A stretch of DNA of 64,000 bases from Planococcus halotolerans (lineage in GTDB: Bacteria > Bacillota > Bacilli > Bacillales_A > Planococcaceae). A program made the translations under genes and the position numbers. Below are positions 1 through 64,000 of this stretch, one piece after another. The notes below the pieces were generated by a model. That model was not told the DNA's origin, searched no databases, and saw only the letters and a program-made list of their open reading frames with translations. Within the stretch, counting starts at the first letter, position 1, and each line of letters begins with the position of its first letter. The stretch lies in the NCBI RefSeq assembly GCF_003289955.1, contig NZ_QLZR01000001.1, positions 124,001-188,000 on the forward strand. The letters are read 5' to 3'.

Positions 1-847
1 AGTCGATCATCTGTGCCTGGTTGAAATCTGTGATTTTGCCGACACCAAATGTAGGCATAGCGTCTGGATCATTTTCATCCGCTTCTTCCATCTCTTCAAA
101 ATTGATCGGCTTCAAGCGGCCGACGTGATCAACACGGTGGAACCATGTGTTGACCGGCCCGAAGATCAAGTGAGCATGTTTCGATTGTGGAACATAAACA
201 AGGAATGTTAACAGGAACAATAAATGTGCCCACCACATAACATAGAAAATTGACGCTGCCGCTACTTCCGGAAGGCCAGAGAATAGCATCGCGAATAAAG
301 AAGCAACCGGCTCTGTCCAAGCTGTCGGATGGTTCTGCCAAATCATTCCGGCGCCATTTCCGACCAGGACTGTAACCATCAAACCGCCGATGAAAATGAG
401 CACAAGCCCGGATTTCCAACCGCGTTTCAAACGAACCAATTTTTCAATATAACGTCTGTAGAATGCCCACACCACGGCAACCAGAATTGTTAACGTTACA
501 ATTTCCTGGAAAAACGTAAACGCCGGATACAGTGGTCCCAGCGGCAAATGAGAACCTGGTGACAAGCCTTTGATAATAAAATCGATGGCGCTTGCCTGCA
601 CCAACAGGAATCCATAGAAGAACATGACGTGGATTGTTCCACTTTTCTTATCCTTCAATAATTTTTTCTGACCAAAAACGTTGACCATGACTTTGCGGAC
701 ACGTTCATTGAAATTGTCCTCAAACTCCACTTTTTTCCCAAGTTGGATGTAATCGTAGCGTGACTTCAGCAAATAAACGAATAGATAAACTGCATATATC
801 GTCACAGCCAGGAACAAGATCCAGTTAGCAATGAGCAATGGCTCCAT
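1..847 (-). CDS. fadF: FadF-like membrane-anchored Fe-S oxidoreductase, N-terminal part (runs off the left edge)
   Basis: Reading leftward from an ATG at 847, about 282 codons stay open to the window edge. The visible part begins MEPLLIANWILFLAV and has about five hydrophobic helices, near residues 6-28, 70-88, 108-130, 148-168 and 195-220, followed by a soluble stretch. This matches the N-terminal membrane domain of the FadF/YwjF family, whose C-terminal half, outside the window, carries 4Fe-4S and CCG-type cysteine motifs. FadF is thought to pass electrons from acyl-CoA dehydrogenase/ETF towards the quinone pool during fatty-acid beta-oxidation. A FadR-type palindrome lies directly upstream, which supports the fatty-acid role. 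The Fe-S motifs themselves cannot be seen, so the identity rests on the membrane domain and the operator. Confidence 0.72.
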   Translation of the reverse strand, partial: MEPLLIANWILFLAVTIYAVYLFVYLLKSRYDYIQLGKKVEFEDNFNERVRKVMVNVFGQKKLLKDKKSGTIHVMFFYGFLLVQASAIDFIIKGLSPGSHLPLGPLYPAFTFFQEIVTLTILVAVVWAFYRRYIEKLVRLKRGWKSGLVLIFIGGLMVTVLVGNGAGMIWQNHPTAWTEPVASLFAMLFSGLPEVAAASIFYVMWWAHLLFLLTFLVYVPQSKHAHLIFGPVNTWFHRVDHVGRLKPINFEEMEEADENDPDAMPTFGVGKITDFNQAQMID

Positions 848-930
848 TGATATTCCCCCTTAAAATATATTCCAAAAAATCCTTATTCAAAGCTTACGTG
901 AACTCCCATCGATTGTCGATGCTTAGTTCT

Positions 931-960
931 ATATTAAAATATGAATGAGCATTCAGTCAA
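931..960 (-). promoter_or_regulatory. Sigma-A promoter of the fadF-like gene
   Basis: On the minus strand TTGACT (960-955) is followed after 18 bp by TAATAT (936-931), about 85 bp upstream of the start codon. Both hexamers are close to consensus, and the -35 box and spacer are covered by the palindrome at 942-959. Confidence 0.55.
942..959. promoter_or_regulatory. Probable FadR operator
   Basis: TGAATGAGCATTCAGTCA is an inverted repeat with 7-bp arms TGAATGA/TCAGTCA and one mismatch. It matches the known Bacillus FadR box arms TGAATGA...TCATTCA. It overlaps the -35 region of the promoter for the FadF-like gene, the expected position for repression relieved by long-chain acyl-CoA. Confidence 0.6.
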
Positions 961-1070
961 TAGTTCATTTGAAAGGGTTTTCATATTTCACCTTAATTAA
1001 TAATATTATTCCACTTCTTTTCATTCACCGGGACAGAAAAAATATCACTAGTTCATACTTTGTGGACATC

Positions 1071-1107
1071 AATAAAACAAAAAGACATCGCCGATAGCGA
1101 TGCCTTT
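1071..1107 (-). terminator. Terminator of the cobalamin operon
   Basis: On the minus strand an 11-bp stem (arms 1097-1107 and 1081-1091, one or two mismatches) is followed by TTGTTTTATT. It starts at the stop codon of cblS, the last gene of the operon. Confidence 0.75.
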
Positions 1108-1784
1108 CAATCAATAAAAGATAATGGAAAAAGAGGTTCAACCTTATACTTTTTCAACAACTCATTCTTTTCATGACTGACGCCAATCAGAACAGCTGTT
1201 GAAGGTCCGCCGGAAGCTTGAAGATCCAGGCCGTTTATCGGTGAAACCGGCTTGCCCAACATTGCTTCTATTTCAGCCTCAATTCCTTTGGACCCAATCG
1301 GCCAAAGGGTCTCGATGATTTCTTCTTTTATCAACTGGTTTAATAATTTCATATCTGCAACATGACCAGGCTTGTCCATTACATCTCTGCCTGTCAACGG
1401 CAATCCATAAACAAACCACGTTAAGTTTGTATAGCTGATTTCTCTGCTTTTCTTTCCGAGAATTGTTACCGAAATACCAGATTGAAGTGTGCTCATGTTT
1501 GTTTCGGAACTTCCTTTCATCGGAATTGGCTGCAATCCGGCTTCTTTAAAAAGTTCTTCTATGCCAGAAACATACTCGGCCCATTGTCCCGCTCCGCTGA
1601 AATTATGCAGTAATACTGCCTGTGCTTCACTGCCGGCCGCCCATTGTTCCAGCAATGCCACTCTTGCCGAGAATTTTGCCACAATGCGGTCCGGCGCTTT
1701 GATTTCGTCAAACTCTTTTTCGCCAATAGCTGCAGAATTATCAGTTGTCACGACGAGGTCATCAATGATCAGTTCATGTCGCAT
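1107..1784 (-). CDS. cblS: Alpha-ribazole kinase CblS
   Basis: A 225-residue protein with an N-terminal DDLVVTTDNSAAIGEKE segment (residues 8-24) that resembles the acidic nucleotide-binding start of the AIR-synthase/ThiL fold. In Listeria innocua CblS phosphorylates alpha-ribazole to alpha-ribazole-5'-phosphate, giving species without CobT a way to use scavenged lower ligand. It is the last gene of the cobalamin operon, and its ATG overlaps the end of cblT by 11 nt, suggesting translational coupling with the alpha-ribazole transporter. No cobT gene is present in the window, which fits this salvage route. The call rests on gene context plus overall resemblance. An uncharacterised AIR-synthase-like protein is the alternative name. 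Confidence 0.72.
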   Translation of the reverse strand: MRHELIIDDLVVTTDNSAAIGEKEFDEIKAPDRIVAKFSARVALLEQWAAGSEAQAVLLHNFSGAGQWAEYVSGIEELFKEAGLQPIPMKGSSETNMSTLQSGISVTILGKKSREISYTNLTWFVYGLPLTGRDVMDKPGHVADMKLLNQLIKEEIIETLWPIGSKGIEAEIEAMLGKPVSPINGLDLQASGGPSTAVLIGVSHEKNELLKKYKVEPLFPLSFID

Positions 1785-2259
1785 GGAACGATCTCCCCGC
1801 AGTCATTTTAATGATAGATGGCATAACAATCGCCGCTGCTGCTGCATTGACAGATGACGCAAACAACAGTGCCGGCACGGATGCGTAAAAAAATGCCGGC
1901 GACAGCAGAAAATAAAAAGGAACAGTTGCGATTACCCCATTGCCGAGAATGAATGCCACCCATTTGATCCAGTTTTTATTTATGTTATGCAATTTCGCAA
2001 ACAACCAGACGATTGCACCCATTTCCAAAGCAATGAGGAAATGAAAAGGTCCAAGAGGCATGCCGCCAAAGAGCGTTGACAGTAAGTGGCCGAAAATCGC
2101 GATAGTGCCAGCCAGTGGAGCCGAAAAAAACAAGACGGCTATCAACGCTGGCATCGTATCGAGCGCAATCGAAGCTATACCGAGCGGAATTTTTATCATA
2201 CCGCCAACTGCTGATAAGCTGATGAATAAAGCAGCCAGCACCAATTTTTTTGTCTCCAT
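1774..2259 (-). CDS. cblT: Alpha-ribazole transporter CblT (ECF S-component-like)
   Basis: A 161-residue integral membrane protein with about five hydrophobic helices. Its start METKKLVLAALFISLSAVGG and the later PLGPFHFL segment resemble substrate-binding S components of energy-coupling factor transporters. CblT is known in Listeria to import alpha-ribazole, which CblS then phosphorylates. The ATG follows the stop of pduO by one base, so it is part of the same operon. The energising EcfA/EcfA'/EcfT module is not in this window and is presumably shared with other S components. A different vitamin-related substrate is possible, but the adjacent kinase argues for alpha-ribazole. Confidence 0.75.
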   Translation of the reverse strand: METKKLVLAALFISLSAVGGMIKIPLGIASIALDTMPALIAVLFFSAPLAGTIAIFGHLLSTLFGGMPLGPFHFLIALEMGAIVWLFAKLHNINKNWIKWVAFILGNGVIATVPFYFLLSPAFFYASVPALLFASSVNAAAAAIVMPSIIKMTAGRSFHAT

Positions 2260-2260
2260 T

Positions 2261-2851
2261 TTATTCCTCCGATTTTTTGCCTAGTCCGCCGCCTTTGAAA
2301 ACCTTAGCACTTCTGACATATTCATTGTCTGGCATACCATTTCTTGAGTTGGCTACACGGGCTGCTGCAAAAAGATAATCGGATAGCCGGTTTAAATAGC
2401 GCTGCACGACGGATGGGAATTCTTCTCCGGACTTCGTCAATGTCACCGTCTGACGTTCAGCACGGCGTGTAATTGTACGGGCGATATGGAGAGTTGCTGC
2501 TGCAGGTGAACCTCCTGGAAGGATAAAGCGTTCCAGCAATGGCGGTTCTTCCACTAACTCATCTATTCTTTTTTCCAAAATTTCCACTGGTGTTTCCGTC
2601 ATTTTGTATTGGGGATCTTTACGAACATCTGCCAAATCGCCTCCACAATCAAACAACTCATTTTGAATGGCTTCAAGATCTTCCAGCAGATCGGCAAATC
2701 TTGATGGATCCAGCTCAGTCATTGCTTTTCCAATAAATGAGTTCACTTCATCAATCGTCCCGTAAGCTTCTATCCGTGGTGCATCTTTATCTGCGCGTGC
2801 TCCGATCAGACTCGTCTGCCCTTTGTCACCTGTTTTTGTATAGATTTTCAC
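2261..2851 (-). CDS. pduO: PduO-type ATP:cob(I)alamin adenosyltransferase
   Basis: A 196-residue protein of the PduO/MMAB class, not the CobA/BtuR P-loop class. Family hallmarks are the N-terminal TKTGDKGQTSL (residues 5-15), FILPGG near 108-113, the RRAERQ segment near 129-134 and NRLSDYLFAAAR near 153-164, which form the ATP- and corrinoid-binding trimer interface. It attaches the 5'-deoxyadenosyl group to cob(I)alamin or cobinamide, making the adenosylated intermediates that CbiZ, CobU and CobS act on. It starts inside the 3' end of the short CobU paralogue (26-nt overlap) and is one base upstream of cblT. Length is normal for the family. Confidence 0.93.
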   Translation of the reverse strand: MKIYTKTGDKGQTSLIGARADKDAPRIEAYGTIDEVNSFIGKAMTELDPSRFADLLEDLEAIQNELFDCGGDLADVRKDPQYKMTETPVEILEKRIDELVEEPPLLERFILPGGSPAAATLHIARTITRRAERQTVTLTKSGEEFPSVVQRYLNRLSDYLFAAARVANSRNGMPDNEYVRSAKVFKGGGLGKKSEE

Positions 2852-3251
2852 AATGATCCGCCCCTTTTATAATTTGTGGAATGCCGTACCAAATCCGCGT
2901 TATTTGTTGTGCTTCAGCGAAAAGATATTGATAGATCCTCCCGATTACATCCCGCAATTCCCGTTCAACGGGATCAATCGGCACAATGCCCCGGTTCATG
3001 TCGGTTAAAATCCAGATCTGTTCCGAACTTCCAGCCTGTTGGCTGACTTTTTTTACTTGCTGTAGAATTTCTTCTTCCGATATTTCATTTTGCAATTGCA
3101 GCTTTACCCAATTTTCAAAACCTGCAATGACAGCCGGTTCGCTGATACTCTCCGGACATATTCCTTCATACCAAGACCATTCATCCAATTTCACTTGTTG
3201 TTTCACAAATTGCCTTTTACCATTAAAGGCTCCACCGAATACGATTTGCAA
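2826..3251 (-). CDS. Short CobU-family paralogue (second copy, TTG start)
   Basis: I place the start at a TTG at 3251. It is preceded by GGGGAGGGAG about 4 nt upstream and gives a protein beginning MQIVFGGAFNGKRQ, so the P-loop sits at the N terminus as in CobU. An upstream ATG at 3302 would overlap cobC by 100 nt and add residues before the P-loop. The 141-residue product has a Walker-A-like GGAFNGKR, and a C-terminal GIVPIDPVERELRDVIGRIY...GIP segment like the end of CobU. It lacks the HR..R block that carries the guanylated histidine of CobU. It probably belongs to the AdoCbi kinase/AdoCbi-P guanylyltransferase superfamily, but may perform only one half-reaction or be an accessory protein. 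It sits between cobC and pduO. Confidence 0.7.
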   Translation of the reverse strand: MQIVFGGAFNGKRQFVKQQVKLDEWSWYEGICPESISEPAVIAGFENWVKLQLQNEISEEEILQQVKKVSQQAGSSEQIWILTDMNRGIVPIDPVERELRDVIGRIYQYLFAEAQQITRIWYGIPQIIKGADHCENLYKNR

Positions 3252-3787
3252 CTGGCTCCCTCCCCGAATGCTTTTCGATTTTCCCATATAAGTGTGTGGC
3301 AATCCCCGTGCAACGCAATTTGTTCCCGAAACGTTTGCTTTTTCGCGCGTGCCAGCAGATTCCGGAGTGGCCCCCCGTGCATGAGAATAGTAAATTCATT
3401 GCCTGCCGGCAGATTTTGCAAAGCCGCTTCGACCCGCGTTATCAAATGGTTGAAACTTTCGCCATCAGGAGGAGTATTCAAAAACGGATCATCAATCCAG
3501 TCCCGGTAGCTTTGAATATGCTCTAACTCTTTGTAGGTTTTCATTTCCCACTGTCCAAAATTGCATTCCCGAAAGTTCGGGTCTGCCTTATATTCCGCAT
3601 TCGGAAACAATATCGATGCGGTTTGTCTGCAACGCAGTAAATCACTTCCCCATACTACTCTATTCATCTTATCGGATCTCGCTTTGAATGGCAGTATGGG
3701 TTCATCTGTCCAGCCTATGTATTGCTTTTTTATATTTCCGGCAGTCGGTGCATGGCGGATCAGATGAAGAATAAAATCATTATCCAT
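3203..3787 (-). CDS. cobC: Alpha-ribazole-phosphate phosphatase CobC (histidine phosphatase family)
   Basis: A 194-residue phosphoglycerate-mutase-like phosphatase. The signature RHAPT (residues 11-15, phospho-histidine His12), Arg residues near 52-54, Glu74 and the second histidine in MHGG (His137) are all visible. CobC removes the 5'-phosphate from alpha-ribazole-P or adenosylcobalamin-5'-phosphate, the last step of nucleotide loop assembly. It overlaps cobS by 28 nt and the downstream CobU paralogue by 49 nt, so the genes are tightly packed. Similar small phosphatases act on other substrates, but the position between cobS and the cobU-like gene makes CobC the best call. Confidence 0.85.
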   Translation of the reverse strand: MDNDFILHLIRHAPTAGNIKKQYIGWTDEPILPFKARSDKMNRVVWGSDLLRCRQTASILFPNAEYKADPNFRECNFGQWEMKTYKELEHIQSYRDWIDDPFLNTPPDGESFNHLITRVEAALQNLPAGNEFTILMHGGPLRNLLARAKKQTFREQIALHGDCHTLIWENRKAFGEGASCKSYSVEPLMVKGNL

Positions 3788-4530
3788 AATAATAACTCAA
3801 TTCCTTCCACGTAGGCTCCGAACAAATCGCCTGTGACTCCACCAAAGTTTTTATTGCACCATAGGCGGTAAAGAAAAGAGGCGATAAGAAATGCAACGAG
3901 TAGCGCAATCCCATTCTGCCACCCTGCCAAAATAATAATTGCTGCAGCCACAATAACTATCCATGCCAAGGCAAACGCTGTAATCATGGATAAGTTCGCC
4001 TTTTTTCGAAAAAAGGCAGCGAGACCAGAATTTTTGGAAGTTGAAGTCAAAGTGAAAAGAAGCAGAAGACCGATTCGGGAAATGATTGGTATTAATAAAA
4101 TCATCCAAACAGACACTGAAAGAACCGTTTCAGAAATAATGACGATTTTTCCGGTTATCGTTAAAATTAATGCAATTGCGCCGAATGCCCCAATGCGCGG
4201 GTCTCCCATTATCTCCAGACGCCTTTCTTTTTCCTGATAGGAAAAATAGGCATCTGCTGAATCAGCCAATCCATCCAGGTGAAGACCGCCAGTCATGGCA
4301 ATGCTAAGCAGTGTCATTAAAAATCCGACCAATAAAGAACTGGCATCAGTTGCATCCCGCAGTAATAAAGCTGCAGTTGCCAATACGCCGCCCATCAACA
4401 TGCCAATCACTGGCAGTTGAATGTACATAGCGGTCACATGCTGTCGCTCCATAGGTAAATTTTTTCTGATTGGAAAAACAGAGAAAAACTGCAACGCCAG
4501 CAGCAGTCCTGTTCCTATATACTTGGCCAT
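3760..4530 (-). CDS. cobS: Adenosylcobinamide-GDP ribazoletransferase (cobalamin synthase) CobS
   Basis: A 256-residue polytopic membrane enzyme that joins AdoCbi-GDP to alpha-ribazole or its phosphate to give adenosylcobalamin or its 5'-phosphate. The family motif GGLHLDGLADSADA lies at residues 81-94, followed by the acidic GDPRIGAFG at 109-117, which together bind metal and the pyrophosphate. Several hydrophobic helices follow to the C terminus. It starts 12 nt after the stop of cobU and overlaps cobC. Length is typical. Confidence 0.95.
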   Translation of the reverse strand: MAKYIGTGLLLALQFFSVFPIRKNLPMERQHVTAMYIQLPVIGMLMGGVLATAALLLRDATDASSLLVGFLMTLLSIAMTGGLHLDGLADSADAYFSYQEKERRLEIMGDPRIGAFGAIALILTITGKIVIISETVLSVSVWMILLIPIISRIGLLLLFTLTSTSKNSGLAAFFRKKANLSMITAFALAWIVIVAAAIIILAGWQNGIALLVAFLIASFLYRLWCNKNFGGVTGDLFGAYVEGIELLLWIMILFFI

Positions 4531-4542
4531 TGCGAGTTCTCC

Positions 4543-5091
4543 CTACTTTCTTTTAAATGCTATTCCATTTTCCATCTCAAATGCCTGATCCGCTTCCTGC
4601 ACCAGCCACATATGAATTTTGCCCAGCCATTTCATATATTGTTCGTCACGCATAAAATCGTCCAGTATCTCATTGGAAACTATTACCATGAATTCTATTT
4701 TGCTTAAAATCTGCAATAACGTCTTCTGCATATTTCTCCACTTCAGTTCCATGCAGCCTTTTTGTTCAGCACAAGTTTGTCCGTTATCCCAGCCTTCATA
4801 TAATTCATTGGCCAACCAGGTTGTTACACAATCCCATAACACAGCATCCCCGTTTTCCAGTAAAGGCAACACCTGTTCGAACTGTTTTGCCTGCTCAATC
4901 GTATGCCAGCCGTCCGTTCTCCGATCACTGCGATGCCTTTCTATGCGCTCCCTCATCTCGGTATCATCTGCCCGGCCGCTTGCCAGATAAATTTTTCTTT
5001 GCGCATCAAACTTCCGAACCATGGATTCAGCGCAGGCACTTTTTCCGCTTCGAACACCACCGCTGATAAAAATCATTTTTGCGCGAGCCAT
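4543..5091 (-). CDS. cobU: AdoCbi kinase / AdoCbi-phosphate guanylyltransferase CobU
   Basis: A 182-residue P-loop protein with GGVRSGKS at 11-18, ERHRSDRR around His53 (the residue guanylated in Salmonella CobU), DCVTTWLAN at 87-95 and VSNEI further on. It phosphorylates adenosylcobinamide and then transfers GMP to it to make AdoCbi-GDP for CobS. The C-terminal GxGIVP element usual in CobU is poorly conserved here, whereas the short paralogue at 2826-3251 keeps that element but lacks the HR block. It overlaps the end of cobD by 19 nt and is followed 12 nt later by cobS. Confidence 0.88.
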   Translation of the reverse strand: MARAKMIFISGGVRSGKSACAESMVRKFDAQRKIYLASGRADDTEMRERIERHRSDRRTDGWHTIEQAKQFEQVLPLLENGDAVLWDCVTTWLANELYEGWDNGQTCAEQKGCMELKWRNMQKTLLQILSKIEFMVIVSNEILDDFMRDEQYMKWLGKIHMWLVQEADQAFEMENGIAFKRK

Positions 5092-6152
5092 AAGGAAATC
5101 TCCTCCCTAAGCCGGTCCATCACAGCATCCGACTTCATGCCGATTCGGAACCAACGGCCGTCCATTCCTTTAAATGAATATGTATGACGCAATACGATGC
5201 CTTTTTTCAGCATATCCTGAAAAAACAGATCTGGATCTTTGCCGTCCGGCAGGCTGAATGAAAGAAAGTTAGCCTGGGAATTGGAAAAGCGGCAGTTTTC
5301 TTCTATAAAGAATTGTATCATCTTGTTCCGTTCCTTATTGGCAGCGAGCCGAATAGTTTGGCGGTAGTCTTCCAACGGAAAACAGCCGGACCCGATCGTT
5401 GCTGACAATGCATTGACATTCCAATGAGCCGCGCCTTCGGTTAATTCACTGATTTTTTTCGGCGCAGCCAATACATATCCCAGCCTTAAACCGGCAATTG
5501 CATACATCTTTGTCATCGAACGCACAATTATTACTTGAGGATATGAAGAAAGGTATTCAGCAAACGATGCTTCCTCACCAATAAAATCGATAAAAGCCTC
5601 ATCTATAACTAATTCACAACCTGCAGCACAACAAGAATCTGCGATTTCTTTCAGTTTTTCCACTGTCAATAATATTCCGGTAGGATTATGCGGGTTGCAA
5701 ATATATACAGCTGCACTGTTACCCAATTCCGCTTTGACTGCATCGACATTCACTTGCCAATTGTTTTCAGAGGATAATTGAATTTCGCTGATAACTGCAC
5801 TTTCTGCTTCCAGAGTTTGTCGATATTCAGAAAAAGCAGGTTCCAATAAGATTACCCGTTTACCACGGTAGCGCCTGGCAAGCCATGTGAAAATTTCGGC
5901 AGCGCCATTTGCTGCAGCTATCTGGTCTGTCTCTAGTTGGTGATAAGCAGCTGCTGCTGTTCGAAAAGGTTCCGCGTGCGGATCAGGATACGCATTCAGC
6001 AACGGATAAAATCCGGACCAGTTTTCCTTTATAAATGAAGGCGGACCGAAAGGGTGAATATTATCACTGAAGTCCAGGAACTTTTCAGGAGGCTCTATAC
6101 CTGACTGACTATAGAGACGCAGCGGATTCGCACCATGATTAGGCAAATTCAA
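5073..6152 (-). CDS. cobD: L-threonine-O-3-phosphate decarboxylase CobD
   Basis: A 359-residue class-I/II PLP enzyme. Aminotransferase motifs are NPHNPTG (153-159), DEAFIDF (184-190) and SMTKMYAIAGLRLGY, with the Schiff-base lysine at Lys215. CobD decarboxylates threonine phosphate to (R)-1-amino-2-propanol phosphate, which CbiB attaches to cobyric acid. The sequence could be taken for a histidinol-phosphate aminotransferase, its closest relative, but its place between cbiB and cobU settles the function. It overlaps cbiB by 14 nt and cobU by 19 nt. Confidence 0.9.
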   Translation of the reverse strand: MNLPNHGANPLRLYSQSGIEPPEKFLDFSDNIHPFGPPSFIKENWSGFYPLLNAYPDPHAEPFRTAAAAYHQLETDQIAAANGAAEIFTWLARRYRGKRVILLEPAFSEYRQTLEAESAVISEIQLSSENNWQVNVDAVKAELGNSAAVYICNPHNPTGILLTVEKLKEIADSCCAAGCELVIDEAFIDFIGEEASFAEYLSSYPQVIIVRSMTKMYAIAGLRLGYVLAAPKKISELTEGAAHWNVNALSATIGSGCFPLEDYRQTIRLAANKERNKMIQFFIEENCRFSNSQANFLSFSLPDGKDPDLFFQDMLKKGIVLRHTYSFKGMDGRWFRIGMKSDAVMDRLREEISLWLAQK

Positions 6153-7092
6153 TGATTATTCCTCCCATCGCAAATAATATAAAAAAAGCCCATGTTGCAA
6201 TCTGCATATGGGTCACTGTTTCTCTGATATGGCTTGCTTCGAGACTGTAAACCGGGTGACCCATATAAGCGCGGAACGAAGAGACGCCTCCATAGGAATT
6301 TTCGCCGCCTAATCTGATTCCCAGCTGCACCGCAGTAGCCGCTTCCAGCCAGCCGCTGTTCGGGCTCGGATGTTTCGGAGCGTAGTGGATCCACTCCTTC
6401 AAACGATCCGCGAGTGAGAGATTTCTTTTATTCCATGTAAGCATCAGGATCAAAAAACCCGTAATGCGGCTCGGTATATAATTCAGTAAATCATCCAAAC
6501 GGGCCGAAGCAAATCCGAATTGCCGAAACTGCTCATTTTTATATCCCACTATTGAGTCACACGTATTGACCGCTTTATACATCCATAAACCAGGGGCACC
6601 CAACAGAAAAGCCCAAAATAAGGGAGCCGTAACCCCGTCACTGGTATTTTCCGATACAGTTTCGACTACTCCGCGTGTAATTTCGCTTTCATCCAAGTGT
6701 AATGTATCTCGTCCAACAATCCATGACAGCTTTTGGCGTGCCGCATCCAGATTGTTATTCAGCAGAGGTTTATAAACATCCTCGGCTGCAACTTGCAGAC
6801 TCCTTTGCGCCAAGCCTGAAGCGATTAAAAGTGCCTCTGCCGCAATCCCCAAAAACGGATGGACCGAATAAGCCAAGAATACTGCACTATAGACAGTCAC
6901 AAAAACGATGGCAATCAATGATCCCACTAACAGAAAACCGTTCCGAAAAGCATGTGGCTCTTTGTTTAATAATTCGACTGCTTTATAAATATACTTCCCG
7001 ATCCAACGAACCGGGTGTGGCCAGTGCGGCGGATCTCCTATCAAACGGTCGAGCATCAAACCTATACCAATTGCGAGTATATGGTGTATCAT
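6139..7092 (-). CDS. cbiB: Adenosylcobinamide-phosphate synthase CbiB
   Basis: A 317-residue membrane protein that condenses adenosylcobyric acid with aminopropanol phosphate. The start is taken at the ATG at 7092, which follows GGGAGG by about 10 nt and overlaps the upstream stop as ATGA. An in-frame ATG at 7137 is buried in btuD::cbiZ. Family features are DRLIGDPPHWPHPVRWIG near the N terminus and SENTSDGVTAPLFW in the middle, with several transmembrane helices. It acts right after CbiZ, which supplies cobyric acid from salvaged cobinamide. Confidence 0.93.
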   Translation of the reverse strand: MIHHILAIGIGLMLDRLIGDPPHWPHPVRWIGKYIYKAVELLNKEPHAFRNGFLLVGSLIAIVFVTVYSAVFLAYSVHPFLGIAAEALLIASGLAQRSLQVAAEDVYKPLLNNNLDAARQKLSWIVGRDTLHLDESEITRGVVETVSENTSDGVTAPLFWAFLLGAPGLWMYKAVNTCDSIVGYKNEQFRQFGFASARLDDLLNYIPSRITGFLILMLTWNKRNLSLADRLKEWIHYAPKHPSPNSGWLEAATAVQLGIRLGGENSYGGVSSFRAYMGHPVYSLEASHIRETVTHMQIATWAFFILFAMGGIIIEFA

Positions 7093-8549
7093 GCCTTCTT
7101 TGCCTCCCGATACACTTTGATCCCTTCTACAGTGCATTCAAAAACGCCGCGGCCGATCAATTTACCGATTTCGGTGATTGGACCGGCATAGGGCAGATAC
7201 TCCCCTTGCTGCGTTGCTGCCACTAAACAACTGTCCGTTGAAGTACCTGTTGCGATTGTACCCGTTAATGGATCTAAGACCCGCTCCTGTTGCAGCGCTT
7301 TGGTTTTCGCTTCTGTCGCTGTAATCATAGCTTGGATAAAAGCTTCTTCCGATAACGTCCCATTGACCATTATCCACGTATTGATCGTTCCTACATGCAT
7401 TGTCCGTTCAACTGCTTTAGAAACATCGACTCCGTTGCCGACACCTGCTGTAACAGTGATTACAACGGTACCGAACGGGCCTTCATATTCTTTTACTACG
7501 GCATGCTCGGTTTGCACCGCTGTCATCATGCCTACCGTGTCCGTCGATTTCAATTCATTCTTTTCAATAAAACTTTTCATTTCCGCGGGGCTGTTATCAA
7601 TGTTGTAAGCAGCATCGACATGGCGGTTCATAAAATTCCGGAACCAGCCAGAACCTGGATTAACGACTGCAGACGAAACAGTTTTCAACGGCACCTTGCT
7701 TCTGTAAAGAACCATTTGGGATGAAATCAAAAAATCTTCTGCTCTGACTTGAGTCAATGAAATATCTCTTTTTACATTCGGCAACAGTGTAATTTGAGGC
7801 TTAGGCAATTCCGGATGCGGATGATTGCTTACTCTGGTTCTGTAAACAGCTTCCACGTCTAGCTCCCTGACTACTTCGTGCGGTTCGCCGATGCGATAGA
7901 TTTCCCCTTTATCCAACAGCAATAATTTATCGCAATACATTGCAGCCAGATTAATATCGTGAAAAATCGAAACAATGGTCAAATCTTTTTCAATAGCCTG
8001 TTTTTTTATAGTATCAAGCAATTCTTTTTGATGATTGATATCCAAATGATTGGTCGGTTCGTCGAGCAGTAAAATCGAAGCATTTTGTGCAAGAGCTTGA
8101 GCTACAAAGACCCGTTGCTGTTCACCACCCGATAATTGATCGATTTGACTCGTTTCGTAATGGCTGATATCCATCAGACGCATCGCTTCGATAACCGATT
8201 GTTCATCCTCTTTGGACCAGCTGGAAAACCAGCCGCTTTGATGCGGATATCTTCCAAGCGAAACTGTTTCACGGACAGAATGCGAAAAAGCATGGACATG
8301 AAGTTGAGGCAGAACCGCCATTGTTCTGGCGAGTTCTTTAGGCGGAAAATCGGCAATCTGCTTTCCGTCTACCGTAATCATTCCTTCTTTGACTGGCAGT
8401 ACTCCGCTTATGAGTTTCATAAGTGTCGATTTCCCACTGCCATTCGGGCCCAATATTCCGAGCATTTCCCCTTTTTCCACTTCGAAAGAAACATCTTCAA
8501 TAATTTTTTTATCTCCATAGCCGCCCGATAAATTTTTAATGCTAAGCAT
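7089..8549 (-). CDS. btuD: Fused cobalamin ABC transporter ATPase (BtuD) and adenosylcobinamide amidohydrolase (CbiZ)
   Basis: A 486-residue two-domain protein. Residues 1 to about 240 form an ABC ATPase of the FecE/BtuD type, with Walker A GPNGSGKS (34-41), signature LSGGEQQRV (139-147), Walker B LLDEPT (160-165) and the H-loop histidine 197. Residues about 275-486 match CbiZ, which cleaves the aminopropanol tail from adenosylcobinamide to give adenosylcobyric acid. The fusion ties import of incomplete corrinoids to their first processing step, and is also known in B. subtilis YvrA. It overlaps btuC by 8 nt and cbiB by 4 nt. The ATPase is expected at the cytoplasmic face of the BtuC permease. 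Confidence 0.93.
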   Translation of the reverse strand: MLSIKNLSGGYGDKKIIEDVSFEVEKGEMLGILGPNGSGKSTLMKLISGVLPVKEGMITVDGKQIADFPPKELARTMAVLPQLHVHAFSHSVRETVSLGRYPHQSGWFSSWSKEDEQSVIEAMRLMDISHYETSQIDQLSGGEQQRVFVAQALAQNASILLLDEPTNHLDINHQKELLDTIKKQAIEKDLTIVSIFHDINLAAMYCDKLLLLDKGEIYRIGEPHEVVRELDVEAVYRTRVSNHPHPELPKPQITLLPNVKRDISLTQVRAEDFLISSQMVLYRSKVPLKTVSSAVVNPGSGWFRNFMNRHVDAAYNIDNSPAEMKSFIEKNELKSTDTVGMMTAVQTEHAVVKEYEGPFGTVVITVTAGVGNGVDVSKAVERTMHVGTINTWIMVNGTLSEEAFIQAMITATEAKTKALQQERVLDPLTGTIATGTSTDSCLVAATQQGEYLPYAGPITEIGKLIGRGVFECTVEGIKVYREAKKA

Positions 8550-9543
8550 TCAATGAACCTCCCTTGCGTTGGCGGAAAAAAATATAAGCAAAAACAGGTG
8601 CACCTATAAACGAGGTGATAACCCCAATCGGCAGCTCTGTTGGAGAAATAATCGTTCTCGCTACCAGGTCACAGATGATTAATAACGATGCTCCATTGAT
8701 AAATGATAAAGGCAGCAAATGACGATGATCAGATCCCCAAACAAGACGCGTCATATGGGGCACTACTAATCCGATAAACCCGATTGTACCAGAAACTGCA
8801 ACTGCTGCACCGGTAAGCACCGATCCACCAATCAGTATCAATAGCTTTCTTTTTTTCACATCCACACCCAGGTGTTGTGCACGCTCTTCACCGAATAGCA
8901 TAGCATTCAATTCGCGGCGATTCAGCCACAGTACAAATGAGCCAATCACAATAAAAGGCAGAGCCATCTGTACATATGGCCATCCCCGCATCGATACACT
9001 TCCGAGGAGCCAGCCGATAATCTGCCTCAGCTCCTCGCCCGTCAAAGCGATCATCAATGAAATTATAGACCCAAGAAATGAACTGAAAATGATTCCCGTC
9101 AAGATGACTGTCTCCATTTTCATTGAACGATCGACCAATTTAGCAAATCCCATAACCATGAACATGGTCAGCAATGCGCCGATCATGCTCATCACCGGTA
9201 ATGTGAACGTTCCAAGAAAAGGGAGCGATATGCCGAAAAAAAGTGTCATCACGGCGCCAACAGAGGCACCGGAAGACACTCCTAAAGTGTAAGGATCGGC
9301 TAACGGATTTTTCAACAGGCCCTGGAATGCAGCCCCTGCAATCGCAAGAGCAGCACCGACAAGACCTGCCAGAACCACACGCGGCATACGGATATTCCAA
9401 AGAATATTGGCTGCCGCTGCATCTGATGCAGGATTCCATAAAACGACAGGTGAAATTGACACCGTGCCGATCGTTACACCCAGCACGATCGCTCCGCATA
9501 ATAACAGCAGGGAAACGATATATGCCAGTATGTTTTTACTCAC
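8542..9543 (-). CDS. btuC: Cobalamin/cobinamide ABC transporter permease BtuC (FecCD family)
   Basis: A 333-residue FecCD-family permease with about ten hydrophobic segments. Typical features are RLPRV-like RMPRVVLAGLVGAALAIAGA, the GVSSGASVGAV loop and the cytoplasmic GTIGFIGLVVPHMTR coupling motif near the C terminus. I choose the GTG at 9543, preceded by GGAGGT with 5-nt spacing and overlapping the btuF stop as GTGAGTAA. The ATG at 9579 would start inside btuF and precede this ribosome site. Partners are BtuF upstream and the BtuD domain downstream. Confidence 0.9.
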   Translation of the reverse strand: MSKNILAYIVSLLLLCGAIVLGVTIGTVSISPVVLWNPASDAAAANILWNIRMPRVVLAGLVGAALAIAGAAFQGLLKNPLADPYTLGVSSGASVGAVMTLFFGISLPFLGTFTLPVMSMIGALLTMFMVMGFAKLVDRSMKMETVILTGIIFSSFLGSIISLMIALTGEELRQIIGWLLGSVSMRGWPYVQMALPFIVIGSFVLWLNRRELNAMLFGEERAQHLGVDVKKRKLLILIGGSVLTGAAVAVSGTIGFIGLVVPHMTRLVWGSDHRHLLPLSFINGASLLIICDLVARTIISPTELPIGVITSFIGAPVFAYIFFRQRKGGSLNA

Positions 9544-10513
9544 TGAAGACCTCCGGGTAAACTGCACGAGCCAGCTCAAGGAGACCTTCTGTCAAACGAG
9601 GGCCTGGGCGATTAACCGGGTCGGCATCAACGCTGTAGACAGCATCTTCTTCGACTGCGGTAACTTCCGCAAAACCGCTTCTGGTTTTGATCATTTCTTC
9701 AGCATTTTCAATATATCCGCCTTCTGTAGTAACAATGACCTCAGGGTCGGCTGCTACAATAGCTTCCGGATCCATGCTGACCCAGCCTTCCTGATCACCG
9801 GCTACGTTCTCAGCGTTAATGATTTGGAGCATCTCATCCATGAAAGTTCCAGAGCCAGTTGTATAAATCTCAGGATCACTGCCCACTTCCACAAAAACAG
9901 ATTTCGTTTCTTCTACATTGCTTGCTTGCTCTGAAATCTCATTAACCTGTACTTCCATTTGCTGTACAATTGCATCGGCTTCTTCCGTAGCTCCCGTAGC
10001 TTGGCCAATTACAGTGATTGTGTCATAGACTTCTTCAAAACTTTCTGCATTGTCGACAACAAATACAGTGAGTCCTGCTTCAGTAAGCTGATCCAATCCT
10101 TCAGTTCCAGCACCAAGTCCCGACTCGTGAGCAAAGACAATATCCGGTTCCAGACTGATTATTTTTTCCACGTTGAATTCCATGCCACCAATTTTCTCTA
10201 CATCAGCTGTTTCTTCCGGGTAATTATCAAAATCGGAAACGCCTACTATCTTTTCGCCTAATCCCAATTCATAGGCTATCTCTGTATTGGAAGGGATCAT
10301 GGAAACAATCGCCTGCGGCTCTTCCTCAATCACTACTTCTTCACCCGTAGCATCCACCAATGTTACCGGGAATTCCGCTTCCGCAACTTCTGTCGGCGGT
10401 TCTGCCGGTGTTTCGATTTGCTGTTCTTCATTCGCCGCGTCTTCTCCGCCGCATCCTGCAAGCAGCACTGCTGCGAGTCCTGCACTCATACCGAATTTCC
10501 AAAATTTCTTCAT
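9536..10513 (-). CDS. btuF: Cobalamin/cobinamide-binding lipoprotein BtuF
   Basis: A 325-residue periplasmic-type binding protein of the BtuF/FepB class. The start at 10513 follows GGAGGAAT by 5 nt. The N terminus MKKFWKFGMSAGLAAVLLAGCGG is a lipoprotein signal with the lipidated cysteine at 21. An acidic linker rich in Glu and Ala follows, then the helical-backbone binding fold, with IVSMIPSNTEIAYELGLGEKIVG typical of the family. It is the first gene behind the cobalamin riboswitch and delivers corrinoids to BtuC/BtuD. Confidence 0.9.
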   Translation of the reverse strand: MKKFWKFGMSAGLAAVLLAGCGGEDAANEEQQIETPAEPPTEVAEAEFPVTLVDATGEEVVIEEEPQAIVSMIPSNTEIAYELGLGEKIVGVSDFDNYPEETADVEKIGGMEFNVEKIISLEPDIVFAHESGLGAGTEGLDQLTEAGLTVFVVDNAESFEEVYDTITVIGQATGATEEADAIVQQMEVQVNEISEQASNVEETKSVFVEVGSDPEIYTTGSGTFMDEMLQIINAENVAGDQEGWVSMDPEAIVAADPEVIVTTEGGYIENAEEMIKTRSGFAEVTAVEEDAVYSVDADPVNRPGPRLTEGLLELARAVYPEVFSE

Positions 10514-10544
10514 GTTGTATTCCTCCAATGTGTTTGTTGTTTGC

Positions 10545-10594
10545 GGTTCAGCACCGAATCAGCGGAGGGGGTACCGCTGATTCGAGGCTGAACC
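10545..10594 (-). repeat. Strong hairpin in the btuF leader
   Basis: Two arms of about 21 nt (10545-10565 and 10574-10594) are complementary except for a bulge, and enclose an 8-nt loop. The inner 10 bp, GAATCAGCGG/CCGCTGATTC, are perfect. It lies about 30 nt upstream of the btuF start, just beyond the ribosome site, with no long T-run, so it is not an obvious terminator. It could affect translation or transcript stability. Confidence 0.6.
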
Positions 10595-10599
10595 GGCTT

Positions 10600-10755
10600 T
10601 CCGAGCTAAGCGGGCGCTTCCGCTTTTCTAGTGTCCGGTCTCCAACGGCCCAGCTCTTCGGGTCATAAGCCACTCTGACTGTGCGGCTGAAAAGACGCCA
10701 CTTCGCCAGATCGTCTTATGCCTTTCAGAGCTAAACGGGCGCTTCCGCTTTTCAT
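10600..10755. repeat. Dispersed palindromic repeat, module A, inside the cobalamin operon leader
   Basis: A copy of the intergenic repeat seen at several other places in the window. It has GGGCGCTTCCGCTTTT at both ends, the CAGCTCTTCGGGTCATAAGCC arm fragment near 10650 and the matching CTTATGCCTTTCAGAGCT arm near 10715. It lies between the riboswitch terminator and btuF, so it must be transcribed in full-length operon mRNA. Confidence 0.8.
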
Positions 10756-10760
10756 ATAAA

Positions 10761-10791
10761 AAGACCTCCCACAAAAAACTGCGGGAGGTCT
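10761..10791 (-). terminator. Riboswitch-controlled terminator
   Basis: On the minus strand AGACCTCCC (10791-10783) pairs with GGGAGGTCT (10770-10762) around a loop, followed by TTTTTATAT. It lies about 60 nt downstream of the cobalamin aptamer, as expected for an attenuator that stops transcription of btuF and the rest when cobalamin is bound. Confidence 0.85.
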
Positions 10792-10851
10792 GAAAGGACG
10801 CCATAAAAAGACATGCGCATCCAGCCTGTCCTCGCAAGCTTATGGGTGTTT

Positions 10852-11015
10852 CATAAAGGCAGGTCTCCTGGCTCATGATCATCGCATTCTGCACCTTCCC
10901 GAAACATTGTTCCAGTGGCATTTTACAGATAGCTCTCACTTACAGTGGCGGGACCGCGCCGGAATCGAACCGGCTTCCCTTTTAACTCATGTTCTTAGAC
11001 ATAAGCACCTTTATG
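10852..11015 (-). ncRNA. Cobalamin riboswitch (B12 element)
   Basis: On the minus strand the aptamer runs from 11015 to 10852. The outer P1 stem is a perfect 8-bp pairing of CATAAAGG (11015-11008) with CCTTTATG (10859-10852). Conserved blocks are visible in order: GGTGC near the 5' end, the GGGAAGCCGGT segment, the CCCGCCACTGT B12 box at about 10953-10943, GGGAAGGTGCAGAA, and GAGCCAGGAGACCTGCC before the P1 3' strand. It precedes a terminator and the btuF-cblS operon, so it should repress the operon when adenosylcobalamin is plentiful. Confidence 0.95.
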
Positions 11016-11071
11016 ATTGATATAAAATTTACTTCTCTAGTTCATTATACAGAAATTTTGTGAAATGTCGC

Positions 11072-12733
11072 TTACATTTTTTCCGGCGCAGATACACCGA
11101 CAGTTTTCAATGCGTTTGCAAGCGTCGTTTTAACGGCTGTGATCAACGCAAGACGCGCACGGGTCATTTCTTCATTCGAAGTATCAAGCACTTTATTGGC
11201 GTTATAGAAACTGTGGAATTGTGAAGCCAATTCCTGGATATATGTCGTCACACGGTGCGGCGCGCGCTGTTTTGCAGCATCCGCGATGACTTGCGGGAAA
11301 TCACCGATTTTCTTGAGTACGTCAATTTCCTTTTCATCTGCCAATAACTCCAGATTGTCAGTTGAAGCCGTATAACCCTGCTCCTCTGCCTGGCGCAAAA
11401 TCGAAGAGATGCGGGCATGGCCATATTGCGCATAGTAAACCGGGTTTTCATTGGACTGTGAAACTGCCAGATCCAAGTCGAAGTCCATATGCGAATCACC
11501 TGAACGCATCGCGAAGAAATAACGCACAGCATCCAGTCCGACAAGTTCGACCAATTCACGCATCGTTACCGCTTTACCGGTACGCTTGCTCATCTTCATC
11601 TTCTCGCCGTCTTTATACAATTGCACCATTTGGATGATGCTCACCTCAAGCGTGTCACGGTCGTAGCCAAGCGCTTCGATTGCCGCTTTCATCCGCGGAA
11701 TATAACCGTGGTGGTCAGCTCCCCAAATATTGATCAATTTGCCGAAGCCACGGGAAATCTTGTCTTCGTGGTAAGCGATATCCGGCATCAAGTAAGTATA
11801 CGATCCATCGTTCTTGATCAGCACGCGGTCTTTATCGTCGCCGAAAGTCGTCGAACGGAACCAGGTTGCGCCGCCTTCTTCGTAGATATGGCCATTGTCG
11901 CGCAGTTTTTGCAAAGCCAAGTCAATTTTGCCATTTTCATATAGTGAAGTTTCCGAGAACCAGACGTCGAACTCGACGCGGAAATCAGCCAAATCTTTCT
12001 GCAGTTTCGCCAATTCCACTTCAAGTCCGTGCTTGCGGAACTCCGCATAGCGCTCTTCGTGGGTCATGTTCAGGAATTTATCGCCGTGTTCAGCAACAAG
12101 TCCTTTGGCGATGTCGATGATATCCTGGCCACGGTAGCCATCTTCAGGCATACTCTCGCCTTTGCCGAGCTCTTCAAAATAACGCCCTTCAATGGACAAT
12201 GCCAGGTTATTGATTTGATTGCCGGCATCATTGATATAGTATTCACGGGACACATCATAGCCTGCAAAGTCCAGCACGTTGCAAAGTGAATCGCCGACTG
12301 ACGAACCGCGTGCGTGGCCGAGGTGAAGATCTCCTGTAGGATTCGCAGATACGAACTCGACCTGGATTTTTTCGCCTGCGCCGGAATTGGTGCGGCCGTA
12401 ATTCTCCTGTTGATCCAGAACCGTTTTTACAACGTCCAGAAGATAATCTTTTTTGATCGTGATATTAATGAAACCTGGGCCCGCAATTTCAATTTTCTCG
12501 ATGTTTGCAGATTCTTTATCAATATTGGAAACAATCGCTTCCGCAATCATTTTCGGCGCTTTTCTTGCTATACGCGTCAATTGCATTGCGATATTCGTAG
12601 CATAATCGCCATTAGCCTTATCTTTTGGCGCTTCTAAGTGGACATCCACCGGTTCTGTCGTCAATTCCGCTTTTTCTACGGCTTCCGCTATCGCCAGTTT
12701 AATGGCGTGCTGGACTTTTTCAACTGCATTCAT
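11072..12733 (-). CDS. argS: Arginyl-tRNA synthetase
   Basis: A 553-residue class-I aminoacyl-tRNA synthetase. The N-terminal additional domain occupies about residues 1-100, the HIGH-type motif HLGH is at 137-140, and the KMSKS-type motif is KMSKR at 380-384. The DALR anticodon-binding domain follows to the C terminus. It charges tRNA-Arg with arginine in the cytoplasm. Its ATG overlaps the stop of ywiB as ATGA, the same pair as ywiB-argS in B. subtilis. I saw no clear terminator directly after the stop. Confidence 0.97.
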
Positions 12734-13161
12734 TTTGTAGCCTCCATAAATTGAATTTCCATTTCATACTCTCCGGCATAATCAGCGCCGAACGTTAAAT
12801 CATACCGGACTTTAAAATGAGTTCCGCTCACAGATAACTCGTGGGCGGTCGTCGTCAGCATAAAAGAACCCTGCGCATTTGTCAGGTTTCCTGTCTGCTC
12901 TTTATGCAATAAAAACGGTAGCCTCATCTGAAGGCCGCCGCTTCTCATAATTACCGCTTCTTCTTCATTGAATTTCACAATGGTCCTAATCTCAAGCTCA
13001 TCCTGCTGCTCCCGGTACTGAAGGTATTGGCGGTTGTTTTTTTCCGTCAATGTCCCGAGGGATTGCAGTTTCATCACTTGCTCTTCCATATCCGGCTGGC
13101 GGATGGTCGTCGTCAGTTTGATGTCCACTGATTTTTCCAAAGTTGCCGCCTCCCCGTTCAA
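12730..13161 (-). CDS. ywiB: YwiB family protein (DUF1934, calycin-like beta-barrel)
   Basis: A 143-residue protein of the DUF1934 family whose biochemical function is unknown. The sequence is rich in alternating beta-strand patterns, consistent with the small calycin-like barrel known for the family. It is translationally coupled to argS by a 4-nt overlap, as in B. subtilis. The start at 13161 encodes [12 protein letters not shown] and is preceded on the minus strand by a short AT-rich region. No catalytic motif is visible. Confidence 0.8.
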
Positions 13162-13230
13162 TAATAACCTTTATATTATAGCCCGAGTCCACAGGATTTT
13201 TCAATTAAGTTTCTATTTCGACACTACAGG

Positions 13231-13282
13231 AAAAAAGCGGGGCAGTTGTCTGTCCCATGGAATAGGTTTCAGACAACTGCCC
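13231..13282 (-). terminator. Terminator of the NhaP-like antiporter gene
   Basis: A perfect 13-bp stem (13270-13282 with 13240-13252) is followed on the minus strand by CGCTTTTTT. Confidence 0.9.
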
Positions 13283-13301
13283 GGAAGATACAGTCATTCA
13301 G

Positions 13302-14546
13302 TTAATGCGCCTCTTTATCCTGTTCTTTTTGATTGAGGCCAAGTTTCGCGATCAACGGTTTTATTGTCAGACCCTGAACAATCAAAGAGAACAGCACTAC
13401 GGAAAATGTCAGCAGCAGGATCGTTTCCCTGCCTTCGAAACTTGCGGGAAGGCTAAGTGCCAGTGCAATCGACAAACTTCCCTTTAGCCCTCCCCAGTTC
13501 ACAAGGATTCTTTCCTTTCTGCTCAAGCTTTTCGCCGGCATGGTACTGAGGAAAATGGCAATGATCCGCGCTCCGATAACGATCAAGATTGCGTATAAGA
13601 TGATATTCCATTGCCCCGCGAAGTCGATATTTCGTATTTCCAGACCGACAATCAGGAAGATGAGTGAGTTGGCGATCAATGTTATTACATCCCAAAAAGA
13701 ATTGATATTCCTTTCGGTCGTCGCAGACATCCCGATTCTTCCGCCGTAATCACCGAATACGAATCCACCTGCAACGACTGCAATAACACCCGAAACATGA
13801 AGATGTTCTGCAATAAAATAACTGCCGAAGAACAGCAGTGCCGAGATGGCGATTTCAAATGGATAATCGTCATAGAAGCGGATGATTTGCGAAAAGATAA
13901 AGCCGAGAATCACACCGACCAATACGCCACCTACAGCAAATCGCATAAACATCCAAACACCGCTGCCAACGCCTGCCCATCCCATCTCTATGTAAGTCAG
14001 CAGATAAATAGATGAGATTTGGAATAGGACAATGGCGATTCCATCATTGAACAGAGATTCGCCTTCCATAATGGTCGACAGCTTTTGCGAAACACCTGCA
14101 GATTTAAATATAGAGAGAACGCTGATTGGATCCGTTGCACTCATCAGTGCGGCAAACGTAAAGGCTACGGCAATCGGCATGCCAATCAGGTAATGCGCTG
14201 AAAAGCCAATAATGATAAAGGATAGAAAAGTTCCTCCGAGCGCCATTCCGATAACTGTGTTTTTCTGCTGATACAAATGATGGAACGGAAGCTTGAGCGT
14301 CGCATCCCCCAAAAGAATCGGCAGGAACAAGGAAATGATGATGACCTGAAATACTTCCGATTGCGTGATGAATTCTTCTGCATGGTCAATAAGCGGGAAC
14401 GGCAGATTGATGACGCCAAGCAATAAGCCGACCAGCACCAGCGCAATCGTGTCAGGCTGGTTGATCTTTTTGGCAACACCGACTACCGCGATTGCAATCG
14501 CCAATAATAAGAGGATTTGAATAAAGACTTCATTAAATTCATGCAT
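13302..14546 (-). CDS. CPA1-family Na+(K+)/H+ antiporter, NhaP type
   Basis: A 414-residue membrane protein with about twelve hydrophobic helices. The CPA1 ion-site motifs ATDPISV (137-143) and EGESLFNDGIAIV (161-173) are intact, so an active cation/proton exchanger is likely. The start at 14546 (MHEFNEVF) follows AAAGGGGG by about 7 nt. An upstream ATG at 14606 lacks a good site and would add a polar extension. It is a single-gene unit with its own terminator. The region upstream holds the first 21-bp repeat array. Sodium versus potassium preference cannot be read from the sequence. Confidence 0.88.
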   Translation of the reverse strand: MHEFNEVFIQILLLLAIAIAVVGVAKKINQPDTIALVLVGLLLGVINLPFPLIDHAEEFITQSEVFQVIIISLFLPILLGDATLKLPFHHLYQQKNTVIGMALGGTFLSFIIIGFSAHYLIGMPIAVAFTFAALMSATDPISVLSIFKSAGVSQKLSTIMEGESLFNDGIAIVLFQISSIYLLTYIEMGWAGVGSGVWMFMRFAVGGVLVGVILGFIFSQIIRFYDDYPFEIAISALLFFGSYFIAEHLHVSGVIAVVAGGFVFGDYGGRIGMSATTERNINSFWDVITLIANSLIFLIVGLEIRNIDFAGQWNIILYAILIVIGARIIAIFLSTMPAKSLSRKERILVNWGGLKGSLSIALALSLPASFEGRETILLLTFSVVLFSLIVQGLTIKPLIAKLGLNQKEQDKEAH

Positions 14547-14648
14547 ATTGCTACCCCCTTTTTGATCGTTAGGTAACCATTTCTCTAAACAGACAGGAAT
14601 AAACATAAATATGCCTTCTTTTATGGAGGAATGGGGAGGATTTTGTGG

Positions 14649-14742
14649 TTTATCCGCGGCTGGAGGCTGTTTATCCGCGCCTAGCGTTGATTTATCCGCG
14701 GCAAATGACTGTTTATCCGCGCCTAGCCGGCTTTTATCCGCG
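14649..14742. repeat. 21-bp phased repeat array 1 (TTTATCCGCG x5)
   Basis: Five identical copies of TTTATCCGCG start at 14649, 14670, 14691, 14712 and 14733, spaced exactly 21 bp apart. The 11 bp between cores vary, with CCTAGC recurring in alternate units. The array lies 100-200 bp upstream of the NhaP-like gene and downstream of the speB terminator. Confidence 0.95.
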
Positions 14743-14761
14743 GCAGCCCAAAATTAAATAC

Positions 14762-14804
14762 AAAAAAGCCGATCCGGGAAATTTTCCCGGACCGCCTTTT
14801 TATA
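14762..14804. terminator. Bidirectional-looking terminator after speE-speB
   Basis: Arms 14762-14780 and 14784-14803 form a GC-rich stem with A/T runs on both sides. On the minus strand the stem ends in GGCTTTTTTG. It probably ends the speE-speB transcript. Confidence 0.75.
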
Positions 14805-14805
14805 G

Positions 14806-14962
14806 TGTTGCTTTTCTCTTGTCCAGACTCCTGCGGCCCAGCTCTTCGGGTCATAAGTCAGCCCAGCTGCGCCAATTTAAAAACGTGCTCCTGCATCGCT
14901 GCGCTGCTTCGTCGCAAAGAGATGTCCCAAATTCCATTTGGTTCATCTCTTCGCAGTCGCTT
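14806..14962. repeat. Dispersed palindromic repeat, modules A and B
   Basis: The left half carries module A pieces (TGTCCAGACTCCTGCGG, CAGCTCTTCGGGTCATAAG). The right half carries module B (GCTCCTGCATCGCTGCGCTG, TTCGTCGCAAAGAGATG) with an AAATTCCATTTGG hairpin. It sits directly after the speB stop codon. Confidence 0.75.
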
Positions 14963-14966
14963 TTCT

Positions 14967-15839
14967 CTATTTTACCCAACCAAGTATCATTTCACGAATC
15001 AGCTTGCTCGCTGTATTCGCTGTCTGGTCGGAATGGTCGTATACGGGTGCCAACTCGACCAGGTCGAAGCCGACAACATTGACGCCGGATGCAGCGATGG
15101 CGTGGATAGATGCCAACAACTCGCGCGACGTAATGCCGCCTGCGTCGACAGTTCCTGTGCCTGGTGCGTGCGCCGGGTCCAATACGTCCATATCGATCGT
15201 CACGTAGACGCTGCGTCCTTCAAGCGTCGGCAATACTTCCTTCAACGGCTCGAGAACTTCGAATTTCGAAATGTGCATACCCTGTTCTTTTGCCCACTCG
15301 AATTCTTCTTTCATTCCGGAACGGATGCCGAATGAATAAACATTCTTCGGTCCGATATGGTCCGCGATTTTGCGGATCGGCGTCGAATGCGAATATTCTT
15401 CGCCTTCATAGTTTTCACGAAGGTCCGTGTGCGCGTCGAAATGGATGATTGCCAAGTCGTCGTATTTGCTGGCGACAGCTTTCATCACCGGCAATGATAC
15501 CAAATGCTCGCCGCCCATGCCCATCGGGATTTTATCATCCTTCAATAAGGTATGAACGTAAGTTTCGATTTCCAGCAATGATTTTTCCGGATTGCCGAAT
15601 GGCAACGGAATATCGCCTGCATCAAAAAACTTAACGTCTTCCAGTTCGCGGTCAAGGTACGGGCTGTATTCTTCCAGGCCGATTGACACTTCACGGATTT
15701 TATTCGGGCCGAAACGGGAACCGGGACGGTAGCTTACCGTCCAGTCCATCGGCATGCCGTATAAGACTGCTTTTGACTCTTCGTAATTCGGATGGCTTTT
15801 GATAAATACTTTGCCTGAATAAGTTTCGTCGAATCTCAT
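14967..15839 (-). CDS. speB: Agmatinase SpeB
   Basis: A 290-residue ureohydrolase that converts agmatine to putrescine and urea. The binuclear manganese ligands are visible in GGEH (109-112), DAHTD (135-139) and DMDVLDP (216-222), followed by GTGTVDAGG. It starts 3 nt after the stop of speE, and speE-speB is a known operon in B. subtilis. Together they make putrescine and then spermidine. Guanidinobutyrase or another ureohydrolase specificity cannot be excluded, but the operon partner favours agmatinase. Confidence 0.93.
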   Translation of the reverse strand: MRFDETYSGKVFIKSHPNYEESKAVLYGMPMDWTVSYRPGSRFGPNKIREVSIGLEEYSPYLDRELEDVKFFDAGDIPLPFGNPEKSLLEIETYVHTLLKDDKIPMGMGGEHLVSLPVMKAVASKYDDLAIIHFDAHTDLRENYEGEEYSHSTPIRKIADHIGPKNVYSFGIRSGMKEEFEWAKEQGMHISKFEVLEPLKEVLPTLEGRSVYVTIDMDVLDPAHAPGTGTVDAGGITSRELLASIHAIAASGVNVVGFDLVELAPVYDHSDQTANTASKLIREMILGWVK

Positions 15840-15842
15840 ATT

Positions 15843-16676
15843 TTATTCACCTGCCAAATCTTTCACGAATTTAGGGAGCGCAAATGCCGCGTTGTGCAGC
15901 TCCTTCGTGTAGTATTTTGTTTCGATCTCATGGAAACGCTCAGCCGGCACAGTCAACGGATCGTATTTTTTCGAACCGATCGTGAATGCCCACAGGCCGC
16001 TCGGATATGTCGGGATGTTCGCCAAATACAATTTCGTAATTGGGAAAATTTCACGCACGTCACTTTGCACCTGCTTGATCAAGTCGCCTTTGAACCAAGG
16101 GTTGTCGGATTGAGCGACAAAAATGCCGTCTTCTTTCAACGCTTTTGAAATGCCGGCATAAAAGCCTTTGGAGAATAAATTCACAGCCGGGCCGACCGGT
16201 TCAGTCGAATCAACCATGATAACGTCATATTCGTTATCCGATTCCGCGATGTGCATAAACCCGTCTCCAACAATCACTTCCACGCGTGCATCTTCAAGGC
16301 CGGATGCAATTGATGGCAGGAATTTCTTCGAGTACTCGATCACTTTGCCGTCGATATCGACCAGCGTCGCTTTTTTAACAGAAGGGTGCTTTAGGATTTC
16401 ACGGATAACACCGCCGTCACCGCCGCCTACCACCAGTACATTTTCAGGGTTAGGATGCGTAAACAATGGCACGTGCGCCACCATTTCATGATAAACAAAT
16501 TCGTCTTTTTCCGAAGTCATGACCATGCCGTCAAGGAACAGCATATTGCCCCATTCAGCTGTTTCAGCCATCTCCAAATATTGAAAATCCGTCTGCTCCG
16601 TGTGAAGCGTTTTGTTGATCTTCATTGTAATACCGAAATTCTCAGTCTGCTTTTCTGTGTACCAGAATCCTGCCAT
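15843..16676 (-). CDS. speE: Spermidine synthase SpeE
   Basis: A 277-residue aminopropyltransferase with a Rossmann methyltransferase-like fold. Conserved elements are [16 protein letters not shown] near 79-94, [17 protein letters not shown] for decarboxylated-SAM binding, and the catalytic DSTEPVGPA near 155. It transfers an aminopropyl group to putrescine. It is the first gene of speE-speB. The 560 bp upstream contain a terminator-like hairpin and a structured region, so the operon may have a regulated leader. Confidence 0.95.
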
Positions 16677-17191
16677 CTATAATCAAACTCCTTTATCTCT
16701 TATAGTAATCACTTAAAAAAGTATAAGTGTTTTGGACGAAAGTGCAATAGAATTTTTCCCACAGTCTCCTTTACCCGCCTGTCATAACATTATTCTTTAA
16801 ATTAAAAAGGCTTTCTGCACAGAGAATTTTTCCCTGCACAGAAAACCTTTTTAATCCTGATTGGCGAAGAAAGTGACATGAGGCATTGGGCTTGGGTTTA
16901 CTCACAATCACTCACGGCACTTGCTTGCCGACAGGTGTCCTAGCTTTCTATTTTAAAAGCTGTATCCCTAGTGTACTTCCTTTTCCCTGCAACTTCAACT
17001 GCCTGTTATACCCATTTTCAAAAGTCATATTTTGTTCAAAAATAATAAAAAAATACGGTCGACAGCAAATAAATGACTTTTCATTTCAGGAAATCTGTGA
17101 CCTGTCTGAGCCGGAAGAAATTATATCAGGCAAATGATAGTAGAAAGAAACACTGTTTTTATTAAACCGATTGCCTTGATAGAATCAACAT
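16677..17191. other. Intergenic region upstream of speE with candidate leader RNA
   Basis: No convincing gene. Reading on the minus strand towards speE, the segment about 17000-16860 holds local stems (CGGCA/TGCCG near 16915-16930, AGCTTT/AAAGCT near 16942-16961). It is followed by a long hairpin at 16801-16854 ending in CCTTTTTAATTT, then about 125 bp to the speE start. The order structured RNA, terminator-like hairpin, gene resembles a riboswitch or attenuator leader, but it matches none I recognise. The rest, about 17000-17190, is AT-rich. Confidence 0.4.
16801..16854 (-). terminator. Terminator-like hairpin upstream of speE
   Basis: Arms of about 17 nt (16801-16817 and 16838-16854) pair with one G-U-type mismatch. 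The stem ends in CCTTTTTAATTT on the minus strand. It could be an attenuator of speE or the end of a small RNA. Confidence 0.6.
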
Positions 17192-17228
17192 GAAAAAGAG
17201 CTCCAGCCATTACCGGCTGAAACTCTTT
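17192..17228 (-). terminator. Terminator of ywhD
   Basis: Arms 17215-17228 and 17195-17208 form a stem with one mismatch around ATTACC, followed on the minus strand by TTTTTCATG. It lies 11 nt past the ywhD stop. Confidence 0.85.
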
Positions 17229-17238
17229 CTAATTCCAC

Positions 17239-17754
17239 TTAAACATCCAGTTCGTTATGCAGCTGTTCTGAACTCCGCTGCCACATTTCAGGATTGTGGC
17301 TTCGCAAGTATTCAGCAAGCACGCGTTTAGATGGCGCGTCCATGTTATCGACCAAAATTCTGCGTTTCATGGATTTGTCCATGCGATTGACGTGGTCGGC
17401 CAAAATTTTATAGCCGCGGCGTTTTTCCCGGTTTACCACCATCTCACAGGCTGTTACGCCTGCGTAATAAGGGCCTTCCGGGTTGAAATCGATGGTGATC
17501 CAGATCAGCCAGTAATCCTTGCCGCCTGCCGAATCTTCTCGATTCGTCGTGAATTTGATGCCCTTCTCCACTTGGCTGCGGGCGTGCATGGCGCCGATAT
17601 CGATAAATGCTTCCTGTTCGGCAACATCGATAAACAGCGGCGAGACGTTTTCCAGCGAAAGAGATCCGATGCCGTAGCCTTTATGGCCATCAGTTGGATC
17701 GTCTTTTATAATGGTGAATCCTACTTTTTGTTTTGGTTTTTCATTGTTCGACAT
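17239..17754 (-). CDS. ywhD: YwhD family protein
   Basis: A 171-residue soluble protein of the YwhD family, found beside speE-speB and ywhB in Bacillus. Recognisable stretches are GFTIIKDDPTDGHKGYGIGS near the N terminus and KDYWLIWITIDF in the middle. The function is unknown and no catalytic motif is evident. The gene is monocistronic, with its own terminator, and is divergent from ywhB, with about 60 bp between the two starts that must hold both promoters. Confidence 0.85.
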   Translation of the reverse strand: MSNNEKPKQKVGFTIIKDDPTDGHKGYGIGSLSLENVSPLFIDVAEQEAFIDIGAMHARSQVEKGIKFTTNREDSAGGKDYWLIWITIDFNPEGPYYAGVTACEMVVNREKRRGYKILADHVNRMDKSMKRRILVDNMDAPSKRVLAEYLRSHNPEMWQRSSEQLHNELDV

Positions 17755-17816
17755 GTGTACATTCCCTCCATTCTGCTATGATAAGGCTAACCCAAAGAAA
17801 AGGAGCTGTGTCCATT

Positions 17817-18002
17817 ATGCCATACGTAACTGTTAAAATGCTCGAAGGACGAACGGAAGACCAAAAACGTGCGCTTGTCGAGAAAGTCACGGAAGCTGTT
17901 TCCGAAACAACCGGTGCACCTGTCGAGAACGTTGTCGTTTTCATCGAAGACATGAAGAAAACCGATTACGGCACGAAGGGGAAACTTTTTTCTGATCAAT
18001 AA
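17817..18002 (+). CDS. ywhB: 4-oxalocrotonate tautomerase-like protein YwhB
   Basis: A 61-residue tautomerase-superfamily protein. The start is set at the ATG at 17817 so that proline follows methionine (MPYVTVKMLEGRT). In this family Pro1, exposed after methionine removal, is the catalytic base. AAAGGAG lies about 12 nt upstream. Arg and Lys residues around 11-14 and 35-40 are as in 2-hydroxymuconate tautomerases. Such small monomers form hexamers. The physiological substrate in Bacillus is unknown. Confidence 0.88.
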   Translation: MPYVTVKMLEGRTEDQKRALVEKVTEAVSETTGAPVENVVVFIEDMKKTDYGTKGKLFSDQ

Positions 18003-18004
18003 AG

Positions 18005-18092
18005 AAGAGCGACGGCACCCGCTTAGCTCTGTGCTCCTGTCTCTGTATCGCTGCGCTAGCTTCGTCGCCAAGGCTTGACACTAAGAAAAGCG
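18005..18092. repeat. Dispersed repeat remnant (modules A and B)
   Basis: Shows GCGACGGCACCCGCTTAGCT (start of module A) joined to module B (GTGCTCCTGTCTCTGTATCG, GCTAGCTTCGTCGC), ending in AGAAAAGCGAC. It is a shortened copy lacking most of the module A arms. Confidence 0.65.
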
Positions 18093-18103
18093 ACTCCACC
18101 CTC

Positions 18104-18131
18104 AGCTTCCTTCAAGGAAGCTTTTTCTTTT
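18104..18131 (+). terminator. Terminator of ywhB
   Basis: AGCTTCCTTCAAGGAAGCT is a hairpin followed by TTTTCTTTT. It is separated from the ywhB stop by a dispersed repeat. Confidence 0.8.
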
Positions 18132-18138
18132 GCAAAAC

Positions 18139-18633
18139 CTATTGCTTCAATTCTTCTATAAAAGCAAATGCTTCCCCAATTTCTTCCTCTGTAAAATTGA
18201 GTTTCCCTTTAACGCTGTGGAGTTTCGCAATCTGCTCAACCTGCTCCAAATCATCAAAGAACAACAATGTCGCCGTCAATTCCAGGAATCTGGCGCTTTT
18301 GCCGTTCAGCTGTATGGCATGCTCGCTGTTTTCGAGCACCGGCTTGCCGAGTGCATTGCGGAATTCCAGTCCTTCATCCGTCACCGTGTAGCGGTATTGG
18401 ACGTAGGAACTTTTATCTTCTTTCTGTTCGAGAATAAAACCCATATCACATAGTTCTTCAATGCGCGCAGTCAGTTCTTCCGAATACGGTCCATAAATAT
18501 GGAATTCGTATTTTTCTTGAAACGGCACACCGATTTTCTTCAATATGTATATCATCTTCTGCAATTTCTTGCGTCCGGTTACACCTTCCGCCGTGGAGAT
18601 GAAATCCACTATTTTTGCGTGTTCCTGGAGCAA
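18139..18633 (-). CDS. ywgA: YwgA family protein
   Basis: A 164-residue protein of the YwgA family, function unknown. The N-terminal half (VDFISTAEGVTGRKKLQKMI...YGPYSEEL) resembles the helical region of the family, and a winged-helix-like fold has been suggested. Its ATG directly follows the stop of ywfO, so the two are co-transcribed and probably coupled, as in related genomes. Confidence 0.8.
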   Translation of the reverse strand: MLQEHAKIVDFISTAEGVTGRKKLQKMIYILKKIGVPFQEKYEFHIYGPYSEELTARIEELCDMGFILEQKEDKSSYVQYRYTVTDEGLEFRNALGKPVLENSEHAIQLNGKSARFLELTATLLFFDDLEQVEQIAKLHSVKGKLNFTEEEIGEAFAFIEELKQ

Positions 18634-19938
18634 TCAAACCCCTCCTTCTCTTAATAACTCAATTATTTGCTGTTTTATTTCCTTCTTTTTGCCATCAATC
18701 AATAATTCCGCAGGGAAATATAATTTATAGTCAGTGCGCCGTTTGCCGGAAATCCCGTCAACAATCTGGGACAGGCGCGACAATTCCTTAATGTCGCCAG
18801 TCGGCATCAACAGGTGTATCGGCAGGCGTTCTTCTTCCTCGCCCGGCCGGTAGAAATCATAAGGCAGATCCGATGTCGAATCATCTATTAAATAATATTC
18901 CGGATCGATGCCGGCTTTTTGGAATAACTGCGCCAGTTCGCCCAGTTTTTTATAATCTTTTCCTGGATCGAAATCGACGTACTGGAATAGACGGCGGTTG
19001 ACGAAACGGTCGCAAAGATCTGAAAGAATCGGATCGCGTTCTGTAATCCATAGCTGGAAATACGTCATCAGCACACCTTCATCAAGCGCCAGATAATCTT
19101 TCAAAGTAAAAGATTGATCGAAAAAGGCGAGAAAATGTGTCGGCGGCTGCTCGAATTTATAGCCATGGCCGCTCAAATATTTGGCGCGCTGAAGAATCTT
19201 CCGAAGAATCACTTCCGCACTGCGCGCTACCGGATGGAAATAAACCTGCCAATACATCTGGTAACGACTCATGATGTAATCTTCAACCGCATGCATGCCG
19301 CTCGATTTGATGACGACTTGGTCTTCAAACGGCCGCATGACACGGAGAATCCGTTCCATATCAAAATGGCCGTAGGAAACCCCTGTATAATAGGCATCGC
19401 GCTGCAAATAATCCATCCGGTCCGCATCAATCTGGCTGGATATCAAGGAAACCACTTGTTTATTGGCATAGGTTTTGCCGATCACTTCCGCCACTTTCTT
19501 CGGAAAATCCGGCGCAACTTTCTTCAGGATGCTGTTGACTTCCGTATCACCCTGCAAGATTTCACGCGTGAAATCCTCGTGGTCGACATTGAATACTTTC
19601 TCAAATGAATGCGAAAACGGGCCGTGTCCCAGATCGTGCAATAAGGCTGCACAAAGAACGACGAGACGTTCACTTTCATCCCATTCCGGACGGCCGTGGA
19701 ATATATCGTCCAGTATGCGGCGCACAATTTCGTAGACGCCAAGCGAATGGCTGAAACGGCTGTGCTCCGCTCCGTGAAACACGAGATAGGATGTGCCAAG
19801 CTGCTTGATGCGGCGCATGCGCTGAAATTCCCGGGCATTGATTAAATCCCAGATGACTTGGTCGCGTACGTGGATATACCGGTGAACCGGATCTTTAAAA
19901 ACTTTCTCTTCCGCTAATTTCTGATTTGCATAATCCAC
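18634..19938 (-). CDS. ywfO: HD-domain phosphohydrolase YwfO (dNTPase-like)
   Basis: A 434-residue protein with a dGTPase/SAMHD1-like HD domain. Metal ligands are H64 in FSHSLGVYE, the HD pair at 101-102 (LLHDLGHGPFSHSFE) and an aspartate in the DRMDYLQRDAYY region. Relatives such as Enterococcus EF1143 hydrolyse deoxynucleoside triphosphates. The start MDYANQKLAEEKVFKDPVHRY is typical. It is followed immediately by ywgA. Whether dNTPs or another nucleotide are the substrate cannot be told from sequence. Confidence 0.85.
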   Translation of the reverse strand: MDYANQKLAEEKVFKDPVHRYIHVRDQVIWDLINAREFQRMRRIKQLGTSYLVFHGAEHSRFSHSLGVYEIVRRILDDIFHGRPEWDESERLVVLCAALLHDLGHGPFSHSFEKVFNVDHEDFTREILQGDTEVNSILKKVAPDFPKKVAEVIGKTYANKQVVSLISSQIDADRMDYLQRDAYYTGVSYGHFDMERILRVMRPFEDQVVIKSSGMHAVEDYIMSRYQMYWQVYFHPVARSAEVILRKILQRAKYLSGHGYKFEQPPTHFLAFFDQSFTLKDYLALDEGVLMTYFQLWITERDPILSDLCDRFVNRRLFQYVDFDPGKDYKKLGELAQLFQKAGIDPEYYLIDDSTSDLPYDFYRPGEEEERLPIHLLMPTGDIKELSRLSQIVDGISGKRRTDYKLYFPAELLIDGKKKEIKQQIIELLREGGV

Positions 19939-19997
19939 ACACGCACCTCCAGATTTTTCTATTTATTCTTCAGTTTACATCAGTCTGCTTCAGCCGT

Positions 19998-20813
19998 TCA
20001 AGTCGCGCTTAGCATTTTCGCATTGCGTTCTACAACACGCTCGAGGTAATAGCCGTAGCGCTCGGTTTCTTCCGGCTGGAGCGGCTTCATCTCCGGTTTT
20101 TCAAGCAGGTTATATAAGTCGACCACCACTTCGGCCACAGTAATGTTGCGGCCGAGCAGTTCACTGAGTGAAGCCATCGTTTCCGGTTGGATGGCAGGAT
20201 AAGTGAATTTCGTTTCTTCGCCTTTTAATCCCGTTTCATAGAAATCGCGGATCAGTTCCGCGCGCTCCGAGCCGCTGCCTTCGACGCAAAGATACACTTG
20301 CACGGCGATGCCTTTGCGGATGCGGCGCTGGGAGATTCCCGCGAATTTCCGTCCGCCGATGCTGAGGTCGTATGAACCCGGACAGTAGGAGCCGACGATT
20401 TCATACGCATCGATTTCTGCTTCAGGGAACAGTAGCCTGACAAGATCGAGCATCATTTCGTAGCCTTCCGGAATATCAATGGCACTTTCCTTTTCTGATA
20501 ATACAACCGAAATATTCAATACGCCTTCGTCGAGCACTACCGCGAGGCCGCCTGAATTCCGGACAATCGGAGTGTATCCGCGCTCTTTCAACAATCCGAT
20601 TCCTTCATTGATATGCGGCAGCCGGTGGTCCTGGATACCGAGTACGACCGTATCGTCGTGGACCCAGGTGCGTATCGCCGGAACGCTTGCACCGGAGCCG
20701 ACCAATTCACATAATAAATCGTCCGCTGCGAATGATTCGAGTGCGGATCTATTTTTTGCGCTCAGGGACTGGTCCCAGAAACGCCATTCTTTTTGATCAA
20801 TAAATGACGGCAT
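19998..20813 (-). CDS. lipL: Octanoyl-[GcvH]:protein N-octanoyltransferase LipL
   Basis: A 271-residue BPL/LplA-fold enzyme that moves octanoyl or lipoyl groups from GcvH to E2 subunits. The start at 20813 (MPSFIDQKEW) follows GAGGAG by about 8 nt. The upstream ATG at 20831 is less well placed. The RNSGG acyl-binding segment is at 85-89, and the catalytic cysteine is Cys144 in GSYCPGSYDLS, which separates LipL from LipM and LplA. Its position next to hemQ matches the B. subtilis ywfL-ywfI arrangement. Confidence 0.9.
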   Translation of the reverse strand: MPSFIDQKEWRFWDQSLSAKNRSALESFAADDLLCELVGSGASVPAIRTWVHDDTVVLGIQDHRLPHINEGIGLLKERGYTPIVRNSGGLAVVLDEGVLNISVVLSEKESAIDIPEGYEMMLDLVRLLFPEAEIDAYEIVGSYCPGSYDLSIGGRKFAGISQRRIRKGIAVQVYLCVEGSGSERAELIRDFYETGLKGEETKFTYPAIQPETMASLSELLGRNITVAEVVVDLYNLLEKPEMKPLQPEETERYGYYLERVVERNAKMLSAT

Positions 20814-20916
20814 ATATTTTCTCCTCTTCAAAGCTATCGCTTGTTTTCATTTTACCCTACAGCGTGTTCTGTGAAAAGGAACGATGGTCATGTCAAATTA
20901 GTGACAGACACTCCTT

Positions 20917-20944
20917 TTGAAGGAACTTGAGGGATGGGTATGAT
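20917..20944 (+). promoter_or_regulatory. Promoter of hemQ
   Basis: TTGAAG (20917-20922) and TATGAT (20939-20944) with 16-bp spacing, 46 bp upstream of the hemQ start. Confidence 0.5.
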
Positions 20945-20989
20945 AAACTGGTTTTGAGAGATTTTTTGATTAAAAGGAGTGTTTTACAG

Positions 20990-21739
20990 ATGAATGAAGC
21001 AGCAATCACTTTAGACGGCTGGTACGTCCTCCACGATTTCCGTTCGATGGACTGGGTATCTTGGAAAATGCTTGAAGACGAAGAGCGCCAATTCGCAATC
21101 GACGAATATCAGGCATTTATGGACAAAGTAAACCAGGCCGATGAAAATAAAACCGGCGCACACGCATTGTATTCAATTATTGGCCAAAAGGCTGACTTGA
21201 TGCTGATGCTTTTGCGCGAAACGATGGACGAATTGCGTGAGCTTGAAACGGAATACAATAAGCTGACATTGGTCGCTTACACGGTTCCGACTTACTCTTA
21301 CGTGTCTGTAGTCGAACTTTCCAACTATCTTGCCGGTAAATCAGAAGAAGATCCATATCAGAACCCGCATGTCCGCGCACGTCTGTATCCGGAACTTCAG
21401 CGTTCGCAGTACATCTGCTTCTACCCGATGGACAAGCGCCGCGACGGCGACGACAACTGGTATATGCTGCCGATGGACGAGCGCAAAGATTTGATGCTGT
21501 CACACGGCAAAATCGGCCGCAGCTACGCAGGCAAAGTAAAACAGATCATTTCCGGCTCTGTCGGCTTTGACGACTACGAATGGGGCGTAACTCTGTTCGC
21601 AGATGACGTTCTCCAATTCAAGAAACTGATTTACGAAATGCGTTTTGACGAAGTAAGCGCGCGTTACGCTGAATTCGGTTCGTTTTACGTCGGCACTCGT
21701 TTGGACAAAGAAAAAATCGTTAAGTTCTTGGAAGTTTAA
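20990..21739 (+). CDS. hemQ: Coproheme decarboxylase HemQ/ChdC
   Basis: A 249-residue chlorite-dismutase-family enzyme that performs the last step of the Gram-positive coproporphyrin-dependent heme pathway, decarboxylating two propionates of coproheme with peroxide. The start at 20990 follows AAAAGGAG. The catalytic tyrosine is Tyr145 in [13 protein letters not shown] with Lys149 nearby, and the proximal heme ligand is probably His172 in MLSHGKIGR. Numbering matches the Staphylococcus enzyme closely. It is monocistronic, with a promoter and terminator of its own. Confidence 0.95.
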
Positions 21740-21754
21740 TAGTAGAGTGAATGG

Positions 21755-21782
21755 AAAGCCGCCTATTTGGGCGGCTTTTATT
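21755..21782 (+). terminator. Terminator of hemQ
   Basis: AAAGCCGCC (21755-21763) pairs with the following GGGCGGCTTT around a short loop, then TTATT. Confidence 0.85.
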
Positions 21783-21882
21783 AGTGGGAATTTTATATTG
21801 AGATGTTGTTGGAGTGTTTGAGCATGCAACTACTGGCAATAAAATACATAATTATAATCATAACCACCGATTTTTCTTCAAG

Positions 21883-21994
21883 CGCAACTAAATTGGTTCT
21901 AACCGCAACTAATTGCCTTTTAACCGCAACTAAATTGGTTTCAACCGCAACTAATTGTCTTCAGACCGCACCTCAGAAGCATATTTCCGCACCT
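21883..21994. repeat. 21-bp phased repeat array 2 (CGCAACT / CGCACCT x6)
   Basis: Six cores start at 21883, 21904, 21925, 21946, 21967 and 21988, each exactly 21 bp after the last. The first four are CGCAACT, most within AACCGCAACTAA, and the last two are CGCACCT. Spacers alternate between AATTGGTT-like and AATTGYCT-like forms. The array lies in the intergenic space between the hemQ terminator and ywdK. Confidence 0.95.
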
Positions 21995-22110
21995 CATATA
22001 TGTGTGACGAAAAATTTGGATTTTATTGGATAATTCAGCGTCTGAATCAAAGACTTTCCAAGTCCATTTCCAACCAACCACCATATCGCCCTCTCTTCAT
22101 TTCCATTTTA

Positions 22111-22268
22111 TTGGATATACTATCCACATCAATTTACCCTTACCCAAAGCCCTGACTGCCTGCAGTTTGCCCCCGCAAACTGCCTCGGTCCGTGAGCGCT
22201 GCGCCGCTCACTTCCATCTATCCTTTATTGATTTTTTGATCCTTCTCGCTTATTTGGATATACTATCC
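22111..22268. repeat. Hairpin cassette flanked by TTGGATATACTATCC repeats
   Basis: The 15-mer TTGGATATACTATCC occurs at 22111-22125 and again at 22254-22268. Between the copies lie two perfect hairpins, GCAGTTTGC/GCAAACTGC (22162-22183) and GTGAGCG/CGCTCAC (22192-22211). No coding content is visible. Confidence 0.75.
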
Positions 22269-22313
22269 GGAATTACTGAAATACTAACTATTATCCGCAC
22301 GCATTCTGCCCAT

Positions 22314-22352
22314 CAAAAAAAGCTGTCCGCATCTAACCCGCGGACAGCTTTT
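22314..22352 (-). terminator. Terminator of the ung-ywdI-ywdK group
   Basis: AAAGCTGTCCGC pairs with GCGGACAGCTTT, followed on the minus strand by TTTTGATG. It lies 8 nt past the ywdK stop. Confidence 0.9.
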
Positions 22353-22359
22353 CCAATTC

Positions 22360-22737
22360 TTATAATGCTTTCATTGCAGCAATGATGAGCATGACCCAGC
22401 CAGCGATGAATGCTACGCCGCCGATTGGCGTGATGGCACCCAAAATGCTGATGCCGGTCAAACTTAAAACGTACAGGCTTCCCGAGAAGATGATGATGCC
22501 GGCAAGCATCAAATATCCTGCCCAGCTCAGCGATCCCAGTGGACCGATTAAAGTGGTGCTCATCAAAACGGCTACGACCATCAGTCCGATTGAATGAAAC
22601 ATCTGATACTGTACGGCAGTTTGCCATGTGTCCAAGTATTTATCAGCAACGCGGCCTTCCAGCATATGCGCGCCGAACGCACCGAAAGCTACGCTTAGTA
22701 ATGCATTAACAGCTCCGGCAATCAAGAAAAATTTCAT
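22360..22737 (-). CDS. ywdK: DUF423 membrane protein YwdK
   Basis: A 125-residue protein with four hydrophobic helices of the DUF423 family. The N-terminal MKFFLIAGAVNALLSVAFGAFGAHML is the most conserved part, with GAFGAH as its signature. The function is unknown. It is the last gene of a minus-strand group with ywdI and ung, the order seen around B. subtilis ywdK. Confidence 0.85.
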   Translation of the reverse strand: MKFFLIAGAVNALLSVAFGAFGAHMLEGRVADKYLDTWQTAVQYQMFHSIGLMVVAVLMSTTLIGPLGSLSWAGYLMLAGIIIFSGSLYVLSLTGISILGAITPIGGVAFIAGWVMLIIAAMKAL

Positions 22738-22756
22738 TCCTTATTCCTCATTCCCA

Positions 22757-23020
22757 TTAAAATTCAAAAAGTGAATCGCCGTTCGCCCCGTCTTCTACAA
22801 GCTTCTTTTCTGACAGTACAGGCTGCGGCGCGGGGGAGGCTGACAACGGAATCGCTCGCGGCGCCGGTGCAGCGGGCTGCTGTTCATCACTTTCAAGCAG
22901 CAAGTCGCAAAGCGCACGGATTGCCGCAACGGATTCACGCATCTTTGCGGAATCGCCTGAGCGAGCCTGTCGCGCATGTTTTTCAATTTCAGTGAGAACA
23001 CGTTCCTGTCCAATCGCCAT
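22757..23020 (-). CDS. ywdI: YwdI family small protein (DUF5327)
   Basis: An 87-residue protein with an N-terminal helix MAIGQERVLTEIEKHARQAR and a disordered Pro/Ala-rich C-terminal half. It belongs to the YwdI family, which has no known function. It lies between ung and ywdK, with 19 nt to ywdK and about 60 nt to ung, and is likely in the same transcript. Confidence 0.78.
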   Translation of the reverse strand: MAIGQERVLTEIEKHARQARSGDSAKMRESVAAIRALCDLLLESDEQQPAAPAPRAIPLSASPAPQPVLSEKKLVEDGANGDSLFEF

Positions 23021-23080
23021 CTCAAATCCCCCTTCCTTTTTTATATCGTCCCTTATTTTAACACGCCCATAGAGAACACG

Positions 23081-23755
23081 TCAGTCCAAACAGAAATCAA
23101 TCGGCTCTTCGCCGCGCTTTTGTAACAGGCTGTTCACTTTTGAAAAAGGCTTGCTGCCGAAAAAGCCTTTTTTGGCACTGAACGGGCTCGGATGCGGCGC
23201 TTCGATGACATCATGGCGTTCCAAATCGATCAGACCTTTTTTCGTCTGAGCCGGTTTGCCCCATAAAACGAAAATCACGGGTTCCTTGCGAGCTGACAAT
23301 TTGCGAATCACTTCATCCGTGAATTCTTCCCAGCCTTTGCCCCGGTGAGAATTGGCATCCCCTTTCCGAACCGTCAAAACGGTGTTAAGCATCATGACGC
23401 CTTGGTCTGCCCACTTGGTCAAAGTGCCGTCAGAAGGTTGTTCGCAGCCGATGTCATCGTTCAATTCCTTGAATATATTACGAAGACTAGGTGGAATTCT
23501 GACGCCAGGTTTGACAGAAAAGCTCAAGCCATGCGCCTGGCCCTGGCCGTGGTAAGGATCTTGTCCAAGAATGACAACTTTGACATCCTTGAAAGCCGTA
23601 TGTTCAAATGCCGACCAGATTTCATCTTGTGGAGGATAAACTGTTTCATTGGCATACTGCTCTTTTAAGAATTCACGAAGTTCTGTGTAATAAGGTTTAT
23701 CAAATTCCTCCCCAACTACGTCCTGCCAGTCGTTGGATAAGATTTTCTTTGCCAT
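23081..23755 (-). CDS. ung: Uracil-DNA glycosylase
   Basis: A 224-residue family-1 uracil-DNA glycosylase that removes uracil from DNA. Catalytic motifs are GQDPYHGQGQAHGLSFS, with the water-activating Asp, and HPSPFSAKKGFFGSKPFS, with the catalytic His and the DNA-intercalation loop. I choose the ATG at 23755 (MAKKILSNDW), which is 8 nt after AAGGAG. The GTG at 23764 and the ATG at 23761 sit almost on the ribosome site. The upstream DUF4230 gene ends 12 nt earlier. Confidence 0.96.
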   Translation of the reverse strand: MAKKILSNDWQDVVGEEFDKPYYTELREFLKEQYANETVYPPQDEIWSAFEHTAFKDVKVVILGQDPYHGQGQAHGLSFSVKPGVRIPPSLRNIFKELNDDIGCEQPSDGTLTKWADQGVMMLNTVLTVRKGDANSHRGKGWEEFTDEVIRKLSARKEPVIFVLWGKPAQTKKGLIDLERHDVIEAPHPSPFSAKKGFFGSKPFSKVNSLLQKRGEEPIDFCLD

Positions 23756-23767
23756 AATCATCACTCC

Positions 23768-24490
23768 TTAATTTTCAAACTCTACCGTTACATCATAGTC
23801 CACCAATTGGAACATTTCTTCAACCGAACGTGCCGCATTTTTTTCCGCCAGCTCCAATACGCCTTGTCCACGGGTTTCCTCAAGCATCATTTCTTTCGCT
23901 TCTTCAGCCAGTTCGTAGGCTTCAGGGAAATCTCTCCCCCCGCTTAACAGGCCTTCATTCGAATAAATTTCTACTTTGTCCATGAACAATTCCGGACCGC
24001 CGAGGAAATCTGCGTTCGGCAGCGTAAGTGTCGCTGTTTTCGCTTCTTCGTCCACTTCAATATCATCTTCTGTGATTTCCGAGAAATCGATCCCGGCGCG
24101 AACGGAGCCAGGGATCACGACAAGCAGCTCCCGCTTCGTGCCCGGGATATCCAATCCGATATCCTGGCCGAATATTTGATTGTCTTCCCGTTTGATGATG
24201 ACTTTCGAATAAGCTTCTGCTGTTGATAATTCGTTCAGGTCCTGCATCCTCTCAAGGAAAGCGCTTTTGCTTTCGGTCGCTGTGCTGCCCTGTTGTATCA
24301 TCCACCAGGTACCGAGCGGCAATGCAATCAACAGTATTAACGCTACGACGATCAATACAAGAAATGAATTGCGGAAAACGCCCATCATCAATTTCATCGA
24401 TTTCCAGAATCCCGATTCCTCGGTTCCTTTTTTGCCTTTCATTTCTTCGAGCAAGCGCTCCATTTCCGTAATTTTCGAATCCTTTGCCAA
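23768..24490 (-). CDS. DUF4230 domain membrane-anchored protein
   Basis: A 240-residue protein with a short cytoplasmic N terminus, one transmembrane helix at about 43-67 (NSFLVLIVVALILLIALPLG) and an extracytoplasmic domain of about 170 residues with the DUF4230 pattern (VIIKREDNQIFGQDIG, LLVVIPGSVRAGIDFS). The family has no established function. It lies directly upstream of ung and may share its transcript. An N-terminal amphipathic stretch, residues 8-20, could form a short coiled coil. Confidence 0.8.
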   Translation of the reverse strand: MAKDSKITEMERLLEEMKGKKGTEESGFWKSMKLMMGVFRNSFLVLIVVALILLIALPLGTWWMIQQGSTATESKSAFLERMQDLNELSTAEAYSKVIIKREDNQIFGQDIGLDIPGTKRELLVVIPGSVRAGIDFSEITEDDIEVDEEAKTATLTLPNADFLGGPELFMDKVEIYSNEGLLSGGRDFPEAYELAEEAKEMMLEETRGQGVLELAEKNAARSVEEMFQLVDYDVTVEFEN

Positions 24491-24561
24491 TTGACATCCC
24501 TCTTTCTATTTTTTTCAGCTGATTGTCGTGTTACGATATTTCTATAAAAGGAGCGATGCCC

Positions 24562-24816
24562 ATGGCTGACTGGCTTGATAAAATCAAAACCGTTTCTTCA
24601 ACTAAAGGGGCAACTGCTCCCGAAAGCGCAAAAAGCGCGGGCGTCGGCTGTCTTGCTGCCGTTATTGCCATTGCTACCATTCTAACATTCCTGATAGCAT
24701 TTGGTCTTTTCAGAAACGGCAACTGGATCATGGGCACCTTTGCTTTATTGTTCGCAGTTATCGGCGCGCTTACTTCAGTGCTGCTGTTATGGCCACAAAA
24801 GCCCAATAGATTGTAA
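24562..24816 (+). CDS. Small two-helix membrane protein, unknown function
   Basis: An 84-residue protein (start ATG 24562, 8 nt after AAAAGGAG; an ATG at 24556 is closer to that site). After a polar N terminus MADWLDKIKTVSSTKG it has two hydrophobic helices, at about 32-51 and 57-77, and a short basic tail. It is divergent from the DUF4230 gene and 63 nt upstream of pdxK. I do not recognise the family, but the good ribosome site and hydrophobic pattern make it a probable real gene. Confidence 0.65.
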   Translation: MADWLDKIKTVSSTKGATAPESAKSAGVGCLAAVIAIATILTFLIAFGLFRNGNWIMGTFALLFAVIGALTSVLLLWPQKPNRL

Positions 24817-24879
24817 ATGCAGGGCTTTTTGTTAAAATGAAACATAGCAAACATTCTATCTATTAAAGGGGTAATATAT

Positions 24880-25713
24880 ATGTCACTCAAAAAGACCTTA
24901 ACAATTGCAGGATCCGATACATCCGGCGGTGCCGGCATTCAAGCTGACCTCAAAACTTTCCAGGAACACGGAACTTACGGTATGAACGCTTTGACGGTCA
25001 TTGTCACTATGGACCCGAATAATAATTGGAGCCACGGGGTCCACCCGATTCCGGTTGATACGTTGAAATCACAAATGGAAACTGCCTTTTCCACTGGCAT
25101 TGATGCATTAAAGACAGGTATGCTGCCAACAGCTGAAATCATTCAGACCGCGGGCGAAGCGATTGCCGCTTCCGGCATCAAAGATGTTGTCATCGATCCC
25201 GTTATGGCATGCAAAGGCGAAGCGGAAGTGATGTTCCCTGAAAATGTCGATGCCATGATCAAGTATTTATTGCCACACGCAAAAGTCGTTACACCAAACC
25301 TTGTCGAAGCTGGAGAATTATCACGCCTTGGCCGTATTAATACGGTTGAAGAAATGCAGGCAGCTGCTGAAAAGATCCATGCAAGCGGAGCGCAATTTGT
25401 AGTCGTCAAAGGCGGCAAACAGTTGAAGCATGAAAAAGCGGCAGATTTGCTGTTCGACGGCGAGAAGCATTATTTGCTGACAGCACCGAAAACAGATACG
25501 AACTACAACCACGGCGCAGGCTGCACATTCGCCGCCGCCATAACAGCCAACATCGCAAATGGCCAATCGGTAAAAGATGCCGTATTGAACGCTAAAATTT
25601 TCGTATCAGGTGCTATTGAACATGGCTGGAAACTGAATGAATACGTCGGCCCGGTTATGCACGGCGCTGCCAATAAATTCCCGAAAACAGAAGTTGAAGT
25701 ATTGGAATTGTAA
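24880..25713 (+). CDS. pdxK: Pyridoxal/pyridoxine/HMP kinase PdxK (ThiD-like)
   Basis: A 277-residue ribokinase-family enzyme. The N-terminal TIAGSDTSGGAGIQADLKTF and the C-terminal NHGAGCTFAAAITANIA, with the anion hole and catalytic region, are diagnostic for the ThiD/PdxK branch. In Bacillus the orthologue at this location (ywdB) phosphorylates pyridoxal, pyridoxine and pyridoxamine, whereas thiD proper works on HMP. Sequence alone does not fully separate them, and the synteny with ung and ywdI favours PdxK. It ends at a strong terminator. Confidence 0.88.
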   Translation: MSLKKTLTIAGSDTSGGAGIQADLKTFQEHGTYGMNALTVIVTMDPNNNWSHGVHPIPVDTLKSQMETAFSTGIDALKTGMLPTAEIIQTAGEAIAASGIKDVVIDPVMACKGEAEVMFPENVDAMIKYLLPHAKVVTPNLVEAGELSRLGRINTVEEMQAAAEKIHASGAQFVVVKGGKQLKHEKAADLLFDGEKHYLLTAPKTDTNYNHGAGCTFAAAITANIANGQSVKDAVLNAKIFVSGAIEHGWKLNEYVGPVMHGAANKFPKTEVEVLEL

Positions 25714-25731
25714 TTTCCGGATTCTTCAATA

Positions 25732-25767
25732 GAAAAGGAGGACGCTGAAAATGCGTCCTCCTTTTCT
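25732..25767. terminator. Shared terminator between pdxK and the GNAT gene
   Basis: A perfect 13-bp stem (25733-25745 with 25753-25765) has A-run and T-run on opposite sides, so it can end transcription from both converging genes. Confidence 0.9.
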
Positions 25768-26654
25768 TATTCCTTCAGCTCTTTTTTCATAAACACCTGT
25801 GAAATATTCTTTTCAAATCCTCTATCCTGCAAGACCTTATAGGTTACAGCATTTGCAGACACAGGCACATTGACCGCTGTCCGGCTGATTGCATCTGCGA
25901 AATTCCCAAAGACTCTGTTTAAAAGTGCATTTGTAATTTCTTCCCGCGCCTTTTCATCCGATGCAGTTTCGCATTGATACAGAATAGTGCGGGAATGTTT
26001 CCCTTCTTCATCGGTAAGTTTCCGGAAGAACGCATAGCCGGTTTGCTGCCTTTCTTCATTGAAGGCAATCAGCCCTTCGCCGCCGTCCCGGACACTTTGC
26101 CATTGGATCTGCCACGGAAAATCACCTCGATAGAATGGCAGCTGGCCGATTTCTTCCGGATCAGCTTTTCGAATGCCGTAATCTCTAGATGCATGTGTCA
26201 CTTTTTCTTCAACCGCTCCGTCCAATTTCATGAAATGAAGTTCATCCACAATTTCATAACCTAGCTTTCTATATAAGGCGATTGCTTTTTCATTTCCTGA
26301 AATTGCTTCAAGAGTCGCCACTTCCACATCCTGTTCTTTCAATATTTCGAGCGTCTTTTCCATCAATTGCATGCCGACGCCTTTTTTGCGACAGGACATT
26401 GCCACGCCTGTGCCGCCGTTCCAGCCGATTTTTCTGCCGGCGAATTCCCGTATTCCGTTCAACACAAGGCCCACCGGTTCCTCACCGTCAAACGCCACCA
26501 CAGACAGTTCTCTTGAAAGGCCTTCCTGATTCATTCTCTTTCTAAAGGCTTTCGGTGTTGTCGTCATGTCAAAATGATAGCTCTCAAATCCTTTATTCCA
26601 AGCTTCCACCCCTTGTTCAACCGTACATTCCGACAGCCTTCTGATTTCAACCAT
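25767..26654 (-). CDS. Tandem-domain GNAT family N-acetyltransferase
   Basis: A 295-residue protein with two GNAT folds. In the first, the acetyl-CoA loop lies in VAMSCRKKGVGMQLMEKTLEIL, followed by GNEKAIALYRKLGYEIVDEL. The second half is less conserved, with only a weak acyl-CoA signature, and may serve for binding or dimerisation. The start at 26654 (MVEIRRLSE) is 8 nt from AAGGGG, while the ATG at 26660 is too close to it. The substrate is unknown. It converges on pdxK and is flanked by terminators. Confidence 0.8.
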   Translation of the reverse strand: MVEIRRLSECTVEQGVEAWNKGFESYHFDMTTTPKAFRKRMNQEGLSRELSVVAFDGEEPVGLVLNGIREFAGRKIGWNGGTGVAMSCRKKGVGMQLMEKTLEILKEQDVEVATLEAISGNEKAIALYRKLGYEIVDELHFMKLDGAVEEKVTHASRDYGIRKADPEEIGQLPFYRGDFPWQIQWQSVRDGGEGLIAFNEERQQTGYAFFRKLTDEEGKHSRTILYQCETASDEKAREEITNALLNRVFGNFADAISRTAVNVPVSANAVTYKVLQDRGFEKNISQVFMKKELKE

Positions 26655-26769
26655 CTTCATTTCCCCTTTGTTTCAAGTGTTTGCAAGTTAATTAATTCTT
26701 TCTAAGCTTCATGTTTTCCTGCAGAAATTTCGTCATTCTTCATGCATCTTTATATTTCACCAATAGTAA

Positions 26770-26804
26770 ATAAAACCCTCGCTATTCGTGAGGGTTTTGT
26801 TTTG
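26770..26804. terminator. Terminator after the permease pair
   Basis: AAAACCCTCGC pairs with the downstream GTGAGGGTTTT, with T-rich flanks on both sides. It lies just beyond the stop of the OppC-like gene. Confidence 0.8.
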
Positions 26805-26817
26805 CTCGATTTTCATC

Positions 26818-27837
26818 CTATTCTTCCGCCTTCACCATTTCCTGCTCTTTAATCCGCACCATATTATTCCGAAGCTGCTCGCGGTTCCATTCGACTAAAG
26901 GTTCTTCGACTTTCGCTTTCCGCAGTTTTTTAACTTTCGGATTTTTGGAACGCAGATAGCCTTCCATCATCAGCGATACCGCGAAAATAGTCAGGCCGAT
27001 AAACAGGACTGGCGCAAGCGGCAGCCACGGGGCGCTTTGGAGATACCGGAATGTTGAGCCGAATAATCCAGCCCACTCATAGGATATGGACATCGGCGGA
27101 TCGCCGAACATTGGGTCGTAACTGACCTTGGTGCCGCCAAGAAACAGTTTCAGAAGACCAAGATGGGCGAAAACGATGAATGTCTCCATTACCTGCTGGC
27201 CGTACAGCACGGCAATTTTTTCACGCATCTGTGGATAAAGGTGCTGCCGGATAATCCGTAAGCGGCCTGCGCCAAGTGTTTTTGCCGCAAGAATATATTC
27301 CTTGTCACGCAGCAATGCCGCTTCATTGGCAATCAATATTGCGACAATCGGAACCGTCAACAACGCCATGATGACAACCTGTATGCCGATCCGTTCCCAA
27401 ATTGTATTTGTGAAACCTTCCGGCGGCATCCATAAGACAGGTGTCAAAACAAAGGCAGCAAACAAGGTCAATGGAATATAGTGCATCGAATCCGCAAGAC
27501 TTGAAATCCATTTGCGATGTTTATCCAAATAGGTTCCAAGAATATAGCCAAGCGGCACAGCAATCAGCATACGCAAAGCCCCTACCGCCAAAGCGGCAAG
27601 AATTGTGTACTTCGCACCAAGCATGAGCTTGCCGAGAAGATCGTAGCCGAATTCATCTGAACCCAGCGGAAATTGCCAGTTCGGTGAAATCGGCGCACCT
27701 TCCACCGCACGTCCACCTTCCATGATGTAATAAATCTGGCGCGGAACATTGCCCCATATCCATTCATAAACGAAACTGCCTATAAGGAAGAAGGCGATAA
27801 TGCTGAAACCGATGACAAAATAAGGCTGTTTCCACAT
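26818..27837 (-). CDS. ABC transporter permease, OppC/DppC type
   Basis: A 339-residue inner-membrane protein with six predicted helices. GSDEFGYDLLGKLMLGAKYTI before the second helix is the usual OppC-type motif. The coupling loop for the ATPase is EAALLRDKEYILAAKTLGAG. A charged C-terminal tail of about 50 residues is longer than usual. It begins immediately after the stop of the partner permease. No ATPase or substrate-binding protein lies nearby, so the substrate is unknown. Confidence 0.82.
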   Translation of the reverse strand: MWKQPYFVIGFSIIAFFLIGSFVYEWIWGNVPRQIYYIMEGGRAVEGAPISPNWQFPLGSDEFGYDLLGKLMLGAKYTILAALAVGALRMLIAVPLGYILGTYLDKHRKWISSLADSMHYIPLTLFAAFVLTPVLWMPPEGFTNTIWERIGIQVVIMALLTVPIVAILIANEAALLRDKEYILAAKTLGAGRLRIIRQHLYPQMREKIAVLYGQQVMETFIVFAHLGLLKLFLGGTKVSYDPMFGDPPMSISYEWAGLFGSTFRYLQSAPWLPLAPVLFIGLTIFAVSLMMEGYLRSKNPKVKKLRKAKVEEPLVEWNREQLRNNMVRIKEQEMVKAEE

Positions 27838-28701
27838 TCACACCGCCCCCTTTCCGCGCATCCGGCGCACAAAATACCATTCGCCGAAGCTATACAAGAA
27901 GAACATCGGCAAGAAGAAACTGAATACAGCAACCAGGAAACCAGCAGGATACATATTATCGCGAAGAAACAGCATGATGCCCGGTAAATTGAACATCAGT
28001 TCCAGAATGAACAGATTCGACAGCATAAACCACATCGTCTTTTTGGATTGGAAAAAGACACTGACGACAGCATTTCGGAACATGTGAACCAAGACGATAT
28101 AGACTCTTGAAAAGCCCAGTGCCCGTGCAAGATCCACATACATCTGCCGCTCTTCTTCCTGGAAAGTCAGCATCGCCAACCGGTATAACTGGATGGTCGG
28201 CAGAATTGCGAGACACAGCACCGGCAGCCAGTAAATCCGGTCATCTCCTACTGCAGCTATTTTGGAAACCAGAATTCCTGTCTGCTTAAAGAACAGAACG
28301 ACTGCCAGCTGAGCCAGCATGATGATCAAGAGATCAGGAATCGACTCCAGAAAATAGAGGGCCATTTTGACTCTTTCACGCGATTTTTCGGAAAGAAGCA
28401 TCGTAATAACGGTCAGGACCAGCGAAACCACCACTGCGACCAGCAAAGCCAAAAACAGAATTTCAAGCGAATAGATTATGTAGTCAAAGACATTTGGAAA
28501 TAATGGCATCGGCCTTTGCGCCCGGTAATTGAAAAAAGCCATTTCATTGATCGGCCATAGTTCCTGCACGGTTGTCCGGATGGACTCGAAATAGATATTC
28601 CATCTCCATTCCCCTTTTAACCAGCCGGCTATCAGAACCGGCAAACTGCTGGCAAGGATAATCCCTGCGATGGCAATAAAAAATCTCAGCAATAATTTCA
28701 T
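27838..28701 (-). CDS. ABC transporter permease, OppB/DppB type
   Basis: A 287-residue permease with about six helices and the coupling segment YVDLARALGFSRVYIVLVHM. I use the ATG at 28701 (MKLLLRFF), 9 nt after AGAGG. The ATG at 28710 abuts that site. Together with the next gene it forms the membrane half of an oligopeptide/nickel-type importer. The N-terminal periplasmic loop differs from typical OppB. ATP-binding and binding-protein partners must be encoded elsewhere or are shared. Confidence 0.75.
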   Translation of the reverse strand: MKLLLRFFIAIAGIILASSLPVLIAGWLKGEWRWNIYFESIRTTVQELWPINEMAFFNYRAQRPMPLFPNVFDYIIYSLEILFLALLVAVVVSLVLTVITMLLSEKSRERVKMALYFLESIPDLLIIMLAQLAVVLFFKQTGILVSKIAAVGDDRIYWLPVLCLAILPTIQLYRLAMLTFQEEERQMYVDLARALGFSRVYIVLVHMFRNAVVSVFFQSKKTMWFMLSNLFILELMFNLPGIMLFLRDNMYPAGFLVAVFSFFLPMFFLYSFGEWYFVRRMRGKGAV

Positions 28702-28840
28702 GTTCCCCATCCTCTTTATTGGAAAATTCTCTCTTTCATTATTCTACCATTATTTCGGAACCCGTAGAGCTAACTAATCGCAATCTCGCTATTTTTTCCA
28801 TATACTTAAAAGATACGGATTGTTTGAGGAGGGTTTTATC

Positions 28841-29191
28841 GTGGAATTAGTCGAAGTGAAAAAATTGCAGGTCCAATTGGATGCGTTCGCAGGAAAAGAT
28901 GTATATCTTCACCTGGAAACCACGAATGGATCATACGCCAGCCATTTTAATGAAGCATTTTTTAATGCCGGAGCTTTTATTCGCAATGTGGTTATTAATT
29001 ATGAGCTGGGCAAAGTAGTCGGTGACAGCCCTCACCGCGTCGGTTTAAAACTGCCGCATGGCTGGGTGTATGCACAAGGCATCACCCATTACGAAATGGA
29101 CGACGAGGGACGCCTGCTTCTCGCGGGGCATGACGGAACAGGAAAATTGGCGGTGGCGCTGCAGATCAGCGAAACACCATTCAGTTATTAA
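28841..29191 (+). CDS. yojF: YojF family protein
   Basis: A 116-residue protein of the YojF (DUF1806) family. I use the GTG at 28841, which follows GAGGAGGG by 7 nt; a TTG at 28820 lies upstream of this site. YojF genes neighbour the bacillithiol deacetylase gene bshB2 (yojG) in Bacillus, as here with 12 nt between them. Its own function is unknown, though a link to bacillithiol metabolism is plausible from context. Confidence 0.83.
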   Translation: MELVEVKKLQVQLDAFAGKDVYLHLETTNGSYASHFNEAFFNAGAFIRNVVINYELGKVVGDSPHRVGLKLPHGWVYAQGITHYEMDDEGRLLLAGHDGTGKLAVALQISETPFSY

Positions 29192-29203
29192 GGGGGAATA
29201 GAA

Positions 29204-29893
29204 ATGACGATACCAAAAGAACGACATGTATTGGTGGTGTTCCCTCACCCGGACGATGAAGCGTTCGGTGTGTCCGGAACAATGACTACACATATTAAAC
29301 AGGGTACGCCGGTTACATATGCCTGCCTGACTCTTGGTGAAATGGGCCGGAATTTAGGAAACCCGCCGTTTGCGACACGGGAATCGCTCCCGGAAATCCG
29401 CAAAAAAGAATTGAAAGCCTCCGCTGAAGCCATCGGTTTGACCGACCTTCGCATGATGGGGCTGCGCGATAAAACGATCGAATTCGAAGATGACGAAAAA
29501 ATGGTCGGCATGATGACGGATCTTATTGAAGAATTGAATCCTTCTTTGGTCATCACATTCTATCCGAAATTCGCCGTCCATCCCGACCACGAAGCGACAG
29601 CACGTGCGGTTGTCCGAGCTATCCGCCGGATGGAAGATCGCCCGAAATTGCATTGTGTGGCATTTGCCAATAACACACTCGAAGTTCTCGGCAACCCGGA
29701 CATCGTCTATGACATCACACCAGTCAGAGACCATAAGATGGCGTCCATGAAAGCGCACATTTCCCAAACAGCTTGGATGCTGGAGGAAATGGAACATAAA
29801 TTGGCGCAGGGGGACACCGAAACGGAAAACTGGCTCACGAAAGAGCGTTTCTATAATTACCGCTGGGAAGATGATTTTGAAGCAACTTTCTAA
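29204..29893 (+). CDS. bshB2: Bacillithiol biosynthesis deacetylase BshB2
   Basis: A 229-residue LmbE/PIG-L family zinc deacetylase. The metal and catalytic motif PHPDDE is at 14-19, and a later HPDHEATA supplies the third metal ligand. BshB enzymes deacetylate GlcNAc-malate to GlcN-malate in bacillithiol synthesis and can act on bacillithiol conjugates (Bca activity). It forms an operon with yojF and ends at a strong terminator. Confidence 0.92.
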   Translation: MTIPKERHVLVVFPHPDDEAFGVSGTMTTHIKQGTPVTYACLTLGEMGRNLGNPPFATRESLPEIRKKELKASAEAIGLTDLRMMGLRDKTIEFEDDEKMVGMMTDLIEELNPSLVITFYPKFAVHPDHEATARAVVRAIRRMEDRPKLHCVAFANNTLEVLGNPDIVYDITPVRDHKMASMKAHISQTAWMLEEMEHKLAQGDTETENWLTKERFYNYRWEDDFEATF

Positions 29894-29901
29894 GTAATTT
29901 G

Positions 29902-29940
29902 CACCCTTATTTTCTTAATTGAAAATAAGGGTGTTTTTTC
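29902..29940 (+). terminator. Terminator of yojF-bshB2
   Basis: CACCCTTATTTTC pairs perfectly with GAAAATAAGGGTG around TTAATT, followed by TTTTTT. Confidence 0.95.
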
Positions 29941-30051
29941 TGGCGTTTTCAGATAAAATAAACAATATTACTGAAAGCGTTCTCGGGGAAAGAATGCTGT
30001 ATAATCAGTAGTTAGAATGTGTTTTTATGCACAAAGAAAAGGGGAAAGACA

Positions 30052-31419
30052 ATGAAAAAGTTTTCAACATCTACATGGCTCTTATTTCTCATTCCATCAT
30101 TACTTGGTATCCTGCTGTTCCTAGTTCCGATACCTACAACAAATGCTGATGGCGATACGGAATGGATGGTTACCATCGCTGTACTCGCTAACTGGCTGGC
30201 CGATAACATCGCATCGTTCGTGCCATGGATCATGCTCGTTATTTTATCAATTGCCGCTATTGGGTCATTGGTTTACATAGCCAAAAAACCGAATACAGAT
30301 GAAAATGTACCGTTCTTCGACAAACTCTTCAATGTCAGTTTGTTTTGGACAATTACACGCGTCGTAGCAGCTATCTTCGCTTTCATGGTCTTGTTCCAAT
30401 TAGGACCTGAACCTGTTTGGAGCGAAAACACAGGCGGACTTCTTCTTTCCGGAGACGGTTTATTGTCATTCCTGTTCACGATCTTCCTGTTTGCCGGTCT
30501 TCTATTGCCGCTGTTAATGAATTTCGGGCTTCTTGAATTCTTCGGCTCCATGATGGTTAAAATTATGCGCCCATTATTCCGCTTGCCTGGCCGTTCATCT
30601 ATCGATGCCCTTGCTTCTTGGGTAGGAGATGGTACAATCGGTGTCCTTTTAACAAGTAAGCAATACGAGGATAATCGGTATACGCAACGTGAAGCTGCTA
30701 TTATCGGAACAACCTTCTCAGTTGTATCCATCACTTTCGCAATTGTTGTTATCGGTGAAATTGGTCTGGCAAGTTACTTCCTTCCATATTACGCTACAGT
30801 TATTCTTGCGGGTATCATTCTCGCACTGATCATGCCGCGCATCTATCCGTTGTCACGTAAACCAACGACATTCATCGATGGTTCTGAACAAGAGTCCCAA
30901 ACGGAAGATGTTCCTAAAGGCTATAATGTAGCTACTCATGGTTTAGAAAAAGCCCTTGATAAAGCCAACCGCAACCGCTCAGTCAGCAATTTCTTCAAAG
31001 ATGGCTTCAAAAACGTGCTCGATATGTGGATCGGTGTTGCACCGGTTGTTATGGCATTCGGAACAATCGCTTTGATCCTTGCTGAATATACACAACTGTT
31101 CGTCATACTTGGCACACCATTTGTTCCATATCTGAACTTGCTCGGCATCCCTGAAGCAGCAGATGCGGCACAATTGATGGTTGTTGGATTCGCAGATATG
31201 TTCCTCCCGGCTATTCTAGGCTCAGGTATCGAATCTGAACTGACACGCTTTGTCGTAGCGACACTGTCTGTCACTCAGTTAATCTACTTGTCAGAAGTAG
31301 GCGGAATCTTGCTTGGTTCAAAAATCCCTGTCAATATTCTTGATTTGATCGTCATTTTCCTTCTTCGCACAATTATCGCATTGCCGATCATTGCCGGAGT
31401 TGCTCATCTACTATTCTAA
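30052..31419 (+). CDS. YjiH family membrane protein (nucleoside-recognition/gate domain)
   Basis: A 455-residue polytopic protein with ten or more hydrophobic helices. The start at 30052 (MKKFSTSTW) follows AAAAGGGGAAA. It resembles the YjiH family with two gate-type segments, for example LPGRSSIDALASWVGDGTIGVLLTSKQY in the first half and FADMFLPAILGSGIESELTRFV in the second, typical of transporter-like proteins related to nucleoside transport. The transported compound is not known. It is a single-gene unit with its own terminator. Confidence 0.72.
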   Translation: MKKFSTSTWLLFLIPSLLGILLFLVPIPTTNADGDTEWMVTIAVLANWLADNIASFVPWIMLVILSIAAIGSLVYIAKKPNTDENVPFFDKLFNVSLFWTITRVVAAIFAFMVLFQLGPEPVWSENTGGLLLSGDGLLSFLFTIFLFAGLLLPLLMNFGLLEFFGSMMVKIMRPLFRLPGRSSIDALASWVGDGTIGVLLTSKQYEDNRYTQREAAIIGTTFSVVSITFAIVVIGEIGLASYFLPYYATVILAGIILALIMPRIYPLSRKPTTFIDGSEQESQTEDVPKGYNVATHGLEKALDKANRNRSVSNFFKDGFKNVLDMWIGVAPVVMAFGTIALILAEYTQLFVILGTPFVPYLNLLGIPEAADAAQLMVVGFADMFLPAILGSGIESELTRFVVATLSVTQLIYLSEVGGILLGSKIPVNILDLIVIFLLRTIIALPIIAGVAHLLF

Positions 31420-31430
31420 TAAAAAGAGAA

Positions 31431-31467
31431 AATGCCATCCGCGATTGCGGATGGCATTTTTTATTTT
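31431..31467 (+). terminator. Terminator of the YjiH-like gene
   Basis: ATGCCATCCGC pairs with GCGGATGGCAT around GATT, followed by TTTTTATTTT. Confidence 0.95.
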
Positions 31468-31468
31468 G

Positions 31469-31600
31469 TCGCTTTTCGGTGTCCAGACTCCAGCCGCCCA
31501 GCTCTTCGGGTCATAAGCCAGCCCAGCTACGTGGTCAGGACCACTACGCTGTTCTGTCTTATGCCTTTCAGAGCCTAACGGGCGCTGTCGCTTTTCGAGA
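31469..31600. repeat. Dispersed palindromic repeat, module A
   Basis: A nearly complete copy: GTCGCTTTTCGGTGTCCAGA at the left, then the CAGCTCTTCGGGTCATAAGCC arm, a central GTGGTCAGGACCAC hairpin, the CTTATGCCTTTCAGAGCC arm and GGGCGCTGTCGCTTTTC at the right. It lies between the YjiH-like gene and tdh and ends at the tdh stop codon. Confidence 0.85.
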
Positions 31601-32545
31601 TTACGCATTTTGAAGTTTTGACTTTAATTTTTCGAGCATATCTGCAGTCATTGCATCAAGATCGTAGGCTGTCTTAAAGCCCCATTCTTTTTTCGCAGCT
31701 GATGCATCGATGCTGTCCGGCCAGCTGGCTGCAATTGCCTGGCGTGCTGGATCCACATCATATTTCATTTGGAAATCAGGAATGTGCTTGCGGATTGAAG
31801 CTGCAATCTGTTCAGGTTCGAAACTCATAGCCGTCACGTTGAACGCGTTACGGTGCTCAAGTTTTGCCGGGTCCGCTTCCATTAGATCAACAATCGCCTG
31901 AAGCGCATCCGGCATATACATCATATCCATGTAGGTGCCTTTATCGATATAGGAAGTGTAGCTGCCTTGTTCCAAAGCTTTGTAGTAAATATCGACCGCA
32001 TAGTCGGTAGTGCCACCGCCTGGCTGAGCCACGTAAGAGATCAAGCCAGGGAAACGGACGCCGCGTGTATCGACGCCAAACTTTTGATAATAATAATCAC
32101 ACAGCAATTCGCCTGCGACTTTATTGACACCGTACATGGTCGTCGGGCGCTGCAATGTATCCTGCGGTGTATCCATTTTCGGAGTGGATGGACCAAATGC
32201 TCCGATAGAACTTGGCGTAAAGAATTGCATGCCGAGTTCACGCGACGCTTCCAGTGCATTGATGAGACCGCCCATATTCAAATTCCAGGCAAGCAACGGT
32301 TTCTCTTCTGCCGTAGCCGACAATAACGCCGCCATGTGCATCATCGTATCTGCGCCGAAATCCTTGGCCAGGTCGTGCATTTTTTGTGCATCCGTTACAT
32401 CCAGGATCTCAAACGGGCCGTTGGTGTCATTTGATGGACGGATGTCCGTTGCCAAAACATTTTCAGCGCCGTAAATGCCACGCAATTTCCCTGTCAATTC
32501 CGATCCAATCTGCCCCAGTGCACCCGTAATCATAATTCGTTTCAT
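31601..32545 (-). CDS. tdh: L-threonine 3-dehydrogenase, NAD-dependent epimerase type
   Basis: A 314-residue extended short-chain dehydrogenase. The start at 32545 follows AAGGAG by 8 nt; an upstream ATG at 32743 would add 66 unrelated residues. The NAD motif TGALGQIG is at 7-14 and the catalytic YGVNK at 138-142. [12 protein letters not shown] and RPTTMYGV are typical of the epimerase-like threonine dehydrogenases, which produce 2-amino-3-ketobutyrate for Kbl. The partner kbl is found 1.3 kb further, on the same strand but separated by an opposing gene. Confidence 0.9.
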
Positions 32546-32770
32546 TTTATAAGCTCCTTTCGAATAAAACATTTGTCCTTTGTAAAAACACATATACTTC
32601 ATTATAAACATTGATATAACAGTCTTTGCTATACCGTCATTATAAATTGTTCGCTTAAAAAACACAACGACTTTGGAGATGCCCCGGAACGAATGTTTTT
32701 GATATACTGATAGAAAGCCTTTATGGCGTATGTTGCAGATCAAGTCATATTTTTTCAGTGGAGGTGGACT

Positions 32771-33403
32771 ATGAAATCCTTGCGATTGTTAATCCTGTTT
32801 CTTATAGGAATAGGCGTCACCGCATTTTTAATGTCCATCGATACGCCCAGATGGCTGGTGTTTGCCATCGTCATCACCTTTTATCTGACAGCAATGGTTC
32901 TGCCAGGGATCTATGTCACTTATTTCTCCAATTCACTTCGGCAAATTGAACGTTATATTTACCGCAATCGACATAAAGTCATTTTTGCATTTCCTTACGC
33001 GCTTGGACATGGGAACGACCAGGATGTCGAAAGATCCATCGAACGAATATTAATGACTCATAAACAGCCGGTGATGCAATCGATTTACCGCACCTTGCTC
33101 GCAATATATCGGGGACAGCCTGGTATTGCTGCCCAGCATGCGTCAGCAATTGACCGCGAACCGATGCGCAGTTATTACCTCGCTCATATCGCGGCTTCTT
33201 CAGGAGAATTCCAGCGTGCATCGGAGCTTAGCAGCCAAATCCATGAACCCTGGATGAACCATTCAATTGATGCGCTCATTGCTTTTGAAAATAATGATGC
33301 CAATTTTCATTCGCATGTGGACAACAGCGTGAAGGCAGCGCGCGGCATCCAAAAATATACGCTGGAAAAAAGCTTTAATCGGATGAAGAAACCCTTACCT
33401 TAA
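32771..33403 (+). CDS. Two-helix membrane protein with helical cytoplasmic domain, unknown function
   Basis: A 210-residue protein starting at the ATG at 32771, 7 nt after TGGAGGTG. Two hydrophobic helices (about 4-21 and 27-49) are followed by a soluble alpha-helical region with a repeat-like pattern ([38 protein letters not shown]) that resembles tetratricopeptide-type helices. I do not recognise the family. It interrupts the usual kbl-tdh pairing on the opposite strand and is followed by two copies of the dispersed repeat. Confidence 0.7.
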
Positions 33404-33406
33404 ATC

Positions 33407-33718
33407 GAGAAAAGCGGAAGTGTCCGTTTAGCCCGGACAAGCAATAGATGGTTCAAAGGTAATTTGAGCCATCTATTTGCGACGAAGCGCGCAGCGATGC
33501 AGGAGCAGCGTTAAATACTTATAAATTATATGGCGTTCTTTGCCATTGACGGCGAGGCTGAAGCGACTCGAGGGGCTGGGCGCTGGAGTCTGGACTAAAG
33601 AAAAGCGCAAGCGCCCGTTTAGCTCTGAAAGGCATAAGACGAATCAGCGAAGTGGCGTTCTTTGCCACATAGCTGGGGCGGCTTATGACCCGAAGAGCTG
33701 GGCGCTGGAGTCTGGACA
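33407..33718. repeat. Two dispersed palindromic repeats in tandem
   Basis: 33407-33595 is module A interrupted by a module-B-like hairpin (TAGATGGTTC...GAGCCATCTA, GCGACGAAGC, CAGCGATGCAGGAGCA). 33600-33718 is an essentially complete module A with arms at 33611-33638 and 33682-33705 and the central GTGGC...GCCAC stem at 33652-33668. Both end in CTGGAGTCTGGAC. Confidence 0.9.
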
Positions 33719-33774
33719 GCACAACACATTTTACAAGAGCCTTCAGATTATAAAAGTTTTATTTTCTTAACCAT

Positions 33775-33816
33775 CAAAAAATCGCCCCACCAGAAATTCC
33801 GGCGGGACGATTTTTT
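33775..33816 (-). terminator. Terminator of kbl
   Basis: Arms 33801-33816 and 33775-33791 form a stem with one mismatch. On the minus strand the stem ends in GGGGCGATTTTTTG. Confidence 0.9.
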
Positions 33817-33818
33817 CA

Positions 33819-35009
33819 TTATTTAATGATGTTAAGCTCTTTACCAACTTTTTCATAGATGGCAATTGCGTCATCAAGCATTTCTTTTGTGTGGGCAGCA
33901 GTCGGCATGTTGCGTACGCGGCCTGTGCCTTTTGGAACTGTCGGGAAGACGATGGATTTCGCGTAAACGCCTTCTTCGAACAGGCGTTTCGAGAATTCCT
34001 GTGTCGTTTTTTCTTCTCCTATAATACAAGGTGTAATCGGTGTTTCAGATTCTCCGATATCAAAGCCAAGTTCCTTCAAGCCTTTTTTCAGGTAATCGCC
34101 ATTTTCCCAAAGCTTGTCATGCAACTCGGTTGAATCCATGATCATTTGAAGTGCAGCCGTGATTGCCGCAGTATCACCAGGAGTAACAGCTGTGGAGAAC
34201 AAGAATGGACGTGAACGGACTTTCAGCCAGTCGATCAAGTTTTGTTTCCCGGCTACATAACCGCCGACAACTCCAACCGCTTTCGATAAAGTACCCATTT
34301 GCATGTCGACTTCTTTTTCAAGTCCGAAATGCTTCACAGTTCCTTTACCTTTACCCGTAACACCTGAACCATGCGCATCATCTACATACGTAATCAAGTC
34401 GAATTCTTTTGCAATTTCAACGATTTCCGGAAGTTTCGCAATATCGCCGTCCATGGAGAACACGCCGTCTGTAATAACCATTACTTTATTGTATTGGCCG
34501 GATTCAGTCGCTTCTTTTGCTTTAGCGCGAAGATCTTCCATATCCGAGTGTTTATAGGCAATAATTTTCGCTTTGGACAAACGGCAGCCGTCAATGATCG
34601 ATGCATGGTTCAGTTGGTCAGACAGAATCGCATCATTTTTATCCATGACACCTGATATGGCAGCCATGTTGCAGTTGAAGCCTGATTGATAGGAAATCGC
34701 AGCTTCTGTTCCTTTGAATTCAGCCAGTTTTTCCTCCAATTTCACGTGAAGGTCCAGTGTACCGTTGATGGTACGGACAGCCCCTGCACCAACGCCATAT
34801 TTATCGATTGCTTCTTTCGCGACTTTTTTCAAATCTTCGTTTGTTGCCAATCCAAGATAGTTGTTTGATGACAGGTTGATAAGGTCTTTTCCGCGAACCT
34901 GGATAATCGGTCCGTTCGGCCCTTCAACCGGATCGATTTCATTATATAAGCCTTGTTCTTTAAGTTCGTTAAGATTCTCGTTAAGGAAAGCATCCAGTTT
35001 TTTCGACAA
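33819..35009 (-). CDS. kbl: Glycine C-acetyltransferase (2-amino-3-ketobutyrate CoA ligase)
   Basis: A 396-residue alpha-oxoamine synthase. [15 protein letters not shown] is at 210-224, and the PLP lysine is Lys243 in [25 protein letters not shown] near 45-55 is also typical. It cleaves the ketobutyrate made by Tdh with CoA into glycine and acetyl-CoA. BioF (KAPA synthase) is the nearest relative, but length and sequence fit Kbl, and tdh is close by. Confidence 0.92.
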
Positions 35010-35070
35010 TATAATCTTCCTTTCATATACCTGAATTCTTCTACCTTCTTATCATAACGCAATTTTGCCC

Positions 35071-35100
35071 AAAAGAAAAAGCGGACCGCAGTCCGCTTTT
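35071..35100 (-). terminator. Terminator of the metalloprotease gene
   Basis: AGCGGAC/GTCCGCT stem, followed on the minus strand by TTTTCTTTTG. It begins next to the stop codon. Confidence 0.85.
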
Positions 35101-35102
35101 AA

Positions 35103-37223
35103 TCAGTTTTTGCTTTTTCCGTTGTTCTTGCCTTTTCCTTTGTTCGGGTTATCCACTTTGTATTGAACTTCATAAGTGAACTCCTGCGCTTCTTTTTGGC
35201 CTTCTTCAGCTGCATAAGAAGTGATCATTTTCACATTGCCTTCACGAAGTACATTTCGAAGATCCAAAGCATCTTCTTCTGTTACGTTGAATGGATCAAC
35301 ATGGAAGACATGCTGTTTGCCGTTTTTCTTCGTTTGGATGAATGTCGTTGTGAAATCGACATATTGACCTTTCAATTGGCCAAGTGACTGGAATGCTTCT
35401 GTTGAAGATCCATCAGCAGAGAAATCTCCAAGCTGAACATTTTTGATGAACCAGCCTGCATCATTGTAGCCCCAGTCCGTCAAGTTGCGGAATGAAACCA
35501 ATACATCTTGTCCAGCATAAGCTGAAAGGTCGAATGTCTCAGTTGACCAGTCCAATTTATGGCCAGTGAATCCTGGCACGTTTTCTTTGATGGTCGGATA
35601 GCCTTCTTCAACTACATCAGTGCGAGTATTTTCATTTTTAAGCGAAGTCCAAGTCTCGCCGTTATCAGTTGAAACTTGCACCACTGCGTAATCCCATTGT
35701 TCTTCGATGTCATAATAATGATCGAAAGTAAGTGTCGGGTTGTCCGCTGGAACAGTTGCTCCAAAGATCAGTGACTGATCCGCTTCGTCGCCGTTGTTCG
35801 CATGCAGGACCTGCTCAGACGCATCCAACGGATTTGCTACTGTGCTCCATTGCAATGGAAGGAAGTCTACGCCGTCAAATTCAAGGCCTCGAACATCTTT
35901 TCCGAAATTGAATTCTTTAAAGTCGCCGCCCCATGCCGGAACGCCTTCTTTTTCAAATGTTAATGCTTTTTCAAAGTCGACAGTTTTCCCGCGTACGCCA
36001 TCACCAACTGGCAGTTCACGCAGGTCGATGCTGTCGATATTATAGTCACTGCTTACATCAGAGTTATCCAATGTCAATGCAGTCATGAAGTTCTGGTAGA
36101 CTTCAGTGAATGTTTTATTGGTGCCATAATCCTGAAGCGTTTTGTTGACGCTTGCCATACCTTGGCTTTCGCCATCAGTTGCTAGTTCACGGATGAACTC
36201 CTGGCCGAATTTGTCATACATATAAAGTGTGAACAAGTAAACTTGTCCGTAATCTGCAATTGTTTCCGGACCAGTTGCTGCTGTCCCGTGTTCATCCCAG
36301 TTTACAAGTGAGTTTTCCGGGTGATCCAGGTAGAAGTTGATCGACCCTTCACCATGTCCATATCCTCCAAGATATTCAGAGAACGTTGACATCCCTTCGT
36401 TCAACCAAGTTTCTTCAGAGCCGTCGTTATCAGCCTGAATTAAATGCTGAAGCTCATGGATTGTTGTTCCGAAGAAAGTGGATTCAAGACGAGTTTCCCA
36501 TGAATTCGTATCAATAGTGATGATGTTGCGATCCATATAATTTTCAAGTGTCTGCCAGAAGAAACCGGCGACGAAGAATGGATAATCAGGATTGTTCCAG
36601 CCTTCATCCTGCACGTTATCAACAAGCATGATCACTTTATCAGAACCTTCGTAATAACCTTCAGGAAGTCCAACCATTCCAGGAAGAGGAGAATTCGATC
36701 CGTCCAAGGAATCTGGTGTTCCGAAGAAATCAGTTGCTACCGGATAGATATTGCTGTCGAACTCATCACGCAATTTATCGACTTGCGCCTGCGTTACGAC
36801 ATCAGCGGGTTTCGGGTTATTCGGACCGTAAGCCAAATCTTTAGCTACCCAGATTTCAACATTGTCACCAATGCTGCGAAGCGTGAATTCTTTAAATGAT
36901 AAATTGCGATCAAGGAATAATTTTGTTCCGTGATCTTCAGTGAATGTGCTGTCAGCTGCAGCTTCTTCGCCGCCGTCAGCATTTTCGTCATTCAAAGAAC
37001 CAGCCTGTGCTTTAATTTTTGCTTCTGCTTCTTTTTGGAACTCAGCATCCTGCGAAAGTTCGTTCAAGCTTTGGTCGATATCAATTCTATCGCCATACCG
37101 TGCCTCGTTCCAATCAGCCGGTGATGGCAATGTTTCTGTTGGAGCCGCCAAGGCCGCCGGCGCCATCAATGATAAAGTTAATGCACTTGCTGATAATATT
37201 GAAACCCACTTGCTTTTAATCAT
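35103..37223 (-). CDS. Secreted zinc metalloprotease with C-terminal immune-inhibitor-A-like domain
   Basis: A 706-residue exported protein; the start at 37223 follows GGAAGGGG. A signal peptide with an ALAA cut site ends near residue 27, followed by an acidic propeptide-like segment to about 110. The zinc motif HELQH is at 256-260 and the downstream WLNEGMSTFSEY at 273-284 supplies the glutamate ligand, a gluzincin pattern. Residues about 420-620 hold a jelly-roll, choice-of-anchor-like domain (LTFDHYYDIEEQWDYAVVQV, DAGWFIKNVQ) also seen in immune inhibitor A proteases. A basic KGKGKNNGKSKN tail ends the protein. The M6 motif of true InhA (HExxH with Gly-Asp) is absent, so this is a relative, not InhA itself. 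Confidence 0.8.
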   Translation of the reverse strand: MIKSKWVSILSASALTLSLMAPAALAAPTETLPSPADWNEARYGDRIDIDQSLNELSQDAEFQKEAEAKIKAQAGSLNDENADGGEEAAADSTFTEDHGTKLFLDRNLSFKEFTLRSIGDNVEIWVAKDLAYGPNNPKPADVVTQAQVDKLRDEFDSNIYPVATDFFGTPDSLDGSNSPLPGMVGLPEGYYEGSDKVIMLVDNVQDEGWNNPDYPFFVAGFFWQTLENYMDRNIITIDTNSWETRLESTFFGTTIHELQHLIQADNDGSEETWLNEGMSTFSEYLGGYGHGEGSINFYLDHPENSLVNWDEHGTAATGPETIADYGQVYLFTLYMYDKFGQEFIRELATDGESQGMASVNKTLQDYGTNKTFTEVYQNFMTALTLDNSDVSSDYNIDSIDLRELPVGDGVRGKTVDFEKALTFEKEGVPAWGGDFKEFNFGKDVRGLEFDGVDFLPLQWSTVANPLDASEQVLHANNGDEADQSLIFGATVPADNPTLTFDHYYDIEEQWDYAVVQVSTDNGETWTSLKNENTRTDVVEEGYPTIKENVPGFTGHKLDWSTETFDLSAYAGQDVLVSFRNLTDWGYNDAGWFIKNVQLGDFSADGSSTEAFQSLGQLKGQYVDFTTTFIQTKKNGKQHVFHVDPFNVTEEDALDLRNVLREGNVKMITSYAAEEGQKEAQEFTYEVQYKVDNPNKGKGKNNGKSKN

Positions 37224-37399
37224 TATTTTTTCCCCTTCCAAACTTATCAGAATTTTACTACTTATTAAAATCTTATCACGTCTGATAATTCAGAAGAATA
37301 GGGTATATAGATTATTTCGGTACCCGAATCATTAGGTATATGGTATAGGTATTTTTTCCATCAATGCCTAAATATTACCTACCATACCATTTGTGAAAA

Positions 37400-37430
37400 A
37401 AATAAAAAAAACCGCCATATAGGCGGTTTT
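37400..37430 (-). terminator. Terminator of yrrT-luxS-mccA-mccB
   Basis: AAAACCGCC/GGCGGTTTT stem with TTTTATTTTTTT following on the minus strand, 23 nt past the mccB stop. Confidence 0.9.
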
Positions 37431-37453
37431 CCCTTTATTCGATATTTCTTTTG

Positions 37454-39519
<2,066 letters not shown>

Positions 39520-39530
39520 AGCCATTCTCC

Positions 39531-40004
39531 TCAGACAGTCTCTTCAGCGAACACCTGGTGCCACTCGTCTTTTTTCGCCAGCATTTCACGGGCCAATTCT
39601 TTTGCGCCCTCTAAGCTGTGGCTTGCTGCCCAGCCGCACTGCACTTCATTGCAAGCTGGAACTTCATCTGCTTCAATTACATCTTTCAACGTGTTTTCGA
39701 TGATGCGCAATACATCGTCGTAATCATCATGGTTGATCAATGAAAGATAATAGCCTGTTTGGCAGCCCATTGGCCCGATGTCGATAATCTGGTCCGAGTG
39801 GTTGCGGCTGTGTTCTGCCATCATATGCTCCAACGAATGAAGGCCTGGCATTTCCATATGTTCTTTGTTCGGCTGTTTGAAACGGATGTCGTACTTGCGG
39901 ATTGTATCTCCGTTCGCTCCTGTTTTTTCTCCTGCAAGACGCACGTATGGTGCTGCAACTTTTGTATGGTCGAGGTTAAAACTTTCAACGTTCATTTTTT
40001 TCAA
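39531..40004 (-). CDS. luxS: S-ribosylhomocysteine lyase LuxS
   Basis: A 157-residue iron-dependent enzyme. Metal ligands are in HSLEH (56-60) and Cys126 in [10 protein letters not shown], and the catalytic cysteine is Cys81 in [10 protein letters not shown]. It splits S-ribosylhomocysteine into homocysteine and the AI-2 precursor DPD. Here it sits between yrrT and mccA, a place held by mtnN in B. subtilis, linking SAM detoxification to cysteine synthesis. Confidence 0.96.
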
Positions 40005-40018
40005 TGGGATCGTCTCCT

Positions 40019-40654
40019 TTAATTTTTAGTAGCATTTATCAGCCAAACATAATTGTTCAGCTGGGTGAACTCTGCCGTGAATCCTGCCTGTTCAATCAGC
40101 TCTTTCATCACAGGCAAAGTCGTGTAATATTCACGGTTTAAATCTTCTACAAGGTTATCATGACCGCGTGACTTTTCAAAGTCAATCACTTCCTGCTGCG
40201 CTTCTTTTGACAGGAATAACGTATCGGCAAATACCACACGGCCGCCTGCCGGAAGCAGTTCCGCATACAATTTGAACGCCTCGGCTTTTTCCGCATCCGT
40301 TAAATGGTGAAACGCATATGAGCAGACCAAAGATTTTGGCTGCAAAGACAGATCGAATTCCAAGAAATCTCCATCTATAATCGTCGCATCTTTCAACTTC
40401 TCATTTGTCACTTCGCGCATTGCCGCATTCGGCTCGATGCCGGCAACTTCATATCCCTTGGCAAGCAATTTTTCAGTCAGGTTGCCTGTTCCAACACCAA
40501 ATTCAATCACTGGACTTATTGCCGCATCGGCAACAGCCTGCAGTATTTCTTCATATTTAAAGAATACATCTCTGTATTCCGCATCATTTCCACTAACTGA
40601 GTCATCATAGGTGTGAACCCATTCATCAAATATTGTTACGAACTCTCGTCCCAT
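40019..40654 (-). CDS. yrrT: YrrT family SAM-dependent methyltransferase
   Basis: A 211-residue class-I methyltransferase. The SAM-binding glycine loop is [11 protein letters not shown] near 49-59, followed by GIEPNAAM and the DGDFLEFDL acidic strand. It is the first gene of the SAM recycling operon, with luxS 14 nt downstream, as in the B. subtilis yrrT operon. The methyl acceptor is unknown. A good promoter and an inverted repeat lie upstream. Confidence 0.88.
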
Positions 40655-40685
40655 ACTTTTTCCCCTTTTTCGGCTTTATTGTACA

Positions 40686-40702
40686 TAAAACCAATAGTTT
40701 TA
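40686..40702. promoter_or_regulatory. Inverted repeat at the yrrT promoter, candidate operator
   Basis: TAAAACCAATAGTTTTA has 6-bp arms around a 5-bp centre and lies about 10-25 bp downstream of the -10 box. In B. subtilis this operon is repressed by CymR. The sequence does not clearly match the CymR consensus I remember, so the regulator is left open. Confidence 0.35.
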
Positions 40703-40712
40703 CTCGGCTTTA

Positions 40713-40741
40713 TTTATAACATAAAGAAGCGCCGGTTTCAA
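40713..40741 (-). promoter_or_regulatory. Promoter of the yrrT operon
   Basis: On the minus strand TTGAAA (40741-40736) and TATAAA (40718-40713), with a 17-bp spacer. The -35 box overlaps the final codons of the next gene upstream. Confidence 0.65.
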
Positions 40742-41379
40742 ACTTTCAAAACCGGCGGAACTTCATCTTTTTTTTCAATGATTTTTTTCAATAAAGCTTC
40801 AGCTTGCGGCAAGGTGTATTGAACGATTCTGCCTGTCAGAAGAGCTACGGCTATCGTGCCAATCCCTACTGGCCCACCAAGTGCCCAGCCGATTAATGCT
40901 GCAGTGATTTCGATTCCAGCGCGCACAACAGTGACGCTCAAACCGGTTTTCTGCATTAGCACCAGCATCAAGCTGTCCCGGGGACCCGCTCCGATTTTTG
41001 GCGCCACGTAGATTCCCACGCCAAAGCCGGAAACGATAATACCGCCGATCAGGATCAACACCTGACCTGTGATGGAAGGGATATCAGGGATTAAGAAATA
41101 ATATATGTCGATGAATACACCGATCAGAATCATATTGAGGAAAGTGCCGATCTGCGGCAGCCTTCGCTGCGAGATGGTGGATATGATGATCAATATAAAA
41201 GCGACTAGAATTGACCAGGTCCCGATTGTCAGTCCGAAATTCATGAACAATCCGACGTGCAGCACATCCCATGGGCCGATCCCGAGTTTATTGGCCTTGA
41301 TAATCATCGTGAATCCCAGTGCCAGTATAATCAATCCGCTGAGAAAGAACAGCCAGCGGTAAAACAACGTCCTCATCAT
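40738..41379 (-). CDS. YczE/YitT-like membrane protein
   Basis: A 213-residue membrane protein with about five helices and an internal duplication. GIGPWDVLHVG (about 33-43) and GAGPRDSLMLVL (about 130-141) are the two matching loops typical of the YczE/YyaS family. Family members have been linked to lipopeptide production and possibly transport, but no biochemical role is fixed. Two adjacent ATG codons (41379 and 41376) could start it. The final codons contain the yrrT -35 box, and the spacing suggests the yrrT operon is expressed independently. Confidence 0.75.
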   Translation of the reverse strand: MMRTLFYRWLFFLSGLIILALGFTMIIKANKLGIGPWDVLHVGLFMNFGLTIGTWSILVAFILIIISTISQRRLPQIGTFLNMILIGVFIDIYYFLIPDIPSITGQVLILIGGIIVSGFGVGIYVAPKIGAGPRDSLMLVLMQKTGLSVTVVRAGIEITAALIGWALGGPVGIGTIAVALLTGRIVQYTLPQAEALLKKIIEKKDEVPPVLKV

Positions 41380-41464
41380 TAAGCCCCTTCTTTCACTGAG
41401 TGTTCACCACTTTTTCCGGCTTAAGAAAAATCCACCCATTTAATGCAATGGGTGGAAATCCGGA

Positions 41465-41956
41465 TTAATCGTCCTTCGCTGTCAGCTCTGCAAATCGTCC
41501 TTTAGTGACTGCCAGCAAGTTGCCGGGATCCAATTTAATCTGCATACCGATTTTCCCGGCTGATACGATAATCTCTTTCTGCTCCTCCGCCTGCCGGGCA
41601 ATAAAGGTCGGAAAGGGCTTTTTCATGCCGACCGGCGAACAACCGCCCTTCACATAACCGGTCAGTGCCTGTATGTCTTTTACCGGCGCCATTTCAATCC
41701 TCTTTTCGCCCGCAGCTTTTGCGGCTGCCTTTAAATTCAGCTCATCGGCTACCGGAATCACAAACACGTAATGCTGTTTGGAAGACCCTGCAGCTACGAG
41801 CGTCTTATAAACCATTTCTTCCGGTTGACCGATTTTGGCAGCTACCGATACTCCGTCCACCAGGCCATCTTCAATTTCATAATGAATGATGTCGTAAGGG
41901 ATATTTTCTTTATCCAGGATTCTTGCAGCATTGGTTTTTGCAATCTTTTTTCCCAT
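41465..41956 (-). CDS. ybaK: Cys-tRNA(Pro)/Cys-tRNA(Cys) deacylase YbaK/EbsC
   Basis: A 163-residue member of the YbaK/ProX editing family, which hydrolyses mischarged Cys-tRNA(Pro). Conserved stretches are the N-terminal TNAARILDKENIPYDIIHYE and GGCSPVGMKKPFP, with the GxxSP substrate loop. KTLVAAG and FVIPVADELNLKAAAKAAG complete the fold, including the conserved lysine near residue 51. It is a monocistronic minus-strand gene upstream of topB's 3' end. Confidence 0.9.
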   Translation of the reverse strand: MGKKIAKTNAARILDKENIPYDIIHYEIEDGLVDGVSVAAKIGQPEEMVYKTLVAAGSSKQHYVFVIPVADELNLKAAAKAAGEKRIEMAPVKDIQALTGYVKGGCSPVGMKKPFPTFIARQAEEQKEIIVSAGKIGMQIKLDPGNLLAVTKGRFAELTAKDD

Positions 41957-42020
41957 GGCGGCGCTCCTTATCTGGAAACTGTAATCATGAAATCAGCTTA
42001 CCACCATTTTCAAAATATTT

Positions 42021-44180
42021 CTAATCGTTCTGGTTCATTAATTTTTTCAGCGCTTCGGCCATAGCCGTGTTTTGCGGCGGCTCATCTTGCTGCTTCAAAT
42101 ATTGATTGACGTCTTTTTTGGTCGCCTTCGACTGCCCGGATTTTTTGCGTTTCTCAAATGCCGACAGTTTCTCGCGGTGTCCGCATTTGCAGATGAAAAT
42201 CTTGCCGTCGCCTTCACCCTGCATCTCCAGTTTCTTATGGCAGTTCGGGCAGCGCGCGTTCGTCAGCATCGCCACTTGTTTCTTGTAGCCGCATTCGCGG
42301 TCCTGGCAGACATTCATCTTGCCGCGTTTGCCGTTGACTTCAAGAAGCGGCTTGCCGCAATCCGGGCACATTTTGCCAGTGACATTGTCGTGCTTGAATT
42401 TCTTGTCGCTCTTTTTAATATCGGACACCGATTTCTCGGCAAACCGGATCATTTCCTGCATGAATTCATTCTTTTTCATCTGTCCCTTGGCGATTTTCGT
42501 CAGCTGCTGTTCCCAGTCAGCTGTCAGTTTCGGCGATTTCAGATCTTCCGGCACCAGTTCCAGTAATTGGCGCCCTTTGGACGTGATCGTTAAATCCTTG
42601 CCTTTTTTCTCGATCAGGAATGTATTGAACAATTTATCGATGACATCGGCGCGGGTCGCTACTGTACCCAGCCCGCCTGTTTCGCCAAGTGTCCGGATCA
42701 ATTCCTTCGATTCGCCGGCCATGAACTGCGCCGGATTTTCCATCGCCCCGAGCAATGTTCCTTCATTGAAGAAAGCGGGCGGCTTGGTTTTGCCTTCTGT
42801 CAGGGAGATGCCTTTTATCTTCAGCGTCTGCCCTTTTTCAAATTTCGGCAGAGTAGTGTCTTTGTCTTCATCATCATCCAAGTAGATGCGTTTCCAGCCT
42901 TCATTGCGCACAGTATTGCCTTTTGCCTGGAACGTTTCGCCGCCGGCAGTCAGTTTGACTGTCGTCTGGTCGTACTCATATTGCGGATAGAATACCGCCA
43001 GGAAGCGCTTGACGATCATATCGTATAATTTATGCTCATTCGCCGACAGCTCGTGCAGCGGCGGATTTTCCTCGGTCGGAATGATGGCGTGGTGATCGGA
43101 TACTTTCGCGTCATCGATTACCCCTTTTTGTGCCGTTACCGGCGATTTCAGAATCGTCGCGGCAAGCGATCGGTATGGACCCGTCTGTACGGCTTTAATG
43201 CGGTCTTTCAGCGTATCTTTCATATCGGACGTCAGATGCTTCGAATCCGTCCGCGGATACGTCACGATTTTATAGCGCTCATACAGATTCTGCAGCGTGC
43301 CCAGCGTCTCTTTCGCCGACCAGCCGTAGCGTTTATACGCTTCTTTCTGCAATTCGGTCAAGTCGAATAAAGGCGGTGCCGGCTGCTTTTTCGGCGTGAT
43401 TTTAATATCTGTCACGGTGCCTTCATGCGTATTGTCGAGCTTCGCGAATAAAGCGTCGATTTTTTCTTTATCGAACGATTGCGTTGAATTGCCGTCTGTC
43501 CATGTGAATGCGGCTTGGTCCGTAATCGCCTGCATGCCGTAATACGGCTTCGGCTGGAAATTGCGAATTTGCTGCTCGCGTTCCGCGATCATCGCAAGCG
43601 TCGGCGTCTGCACGCGGCCTGTTGATAATTGCGCATTGTATTTTACCGTTAACGCACGAGTCGCGTTGATACCGACTACCCAGTCAGCCTCGGCGCGAGC
43701 TACAGCCGCCTGGTAAAGGTTTTCGTAGGCTTTGCCGTCTTTCAGATTATTGAAGCCGTCTTTGATCGCCTTGTCGGTAACCGACGAAATCCACAAACGT
43801 TTGACCGGCTTTTTCGTATTCGTCTTCTCGAGAATCCAACGCGCAACCAGTTCACCTTCACGCCCGGCATCCGTCGCGATGATAACTTCTTTGACGTCCC
43901 CGCGACTGAGCAGCGATTTGACTGCGTTATATTGTTTCATTGATTGTTTAATTGGCACCAGCTTGAACGGCTTTGGAATGATCGGCAGATTCTCCATCTT
44001 CCATTCCTTGAAGTCGTTGTCGTATTGCTCGGGCTGCGCCTGCGTCACCAAATGGCCCAGTGCCCACGTCACAATATACTGCTTGCCTTCCAGATAGCCG
44101 TTGCCTTTCTGATTGCATCCGAGCACCCGTGCAATATCGCGTGCCACCGATGGCTTTTCCGCTAATACGATTGATTTCAT
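42021..44180 (-). CDS. topB: DNA topoisomerase III
   Basis: A 719-residue type-IA topoisomerase. The Toprim domain shows LAEKPSVARDIARVLG (Glu8) and IATDAGREGELVARW (acidic triad near 104-110). The active-site tyrosine is Tyr308 in VTYPRTDSKHL. The C-terminal about 120 residues carry zinc ribbons (CPDCGKPLL...CQDRECG and CPNCHKKL...CKCG) and a basic tail. It decatenates DNA and relaxes negative supercoils. Length and domain order are those of Bacillus TopB, and a separate TopA is expected elsewhere. Confidence 0.96.
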   Translation of the reverse strand: MKSIVLAEKPSVARDIARVLGCNQKGNGYLEGKQYIVTWALGHLVTQAQPEQYDNDFKEWKMENLPIIPKPFKLVPIKQSMKQYNAVKSLLSRGDVKEVIIATDAGREGELVARWILEKTNTKKPVKRLWISSVTDKAIKDGFNNLKDGKAYENLYQAAVARAEADWVVGINATRALTVKYNAQLSTGRVQTPTLAMIAEREQQIRNFQPKPYYGMQAITDQAAFTWTDGNSTQSFDKEKIDALFAKLDNTHEGTVTDIKITPKKQPAPPLFDLTELQKEAYKRYGWSAKETLGTLQNLYERYKIVTYPRTDSKHLTSDMKDTLKDRIKAVQTGPYRSLAATILKSPVTAQKGVIDDAKVSDHHAIIPTEENPPLHELSANEHKLYDMIVKRFLAVFYPQYEYDQTTVKLTAGGETFQAKGNTVRNEGWKRIYLDDDEDKDTTLPKFEKGQTLKIKGISLTEGKTKPPAFFNEGTLLGAMENPAQFMAGESKELIRTLGETGGLGTVATRADVIDKLFNTFLIEKKGKDLTITSKGRQLLELVPEDLKSPKLTADWEQQLTKIAKGQMKKNEFMQEMIRFAEKSVSDIKKSDKKFKHDNVTGKMCPDCGKPLLEVNGKRGKMNVCQDRECGYKKQVAMLTNARCPNCHKKLEMQGEGDGKIFICKCGHREKLSAFEKRKKSGQSKATKKDVNQYLKQQDEPPQNTAMAEALKKLMNQND

Positions 44181-44333
44181 ATCTATTCACCCTCATTTCT
44201 CATTTGGTTATTATAACATTTTCTTTTTTGCGGGTGGTGCGGAGTGATTGGGGAGTTCGGTTTTGGAGTAGACGGAATTTTCTTGCTATGCGATTTTAGT
44301 TCAGCTATATTCAGATGAAGGAGATGATAATTA

Positions 44334-45320
44334 TTGATACTTAAAGAACGCTGCCAGCCACCCGAAATTTTTCAACTGGAAAGTCTGATGCAACGTGTAC
44401 CCATCGTCCATCCCCTATTTCCCCACTGGACGGAACAGCTTCGCCGAATCTCTGCCGGCTTCAACGGTGAACAGCGCGTCGATTCCCTTTTCTACGAGAT
44501 TCCTATCGAAACTTCCCACTACTTTATACAAGATCTCTACATCCAAAAGCCCAAGTCCTCACACCAGGTTGATACCGTGCTCGTCACCAGCCGTTTCGTC
44601 CTGCTGCTTGAAATTAAATCCATTACAGGCGAGTTGAATTTCGATCCACAGCTGCGCCAATTTTCCCGTACCAATAAAGACGGCAGCGTCGACGGCATGA
44701 ACAACCCCGACGACCAAATCCGCCGCCACGAAAAATGGATGCAGCATTTTTTAGCGGAGCAAAAAATATCACTTCCAGTCATTGGAGTAATCGTATTCAC
44801 TTATCCATCGTCTATTGTGAACAGCCGGCCGAAAAACCGCATCATCATTCAATCATCCGGTTTGCCTTATTTAATGGATCAGCTGTTGGCGAAATATCCG
44901 AACGAGTTGCTCAATACGCGCAAAACCCGCCACCTCGCCGGACGTCTTCTGCAATTGCACAGTGTCAGGCCGTTGCGGCGGATAGCGGTTCCGGTGGGTT
45001 TGCGGAGGGGTGTGTTGTGTGGCAAAGATTGCGGAGGAACAATGAATTTAAACTGGCGTAAGTGGATTTGCGATAAATGTTCTCGCATTGATCGCTATGC
45101 CCATTTCGAAACATTGTTGCAATATAGAGTGTTAATCAGCCAAACAATTACAAATAATGAATTCCGGAAATTTACCGGAATTGATTCTGTTGCTACTGCA
45201 TCAAAGTTATTAAGAATAGCTAATATGCCCTCTAAAGGCAGTTATAAAGATCGAATTTATACTATCCCTGAAGAGATAATCAGACTGGAAAGTATTTCGA
45301 CTGATTTGGAAAGTATTTAA
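44334..45320 (+). CDS. NERD (nuclease-related) domain protein, TTG start
   Basis: A 328-residue protein. The NERD domain occupies about residues 40-160, with the conserved acidic/lysine pattern VDTVLVTSRFVLLLEIKSI. A zinc-finger-like CGKDCGG...CDKC follows near 235-253, then a C-terminal helical domain. The start is a TTG at 44334, about 10 nt after GAAGGAG; the ATG between them is out of frame. NERD proteins are predicted nucleases with unsettled roles. The C terminus runs into the 21-bp repeat array, and the last residues are encoded by it. Confidence 0.8.
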   Translation: MILKERCQPPEIFQLESLMQRVPIVHPLFPHWTEQLRRISAGFNGEQRVDSLFYEIPIETSHYFIQDLYIQKPKSSHQVDTVLVTSRFVLLLEIKSITGELNFDPQLRQFSRTNKDGSVDGMNNPDDQIRRHEKWMQHFLAEQKISLPVIGVIVFTYPSSIVNSRPKNRIIIQSSGLPYLMDQLLAKYPNELLNTRKTRHLAGRLLQLHSVRPLRRIAVPVGLRRGVLCGKDCGGTMNLNWRKWICDKCSRIDRYAHFETLLQYRVLISQTITNNEFRKFTGIDSVATASKLLRIANMPSKGSYKDRIYTIPEEIIRLESISTDLESI

Positions 45321-45380
45321 GTCATATTGGAAAGTATTTAAGCTAATTTGAAAAGTATTTTGGCCATTTCGGAAAGTAAG
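45287..45380. repeat. 21-bp phased repeat array 3 (GGAAAGTATT x5)
   Basis: Cores start at 45287, 45308, 45329, 45350 and 45371, exactly 21 bp apart. The first three are GGAAAGTATT, the fourth GAAAAGTATT and the fifth GGAAAGTAAG. Units 1 and 2 lie within the end of the NERD gene and encode LESIS and LESI. The remaining units are past its stop codon. Confidence 0.95.
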
Positions 45381-45587
45381 CTCTTTTAATGGAAATCACT
45401 TTTTTAAAACTGTTAATAAAATCCAGCGACATCCCTTTTTCATGACCTATTTCACCATATTCACCTGGATTTCAGCCCATAATCTCATTCGCCATTCAAA
45501 TTCCGGCATCCGAGCGACTCTTTCACGACTAAATCACACCCAAATCAACCAATTTCCAACACTCACAACCAAACCAACCCCTTAAAT

Positions 45588-45615
45588 TGAAAAAATCTTC
45601 GCCAAGGCGAAGATT
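45588..45615 (-). terminator. Terminator-like hairpin on the minus strand
   Basis: AATCTTCGCC and GGCGAAGATT pair perfectly around AA, followed on the minus strand by TTTTCAA. It has no gene directly upstream, so it may end readthrough from the FMN reductase gene or a small RNA that includes the hairpins to its right. Confidence 0.6.
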
Positions 45616-45627
45616 CCCTCAAAAACA

Positions 45628-45654
45628 GGACGTTTTCGCCGTGCGAAAACGTCC
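45628..45654. repeat. Perfect hairpin GGACGTTTTCGC/GCGAAAACGTCC
   Basis: Twelve-base-pair arms around a CGT loop. The right half echoes the GCGAAAA element of the neighbouring duplicated hairpins. Confidence 0.8.
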
Positions 45655-45660
45655 GCTGGG

Positions 45661-45731
45661 GTCTTGAACTAATGGTTTTCCGCTTTTCGCCCGGCCTTAT
45701 GCGAAAAGCATCCATTTTTCTTTTGAACTTA
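45661..45731. repeat. Duplicated hairpin element, copy 1
   Basis: About 71 bp running from GTCTTGAACT to TTTTGAACTTAG, with a central stem GCTTTTCGC/GCGAAAAGC (45682-45709) and CATCCATTTTTC to its right. It is about 80 percent identical by eye to copy 2 at 45845. Confidence 0.8.
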
Positions 45732-45844
45732 GCATTGCATGACAGTTTCTGCATCAATCCATCACAACTTTAGAGAGCAATACAAATCATAGCCTACATA
45801 ATAAAACTCAAAGAACATTTCCCCCGCAAAAGACACCCACTATT

Positions 45845-45918
45845 GTCCTTGAACTCACGGTTTTTCGCTTTTCGCCTGGGCTTGGGCGAAAAGCATCCAT
45901 TTTTCTCTTGAACTTAAC
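45845..45918. repeat. Duplicated hairpin element, copy 2
   Basis: About 74 bp running from GTCCTTGAACT to CTTGAACTTAAC. The central stem GCTTTTCGCC/GGCGAAAAGC (45867-45894) is one pair longer than in copy 1. Both copies start and end with a TTGAACT-type sequence. Confidence 0.8.
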
Positions 45919-45950
45919 AGCTTCTGTCCCCACAAATATATACGCGATAC

Positions 45951-45974
45951 AAAAAAACCTCCCGCAGGAGGTTT
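45951..45974 (-). terminator. Terminator of the FMN reductase gene
   Basis: AAACCTCC/GGAGGTTT stem with TTTTTG following on the minus strand, just past the stop codon. Confidence 0.9.
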
Positions 45975-45987
45975 ATTAAACTGAATC

Positions 45988-46551
45988 CTAGTGCTGATCC
46001 AATGTTTCTTTCGATAGATGCTTGCTCATTTCGGCGTATTGCACAAATACGCGGGCCAGTTCGCGAAGGCGGTCGTGGACGTCTTCACTGATGATGTTGT
46101 TGTCAGCATCGAAATGGCTGGTGTGTGTGTAAACGTAATTCGGTGTGACAAGGCTGCGGAAGTAATCGAGAATCGGCTTAAGCTGGTTTTCGATTACGAG
46201 ATGGTGCTGGTAAGTTCCGCCGTTTGCCACGATCGATACCGGTTTATAGCGCATCGTACGCGGATGCAGCAAATCGAAAGTATTTTTGAGAACGCCTGGA
46301 ATGGAACCCTGGAAAATTGGTGACGCGATGATGTATCCGTCTGCCTCGTTAAAGCGGCGGGCCAGTTCCTGCATGCTGCTGTTGTATTCACCCATTGGGC
46401 GTCCGTCAACGAATTGATGTTCATAATCGGCCAGGCTCAGGATATCCAATTCCATATCAGGCTGGAATTCCTGGATATACATTTTAATCTGTTCCAATAC
46501 GGCCCCAGTTTTTCTGCCCACTATTGTGCCGTCCACTAATAATACCTTCAT
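45988..46551 (-). CDS. NAD(P)H-dependent FMN reductase family protein
   Basis: A 187-residue flavodoxin-like protein. The N-terminal MKVLLVDGTIVGRKTGAV is the FMN-phosphate loop, and ASPIFQGSIPGVLKNTFDLL is the NADPH_dep_FMN_red signature. Such enzymes reduce FMN, quinones, azo compounds or chromate with NAD(P)H. The exact substrate cannot be read from sequence. It is monocistronic with its own terminator. Confidence 0.85.
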   Translation of the reverse strand: MKVLLVDGTIVGRKTGAVLEQIKMYIQEFQPDMELDILSLADYEHQFVDGRPMGEYNSSMQELARRFNEADGYIIASPIFQGSIPGVLKNTFDLLHPRTMRYKPVSIVANGGTYQHHLVIENQLKPILDYFRSLVTPNYVYTHTSHFDADNNIISEDVHDRLRELARVFVQYAEMSKHLSKETLDQH

Positions 46552-46713
46552 AAAACTGTTCCTCCTCGAGTACGTATATACTGGGCAGCAAGGCTGCCTC
46601 TCAATGATTTTTTATTCGACTCCAATGAAAAACCTTCATCGAACCCGACTTTATTCCATCATAACAAACAGCCTATGCAGATACGTATCGAAAAACCTTA
46701 TGAAATCGAGATT

Positions 46714-48540
46714 TCATTCTTTAGGCTGAGGAGGATTGTTTTTGGCGCGCTTGTTTTCCAGGCGTTCCTGGATGCGGTCGGATTGGCGTGCCGGTGATGT
46801 AAAGCTCACAACTGTGTCTCCAAGTTTCGGTTCCGGGAAGTTATCGCTTGTGAAAAACTCAATTTTCCCTTGTTCCCGGTAAACGAATAGGAGTATGGTG
46901 TCGGCACTCCATTTCTTTTTATAGTCTTCATAAGAGTATTGCTCAGTCAATTGAGTTTTACGGATGGTGTAGCCTTCTTCAACTTTCCGGTCCAATTCGT
47001 GGATATTCCATTCATTGCCGAAAAGCGTCCTGCCTTTCAATGAAGAATGATAATCCGCCGGATCTCCCTGGTGAATCGCTGTCTTGTAAAGGTTCTCTCT
47101 GCCGAACTCCGGCACGTAATTGTTCATGACAAGCGCGTTATAGGAATCGATTTCCCCTGCCAGAATCATTGTTTCGTAAGGGGTCATATCCAGTTCATAC
47201 TCGGTGTGCTCGGATAAAATTTCACCGGTGAAAGTTTTCAATCCGGCGAGGCGGGCAGGTTGCAGCCGGCCCCATGAAGGGTCCATGATCAATAAGTTTT
47301 TATTGTATTCGGAAAGGGCTTCGGAAAGCTTCAGGACAAAACGGCCAACCCCAACAATAATGATGCCGGGATCATCACCGGTCGCTAAGCCCAATTTCCG
47401 GCCGAGCCAGCCAATTGTAAAGCCATGCGCCACAACGGTCGAAAATACGAGAGCAAAAGTCAGTGCTGTTAAGAGCTCCGCATCTTCAAATCCAGCATCC
47501 AGCAGGACGCCGGCAAAGTAACCGGATACGGTGAGCGCCACAATTCCACGTGGGGCAATCCAGCCGATAAGCGTCTTTTCCTTTGTAGTAAGGTCCGTGC
47601 CAATTGTCGACAGCCAGATGGACAAGGGCCGAACGACGAACAAAGTTGCCAGAACAAAAGCGATGATGCGCCAGTTAAAGATTTCAATCAGTACATCCAT
47701 GCTCAAAGAAGCCGTGAGCATGACAAAAATACTCGAAATCAGCAGCACAGAAATATTCTCCTTGAAATGCCGCATATCGTTAATGGATGCGATGTGCATA
47801 TTTGCCATCACCATCCCCATTGCCGTAACCGCCAAAAGTCCGGTTTCATGCATGACAATATCCGACAGTACGAATGTCAGCAACACGACGCCGAACACGA
47901 TCGGCGCCTTCAGGAATTCCGGCACCTGACCTTTTTCGAACATCCAGCCAAGCAGCCAGCCGACTCCTGCTCCCAGCGCCACAGCAAATAAGGACGCAAG
48001 GAAGAATAGACCGAAGGCTGCAGCTGTTTCATCGCCAATTGCAAACAGCACGAATTGGAACGCGAATAAAGCCAGCAAGGCACCAAAAGGATCAACGATG
48101 ATTCCTTCCCACTTCAAAATTGCCGCCGGCCGTGCTTTCAATTTTGCCTGACGCAGCAACGGCAGAATAACAGTCGGGCCGGTGACGATGAACAAGCCGC
48201 CGATTACAAATGCTACTGCCCAAGATAATCCGGCTATGTAATGTGCTGCAAGCGAACCGCAGATCCAGGCGATGAACGCGCCGAATGTCACAATCCGCCA
48301 AACCGGTTTATTAAATCCCCGGATCTCCTTGAAATTCAGGTTCAAGCTTCCTTCAAATAGGATAATTGCAACAGCCAATGAAATGACAGGATTGAACAAT
48401 TCTCCGAAACTTTCTTCCGGGTGGATGATGCCAAGTATCGGTCCGACTATCAAGCCGGCAATTGACATTAAAACTATCGCAGGCAAGCGAAAGGCCCAAG
48501 CCAGCCACTGTGAAATCACCCCGAGAAAGATGATTAACAT
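46714..48540 (-). CDS. CPA1-family cation/proton antiporter with C-terminal regulatory domain
   Basis: A 608-residue protein. About twelve helices form the exchanger domain, with GPTVILPLLRQAKL and LKWEGIIVDPFGALLALF at the positions of the ion-site motifs. Residues about 390-500 resemble a nucleotide-binding TrkA-N/RCK-like fold (GIIIVGVGRFVLKLSEAL), and a C-terminal domain follows. The start is uncertain. The strong ribosome site AAAAGGAGG lies 33 nt before the ATG at 48540, and the in-frame codons between contain no ATG, GTG or TTG. The reading frame remains open towards that site. Confidence 0.85.
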   Translation of the reverse strand: MLIIFLGVISQWLAWAFRLPAIVLMSIAGLIVGPILGIIHPEESFGELFNPVISLAVAIILFEGSLNLNFKEIRGFNKPVWRIVTFGAFIAWICGSLAAHYIAGLSWAVAFVIGGLFIVTGPTVILPLLRQAKLKARPAAILKWEGIIVDPFGALLALFAFQFVLFAIGDETAAAFGLFFLASLFAVALGAGVGWLLGWMFEKGQVPEFLKAPIVFGVVLLTFVLSDIVMHETGLLAVTAMGMVMANMHIASINDMRHFKENISVLLISSIFVMLTASLSMDVLIEIFNWRIIAFVLATLFVVRPLSIWLSTIGTDLTTKEKTLIGWIAPRGIVALTVSGYFAGVLLDAGFEDAELLTALTFALVFSTVVAHGFTIGWLGRKLGLATGDDPGIIIVGVGRFVLKLSEALSEYNKNLLIMDPSWGRLQPARLAGLKTFTGEILSEHTEYELDMTPYETMILAGEIDSYNALVMNNYVPEFGRENLYKTAIHQGDPADYHSSLKGRTLFGNEWNIHELDRKVEEGYTIRKTQLTEQYSYEDYKKKWSADTILLFVYREQGKIEFFTSDNFPEPKLGDTVVSFTSPARQSDRIQERLENKRAKNNPPQPKE

Positions 48541-48670
48541 GAGATCAAATAATAAAGTGTCGATTCGCCTTCGCCTCCTTTTACTTCTTTTTTCAACATT
48601 ATACGTTTTTTATTCCCACAATTAAAAGCATGAAGCAAACCGAAATGATTTTAATTCCATGTATTTATGC

Positions 48671-48676
48671 TATAAT
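48671..48676 (+). promoter_or_regulatory. Extended -10 element of the small protein gene at 48700
   Basis: TATGCTATAATG contains a perfect TATAAT with an extended TG. No strong -35 is seen at the right distance. Confidence 0.45.
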
Positions 48677-48699
48677 GAAGGAAAAATGCAGGTGATTAG

Positions 48700-48882
48700 G
48701 TGAACAGGCAGGAAATTGAATATCAGATTGCTGAATTGAAATCGGATTACGTGCGCCATCAAGGTGATATCGAGAAACTGGAAACAACTGGGCATGCCCA
48801 AATGGTCGAGGAAGCCGAACAGCGCCTTGAACGGATGGAGCAGCAATTAGCGGAATTAAACCAAAAACTCGCGGATTTGTAA
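48700..48882 (+). CDS. Small helical protein, SE1832 family
   Basis: A 60-residue highly charged protein starting at a GTG (MNRQEIEYQIAELKSDYVRH), preceded by AGGTGA. The heptad pattern across LERMEQQLAELNQKLADL predicts a coiled coil along almost its whole length. It resembles the SE1832 family of small staphylococcal/Bacillales proteins of unknown function. An extended -10 sequence upstream and a short hairpin plus T-run after the stop make an independent gene. Confidence 0.7.
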   Translation: MNRQEIEYQIAELKSDYVRHQGDIEKLETTGHAQMVEEAEQRLERMEQQLAELNQKLADL

Positions 48883-48898
48883 CCGCGGTTTTTTTTTG
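48868..48898 (+). terminator. Weak terminator of the SE1832-like gene
   Basis: CGCGG and CCGCG pair across ATTTGTAA, followed by GTTTTTTTTT. The stem is short. Confidence 0.55.
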
Positions 48899-49022
48899 AG
48901 TGTTTTCATGCCTGTATATTTGCAGCGCAGGAAGAATAGATTAAATTAATGTCTGAATTGAATACTATGGGCGGTCGAAAAACTGGCCGGGCTTTTCAGC
49001 TATAAATGGAGGAATAATATAC

Positions 49023-50588
49023 ATGAGTTTATTGACAGTAGAAAATTTAAGCCATACATTCGGCGACCGGACATTGTTTAACGACGTGTCTTTCCGCTTG
49101 GTTGAAGGCGAACACGTCGGCCTTGTCGGCGCAAATGGCGTCGGCAAATCGACGATGATGAACATTTTGACAGGCAAACTGATCCATGACAACGGCCGTG
49201 TGGAGTGGCAGCCGAAAACGCATTATGGTTATTTGGACCAGCATACCCAGCTGGAGCCGGGGCGGACAATTCGCCAAACGATGCAGGATGCTTTTTTGCC
49301 GCTCTATAAAAAAGAAGAAGAATTGAACGAAATCGCCATGAAGATGGGCGAGGACGATGCCGACCTCGAGGCATTGATGGACGAAATGGCTGAAGTGCAG
49401 GATGCGCTTGATGCTGGGGACTTCTATACACTTGATGTAAAAATCGAAGAAATTGCACGGGGACTCGGCCTTGACGCCATCGGACTTGAACGCCCGGTCG
49501 AAGCATTATCCGGCGGCCAGCGTACAAAATTGCTTTTAGCGAAGCTGCTGTTGGAGAAACCGAAAGTCCTCCTTCTCGATGAGCCGACCAACTATCTGGA
49601 TGAGGAACATATCCAGTGGCTCGTCAACTATCTGAAGAATTACCCGCATGCTTTCTTATTGATCTCACATGATACAGAATTCATGAGTTCAGTGACGGAT
49701 GTCATTTTCCACTTGGAGTTTTCACGTCTGTCGCGCTATACAGCCACTTACGAGAAATTCATCGAGCTTGCAGAGCTTGCCAAAAAACAACATCTGGATG
49801 CTTATGAGAAGCAAGAAGAAATGATCAAGAAGACCGAGACATTCATTGCAAAAAACAAAGCCCGTGCCTCTACAACAGGCCGCGCCAAATCCCGTCAGAA
49901 ACAGCTTGATCGCATGGACCGCATCGATAAACCCGAAGTTGCGGCAAAACCGCAATTCGCCTTCAAGGAAACGCGCAGCCCAAGCCGCTATGTAGTGGAA
50001 GCTGAGTCTTTATCCATCGGTTATGATAAGGCATTATTGCCGCCGCTGTCGTTCATGATTGAGCGCGGTGAGAAAATCGCATTGGTCGGCATGAACGGTG
50101 TCGGTAAATCGACGCTGCTGAAAACAATGCTCGGTAAAATCAAACCGCTCGACGGCGATGTAATCCGCGGCGAATATCTGACTCCGAGTTATTTTGAACA
50201 GGAAGTCAAAGCGCCGGACCATACACCGCTGGATGAAATCTGGTCGGCTTACCCAAGCATGGATCAGGGTCAGGTGCGTGGAGCATTGGCACGTACAGGA
50301 TTGAAGAACGAGCACATTTCCCGCTCCATGAAACAATTGAGCGGCGGCGAACAGGCGAAAGTCCGTTTGTGCAAACTGATGCTCGAAGAAAGCAACTGGC
50401 TGCTGTTCGATGAACCGACAAACCACTTGGACATCGATGCCAAAGCTGAATTGAAGCGCGCGATGCAAGCCTATAAAGGTACGATTGTACTGGTCAGCCA
50501 CGAACCGGAATTCTACGAAGGACTTGCCACAAAAGTCTGGGATGTCGAAGAATGGATTGCAGCCGGCCAGGAACCGCAAATTAAGTAA
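49023..50588 (+). CDS. ABC-F family ATPase (YfmM-like)
   Basis: A 521-residue soluble protein with two ABC domains and no membrane helices. The first has Walker A GANGVGKS near 37-44 and signature LSGGQRTKL. The second has GMNGVGKS near 358-365 and LSGGEQAKV, with Walker B LLFDEPTNHLD. Between them lies the charged linker with the KNKARASTTGRAKSRQ region that reaches the ribosomal P-site in ABC-F factors. It is closest in size and layout to YfmM of B. subtilis. A role in translation rescue or ribosome function is inferred from the family, and drug resistance is not indicated. Confidence 0.88.
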   Translation: MSLLTVENLSHTFGDRTLFNDVSFRLVEGEHVGLVGANGVGKSTMMNILTGKLIHDNGRVEWQPKTHYGYLDQHTQLEPGRTIRQTMQDAFLPLYKKEEELNEIAMKMGEDDADLEALMDEMAEVQDALDAGDFYTLDVKIEEIARGLGLDAIGLERPVEALSGGQRTKLLLAKLLLEKPKVLLLDEPTNYLDEEHIQWLVNYLKNYPHAFLLISHDTEFMSSVTDVIFHLEFSRLSRYTATYEKFIELAELAKKQHLDAYEKQEEMIKKTETFIAKNKARASTTGRAKSRQKQLDRMDRIDKPEVAAKPQFAFKETRSPSRYVVEAESLSIGYDKALLPPLSFMIERGEKIALVGMNGVGKSTLLKTMLGKIKPLDGDVIRGEYLTPSYFEQEVKAPDHTPLDEIWSAYPSMDQGQVRGALARTGLKNEHISRSMKQLSGGEQAKVRLCKLMLEESNWLLFDEPTNHLDIDAKAELKRAMQAYKGTIVLVSHEPEFYEGLATKVWDVEEWIAAGQEPQIK

Positions 50589-50594
50589 ATAGTA

Positions 50595-50629
50595 AAAGGT
50601 CTCTTCCATTTTTGGAAGAGACCTTTTTT
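50595..50629 (+). terminator. Terminator of the ABC-F gene
   Basis: GGTCTCTTCC pairs with GGAAGAGACC around ATTTTT, then TTTTTT. Confidence 0.95.
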
Positions 50630-50656
50630 ATGTTTAGATCTTTATAGACATTTTTG

Positions 50657-51007
50657 TTTTTCTTTGTCTAGACTTCAACGCCTAGCCCCTCGGTGTCTAG
50701 TCTCCAGTGCCTAGCTCTTCGGGATATGAGACAAACCAGCTGTGTGGCAAAGGGCGCCACTACGCTGATTCGACTAAACCCTTTATTGCTCCTGCATCGC
50801 TGCGCTAGCTTCGTCGCAAAGAGTCGGCCGAACTACCTTCGTCCAACTCTTAGCTGAGCGGCCGTTTCCGCTTTTCGGTGCCCAGACTCCGGCGACCCAG
50901 CTCTTCGAGAAAAAGGCTGCTCCTGTCTCCGCATCGCTGACGCTAGCTTCGAGACATGAAAGTGCGTTGCATCGCTGCGCTGCTTCGTCGCAAGAGATAG
51001 CTTTTCT
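50657..51007. repeat. Complex of dispersed repeats (modules A and B, nested)
   Basis: Contains partial and rearranged copies: two CTAGACTTC/CTAGTCTCC starts, CAGCTGTGTGGCAAAGGGCG, module B twice (CTCCTGCATCGCTGCGCTAG at 50790, CATCGCTGCGCTGCTTCGTC near 50970), and GCGGCCGTTTCCGCTTTTCGG. The whole space between the ABC-F terminator and the PLD gene is filled by these repeats. Confidence 0.8.
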
Positions 51008-51009
51008 AC

Positions 51010-52461
51010 TCAATAAGTAGTTAACTTAAACACTTTCTGGAATCCATAGATTCCCCGTTGCCAAAATGTAAATGTATCCTGGTAGGCATCCGCATCCAAT
51101 GTGTAAAGTGCATCTTCGTTATTCCATAAGCGTTCGAAATAAGCATCCATATCTTTTACAAGGTCACTGTCATTCGGCGCAACGATACGGATATTGTTCT
51201 CAAGGTTATAGTTTTTGAATGCACGTTCCGTGTAGTTGGTGGAGCCTCCTGATATATAGCTTTCTTCCGCTGTTTTAATCATAATCGATTTCGTATGGAA
51301 CTGGCCGACTACGGCATTATACCAGCGGACATCGATTTTCCCGTCACTTTCTTCGGTCATTTCATGGACAGCCGGACGGTTCGGCAACCCTGTTTTCTCG
51401 GTACCGAAAGCATTTTCATTTGGATCGAGCACCATTTGCACATCTACTCCCCGGTTGGCAGCGTCGGTGAGCGCACGTACGACATCCCCTTCAGCTATAT
51501 AAAACATAGCCAGATGGATGCTGTCGCCTTCTCTTGTTTTTCCGATATCGTCCAGTAGCGTATCAAGGACTTTCTTTTCTGTCACATACTGGACCTGATA
51601 CTCCCCTTTTTGCTCTTCTGCTTCAATGCGCGGCAGTTTAGGACCACCGGAAAACTGCGATACCGCTTCTTCCGATTCCAGGATATCGTTTAAAACCGGA
51701 CCACTCACTTTAAAAGCCATATTGCCGTGCAGTCCGCTGGCATTATGGGGATTGGCAGAACTGATGATTGCTTCTTTTTCCGTAATGACCGCTTTGCGGT
51801 GATTCGCTTTGATATTCATCATTTTCAAGTATGACGATACTGTTAAATCCGGAGCTTCGCTCGACATGCCGTTTGGCAGCCACCCCTTTCCGCCCGCATC
51901 AAACCACTGAAAAGCAACGCGGTATAAGCCGGAATACAACGGAGTCGAATCCCGGAGCTCATCCAAATCAGTGACTATGACTTCAATCCCTTCATCTTCC
52001 ATCGTACCAAGCAGCTGGCTTTCATACGATCCGTAGCCGAAATTCAGCGGATCGGTTATAAAATAAATCGGAAAGTCGGGATCCTCTTCTTTTTTTGCCA
52101 GCAGCTTGTCAGTCAATGTTTCAGCAACAGCCGGAAACTCGATCTCCTGATCCGTATAGTTATCAAACAGGAACAGATCGATGACAATGAATTCCTCCGC
52201 CTCATCAATCATTCCGTAAATCTCATCAAATATATGTAACTCATGCTTTAAATTAGTTCCCTTTTGATTCTGCGCAAAAGACAGATCATAAATCATTTCC
52301 ACCTCTTCCACCTGGTGAAGATCGCCTGCATATTCCAGGCCATCAGGCAGTGGCTTTATCGTATGCCATACAATTACCGCAATATAGAGCAAAGCAAGCA
52401 CTCCGATACTGCCCATAATTATCCTTTTGCGCCTACTCCAGCCGCGCACTCTTTTTCTCAT
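51010..52461 (-). CDS. Phospholipase D-family membrane-anchored protein
   Basis: A 483-residue protein starting at 52461 (MRKRVRGW), after GAGGGGGAT. One N-terminal anchor helix (about 13-31) is followed by two PLD domains. The motifs are NHRKAVITEKEA (His221, Lys223) and FHTKSIMIKTAEES (His389, Lys391), each followed by an SSAN or GGSTN block. The aspartate of HxKxxxxD is replaced by Glu228 in the first and Lys396 in the second. It may be a cardiolipin-synthase-like phosphatidyltransferase or a nuclease-like relative. No partner genes indicate the substrate. Confidence 0.82.
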   Translation of the reverse strand: MRKRVRGWSRRKRIIMGSIGVLALLYIAVIVWHTIKPLPDGLEYAGDLHQVEEVEMIYDLSFAQNQKGTNLKHELHIFDEIYGMIDEAEEFIVIDLFLFDNYTDQEIEFPAVAETLTDKLLAKKEEDPDFPIYFITDPLNFGYGSYESQLLGTMEDEGIEVIVTDLDELRDSTPLYSGLYRVAFQWFDAGGKGWLPNGMSSEAPDLTVSSYLKMMNIKANHRKAVITEKEAIISSANPHNASGLHGNMAFKVSGPVLNDILESEEAVSQFSGGPKLPRIEAEEQKGEYQVQYVTEKKVLDTLLDDIGKTREGDSIHLAMFYIAEGDVVRALTDAANRGVDVQMVLDPNENAFGTEKTGLPNRPAVHEMTEESDGKIDVRWYNAVVGQFHTKSIMIKTAEESYISGGSTNYTERAFKNYNLENNIRIVAPNDSDLVKDMDAYFERLWNNEDALYTLDADAYQDTFTFWQRGIYGFQKVFKLTTY

Positions 52462-52580
52462 CCTGAAATCCCCCTCATCTCTCCTAATCTTACTGTAGAT
52501 AAAGCAAAATTTCTTTAAATTTTTTCCATAATAAATATTAGTTTCCTTACAACTTGCAAGCATCAGGAGATTTATTGCAC

Positions 52581-52615
52581 ATAAAAAAGGTGCACTGAGA
52601 ATCTCCAGTACACCT
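52581..52615 (-). terminator. Terminator of the ECF sigma factor gene
   Basis: AGGTGTACTG pairs with CAGTGCACCT with one mismatch, followed on the minus strand by TTTTTATG. Confidence 0.85.
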
Positions 52616-52653
52616 GCAATTCTTTTATATAGAAGAAACGTTCATATCACTTG

Positions 52654-53190
52654 TTAAGCCGGCAATACATATTCACGTGTTTGGACATCTTCAAGCAATA
52701 AATCTTTTAATCTTTGCTTGCCCCGGAACAGACGGGATTTGACTGTGCCGATTGAAACTTTCATCGCTTCCGCAATCTCGATCAATGATAATTGATGCAC
52801 ATAGAAATAGACAATCGTCGTCCGGTAAATCGAATCCAACTCCGAGATTTTATTCTGCAGCAATTCAGATACATCCTGCTGCTCCAATAATTCAGGCGCT
52901 CCTGCATTATCCGATGGGATCAGGTCAAGCAATGAAATGTCGAGACCTTCCGGCTGCTGCTGGACATGTTTGCTGCGGCGCACATTTTTACGGTAACGGT
53001 CACGGAACGTATTCATACAGATTGTCGTCAACCAGGCTTTGACATGATCCACTTCTTTGATCGAATCTTCATATCGCACCACTTTCAGCCAAACCTCCTG
53101 CATAAGATCTTCCGCTTCCACCTTATTGCGTGTCAGTTTTAAGCATAAATGATAAATGTAACGATTGTATTCTGTATATAAACTTTCCAT
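52654..53190 (-). CDS. ECF-type RNA polymerase sigma factor
   Basis: A 178-residue group-IV sigma factor. Region 2 covers about residues 1-75 (YIYHLCLKLTRNKVEAEDLMQEVWLKV, AWLTTICMNTFRDRYRK), and region 4 about 110-170 (YFYVHQLSLIEIAEAMKVSIGTVKSRLFRGK) holds the helix-turn-helix. There is no adjacent anti-sigma gene. It is monocistronic with its own terminator, so how it is held inactive is not evident. It resembles SigM/SigW-like factors in general, but no precise group is assigned. Confidence 0.88.
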   Translation of the reverse strand: MESLYTEYNRYIYHLCLKLTRNKVEAEDLMQEVWLKVVRYEDSIKEVDHVKAWLTTICMNTFRDRYRKNVRRSKHVQQQPEGLDISLLDLIPSDNAGAPELLEQQDVSELLQNKISELDSIYRTTIVYFYVHQLSLIEIAEAMKVSIGTVKSRLFRGKQRLKDLLLEDVQTREYVLPA

Positions 53191-53291
53191 GAATTGTTCC
53201 TCCGTCCGTTTTTCTTATTGACCTTATTGTGCCGGAAAAGAACCTTTCACTCTATCGCTTCCGCTTTCATTTAGCTTACAGTTATGTAATG

Positions 53292-53752
53292 AAACGAAAA
53301 GCGGAAACGGCCGCTCAGCTCCGACAAGCAAGAGATGGACCAAATGTAATTTGGTCCATCTCTTTGCGACGAAGCTAGCGCAGCGATGCAGGAGCAGTAA
53401 GGTTTTTCACGATTTGGCGAAGCGGCGTCTTTCCAGCCACACAGTCTCGAAAAGCGGAAGTGCCTGTTCAGCTCTGACAGGTATAAGACGAATCAGCGTA
53501 GTGGCGTTCTTTGCCACGCAGCTGGTTTGACTTATATCCCGAAGAGCTAGGCACTGGAGACTAGACAAAAAGTGGCTTACGACTCGAGGAGTTGGCCGTT
53601 GGAGTCTGGACAACGAAAAGCGGAAGCGCCCGTTAAGCTCTGAAAGGCTTAAGGCGAGCTAGCGAAGCGGCGGTCTTTGCCGTATAGCTAGATTGACTTA
53701 TGAACCTAAGAGCTGGGCGGCTGGAGTCTGGACAGAGAAAAGCGGAAACCCC
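53292..53752. repeat. Cluster of dispersed palindromic repeats
   Basis: About 460 bp made of several copies. Module B with an AAATGTAATTT-centred hairpin lies at about 53330-53400. A module A copy at 53450-53570 shows GCGTAGTGGCGTTC and GCCACGCAGCTGG. Another at 53618-53740 begins GAAAAGCGGAAGCGCCCGTT and ends CTGGAGTCTGGAC. It fills the region between the sigma factor and CNNM genes. Confidence 0.85.
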
Positions 53753-53772
53753 CGCTCACATTTAAAGCAAAA

Positions 53773-53800
53773 CAAAAAAACCCGCCCAAAGGCAGGTTTT
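53773..53800 (-). terminator. Terminator of the CNNM/CorC gene
   Basis: AAACCTGCC pairs with GGCGGGTTT on the minus strand, followed by TTTTGTTTTG. It starts at the stop codon. Confidence 0.9.
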
Positions 53801-55040
53801 AAGCAAAAACTTCTTCATCTTTTTTGGTTATGGTCAAGCGCACAATGCGGTTGCGGTCCATTTCGTTTACTTCAACATGAAGATTTTCATATGTGAACTG
53901 CTCACCTTCATCCGGGACGTGGCCAAGCTGCTGCATGACAAATCCGGCAATGGTGTCGTGGTCATTCGGAACTTCCACTTCAAACATTTCATTCACATCT
54001 TCAATTTCAAGACGCCCATGGCAAGACAAGGTCGTGTCGGTCATTACAAATACCAGTTCATCATCTTCCTCGTCCGTTTCATCTTCGATGTCCTGGCCGA
54101 TCATTTCTTCGATAATATCTTCATGCGTAACGATTCCCAGTGTCCCGCCGTATTCGTCCAAAATAACAGCCATGTGTTTTTTCTTGGCCATCATCATCTT
54201 AAAGACTTTTTCAACGCTGACTGACTGGACTACGAATAGCGGATTATCATCCATCAATTCCTGCAAGGTCAGATTCGGGTTCATGGACCATTCGATCAAT
54301 TTTTTCGAATAGAACAGGCCAACCACGTTATCCATGCTTTCTTCATAGATTGGATAACGTGTATAAGAAGAATCCAGGATTAAATCGCGGACTTCTTCAT
54401 AAGTTGATTCGATGGAAATACCGACGATATCCGTACGGTGAGTGGACATTACATCTGAAACGTCTTTATGCGGGAAATCGAGAACTCCCTTGATCCTTTC
54501 AGATTCATCTTCTTCGAAAGTTCCTTCAGTCGAAGCAATATCGACCATCGTACGCAATTCTTCCTTTGTCATCGTCGCTTCCTTGACGCTGCCTTTTGAA
54601 ATGATGCGAATAAAGATATTGGTGAACTGCGCAAGCAACCAAGTAAGTGGCTTGAACAAAAACACAAGCACCCTGATTACCGGAGCCACAACGTAAGCAA
54701 CTTTATCTGCAAAAGTCGCTGCAATTGTTTTCGGCAGAACTTCACCGAATATGATTAAGATTAAAGTCAAAATTGCCGTGGCAAGCCCGACTTCCCACCC
54801 TCTGTCAATTGCAATCATGGTGACGAGGGTCGGCAGCATAATGTTGGCAATATTATTTCCGATTAATATAGTAGTGATCATCCGGTCCGGCTTCGCAATC
54901 AATCTTTGCAGGTTCTGCGCTTTTACATCCCCCTGCTCTGCGCGAAGATGGACCTTCATCCTATTAACCGCAGTCAATGCCGTTTCGCTTCCCGATAAGA
55001 AGAACGACATCATTAAAAATAATACTAACGCTATAAACAA
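53799..55040 (-). CDS. CNNM/CorC family transport protein (DUF21, CBS pair, CorC_HlyC domains)
   Basis: A 413-residue protein with four N-terminal helices (DUF21/CNNM, about 1-150), a CBS-domain pair (about 200-320, e.g. VMSTHRTDIVGI, VGLFYSKKL, AVILDEYGGTLGIVTHEDI) and a C-terminal CorC_HlyC domain (about 335-405). Such proteins are linked to Mg2+/Co2+ export. The start is a TTG at 55040 encoding MFIALVLFLMMSFFLSGSETALT, 8 nt after GGAGG. No ATG fits upstream. Confidence 0.9.
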   Translation of the reverse strand: MFIALVLFLMMSFFLSGSETALTAVNRMKVHLRAEQGDVKAQNLQRLIAKPDRMITTILIGNNIANIMLPTLVTMIAIDRGWEVGLATAILTLILIIFGEVLPKTIAATFADKVAYVVAPVIRVLVFLFKPLTWLLAQFTNIFIRIISKGSVKEATMTKEELRTMVDIASTEGTFEEDESERIKGVLDFPHKDVSDVMSTHRTDIVGISIESTYEEVRDLILDSSYTRYPIYEESMDNVVGLFYSKKLIEWSMNPNLTLQELMDDNPLFVVQSVSVEKVFKMMMAKKKHMAVILDEYGGTLGIVTHEDIIEEMIGQDIEDETDEEDDELVFVMTDTTLSCHGRLEIEDVNEMFEVEVPNDHDTIAGFVMQQLGHVPDEGEQFTYENLHVEVNEMDRNRIVRLTITKKDEEVFA

Positions 55041-55148
55041 AATTGTTTCCTCCAGTGTCTAAAACACAAAATTTTTACGTGCTATTTCCGTACGTACAAT
55101 TATATCACAGCGATTTTCCTTCTGTCGAAAAGTACAACTTCGTTATGG

Positions 55149-55154
55149 TATACT
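55149..55154 (+). promoter_or_regulatory. Extended -10 element of the M20 peptidase gene
   Basis: TGGTATACT, an extended -10, lies 41 bp upstream of the start codon. A weak TCGAAA lies 18 bp upstream of it. Confidence 0.45.
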
Positions 55155-55194
55155 TTTTTCATTGTAAAAACTCAAAGAAAAGAGGTTTTTCAGA

Positions 55195-56571
55195 ATGGAT
55201 GCAAAGCAAATTGAACGTTATTTCCAGCAACACCGCGGAGATCATTTGGAAGAGTTGAAGTCTTTCCTCCGTATTCCCTCGGTCAGCTCGTTGTCAGAAC
55301 ATAAAGAAGATATGCTGACAGCGGCCGAATGGCTGGTCAACGCTTTCGAAAAAGCGGGAATGGAGAATGTTAAAATCGATGAAACCGGTGGCCATCCCCT
55401 GGTTTATGCCGACTGGCTGCATGCCGAAGACAAACCAACCGTATTGGTTTATGGCCATTATGACGTCCAGCCTGTCGATCCTCTTCACTTGTGGGAATCG
55501 TCTCCATTTGATCCGCAGGTGCGCGACAATAAATTATACGCCCGCGGTGCAAGCGATGATAAAGGCCAGACTTTCATGCATATAAAAGCGGCCGAAGCGC
55601 TATTGCAGCTGAATGGCGAACTTCCAGTCAATATGAAATTCATCATTGAAGGCGAAGAGGAAATCGGCAGTCCGAGCCTCCCGGCCTATGTAGAAAAAAA
55701 TAAAGATGCTCTTGAAGCAGATTTAATCGTCATTTCCGATACAGGCATGCAAGGGCCTGGGCGTCCGGCAGTTTGCTACGGCCTTCGCGGTCTTGCAGGC
55801 ATCCAGATTGATGTGAAAGGTCCGAAAGGCGATCTGCATTCCGGTCTTTACGGTGGAGCTGTGCAAAATCCGCTGCACGCCATTGTTGAAATCCTTGAAA
55901 GCTTCCGTGACAAAGAAGGCGTCATCCAAGTGGAAGGATTCTATGATGACGTTCTGCCTGTTTCCGATAAGGAACGCGCTGAATTCGCATCACTCGAGTT
56001 TGACTTGGAAAATGAAAAGAAAGAACTTGGCATCACAGAAGATTTCGGTGAAACAGGTTATTCATTTGTTGAACGTACATGGATCCGTCCGACTCTTGAA
56101 GTCAACGGCATTACAGGTGGCTTCTCTGGTGAAGGCATCAAAACAGTGCTTCCTGCAGAAGCAAGCAGTAAAATAACATGCCGCTTGGTTCCTGACCAGG
56201 ATCCGGACGACATTGTCGCCAAACTGAAAGCTCATGTCGAGTCGCATAAACCGGCTGGCGTTTCTGTTGAAATTACAGAATTCGATAAAGGAAAACCATT
56301 CCTGACGCCATTCGATCACCCGGCAATCCAGGCAGCTGGCCGTTCATATGAGAAAATCTACGGCGTACCGACAGCATTCACCCGCATGGGCGGCTCGATT
56401 CCAATTGTGGCAGCCTTCGATGAAATCCTCGAGCGCCCTGTCGTTCTTATGGGATTCGGCCTTGCTTCCGAGAACTTCCATGCACCAAACGAGCACTTCC
56501 ATCTTGAGAACTTCGATAAAGGGCTTCGTGTCATCTGCGATTACCTGTTTGAAGCTTCCGCGTTGAAGTAA
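55195..56571 (+). CDS. M20 family dipeptidase
   Basis: A 458-residue metallopeptidase of the M20 family. VLVYGHYDVQPVDP near 80-93, ARGASDDKGQ near 118-127 and EGEEEIGS near 148-155 hold the zinc ligands and the catalytic glutamate. A lid/dimerisation domain lies in the middle, and FHAPNEHF near the C terminus gives the last histidine. Substrates in the family include dipeptides and acylated amino acids, so precise specificity is open. It has an extended -10 promoter and its own terminator. Confidence 0.9.
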   Translation: MDAKQIERYFQQHRGDHLEELKSFLRIPSVSSLSEHKEDMLTAAEWLVNAFEKAGMENVKIDETGGHPLVYADWLHAEDKPTVLVYGHYDVQPVDPLHLWESSPFDPQVRDNKLYARGASDDKGQTFMHIKAAEALLQLNGELPVNMKFIIEGEEEIGSPSLPAYVEKNKDALEADLIVISDTGMQGPGRPAVCYGLRGLAGIQIDVKGPKGDLHSGLYGGAVQNPLHAIVEILESFRDKEGVIQVEGFYDDVLPVSDKERAEFASLEFDLENEKKELGITEDFGETGYSFVERTWIRPTLEVNGITGGFSGEGIKTVLPAEASSKITCRLVPDQDPDDIVAKLKAHVESHKPAGVSVEITEFDKGKPFLTPFDHPAIQAAGRSYEKIYGVPTAFTRMGGSIPIVAAFDEILERPVVLMGFGLASENFHAPNEHFHLENFDKGLRVICDYLFEASALK

Positions 56572-56580
56572 AGCGATTTT

Positions 56581-56617
56581 CAACCTTCCTGCCCCAGCGG
56601 CAGGAAGGTTTTTTTAT
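56581..56617 (+). terminator. Terminator of the M20 peptidase gene
   Basis: ACCTTCCTGCC pairs with GGCAGGAAGGT around CCAGC, followed by TTTTTT. Confidence 0.95.
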
Positions 56618-56688
56618 CGTGCAGTTTCCTTCCTGCGGAAAAACTGCTTTACTTATAGACATTAGATCTTTTCAACGGAGGCCATTAT

Positions 56689-57255
56689 ATGCTATTTTAT
56701 TTTTTATTTTCTTATCTGTTCGGCACCCTGATGACCGCCTGGCTCATCGGCAAATGGAAAGGGGTCGACCTCAGCAAAGAGCGCAGTGGCAATCTTGGCG
56801 CCCGTAATGCCGGTGCTGTCATCGGCAAGAGCGCTTTCCTGCTGACATTCCTGGGTGATGCAGGCAAAGGGGCATTAGTGGTCTTTGCGGGTTTCTATTT
56901 CAACTTTCCGTTATGGGCGGTTGCCATCGCTGGACTTTTGGCGGTGCTCGGGCATCTGTTCCCTTTTTGGCTCCGCGGCCGCGGCGGGAAGGGCATTTCT
57001 GTTTTTCTCGGTGTGACATTCTTTTTGACGCCTGAACTTTTTCTGGCGATGTTCGTGATGTTCATCGCATTTTATCCATTTTTCAAAAGCGCCACTTTAT
57101 GTATGCTGAGCGCCTTTACGGCATTTATCGTATTGGCTGCTGTTCTTCACGTCATTCCGGTTGTATGGCCCCTGATTTTGGCAATTATTATTATTGTCTA
57201 CAAACACCGTTTCGATATTGAACAGTCCTATATCAGACGGTTTGGCAACACGTAA
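56689..57255 (+). CDS. PlsY-like glycerol-3-phosphate acyltransferase paralogue
   Basis: A 188-residue membrane protein with about six helices, start ATG after ACGGAGG. It has motifs of the PlsY (DUF205) family: RSGNLGARNAG in place of SGNxGATNxxR, GDAGKGA, and RGRGGKGIS. The arginine that ends motif 1 in true PlsY is replaced (GAVIG). It could be a PlsY paralogue with altered activity. The housekeeping plsY is expected elsewhere. The gene is on its own, 108 nt before degV. Confidence 0.75.
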   Translation: MLFYFLFSYLFGTLMTAWLIGKWKGVDLSKERSGNLGARNAGAVIGKSAFLLTFLGDAGKGALVVFAGFYFNFPLWAVAIAGLLAVLGHLFPFWLRGRGGKGISVFLGVTFFLTPELFLAMFVMFIAFYPFFKSATLCMLSAFTAFIVLAAVLHVIPVVWPLILAIIIIVYKHRFDIEQSYIRRFGNT

Positions 57256-57364
57256 CATAGGATTGTCAGCCAAACGGAATTTCATAACCCCCTGCTCTAT
57301 CCGCATAATATTATTCGTGTTATAGTTTTATTATTCAAAAAATTAAAGGATGGGATGTTGAATC

Positions 57365-58219
57365 ATGAAAAAACCAATTGCATGGGTGATGGATACTACT
57401 GGCTACGTAACCGAAGAAATGAAAGCTCATCCAGACGTCTATATTGTGCCGCTTAATATACATTTCGGCTCTGAAGAATTTATTGACGGAGTGGATCTTA
57501 CACAAGCTCAACTGTATGAGCGCATTAAAGCGGCTCCGGAATTCCCGAAGACTTCCCAGCCATCTGCCGGGAAATTCGCTGAGCTGTACGACAAGCTGAA
57601 AGAAGAATATGAATGCGCCATCGCTGTCCACGCTTCTGCAAAATTGAGCGGAACAATTGCTTCTTCTACTGCAGGAGCTGACATGTCAGGCTTTAAAGTC
57701 TATGCAGTCGATTCCCTTGCCCTGTCATATGGTCTATCGGGCCTGCTGGAACGTGGCATGGAACTTGAAAAAGAAGGACTCGACGCTGAACAGATTGCAC
57801 AGAAGCTTGAGAAAGAAACTGCTGATTTCCGCAATTATATTCTTATCGGCAATCTGACGCAATTATACAAAGGCGGCCGGATGAGCGGCGCCCAGTACTA
57901 TATCGGAAGCCTTCTGCAAGTTAAGCCAATCGTTCAGATCAGCCAGGAAGGCGAATTAAAACCGATTGATAAAGTACGTTCCCATAAAAAAGCCGTAAAA
58001 TACCTGATTGACCACGCGGTCAAAGATAACAAGGAACTCGGTGTCGACACGTTCCAGATCATGCACGGCAACTCACACGATGAAGCCGAGAATTTAAAGC
58101 GTGAAGTTTTAAAAGTTATCCCCGAAGCCCAGATTATTGTCGGAGATTTAAGTTCATCCCTGGCAGTCCATGCAGGCGAAGGCACCTTGGCATTAATGTG
58201 GAGAAAAAGCCCTCAATAA
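57365..58219 (+). CDS. DegV family fatty-acid-binding protein
   Basis: A 284-residue DegV-fold protein. The N-terminal VMDTTGYV, PLNIHFGSEEFIDGVDLT and KTSQPSAGKF, and the later SAKLSGTIASS, are the conserved fatty-acid-carboxylate-binding loops. DegV/FakB proteins present fatty acids to the kinase FakA for phospholipid synthesis. The neighbouring PlsY-like gene, also of the acyl-phosphate route, fits this. Which fatty acid it binds is not known. Confidence 0.88.
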   Translation: MKKPIAWVMDTTGYVTEEMKAHPDVYIVPLNIHFGSEEFIDGVDLTQAQLYERIKAAPEFPKTSQPSAGKFAELYDKLKEEYECAIAVHASAKLSGTIASSTAGADMSGFKVYAVDSLALSYGLSGLLERGMELEKEGLDAEQIAQKLEKETADFRNYILIGNLTQLYKGGRMSGAQYYIGSLLQVKPIVQISQEGELKPIDKVRSHKKAVKYLIDHAVKDNKELGVDTFQIMHGNSHDEAENLKREVLKVIPEAQIIVGDLSSSLAVHAGEGTLALMWRKSPQ

Positions 58220-58301
58220 TCAGAATTTTCACAGAGGTCATAGAAGATATCCACTGTTTCTTCTGCTACAATAAAAGCAGAATGACGGTGAGGTGGAGTT
58301 T

Positions 58302-59321
58302 ATGCAGCATGTTGAACGAGAGATTTTTAATACCGTAGAACTATGCGATGCAAAAGGCCAGTTAAATCCTGAAGCGATTGGATTTGCGCGCAAGCCTCTA
58401 ATCATCAGCAACCTTAAAGGGAATTTCATGCGCAAGAAAAAGTGGAATTACTGGTGTGTTTTTGGAGAAGAGATCATGTTTTCCGCTACCATCAGCCATT
58501 TGGATTACGCAACGGTCTGTTTTGTCTATTTCCTGAATTACGAAACTCAACGTTTTTATGAAAAAACCGTAGTTATGCCCTTTTCCAGAAAGCGCATTAT
58601 TGCAGATGAAGCATTGGAAACCTGTAAATTCCAGCATCCGGACATGGAAATCGAATTTCTGTACAATCAGGACTCAACCCATATCACTGTTCAAATCGAT
58701 GACTTTGATGGTGAAAAACTGAGTGCCAACCTGGACATCAGTTATCCTAAAAATCATGAATCCCTGAACGTAGTGATTCCTTGGAACCGCCAGACTTTCC
58801 AATTCACCGGCAAGCACCTGTGCCTGCCGGCAACCGGTACCGTGAAAGTCGGTGCCCATCAGTATAATTTCGAACCGGTTGAAAGTTTTGCCGTTCTGGA
58901 TACGGGCAGAGGCGTATGGCCTCGGGAGTCTTCATGGAACTGGGCCATGGCTTCCCAGCGCTCACTCGGTAAAACCATTGGATTGAACTTCGGCGGCAAA
59001 TGGACTGACGGCACCGGAATGACTGAAAATGCGTTTTTCGTAAACGGTAAAATGCATAAAATACACGAAGACGTTCTGTTCCATTATGACGATACGGATT
59101 ATAAAGCGCCCTGGCAGATTGCCACAAAGTTTTCTGATGATGTCAAATTGGAGTTCACGCCCTTTTTCGAGCGTGTTTCCAAGAGTGATATGAAACTGGT
59201 GAAATCCGAAGTCCATCAGCTATTCGGTTATTATAATGGGTATGTACGCTATGAAGATGGCAGGAAGTTAAAAATCAGCCAATTGCTCGGCTCTATTGAA
59301 GAGCATTATGCGAAGTGGTAA
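58302..59321 (+). CDS. DUF2804 family protein
   Basis: A 339-residue protein of the DUF2804 family, start ATG at 58302 (MQHVEREIFNTVELCD) after GAGGTGGAG; a GTG at 58293 lies within that ribosome site. The family is all-beta in appearance, with WNYWCVFGEEIMFSATI near the N terminus and GRGVWPRESSWNW in the middle. The function is unknown, and related proteins often resemble lipid- or carotenoid-processing folds. It is a plus-strand gene downstream of degV. Confidence 0.8.
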   Translation: MQHVEREIFNTVELCDAKGQLNPEAIGFARKPLIISNLKGNFMRKKKWNYWCVFGEEIMFSATISHLDYATVCFVYFLNYETQRFYEKTVVMPFSRKRIIADEALETCKFQHPDMEIEFLYNQDSTHITVQIDDFDGEKLSANLDISYPKNHESLNVVIPWNRQTFQFTGKHLCLPATGTVKVGAHQYNFEPVESFAVLDTGRGVWPRESSWNWAMASQRSLGKTIGLNFGGKWTDGTGMTENAFFVNGKMHKIHEDVLFHYDDTDYKAPWQIATKFSDDVKLEFTPFFERVSKSDMKLVKSEVHQLFGYYNGYVRYEDGRKLKISQLLGSIEEHYAKW

Positions 59322-59326
59322 TAGAA

Positions 59327-59440
59327 AAGCGACGGCACCCGTTCAGCTCTGAAAAGCATAAGACAGATCAGCGTAGTGGCCTTGGCCACGCAGCTGAGCA
59401 GGCTTATGACTCGAAGAGTTGGGTGGCCGGAGTCTGGACA
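59327..59440. repeat. Dispersed palindromic repeat, module A
   Basis: A complete copy: GAAAAGCGACGGCACCCGTT, the CAGCTCTGAAAAGCATAAG arm, a central GTGGCCTTGGCCAC hairpin, the CTTATGACTCGAAGAGTTGG arm and CGGAGTCTGGAC. It lies between the DUF2804 stop codon and its terminator, so it is transcribed in that mRNA. Confidence 0.9.
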
Positions 59441-59447
59441 AAAAAAG

Positions 59448-59477
59448 AGACGCCGGCATCCCGCCGGCGTCTTTTCG
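59448..59477 (+). terminator. Terminator of the DUF2804 gene
   Basis: AGACGCCGGC pairs with GCCGGCGTCT around ATCCC, followed by TTTC. Confidence 0.8.
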
Positions 59478-59518
59478 AGCTTTCTAGAAACATACAAATT
59501 CTATAATTATTACGTTTC

Positions 59519-59570
59519 AGATGGACGCTTTCCGCGGGGAGCGGCCTAAGCCTCCTCATCCGCTTCGAAA
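59519..59570. repeat. Fragment of a second dispersed repeat family (CTTTCCGCGG type)
   Basis: GATGGACGCTTTCCGCGGGG followed by GCCTAAGCCTCCTCATC and CGCTTCG. It resembles the common Bacillales intergenic repeat beginning CGCTTTCCGCGGGC, here as a truncated copy joined to module B of the other family. Confidence 0.6.
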
Positions 59571-59765
59571 ACCTTGTGCTGCTGTCTCTGCATCGCTGCG
59601 CTAGCTTCGAGACATGAAAAACCGTTGCAGCGCAGCGATGCAGGAGCATGGGTTTGAGTTAGTGCATGACAGCATGTTGATATAAAAATCACGTGCTCCT
59701 GCAGTGCTGCGCACTTCGTCGCAAAGACATTAACCTCGCAAGCGTCGGCTAATGTCTTCGAAGCT
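59571..59765. repeat. Module B repeats, three partial copies
   Basis: TGTCTCTGCATCGCTGCGCTAG at 59582, the inverted CGCAGCGATGCAGGAGCA at 59634, and GTGCTCCTGCAGTGCTGCGC with CTTCGTCGCAAAGACATTA at 59693-59733. The last pairs with TAATGTCTTCG after 59750 to form a hairpin. Confidence 0.65.
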
Positions 59766-59803
59766 GTTTTGCGCAATATCGGTTTACATTCTTCTATCAG
59801 TTT

Positions 59804-60532
59804 CTACTGATTCACGGGACTTTCCAATTCCGCCAGCATCAGTTCGGGAAAATCGGTAAATATGCCGTGAATGCCTATTTGCTGCAATTGCTGGGCATAC
59901 TCGATTTCATTGACTGTATATGCATAAACAATTGCGCCTCTGCGCAGTGCATCTGTAGCCATTCGGCGAAAGGCGCCAGGCAAGGACATATGGATGCGGT
60001 CGGTGCCGACAACCCGGGCATAATCATAGACATCGACGTATATATCCAAAGTAAGGATCGCGGATTCAACTGTTTTTTTGCGGCTGACTGTCTGAATATC
60101 TTCATGGTTAAACGAAGAAATCAGGATCCGATGCAGGAATCCCCGTTTCTCCGCAGCTTCAAGAACTTTGCCCACAAGGCCTTCGTATGGAAAAACATCC
60201 GTTTTCAGTTCAATATTCAAGCGATGATCCGTTTCCTGAAAGATATCGAAAACTTCATCCAGAGTGGGAATTTTTTCGCCGGCAAATTCCCCCGAAAACC
60301 AGGAACCAGCATCCAATTTCCGCACTTCACTCAGGGTCATATCTTTGATGTACCCTTTCCCGTCTGTAGTCCGGTTGACCTTTTCATCATGGATCACTAC
60401 GATTTCCCTGTCTTTTGTGAGATGAACATCAATTTCCACTCCGGTTATCGGCAATTCTGCTGCCGCTTTGAAAGCTGCTAATGTATTTTCAGGATATGTT
60501 CCTGAACATCCCCTATGTGCATAGATTCTCAT
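59804..60532 (-). CDS. Glycerophosphodiester phosphodiesterase
   Basis: A 242-residue GDPD-family TIM-barrel enzyme. The start at 60532 follows AGGAGGGG by 4 nt. Catalytic and metal residues are in HRGCSGTYPENT (residues 6-17) and VEIDVHLTKD, with the second histidine in VVIHDEKVNRTT. There is no signal peptide, so it acts in the cytoplasm on glycerophosphodiesters. It starts 10 nt after the stop of kynA and probably shares its transcript, although no functional link is evident. Confidence 0.9.
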   Translation of the reverse strand: MRIYAHRGCSGTYPENTLAAFKAAAELPITGVEIDVHLTKDREIVVIHDEKVNRTTDGKGYIKDMTLSEVRKLDAGSWFSGEFAGEKIPTLDEVFDIFQETDHRLNIELKTDVFPYEGLVGKVLEAAEKRGFLHRILISSFNHEDIQTVSRKKTVESAILTLDIYVDVYDYARVVGTDRIHMSLPGAFRRMATDALRRGAIVYAYTVNEIEYAQQLQQIGIHGIFTDFPELMLAELESPVNQ

Positions 60533-60542
60533 AAAGCCCCTC

Positions 60543-61397
60543 CTAAATCTCTGTTCTGATATCCCAAAGTTCAGGGAAAAAATATTGGTCAAGCACCTTT
60601 TTCAAATAATGGACACCAGAAGAACCGCCTGTTCCTTGTCTGAAACCGATAATGCGTTCAACGGTCTTCATGTGGCGGAAACGCCATTGCTGCAGCCAGT
60701 CTTCTATATCAACCAGCTTTTCTGCCAATTGGTACAGTTCCCAGTGCGTATCCACATCGCGATAAATTGTTTTCCAGGCTTCCCTTACACTGTCATGTGG
60801 TTCATAAACTGTTGTGATGTCGCGTTCCAAAACTTCTTTATCAATGGCAAAACCGCTCCGTGCCAGTTTCTTTATTGCTGCGTCATAAAGGCCTGGCGCT
60901 TCAAAAGCTGCAGTCAGTTCTTTCAGAAGAGCTGGATCCTTCTCATATATTTTCAGCACATGCTTCGTCTTATAACCCAGCGCAAATTCAATCATCCGAT
61001 ATTGATAGGATTGGAAACCACTGGCATTGCCGAGATCATCGCGGAATTCCATATACTCAGCTGGTGTCATCGTTGCCAGCACATCCCATCCATTAATGAT
61101 CTGGGATTGTATTTTTGACACACGGGCCATTTGCTTAAATGCCGGTTGAAGATCGTCGGCATCAATACTGCGGATTGCTGCGCGCAATTCATGCAGTATC
61201 AATTTCATCCACAGTTCCGACACTTGGTGGATAACGATGAACAAAGTTTCGTCATGATGGCCACTGACTCCATCCTGTGCTGTCAACAATTGGTCCAGGT
61301 GCAAATAATCACCGTAAGTCATGCTCTCCTTAAAATCTGTTCTGATATTTTTTTCGGAAGCTGCTGCAATGTTTTGGCCGTTAGTATATTTGTCCAT
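60543..61397 (-). CDS. kynA: Tryptophan 2,3-dioxygenase KynA
   Basis: A 284-residue heme dioxygenase. The proximal heme ligand is His242 in [22 protein letters not shown]. The substrate-binding [17 protein letters not shown] begins at 118, with the carboxylate-binding Arg119. It opens the indole ring of tryptophan to N-formylkynurenine. The usual partners kynB and kynU are not in the window. The downstream gene is a phosphodiesterase, which is unusual for the pathway. Confidence 0.95.
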
Positions 61398-61545
61398 GAA
61401 GATAACCCCTTTATGCTCTGCTTTTCCTCTTCTCGACTTTTGCGTTAACTCTACTGCTGTAAATCCTTCTTAGATGAAATGAAAAGCTTATGTTTTCGAA
61501 ATTCGGGAATGGAATCTATAAATGCAAAATGAAAGGATGAGAGTA

Positions 61546-62049
61546 ATGATCAATAAAAAATTTCCGCTTGCAGCAGGATTCCTCTTTTCCTCGGTCCTCT
61601 TGCTTGGCTCCTGCGGCAATGAAGAACAAGTGACAGAACCTGTTACAGACGAAGCTTCTGATTACGACGGAGTAGAAGACGCCAATCCTGAAGGCGGTCT
61701 TGCCGAAGAAAATGTCGGCGGTGAAGTTTTCGGCTTTACAGATTTTGAACTTGATGTCGATTATCCTGACCAGGATGATGCATTGACAGCCTCGTACGAA
61801 GAAATCAGAGACCAAGTGGAAGCTGAATATGAAGACAAACTTTCTAATGAAACACTGACCGGCAACGATGCCTTCGATAAACTCGAACCTTTATTGGCTG
61901 AACTTGAGTTGACTGAAGATATGTCAGAGGAAGATGTCATCAGCAAAGTTACAGAAGTATTCAATATAGACTCTAATTTTGAATCCATTGAGGTTGAAGT
62001 AACTTACCCCGAAGGAACCGATAAAGAATACCAGGCATCAGGAAATTGA
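61546..62049 (+). CDS. YusW-like lipoprotein
   Basis: A 167-residue lipoprotein. MINKKFPLAAGFLFSSVLLLGSCGN is a signal with lipobox LLGSC. A highly acidic linker rich in Glu and Asp follows, then a C-terminal domain from about 75, beginning FGFTDFELDVDYPDQDDALTAS, resembling the YusW family of unknown function. The start at 61546 follows GAAAGGATGAGA. It is divergent from kynA. Confidence 0.72.
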   Translation: MINKKFPLAAGFLFSSVLLLGSCGNEEQVTEPVTDEASDYDGVEDANPEGGLAEENVGGEVFGFTDFELDVDYPDQDDALTASYEEIRDQVEAEYEDKLSNETLTGNDAFDKLEPLLAELELTEDMSEEDVISKVTEVFNIDSNFESIEVEVTYPEGTDKEYQASGN

Positions 62050-62056
62050 CCGTGCA

Positions 62057-62090
62057 ATAAACCATCCTCAGCTGGGTGGTTTATTTTTTA
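62057..62090. terminator. Terminator of the YusW-like gene
   Basis: AAACCATCC pairs with GGTGGTTT around TCAGCTG, followed by ATTTTTTAT. The A-rich left flank also allows termination of the converging GNAT gene, whose stop lies inside it. Confidence 0.8.
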
Positions 62091-62933
62091 TAGCTTTTTC
62101 CAATACTCGATTGTATGAACAGGATTAAAACCGGATTTTCGGTAGACCGTCAGCGCATCATTTTCAGTTTCAACTTCGAGAACTGCACGCTTCTTCCCTT
62201 GCTGCATGGCATAATGACGGCACCATAACAAGAAAGCTTTGCCATATCCCTTTCCCTGCTCTACCGGATCTACAGCAAAAGCCGTAATCCAGAGTCCACT
62301 TTCGTCTTCTTCTTTTATAAGTGAAGCGCTTGCCACGAGCTCACCCTCCCGTTTCATAACGAAAACTTCTCTATCGTTTTTTTCTATATTGTAGTGGACA
62401 ACCGGTAGAATATCTTCATCGAATGCGGCAACCATCAGATTTTCGAGTTTCTCTATTTTTCCATCATAAGGAATGATGGTCAATCCTCCTGGCAATTTAA
62501 ATTCTGCCAACGGTTCTGCTTCAAGTTCGATTTCCTTGAAATCCGGCTGATAGCCCAGGCTCGCTATAAAATCTTTTGCCCCTTCTTCTTCTGTAAAAAC
62601 AGCAAGCCCCTCTACAGCCTGACGCTGCTGCAATCCGTATGCCACTCCCCCAGCCAGTGCTGAACCGATGGTTAACCGTCTATAGTCAGGATGCACAAGT
62701 GCTGACCATTCATACGAATCCAGCCCGATAAGGTCTGCAGCGGCAGCAAAGCCAAGCAATTCATTGTTTTCGGTATAGGCAAGAACAGCGAATCCCGGTA
62801 CATCAGCCAGATGCCAACTGGATTCAAATAAAGGTTTACTGTAATCTCTATCGCTCATTTTCAATAGTTCCCGCATATCCTGGATCGTTTCAGAATCCAA
62901 GGGAAATGACGCGATTGAAAGAGACAATTCCAT
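62088..62933 (-). CDS. Tandem-domain GNAT family N-acetyltransferase (second copy type)
   Basis: A 281-residue protein with two GNAT folds. The second is the active-looking one, with the acetyl-CoA loop in AVDPVEQGKGYGKAFLLWC and ENDALTVYRKSGFNPVHTIEYW at its end. The first half keeps a looser VHPDYRRLTIGSALAGGVAYG loop. This is the reverse of the GNAT gene at 25767, whose first domain is the better conserved. The substrate is unknown. Confidence 0.8.
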   Translation of the reverse strand: MELSLSIASFPLDSETIQDMRELLKMSDRDYSKPLFESSWHLADVPGFAVLAYTENNELLGFAAAADLIGLDSYEWSALVHPDYRRLTIGSALAGGVAYGLQQRQAVEGLAVFTEEEGAKDFIASLGYQPDFKEIELEAEPLAEFKLPGGLTIIPYDGKIEKLENLMVAAFDEDILPVVHYNIEKNDREVFVMKREGELVASASLIKEEDESGLWITAFAVDPVEQGKGYGKAFLLWCRHYAMQQGKKRAVLEVETENDALTVYRKSGFNPVHTIEYWKKL

Positions 62934-62995
62934 CTCCGACCCACCTGCCTTTTTTTATTTATCGTATCATACCTGCCATAGGAGATGTTTGAGGA

Positions 62996-63034
62996 GAAAA
63001 AAATCCCGAAGGAAAAATCAATTCCTCCGGGATT
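62996..63034 (-). terminator. Terminator of the ABC exporter gene
   Basis: AATCCCGGAGGAA pairs with TTCCTTCGGGATT on the minus strand, followed by TTTTTCTCC. Confidence 0.9.
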
Positions 63035-63038
63035 CTTT

Positions 63039-64000
63039 CTACAGTTTCGCATCAGTCAGCATTGTGGCATACAGACCGCCTTTTTCAAGTAGCTCGTCCT
63101 GTGTTCCAGCTTCCACCAGCTTGCCCAGTTCCATGACGAAAACCAAATCCGCCTGCCTTACTGTGTTCAACCGGTGAGCTATTACAAAACTCGTTCTGCC
63201 GGCCATCAGCCGCTCAAGTGCTTCCTGAATTTTTAATTCGGTCACAGTATCGATGCTGCTGGTGGCCTCATCAAGAAGAAGAATGACCGGGTCTGCAATC
63301 AAAGCACGCGCAATGGACAGCAATTGTTTCTGTCCCTGTGAAATCATGGAACCGTCTCCTTCGAGAATTGTATCGTAGCCGTTCGGCAGTTTTTGGATGA
63401 AGTCATGGGCATTTGCTTTCTTCGCAGCTTCAATGACCTCTTCTTCAGTTGCATCCAGTTTGCCATAGCGGATATTGTCGTAAACAGACGTTTCGAATAG
63501 GAATGGATCCTGCAGCACAAAAGCGATCTGCTTTCGAAGCGTTTCACGGGGCATTGATGAAATCGGCGTACCGTCTATCCGGATTTCACCTTCATTGGCA
63601 TCATAAAACCTTGCCAGCAATTGCATAATTGTCGTTTTTCCTGCACCGGTCGCACCGACTAAAGCTGCAGTCTGCCCGACAGCGACTGAAAAGCTGACAT
63701 TACGGATCGTCCACTCTTCTTCAGCGCCTTCGTATTTGAAAGAGACATTGTCGAATTCGACTTCGCCCGAAAACTCTTTGTCTACATTTTTCACCAAACC
63801 ATCTTTTTCTTCCGTTTCATCCATGATGGCGAAAACCCGTTCCGCTCCGGCAATCGCCGATAGCACGGTATTAAACTGGTTGGCCAGATCGTTCAGCGGT
63901 CTGGTGAACTGGCGGGAGTATTCCGTGAATATCACAATAACCCCGATCGATACGGCTCCGTTCAATGCCAGAAGACCGCCTACCCCTGCTACAATGGCAA
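63039..64000 (-). CDS. ABC exporter (fused membrane and ATPase domains), C-terminal part; runs off the right edge
   Basis: About 320 C-terminal residues of an MsbA/LmrA-type half transporter. The last transmembrane segment (GGLLALNGAVSIGVIVIFTEY) and the X-loop-adjacent region LANQFNTVLSAIAGAERVFAIMDE are followed by the ABC ATPase, with Walker A GATGAGKT, signature MISQGQKQLLSIAR (a Q-loop-type variant, SQGQK) and Walker B LLLDEATSSID. The frame is open to position 64000 with no start codon of its own, so the gene continues beyond the window. A heterodimeric partner, common in Bacillus (YfiB/YfiC type), cannot be seen. Confidence 0.9.
   Translation of the reverse strand, partial: AIVAGVGGLLALNGAVSIGVIVIFTEYSRQFTRPLNDLANQFNTVLSAIAGAERVFAIMDETEEKDGLVKNVDKEFSGEVEFDNVSFKYEGAEEEWTIRNVSFSVAVGQTAALVGATGAGKTTIMQLLARFYDANEGEIRIDGTPISSMPRETLRKQIAFVLQDPFLFETSVYDNIRYGKLDATEEEVIEAAKKANAHDFIQKLPNGYDTILEGDGSMISQGQKQLLSIARALIADPVILLLDEATSSIDTVTELKIQEALERLMAGRTSFVIAHRLNTVRQADLVFVMELGKLVEAGTQDELLEKGGLYATMLTDAKL

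Follow-up and report, generated by a model that had tools for sequence, protein, structure and literature searches.

The BIME/REP arrays of enterobacteria lie in intergenic DNA at the 3′ ends of genes, vary in the number of their units and are built of two alternating unit types; a role for gyrase or for bending proteins has been proposed for them, and REPs are palindromic and belong to one sequence family. CRISPR arrays, in which constant and variable parts alternate, have a repeat–spacer step of about 55–80 bp. Closer to the arrays described here are the repeats reported by Subirana and Messeguer (2021; PMC8161180), whose 4029 tandem repeats from 176 Bacillus genomes include 781 of 20–21 nt, constant in size, variable in sequence, present as several families per species and with no known function. 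The same paper, which cites the authors' 2020 paper in the Journal of Bacteriology, already points out that the unit spans two helical turns, proposes a polymerizing nucleoid protein or small RNAs, counts 29 such repeats in the 4.36 Mb of B. weihaiensis and reports that 52-nt repeats are transcribed in B. coagulans. In the literature that we searched, we found no functional follow-up of the 20–21-nt class.

Three arrays with a 21-bp step lie in the 64,000-nucleotide stretch of the Planococcus halotolerans genome analyzed here (the window). Together with those found elsewhere in this genome, they resemble BIME/REP arrays in their intergenic location at gene 3′ ends, their variable unit number and the alternation of two unit types, but they repeat many different words in direct orientation, strictly every two turns, and they lack the palindromic hairpin of REPs in that 49 arrays, folded on both strands, folded no better than permuted arrays. 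Like CRISPR arrays they alternate constant and variable parts; however, they advance by 20–21 bp, with about 6 variable bases per unit, and occur at tens of loci with different words. What they belong to is the published class of constant-size 20–21-nt tandem repeats, so that the sequence-only reading, which knew of no such element, is not supported on this point. As in that class, units of 20–21 nt occur four or more in a row (array 1 has five of 21 bp; 52 arrays were found in all in our genome sample), families of the same size have unrelated sequences (33 over all sets), the arrays are mostly non-coding (in the window, arrays 1 and 2 lie between genes and the third overlaps the end of an ORF), a short signal is kept within the repeats, and the distribution is patchy across species, with families specific to a species or its close relatives (the array part of array 1 matches 4 of 46 Planococcus genomes, the source genome included, and other words are spread more widely in the genus). 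The published class differs in having been described for Bacillus genomes. Density appears higher here, at 50 arrays in 0.864 Mb versus 29 in 4.36 Mb in B. weihaiensis, but our rule is the looser one and the criteria differ. Features that we did not see in the text of PMC8161180, and that our analysis adds, are an AT/GC layout, the slow divergence of the cores, a change of word at an orthologous site and the location past terminators.

Three arrays of the window and their surroundings

Direct reading and repeat scans bore out the five perfect cores at an exact 21-bp step that the sequence-only reading had placed at 14649–14742: the core TTTATCCGCG of array 1 begins at 14649, 14670, 14691, 14712 and 14733, and each unit consists of this 10-bp core, 6 free bases and 5 semi-conserved bases of the CTAGG or TTTGC/CAGC types. 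In the window as a whole, a single position starts a fivefold 10-mer repeat with a uniform spacing of between 12 and 60, and this spacing is 21; 7-mers repeated at least four times at a constant step start at 14 positions, all with step 21. A scan of offsets 10–60 with a threshold of 40 identities in 63 returned just 21 and its double, 42. Tandem Repeats Finder detects all three arrays and, because adjacent units alternate, scores them higher at period 42 than at period 21. The array 1 query as a whole matched 17 of the 46 Planococcus genomes, 13 of these through its gene part only. In the neighborhood of array 1 (Table 1), inspection and orthologues indicate that the exchanger gene likely starts at the ATG at 14546–14544, behind AGGGGG, the ORF list giving an earlier start at 14606; no promoter-like match was found at 14500–15000.

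The two further arrays that had been noted as sharing the 21-bp step while differing in their cores both exist. In array 2, read by eye, CGCA recurs at 21883, 21904, 21925, 21946, 21967 and 21988, and the word switches from the first to the second of its two forms part-way along, with the register kept, up to an end at about 21998. The loose motif TTTAWCCGCR proposed as common to arrays 1 and 2 fared less well, fitting exactly in just one unit of array 2. Our hairpin finder counted a terminator-like hairpin on each side of this array, contrary to a separate terminator scan of 21700–22400, in which no terminator-like site was found. In array 3, also read by eye, GGAAAG or GAAAAG recurs at 45287, 45308, 45329, 45350 and 45371. 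The tail of the NERD-domain ORF (45286–45320) is read from the repeat and by eye shows LESI repeated at a heptad step; array 3 may have displaced the original end of this gene.

Table 1. Positions of the three arrays and of neighboring features in the window
Feature	Position	Strand	Description
Sodium/hydrogen exchanger gene	13302..14546	-	PF00999; downstream of array 1
Array 1	14649..14744	-	Five 21-bp units; word CGCGGATAAA on the - strand, TTTATCCGCG on the + strand
Terminator-like hairpin	14770..14794	both	Separates the speB-type gene from array 1
Arginase/agmatinase-family gene (speB-like)	14967..15839	-	PF00491; 3′ end towards array 1
Chlorite-dismutase-family gene (hemQ-like)	20927..21739	+	PF06778; upstream of array 2
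Array 2	21875..21998	+	Six in-register 21-bp units: four CGCAACTAA, two CGCACCTCA
NERD-domain ORF	44334..45320	+	PF08378; last codons enter the first two units of array 3
Array 3	45286..45378	+	Five 21-bp units of GGAAAGTATTT

Step, position and distribution of the arrays

We scanned 864 kb of the genome, 24% of its 3.62 Mb (17 contigs) with the window included, for stretches in which 38 or more of 63 positions were identical at offsets of 19–23, and applied a composition filter; the sample is non-random, coming from two contigs and including some blocks picked for their matches to word family F1. This yielded 52 arrays, of which 41 repeat at 21 bp and the other 11 at 20 bp; there was none of period 19, 22 or 23 after the filter, which dropped one AT-rich low-complexity array of period 19 (L024:4264). 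Order-2 Markov surrogates of the sample contained no array at 20 or 21 in any of 6 replicates. When offsets 12–40 were scanned in the same 864 kb, the other periods found were 12 (3 arrays), 14 (1), 16 (1), 18 (3), 24 (2), 27 (1), 30 (5), 33 (1), 36 (1), 39 (2) and 40 (10), the ten at 40 presumably being doubled 20s. The sequence-only reading was to be given up if steps of 18–24 bp proved equally common, and the counts around 21 leave it standing: the 20–21-bp step is supported as special in the P. halotolerans genome. If the sample is representative, the roughly 50 arrays in 864 kb extrapolate to about 200 genome-wide.

The arrays lie between genes and mostly behind them. Fifty of the 52 are outside called genes, the exceptions being a coding array at L015 and one (L028:18202) that falls inside an ORF of our gene caller, a crude one that also missed the NERD-domain ORF; of the 29 calls with period 20 or 21 in the first 464 kb, 27 were intergenic. 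Among gaps of at least 150 bp, to which we could assign 45 of the 49 arrays, 183 tandem gaps held 33 arrays, 48 convergent gaps 7 and 74 divergent gaps 5; in tandem gaps the median distance of an array was 124 bp to the gene upstream and 345 bp to the next start. A terminator-like hairpin stands before the array at 39 of the 48 gene 3′ ends that face one; there is none at 7, and at 2 it lies beyond the array. With a reach of up to 140 nt, the hairpin finder gave hits at 30 of 39 gene 3′ ends and 4 of 35 5′ ends in array-bearing gaps, and at 81 of 163 and 28 of 193, respectively, in array-free gaps. Word orientation leans to the gene strand, by 26 to 6 in the raw count and by 15 to 7 after clusters within 10 kb were collapsed, a count that omits 3 arrays without an assigned word and in which the F4 word is reversed relative to the raw count (its original orientation gives 16 to 6); a bias with the direction of transcription is not decisive.

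Two other candidates were tried and rejected. Coding heptad repeats do not account for the arrays, because 11 of the 52 have a 20-bp step and nearly all lie outside called genes; the 20-bp families are unable to hold a reading frame. Structured RNA was rejected on the grounds that no Rfam match falls at the arrays and that folding is no better than in permuted arrays (mean z −0.11 for the 49 arrays on both strands, with 7 of 98 values below −2). The sole Rfam match of the window is a cobalamin riboswitch at 10841–11027 on the minus strand (125 bits), away from the arrays.

About a dozen words could be distinguished within the P. halotolerans sample, for example CGCGGATAAA, AAAATCG(CTG or ACG)ATAAAC, TTTTGTTGTCGTATA, AAGTTGGGCGTATTTT and GGAAAGTATTT at 21 bp and AGTGATCATAGAA and TTTATGGGCGATTAA at 20 bp. 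The step is largely tied to the word: distances of up to 70 between neighboring F1 words are 21 in 47 of 50 cases here and in 71 of 75 in relatives, and family F6 mixes the two steps (21 distances of 20, 5 of 21). By eye, F1 arrays at separate loci have the order of their unit types in common, and so seem to be copies of one ancestral array, and some word families are clustered regionally. At L124:930–1560 and 4640–5060 there are tandem composites of about 240 bp, each an F3 array followed by a GC-rich hairpin-like sequence. At L194:12371 of a related genome (G017), the 20-bp word AGTGATCATAGAA/TTCTATGATCACT forms an array of 17 units; in the P. halotolerans sample the same word has 4–6 units, a comparison made by word alone.

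Beyond this genome the arrays are scattered. One 20-kb stretch from each of eight other Planococcus genomes contained no array. In 800 kb from 20 other Bacilli genomes (40 regions) there was one intergenic array at 21, with other matches at periods 18, 19, 31, 32, 40, 41 (2), 42 (2) and 43 (3), so that no preference for 20–21 was visible. A further 360 kb, drawn behind array-bearing loci in 14 genomes of array-bearing genera (18 regions, after two contigs of about 200 bases were dropped from 20 pieces), gave two arrays at 21 and one each at 22, 34 and 42. The paired pattern GGACAGTA was found in 1 of 16 genomes across genera, a weak showing. Since the preference is not visible in the other Bacilli sampled and the eight Planococcus stretches had no arrays, the element is patchy and probably dispensable. 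An intergenic repeat with a 43-bp period at L222:8229 (G080) is close to four helical turns.

Core divergence and exchange of words at orthologous sites

We compared arrays with their orthologues in three relatives (G029, G017 and G039), in 16 comparisons covering 12 loci, 4 of which were used against two relatives; five loci whose arrays did not align cleanly were left out (L016:18244, L027:9931, L119:3378, L126:10801 and L127:16582). Cores differed at 33 of 826 positions (4.0%), variable parts at 118 of 740 (15.9%) and the 150-bp flanks, which combine coding and non-coding DNA, at 539 of 4447 (12.1%), so that cores diverge 3–4 times more slowly than spacers or flanks (Fisher p of 4e-16 against the variable part and 3e-14 against the flanks). 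To delimit the core we took fixed words from the family lists and allowed them at most 2 mismatches in the source genome, a choice that slightly favors a low core divergence; two undefined positions within the F2 and F5 words were tallied separately and differed in 10 of 40 cases. Because the cores diverge more slowly than either the spacers or the flanks, they look to be under selection, as judged from these alignments. Slippage copies whole units, and core and variable part would then be expected to diverge alike.

Whole units are gained or lost between orthologous arrays. Among 24 gaps inside such arrays, six are of exactly 21 bases, pairs of 10+10 and 3+18 sum to 20 or 21, and the rest are of 1–6 bases; between adjacent words the distance stays at 21 or 20 with few exceptions, so that the step itself is kept. 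The words themselves also change. Among the best 30 of the 44 Planococcus genomes with the chlorite-dismutase gene, 15 carry a 20–21-bp array within about 310 bp of its 3′ end and 17 carry one anywhere in the locus, and the word at this site is, depending on the genome, CGCAACTAA, CGCACCTCA, GAAAGTAT or GACAGTAT. On the 3′ side of speB, 11 of 80 named loci, some of which stop short of 500 bp, bear 12 arrays within that distance, with differing words; these loci come from Planococcus/Planomicrobium, Ureibacillus, Lysinibacillus, Rossellomorea, Bacillus and Jeotgalibacillus. The 12 arrays fall in 23.4 kb of intergenic DNA after speB, versus 23 in 159.9 kb elsewhere and one more in coding DNA. 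At 40 of 63 identities, the 80 loci contained 27 arrays of period 21, the remaining 15 matches having periods of 15, 24, 30, 32, 33, 34 and 39. The word switch within array 2, together with the differing words at orthologous sites, the step remaining constant throughout, upholds the earlier suggestion that the core turns over while the spacing is kept. Directly after speB, the loci L033–L042 carry another dispersed element of at least 100 bp, running from GAAAAGCGGAAGCG to GGAGCTAGACAA and sometimes in tandem, which we take to resemble a dispersed Bacillales element.

A shared AT/GC layout and its possible readings

Over all sets (the source genome, its genus and, for other Bacillales, the speB loci) we linked words by shared 8-mers into 33 families, which have no 8-mer in common. 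Across these families the share of the AT variance at half the period (10–10.5 bp) was 0.234, a value that none of 2000 column permutations reached (mean 0.100, sd 0.016) and that compares with 0.109 in other intergenic DNA and 0.096 in coding DNA of the source genome. The averaged and symmetrized profile can be written W5-S5-W5-N6, that is, about 5 AT-rich, 5 GC-rich and 5 AT-rich bases followed by 6 variable bases near neutral, and it was seen in all three sets of 21-bp arrays (n = 38, 50 and 23). AA/TT phasing exceeded that of permuted controls in 39 of 49, 46 of 53 and 21 of 23 arrays of the three sets, and was also above background. The layout is weak in some families of the source genome (0.05 in both F6 and F4). 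Only three arrays were sampled later: one from other Bacilli has the layout, with a share of 0.290 that 108 of 2000 permutations equaled or exceeded, and in two from array-bearing genera it was absent (mean share 0.042 versus a null of 0.100); as an attempt at replication this is underpowered, and it lends the layout no support. Wedge-model curvature, computed with assumed parameters, was not above permuted controls in the source genome (p = 0.31, 25 of 49 above) and was above them in the genus and Bacillales sets. Because AA/TT phasing exceeds both column-permuted controls and background, the best reading of the arrays is a DNA-level element presenting one face of the helix, as had been proposed from the identical two-turn step.

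Starting from the step, the location, the slow divergence of the cores and the turnover of units that we observe, and from the layout found in all three sets, we regard it as roughly an even call that the intergenic two-turn arrays are a DNA scaffold that shows one face to a putative nucleoid-type or DNA-bending reader. Each unit comprises two helical turns (20 or 21 bp), with a core of about 15 bp laid out as AT/GC/AT and about 6 unconstrained bases, so that equal features would recur on the same helix face every two turns across 80–150 bp and the surface of the array would be bent, or easily bent, to one side. The array may be bound or wrapped by a protein for which shape and phase matter more than the exact sequence, candidates being a nucleoid-associated protein such as HU/HBsu or a Rok/Lrp-like protein, or gyrase. 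Lying past a terminator-like hairpin, an array may serve to separate transcription units structurally or topologically. Words could then drift and spread by unit duplication with the step kept, because such a reader needs the phase and the AT/GC layout and not any one word. The strand lean of the words (26 to 6, or 15 to 7 when collapsed), for which a symmetric DNA element has no need, counts against this scaffold. So do the families and the two later arrays that lack the layout, the wedge curvature that is not raised in the source genome, the missing 20–21 preference in other Bacilli, the patchy presence and the separate terminator scan near array 2. A broader proposal, which we make tentatively and consider on the whole doubtful, is that constant-size repeats in general follow a sequence-independent code of about 5 AT, 5 GC, 5 AT and 6 free bases per two turns, that a scaffold reader recognizes phase and layout so that one word can freely replace another, within a single array as well as at a given orthologous site, and that the 52-nt class obeys the same code over five turns. 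The published 52-nt class, with 1886 repeats of 51–53 nt, has a unit close to five turns (52/10.4) and would fit the same phase rule.

Four other readings were ranked, from operator arrays through neutral minisatellites and dispersed elements to RNA sources. That each word is the site of its own regulator, repeated on one face for cooperative binding, would agree with cores conserved letter by letter between orthologues, with the recurrence of words at several loci per genome and genus-wide (GACAGTAT, GAAAGTAT and CGCACCTCA at the hemQ site) and with a core of about 15 bp plus 6 free bases, a plausible protein footprint; however, a single genome would have to hold about a dozen such words, arrays are fewer in the divergent gaps where promoters are (5 per 74, versus 33 per 183 in tandem gaps), and one orthologous site carries differing words, and we judge operators rather unlikely. 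Unit number is labile (gains and losses between orthologues; 17 units in G017 against 4–6 here) and presence patchy, as neutral minisatellites born of slippage would have it, their unit size reflecting some property of the replication machinery and having no function; yet slippage would not spare one part of the unit, and with cores at 4.0% and flanks and variable parts at 12.1% and 15.9% this origin seems unlikely.

The shared unit-type order of F1 arrays at separate loci (by eye), the regional clustering of some families and the F3 arrays within composite repeats of about 240 bp point towards a MITE-like or REP-like dispersed repeat, copied between places and with its repeats serving the copying enzyme. 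This we rank third and also hold to be improbable, in that the arrays contain no hairpin signal and families without a common 8-mer nevertheless share the layout. Least probable, and in our estimate very unlikely, is a source of small RNAs, a reading offered by Subirana and Messeguer as well, in which transcripts of the arrays would offer the repeated word for pairing with RNAs or for binding by an RNA chaperone. In its favor, words tend towards one orientation with respect to genes, and 52-nt repeats are reported to be transcribed in B. coagulans (PMC8161180); against it, most arrays lie past terminator-like hairpins. RNA structure was not above permuted controls, and the single Rfam hit of the window, the cobalamin riboswitch, lies away from the arrays. 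We know of no meaning that a 20–21-nt step would have for RNA.

About two hundred arrays, if the sample is representative, would be a large amount of kept non-coding DNA for a small genome. The class has stood unexplained since its description, and the core, the 6 free bases, the step and the layout make two questions testable, namely whether one protein binds arrays of unrelated words and whether it needs the step. If both hold, shape and phase, in place of sequence, would define an element of the bacterial chromosome, one that escapes motif searches.
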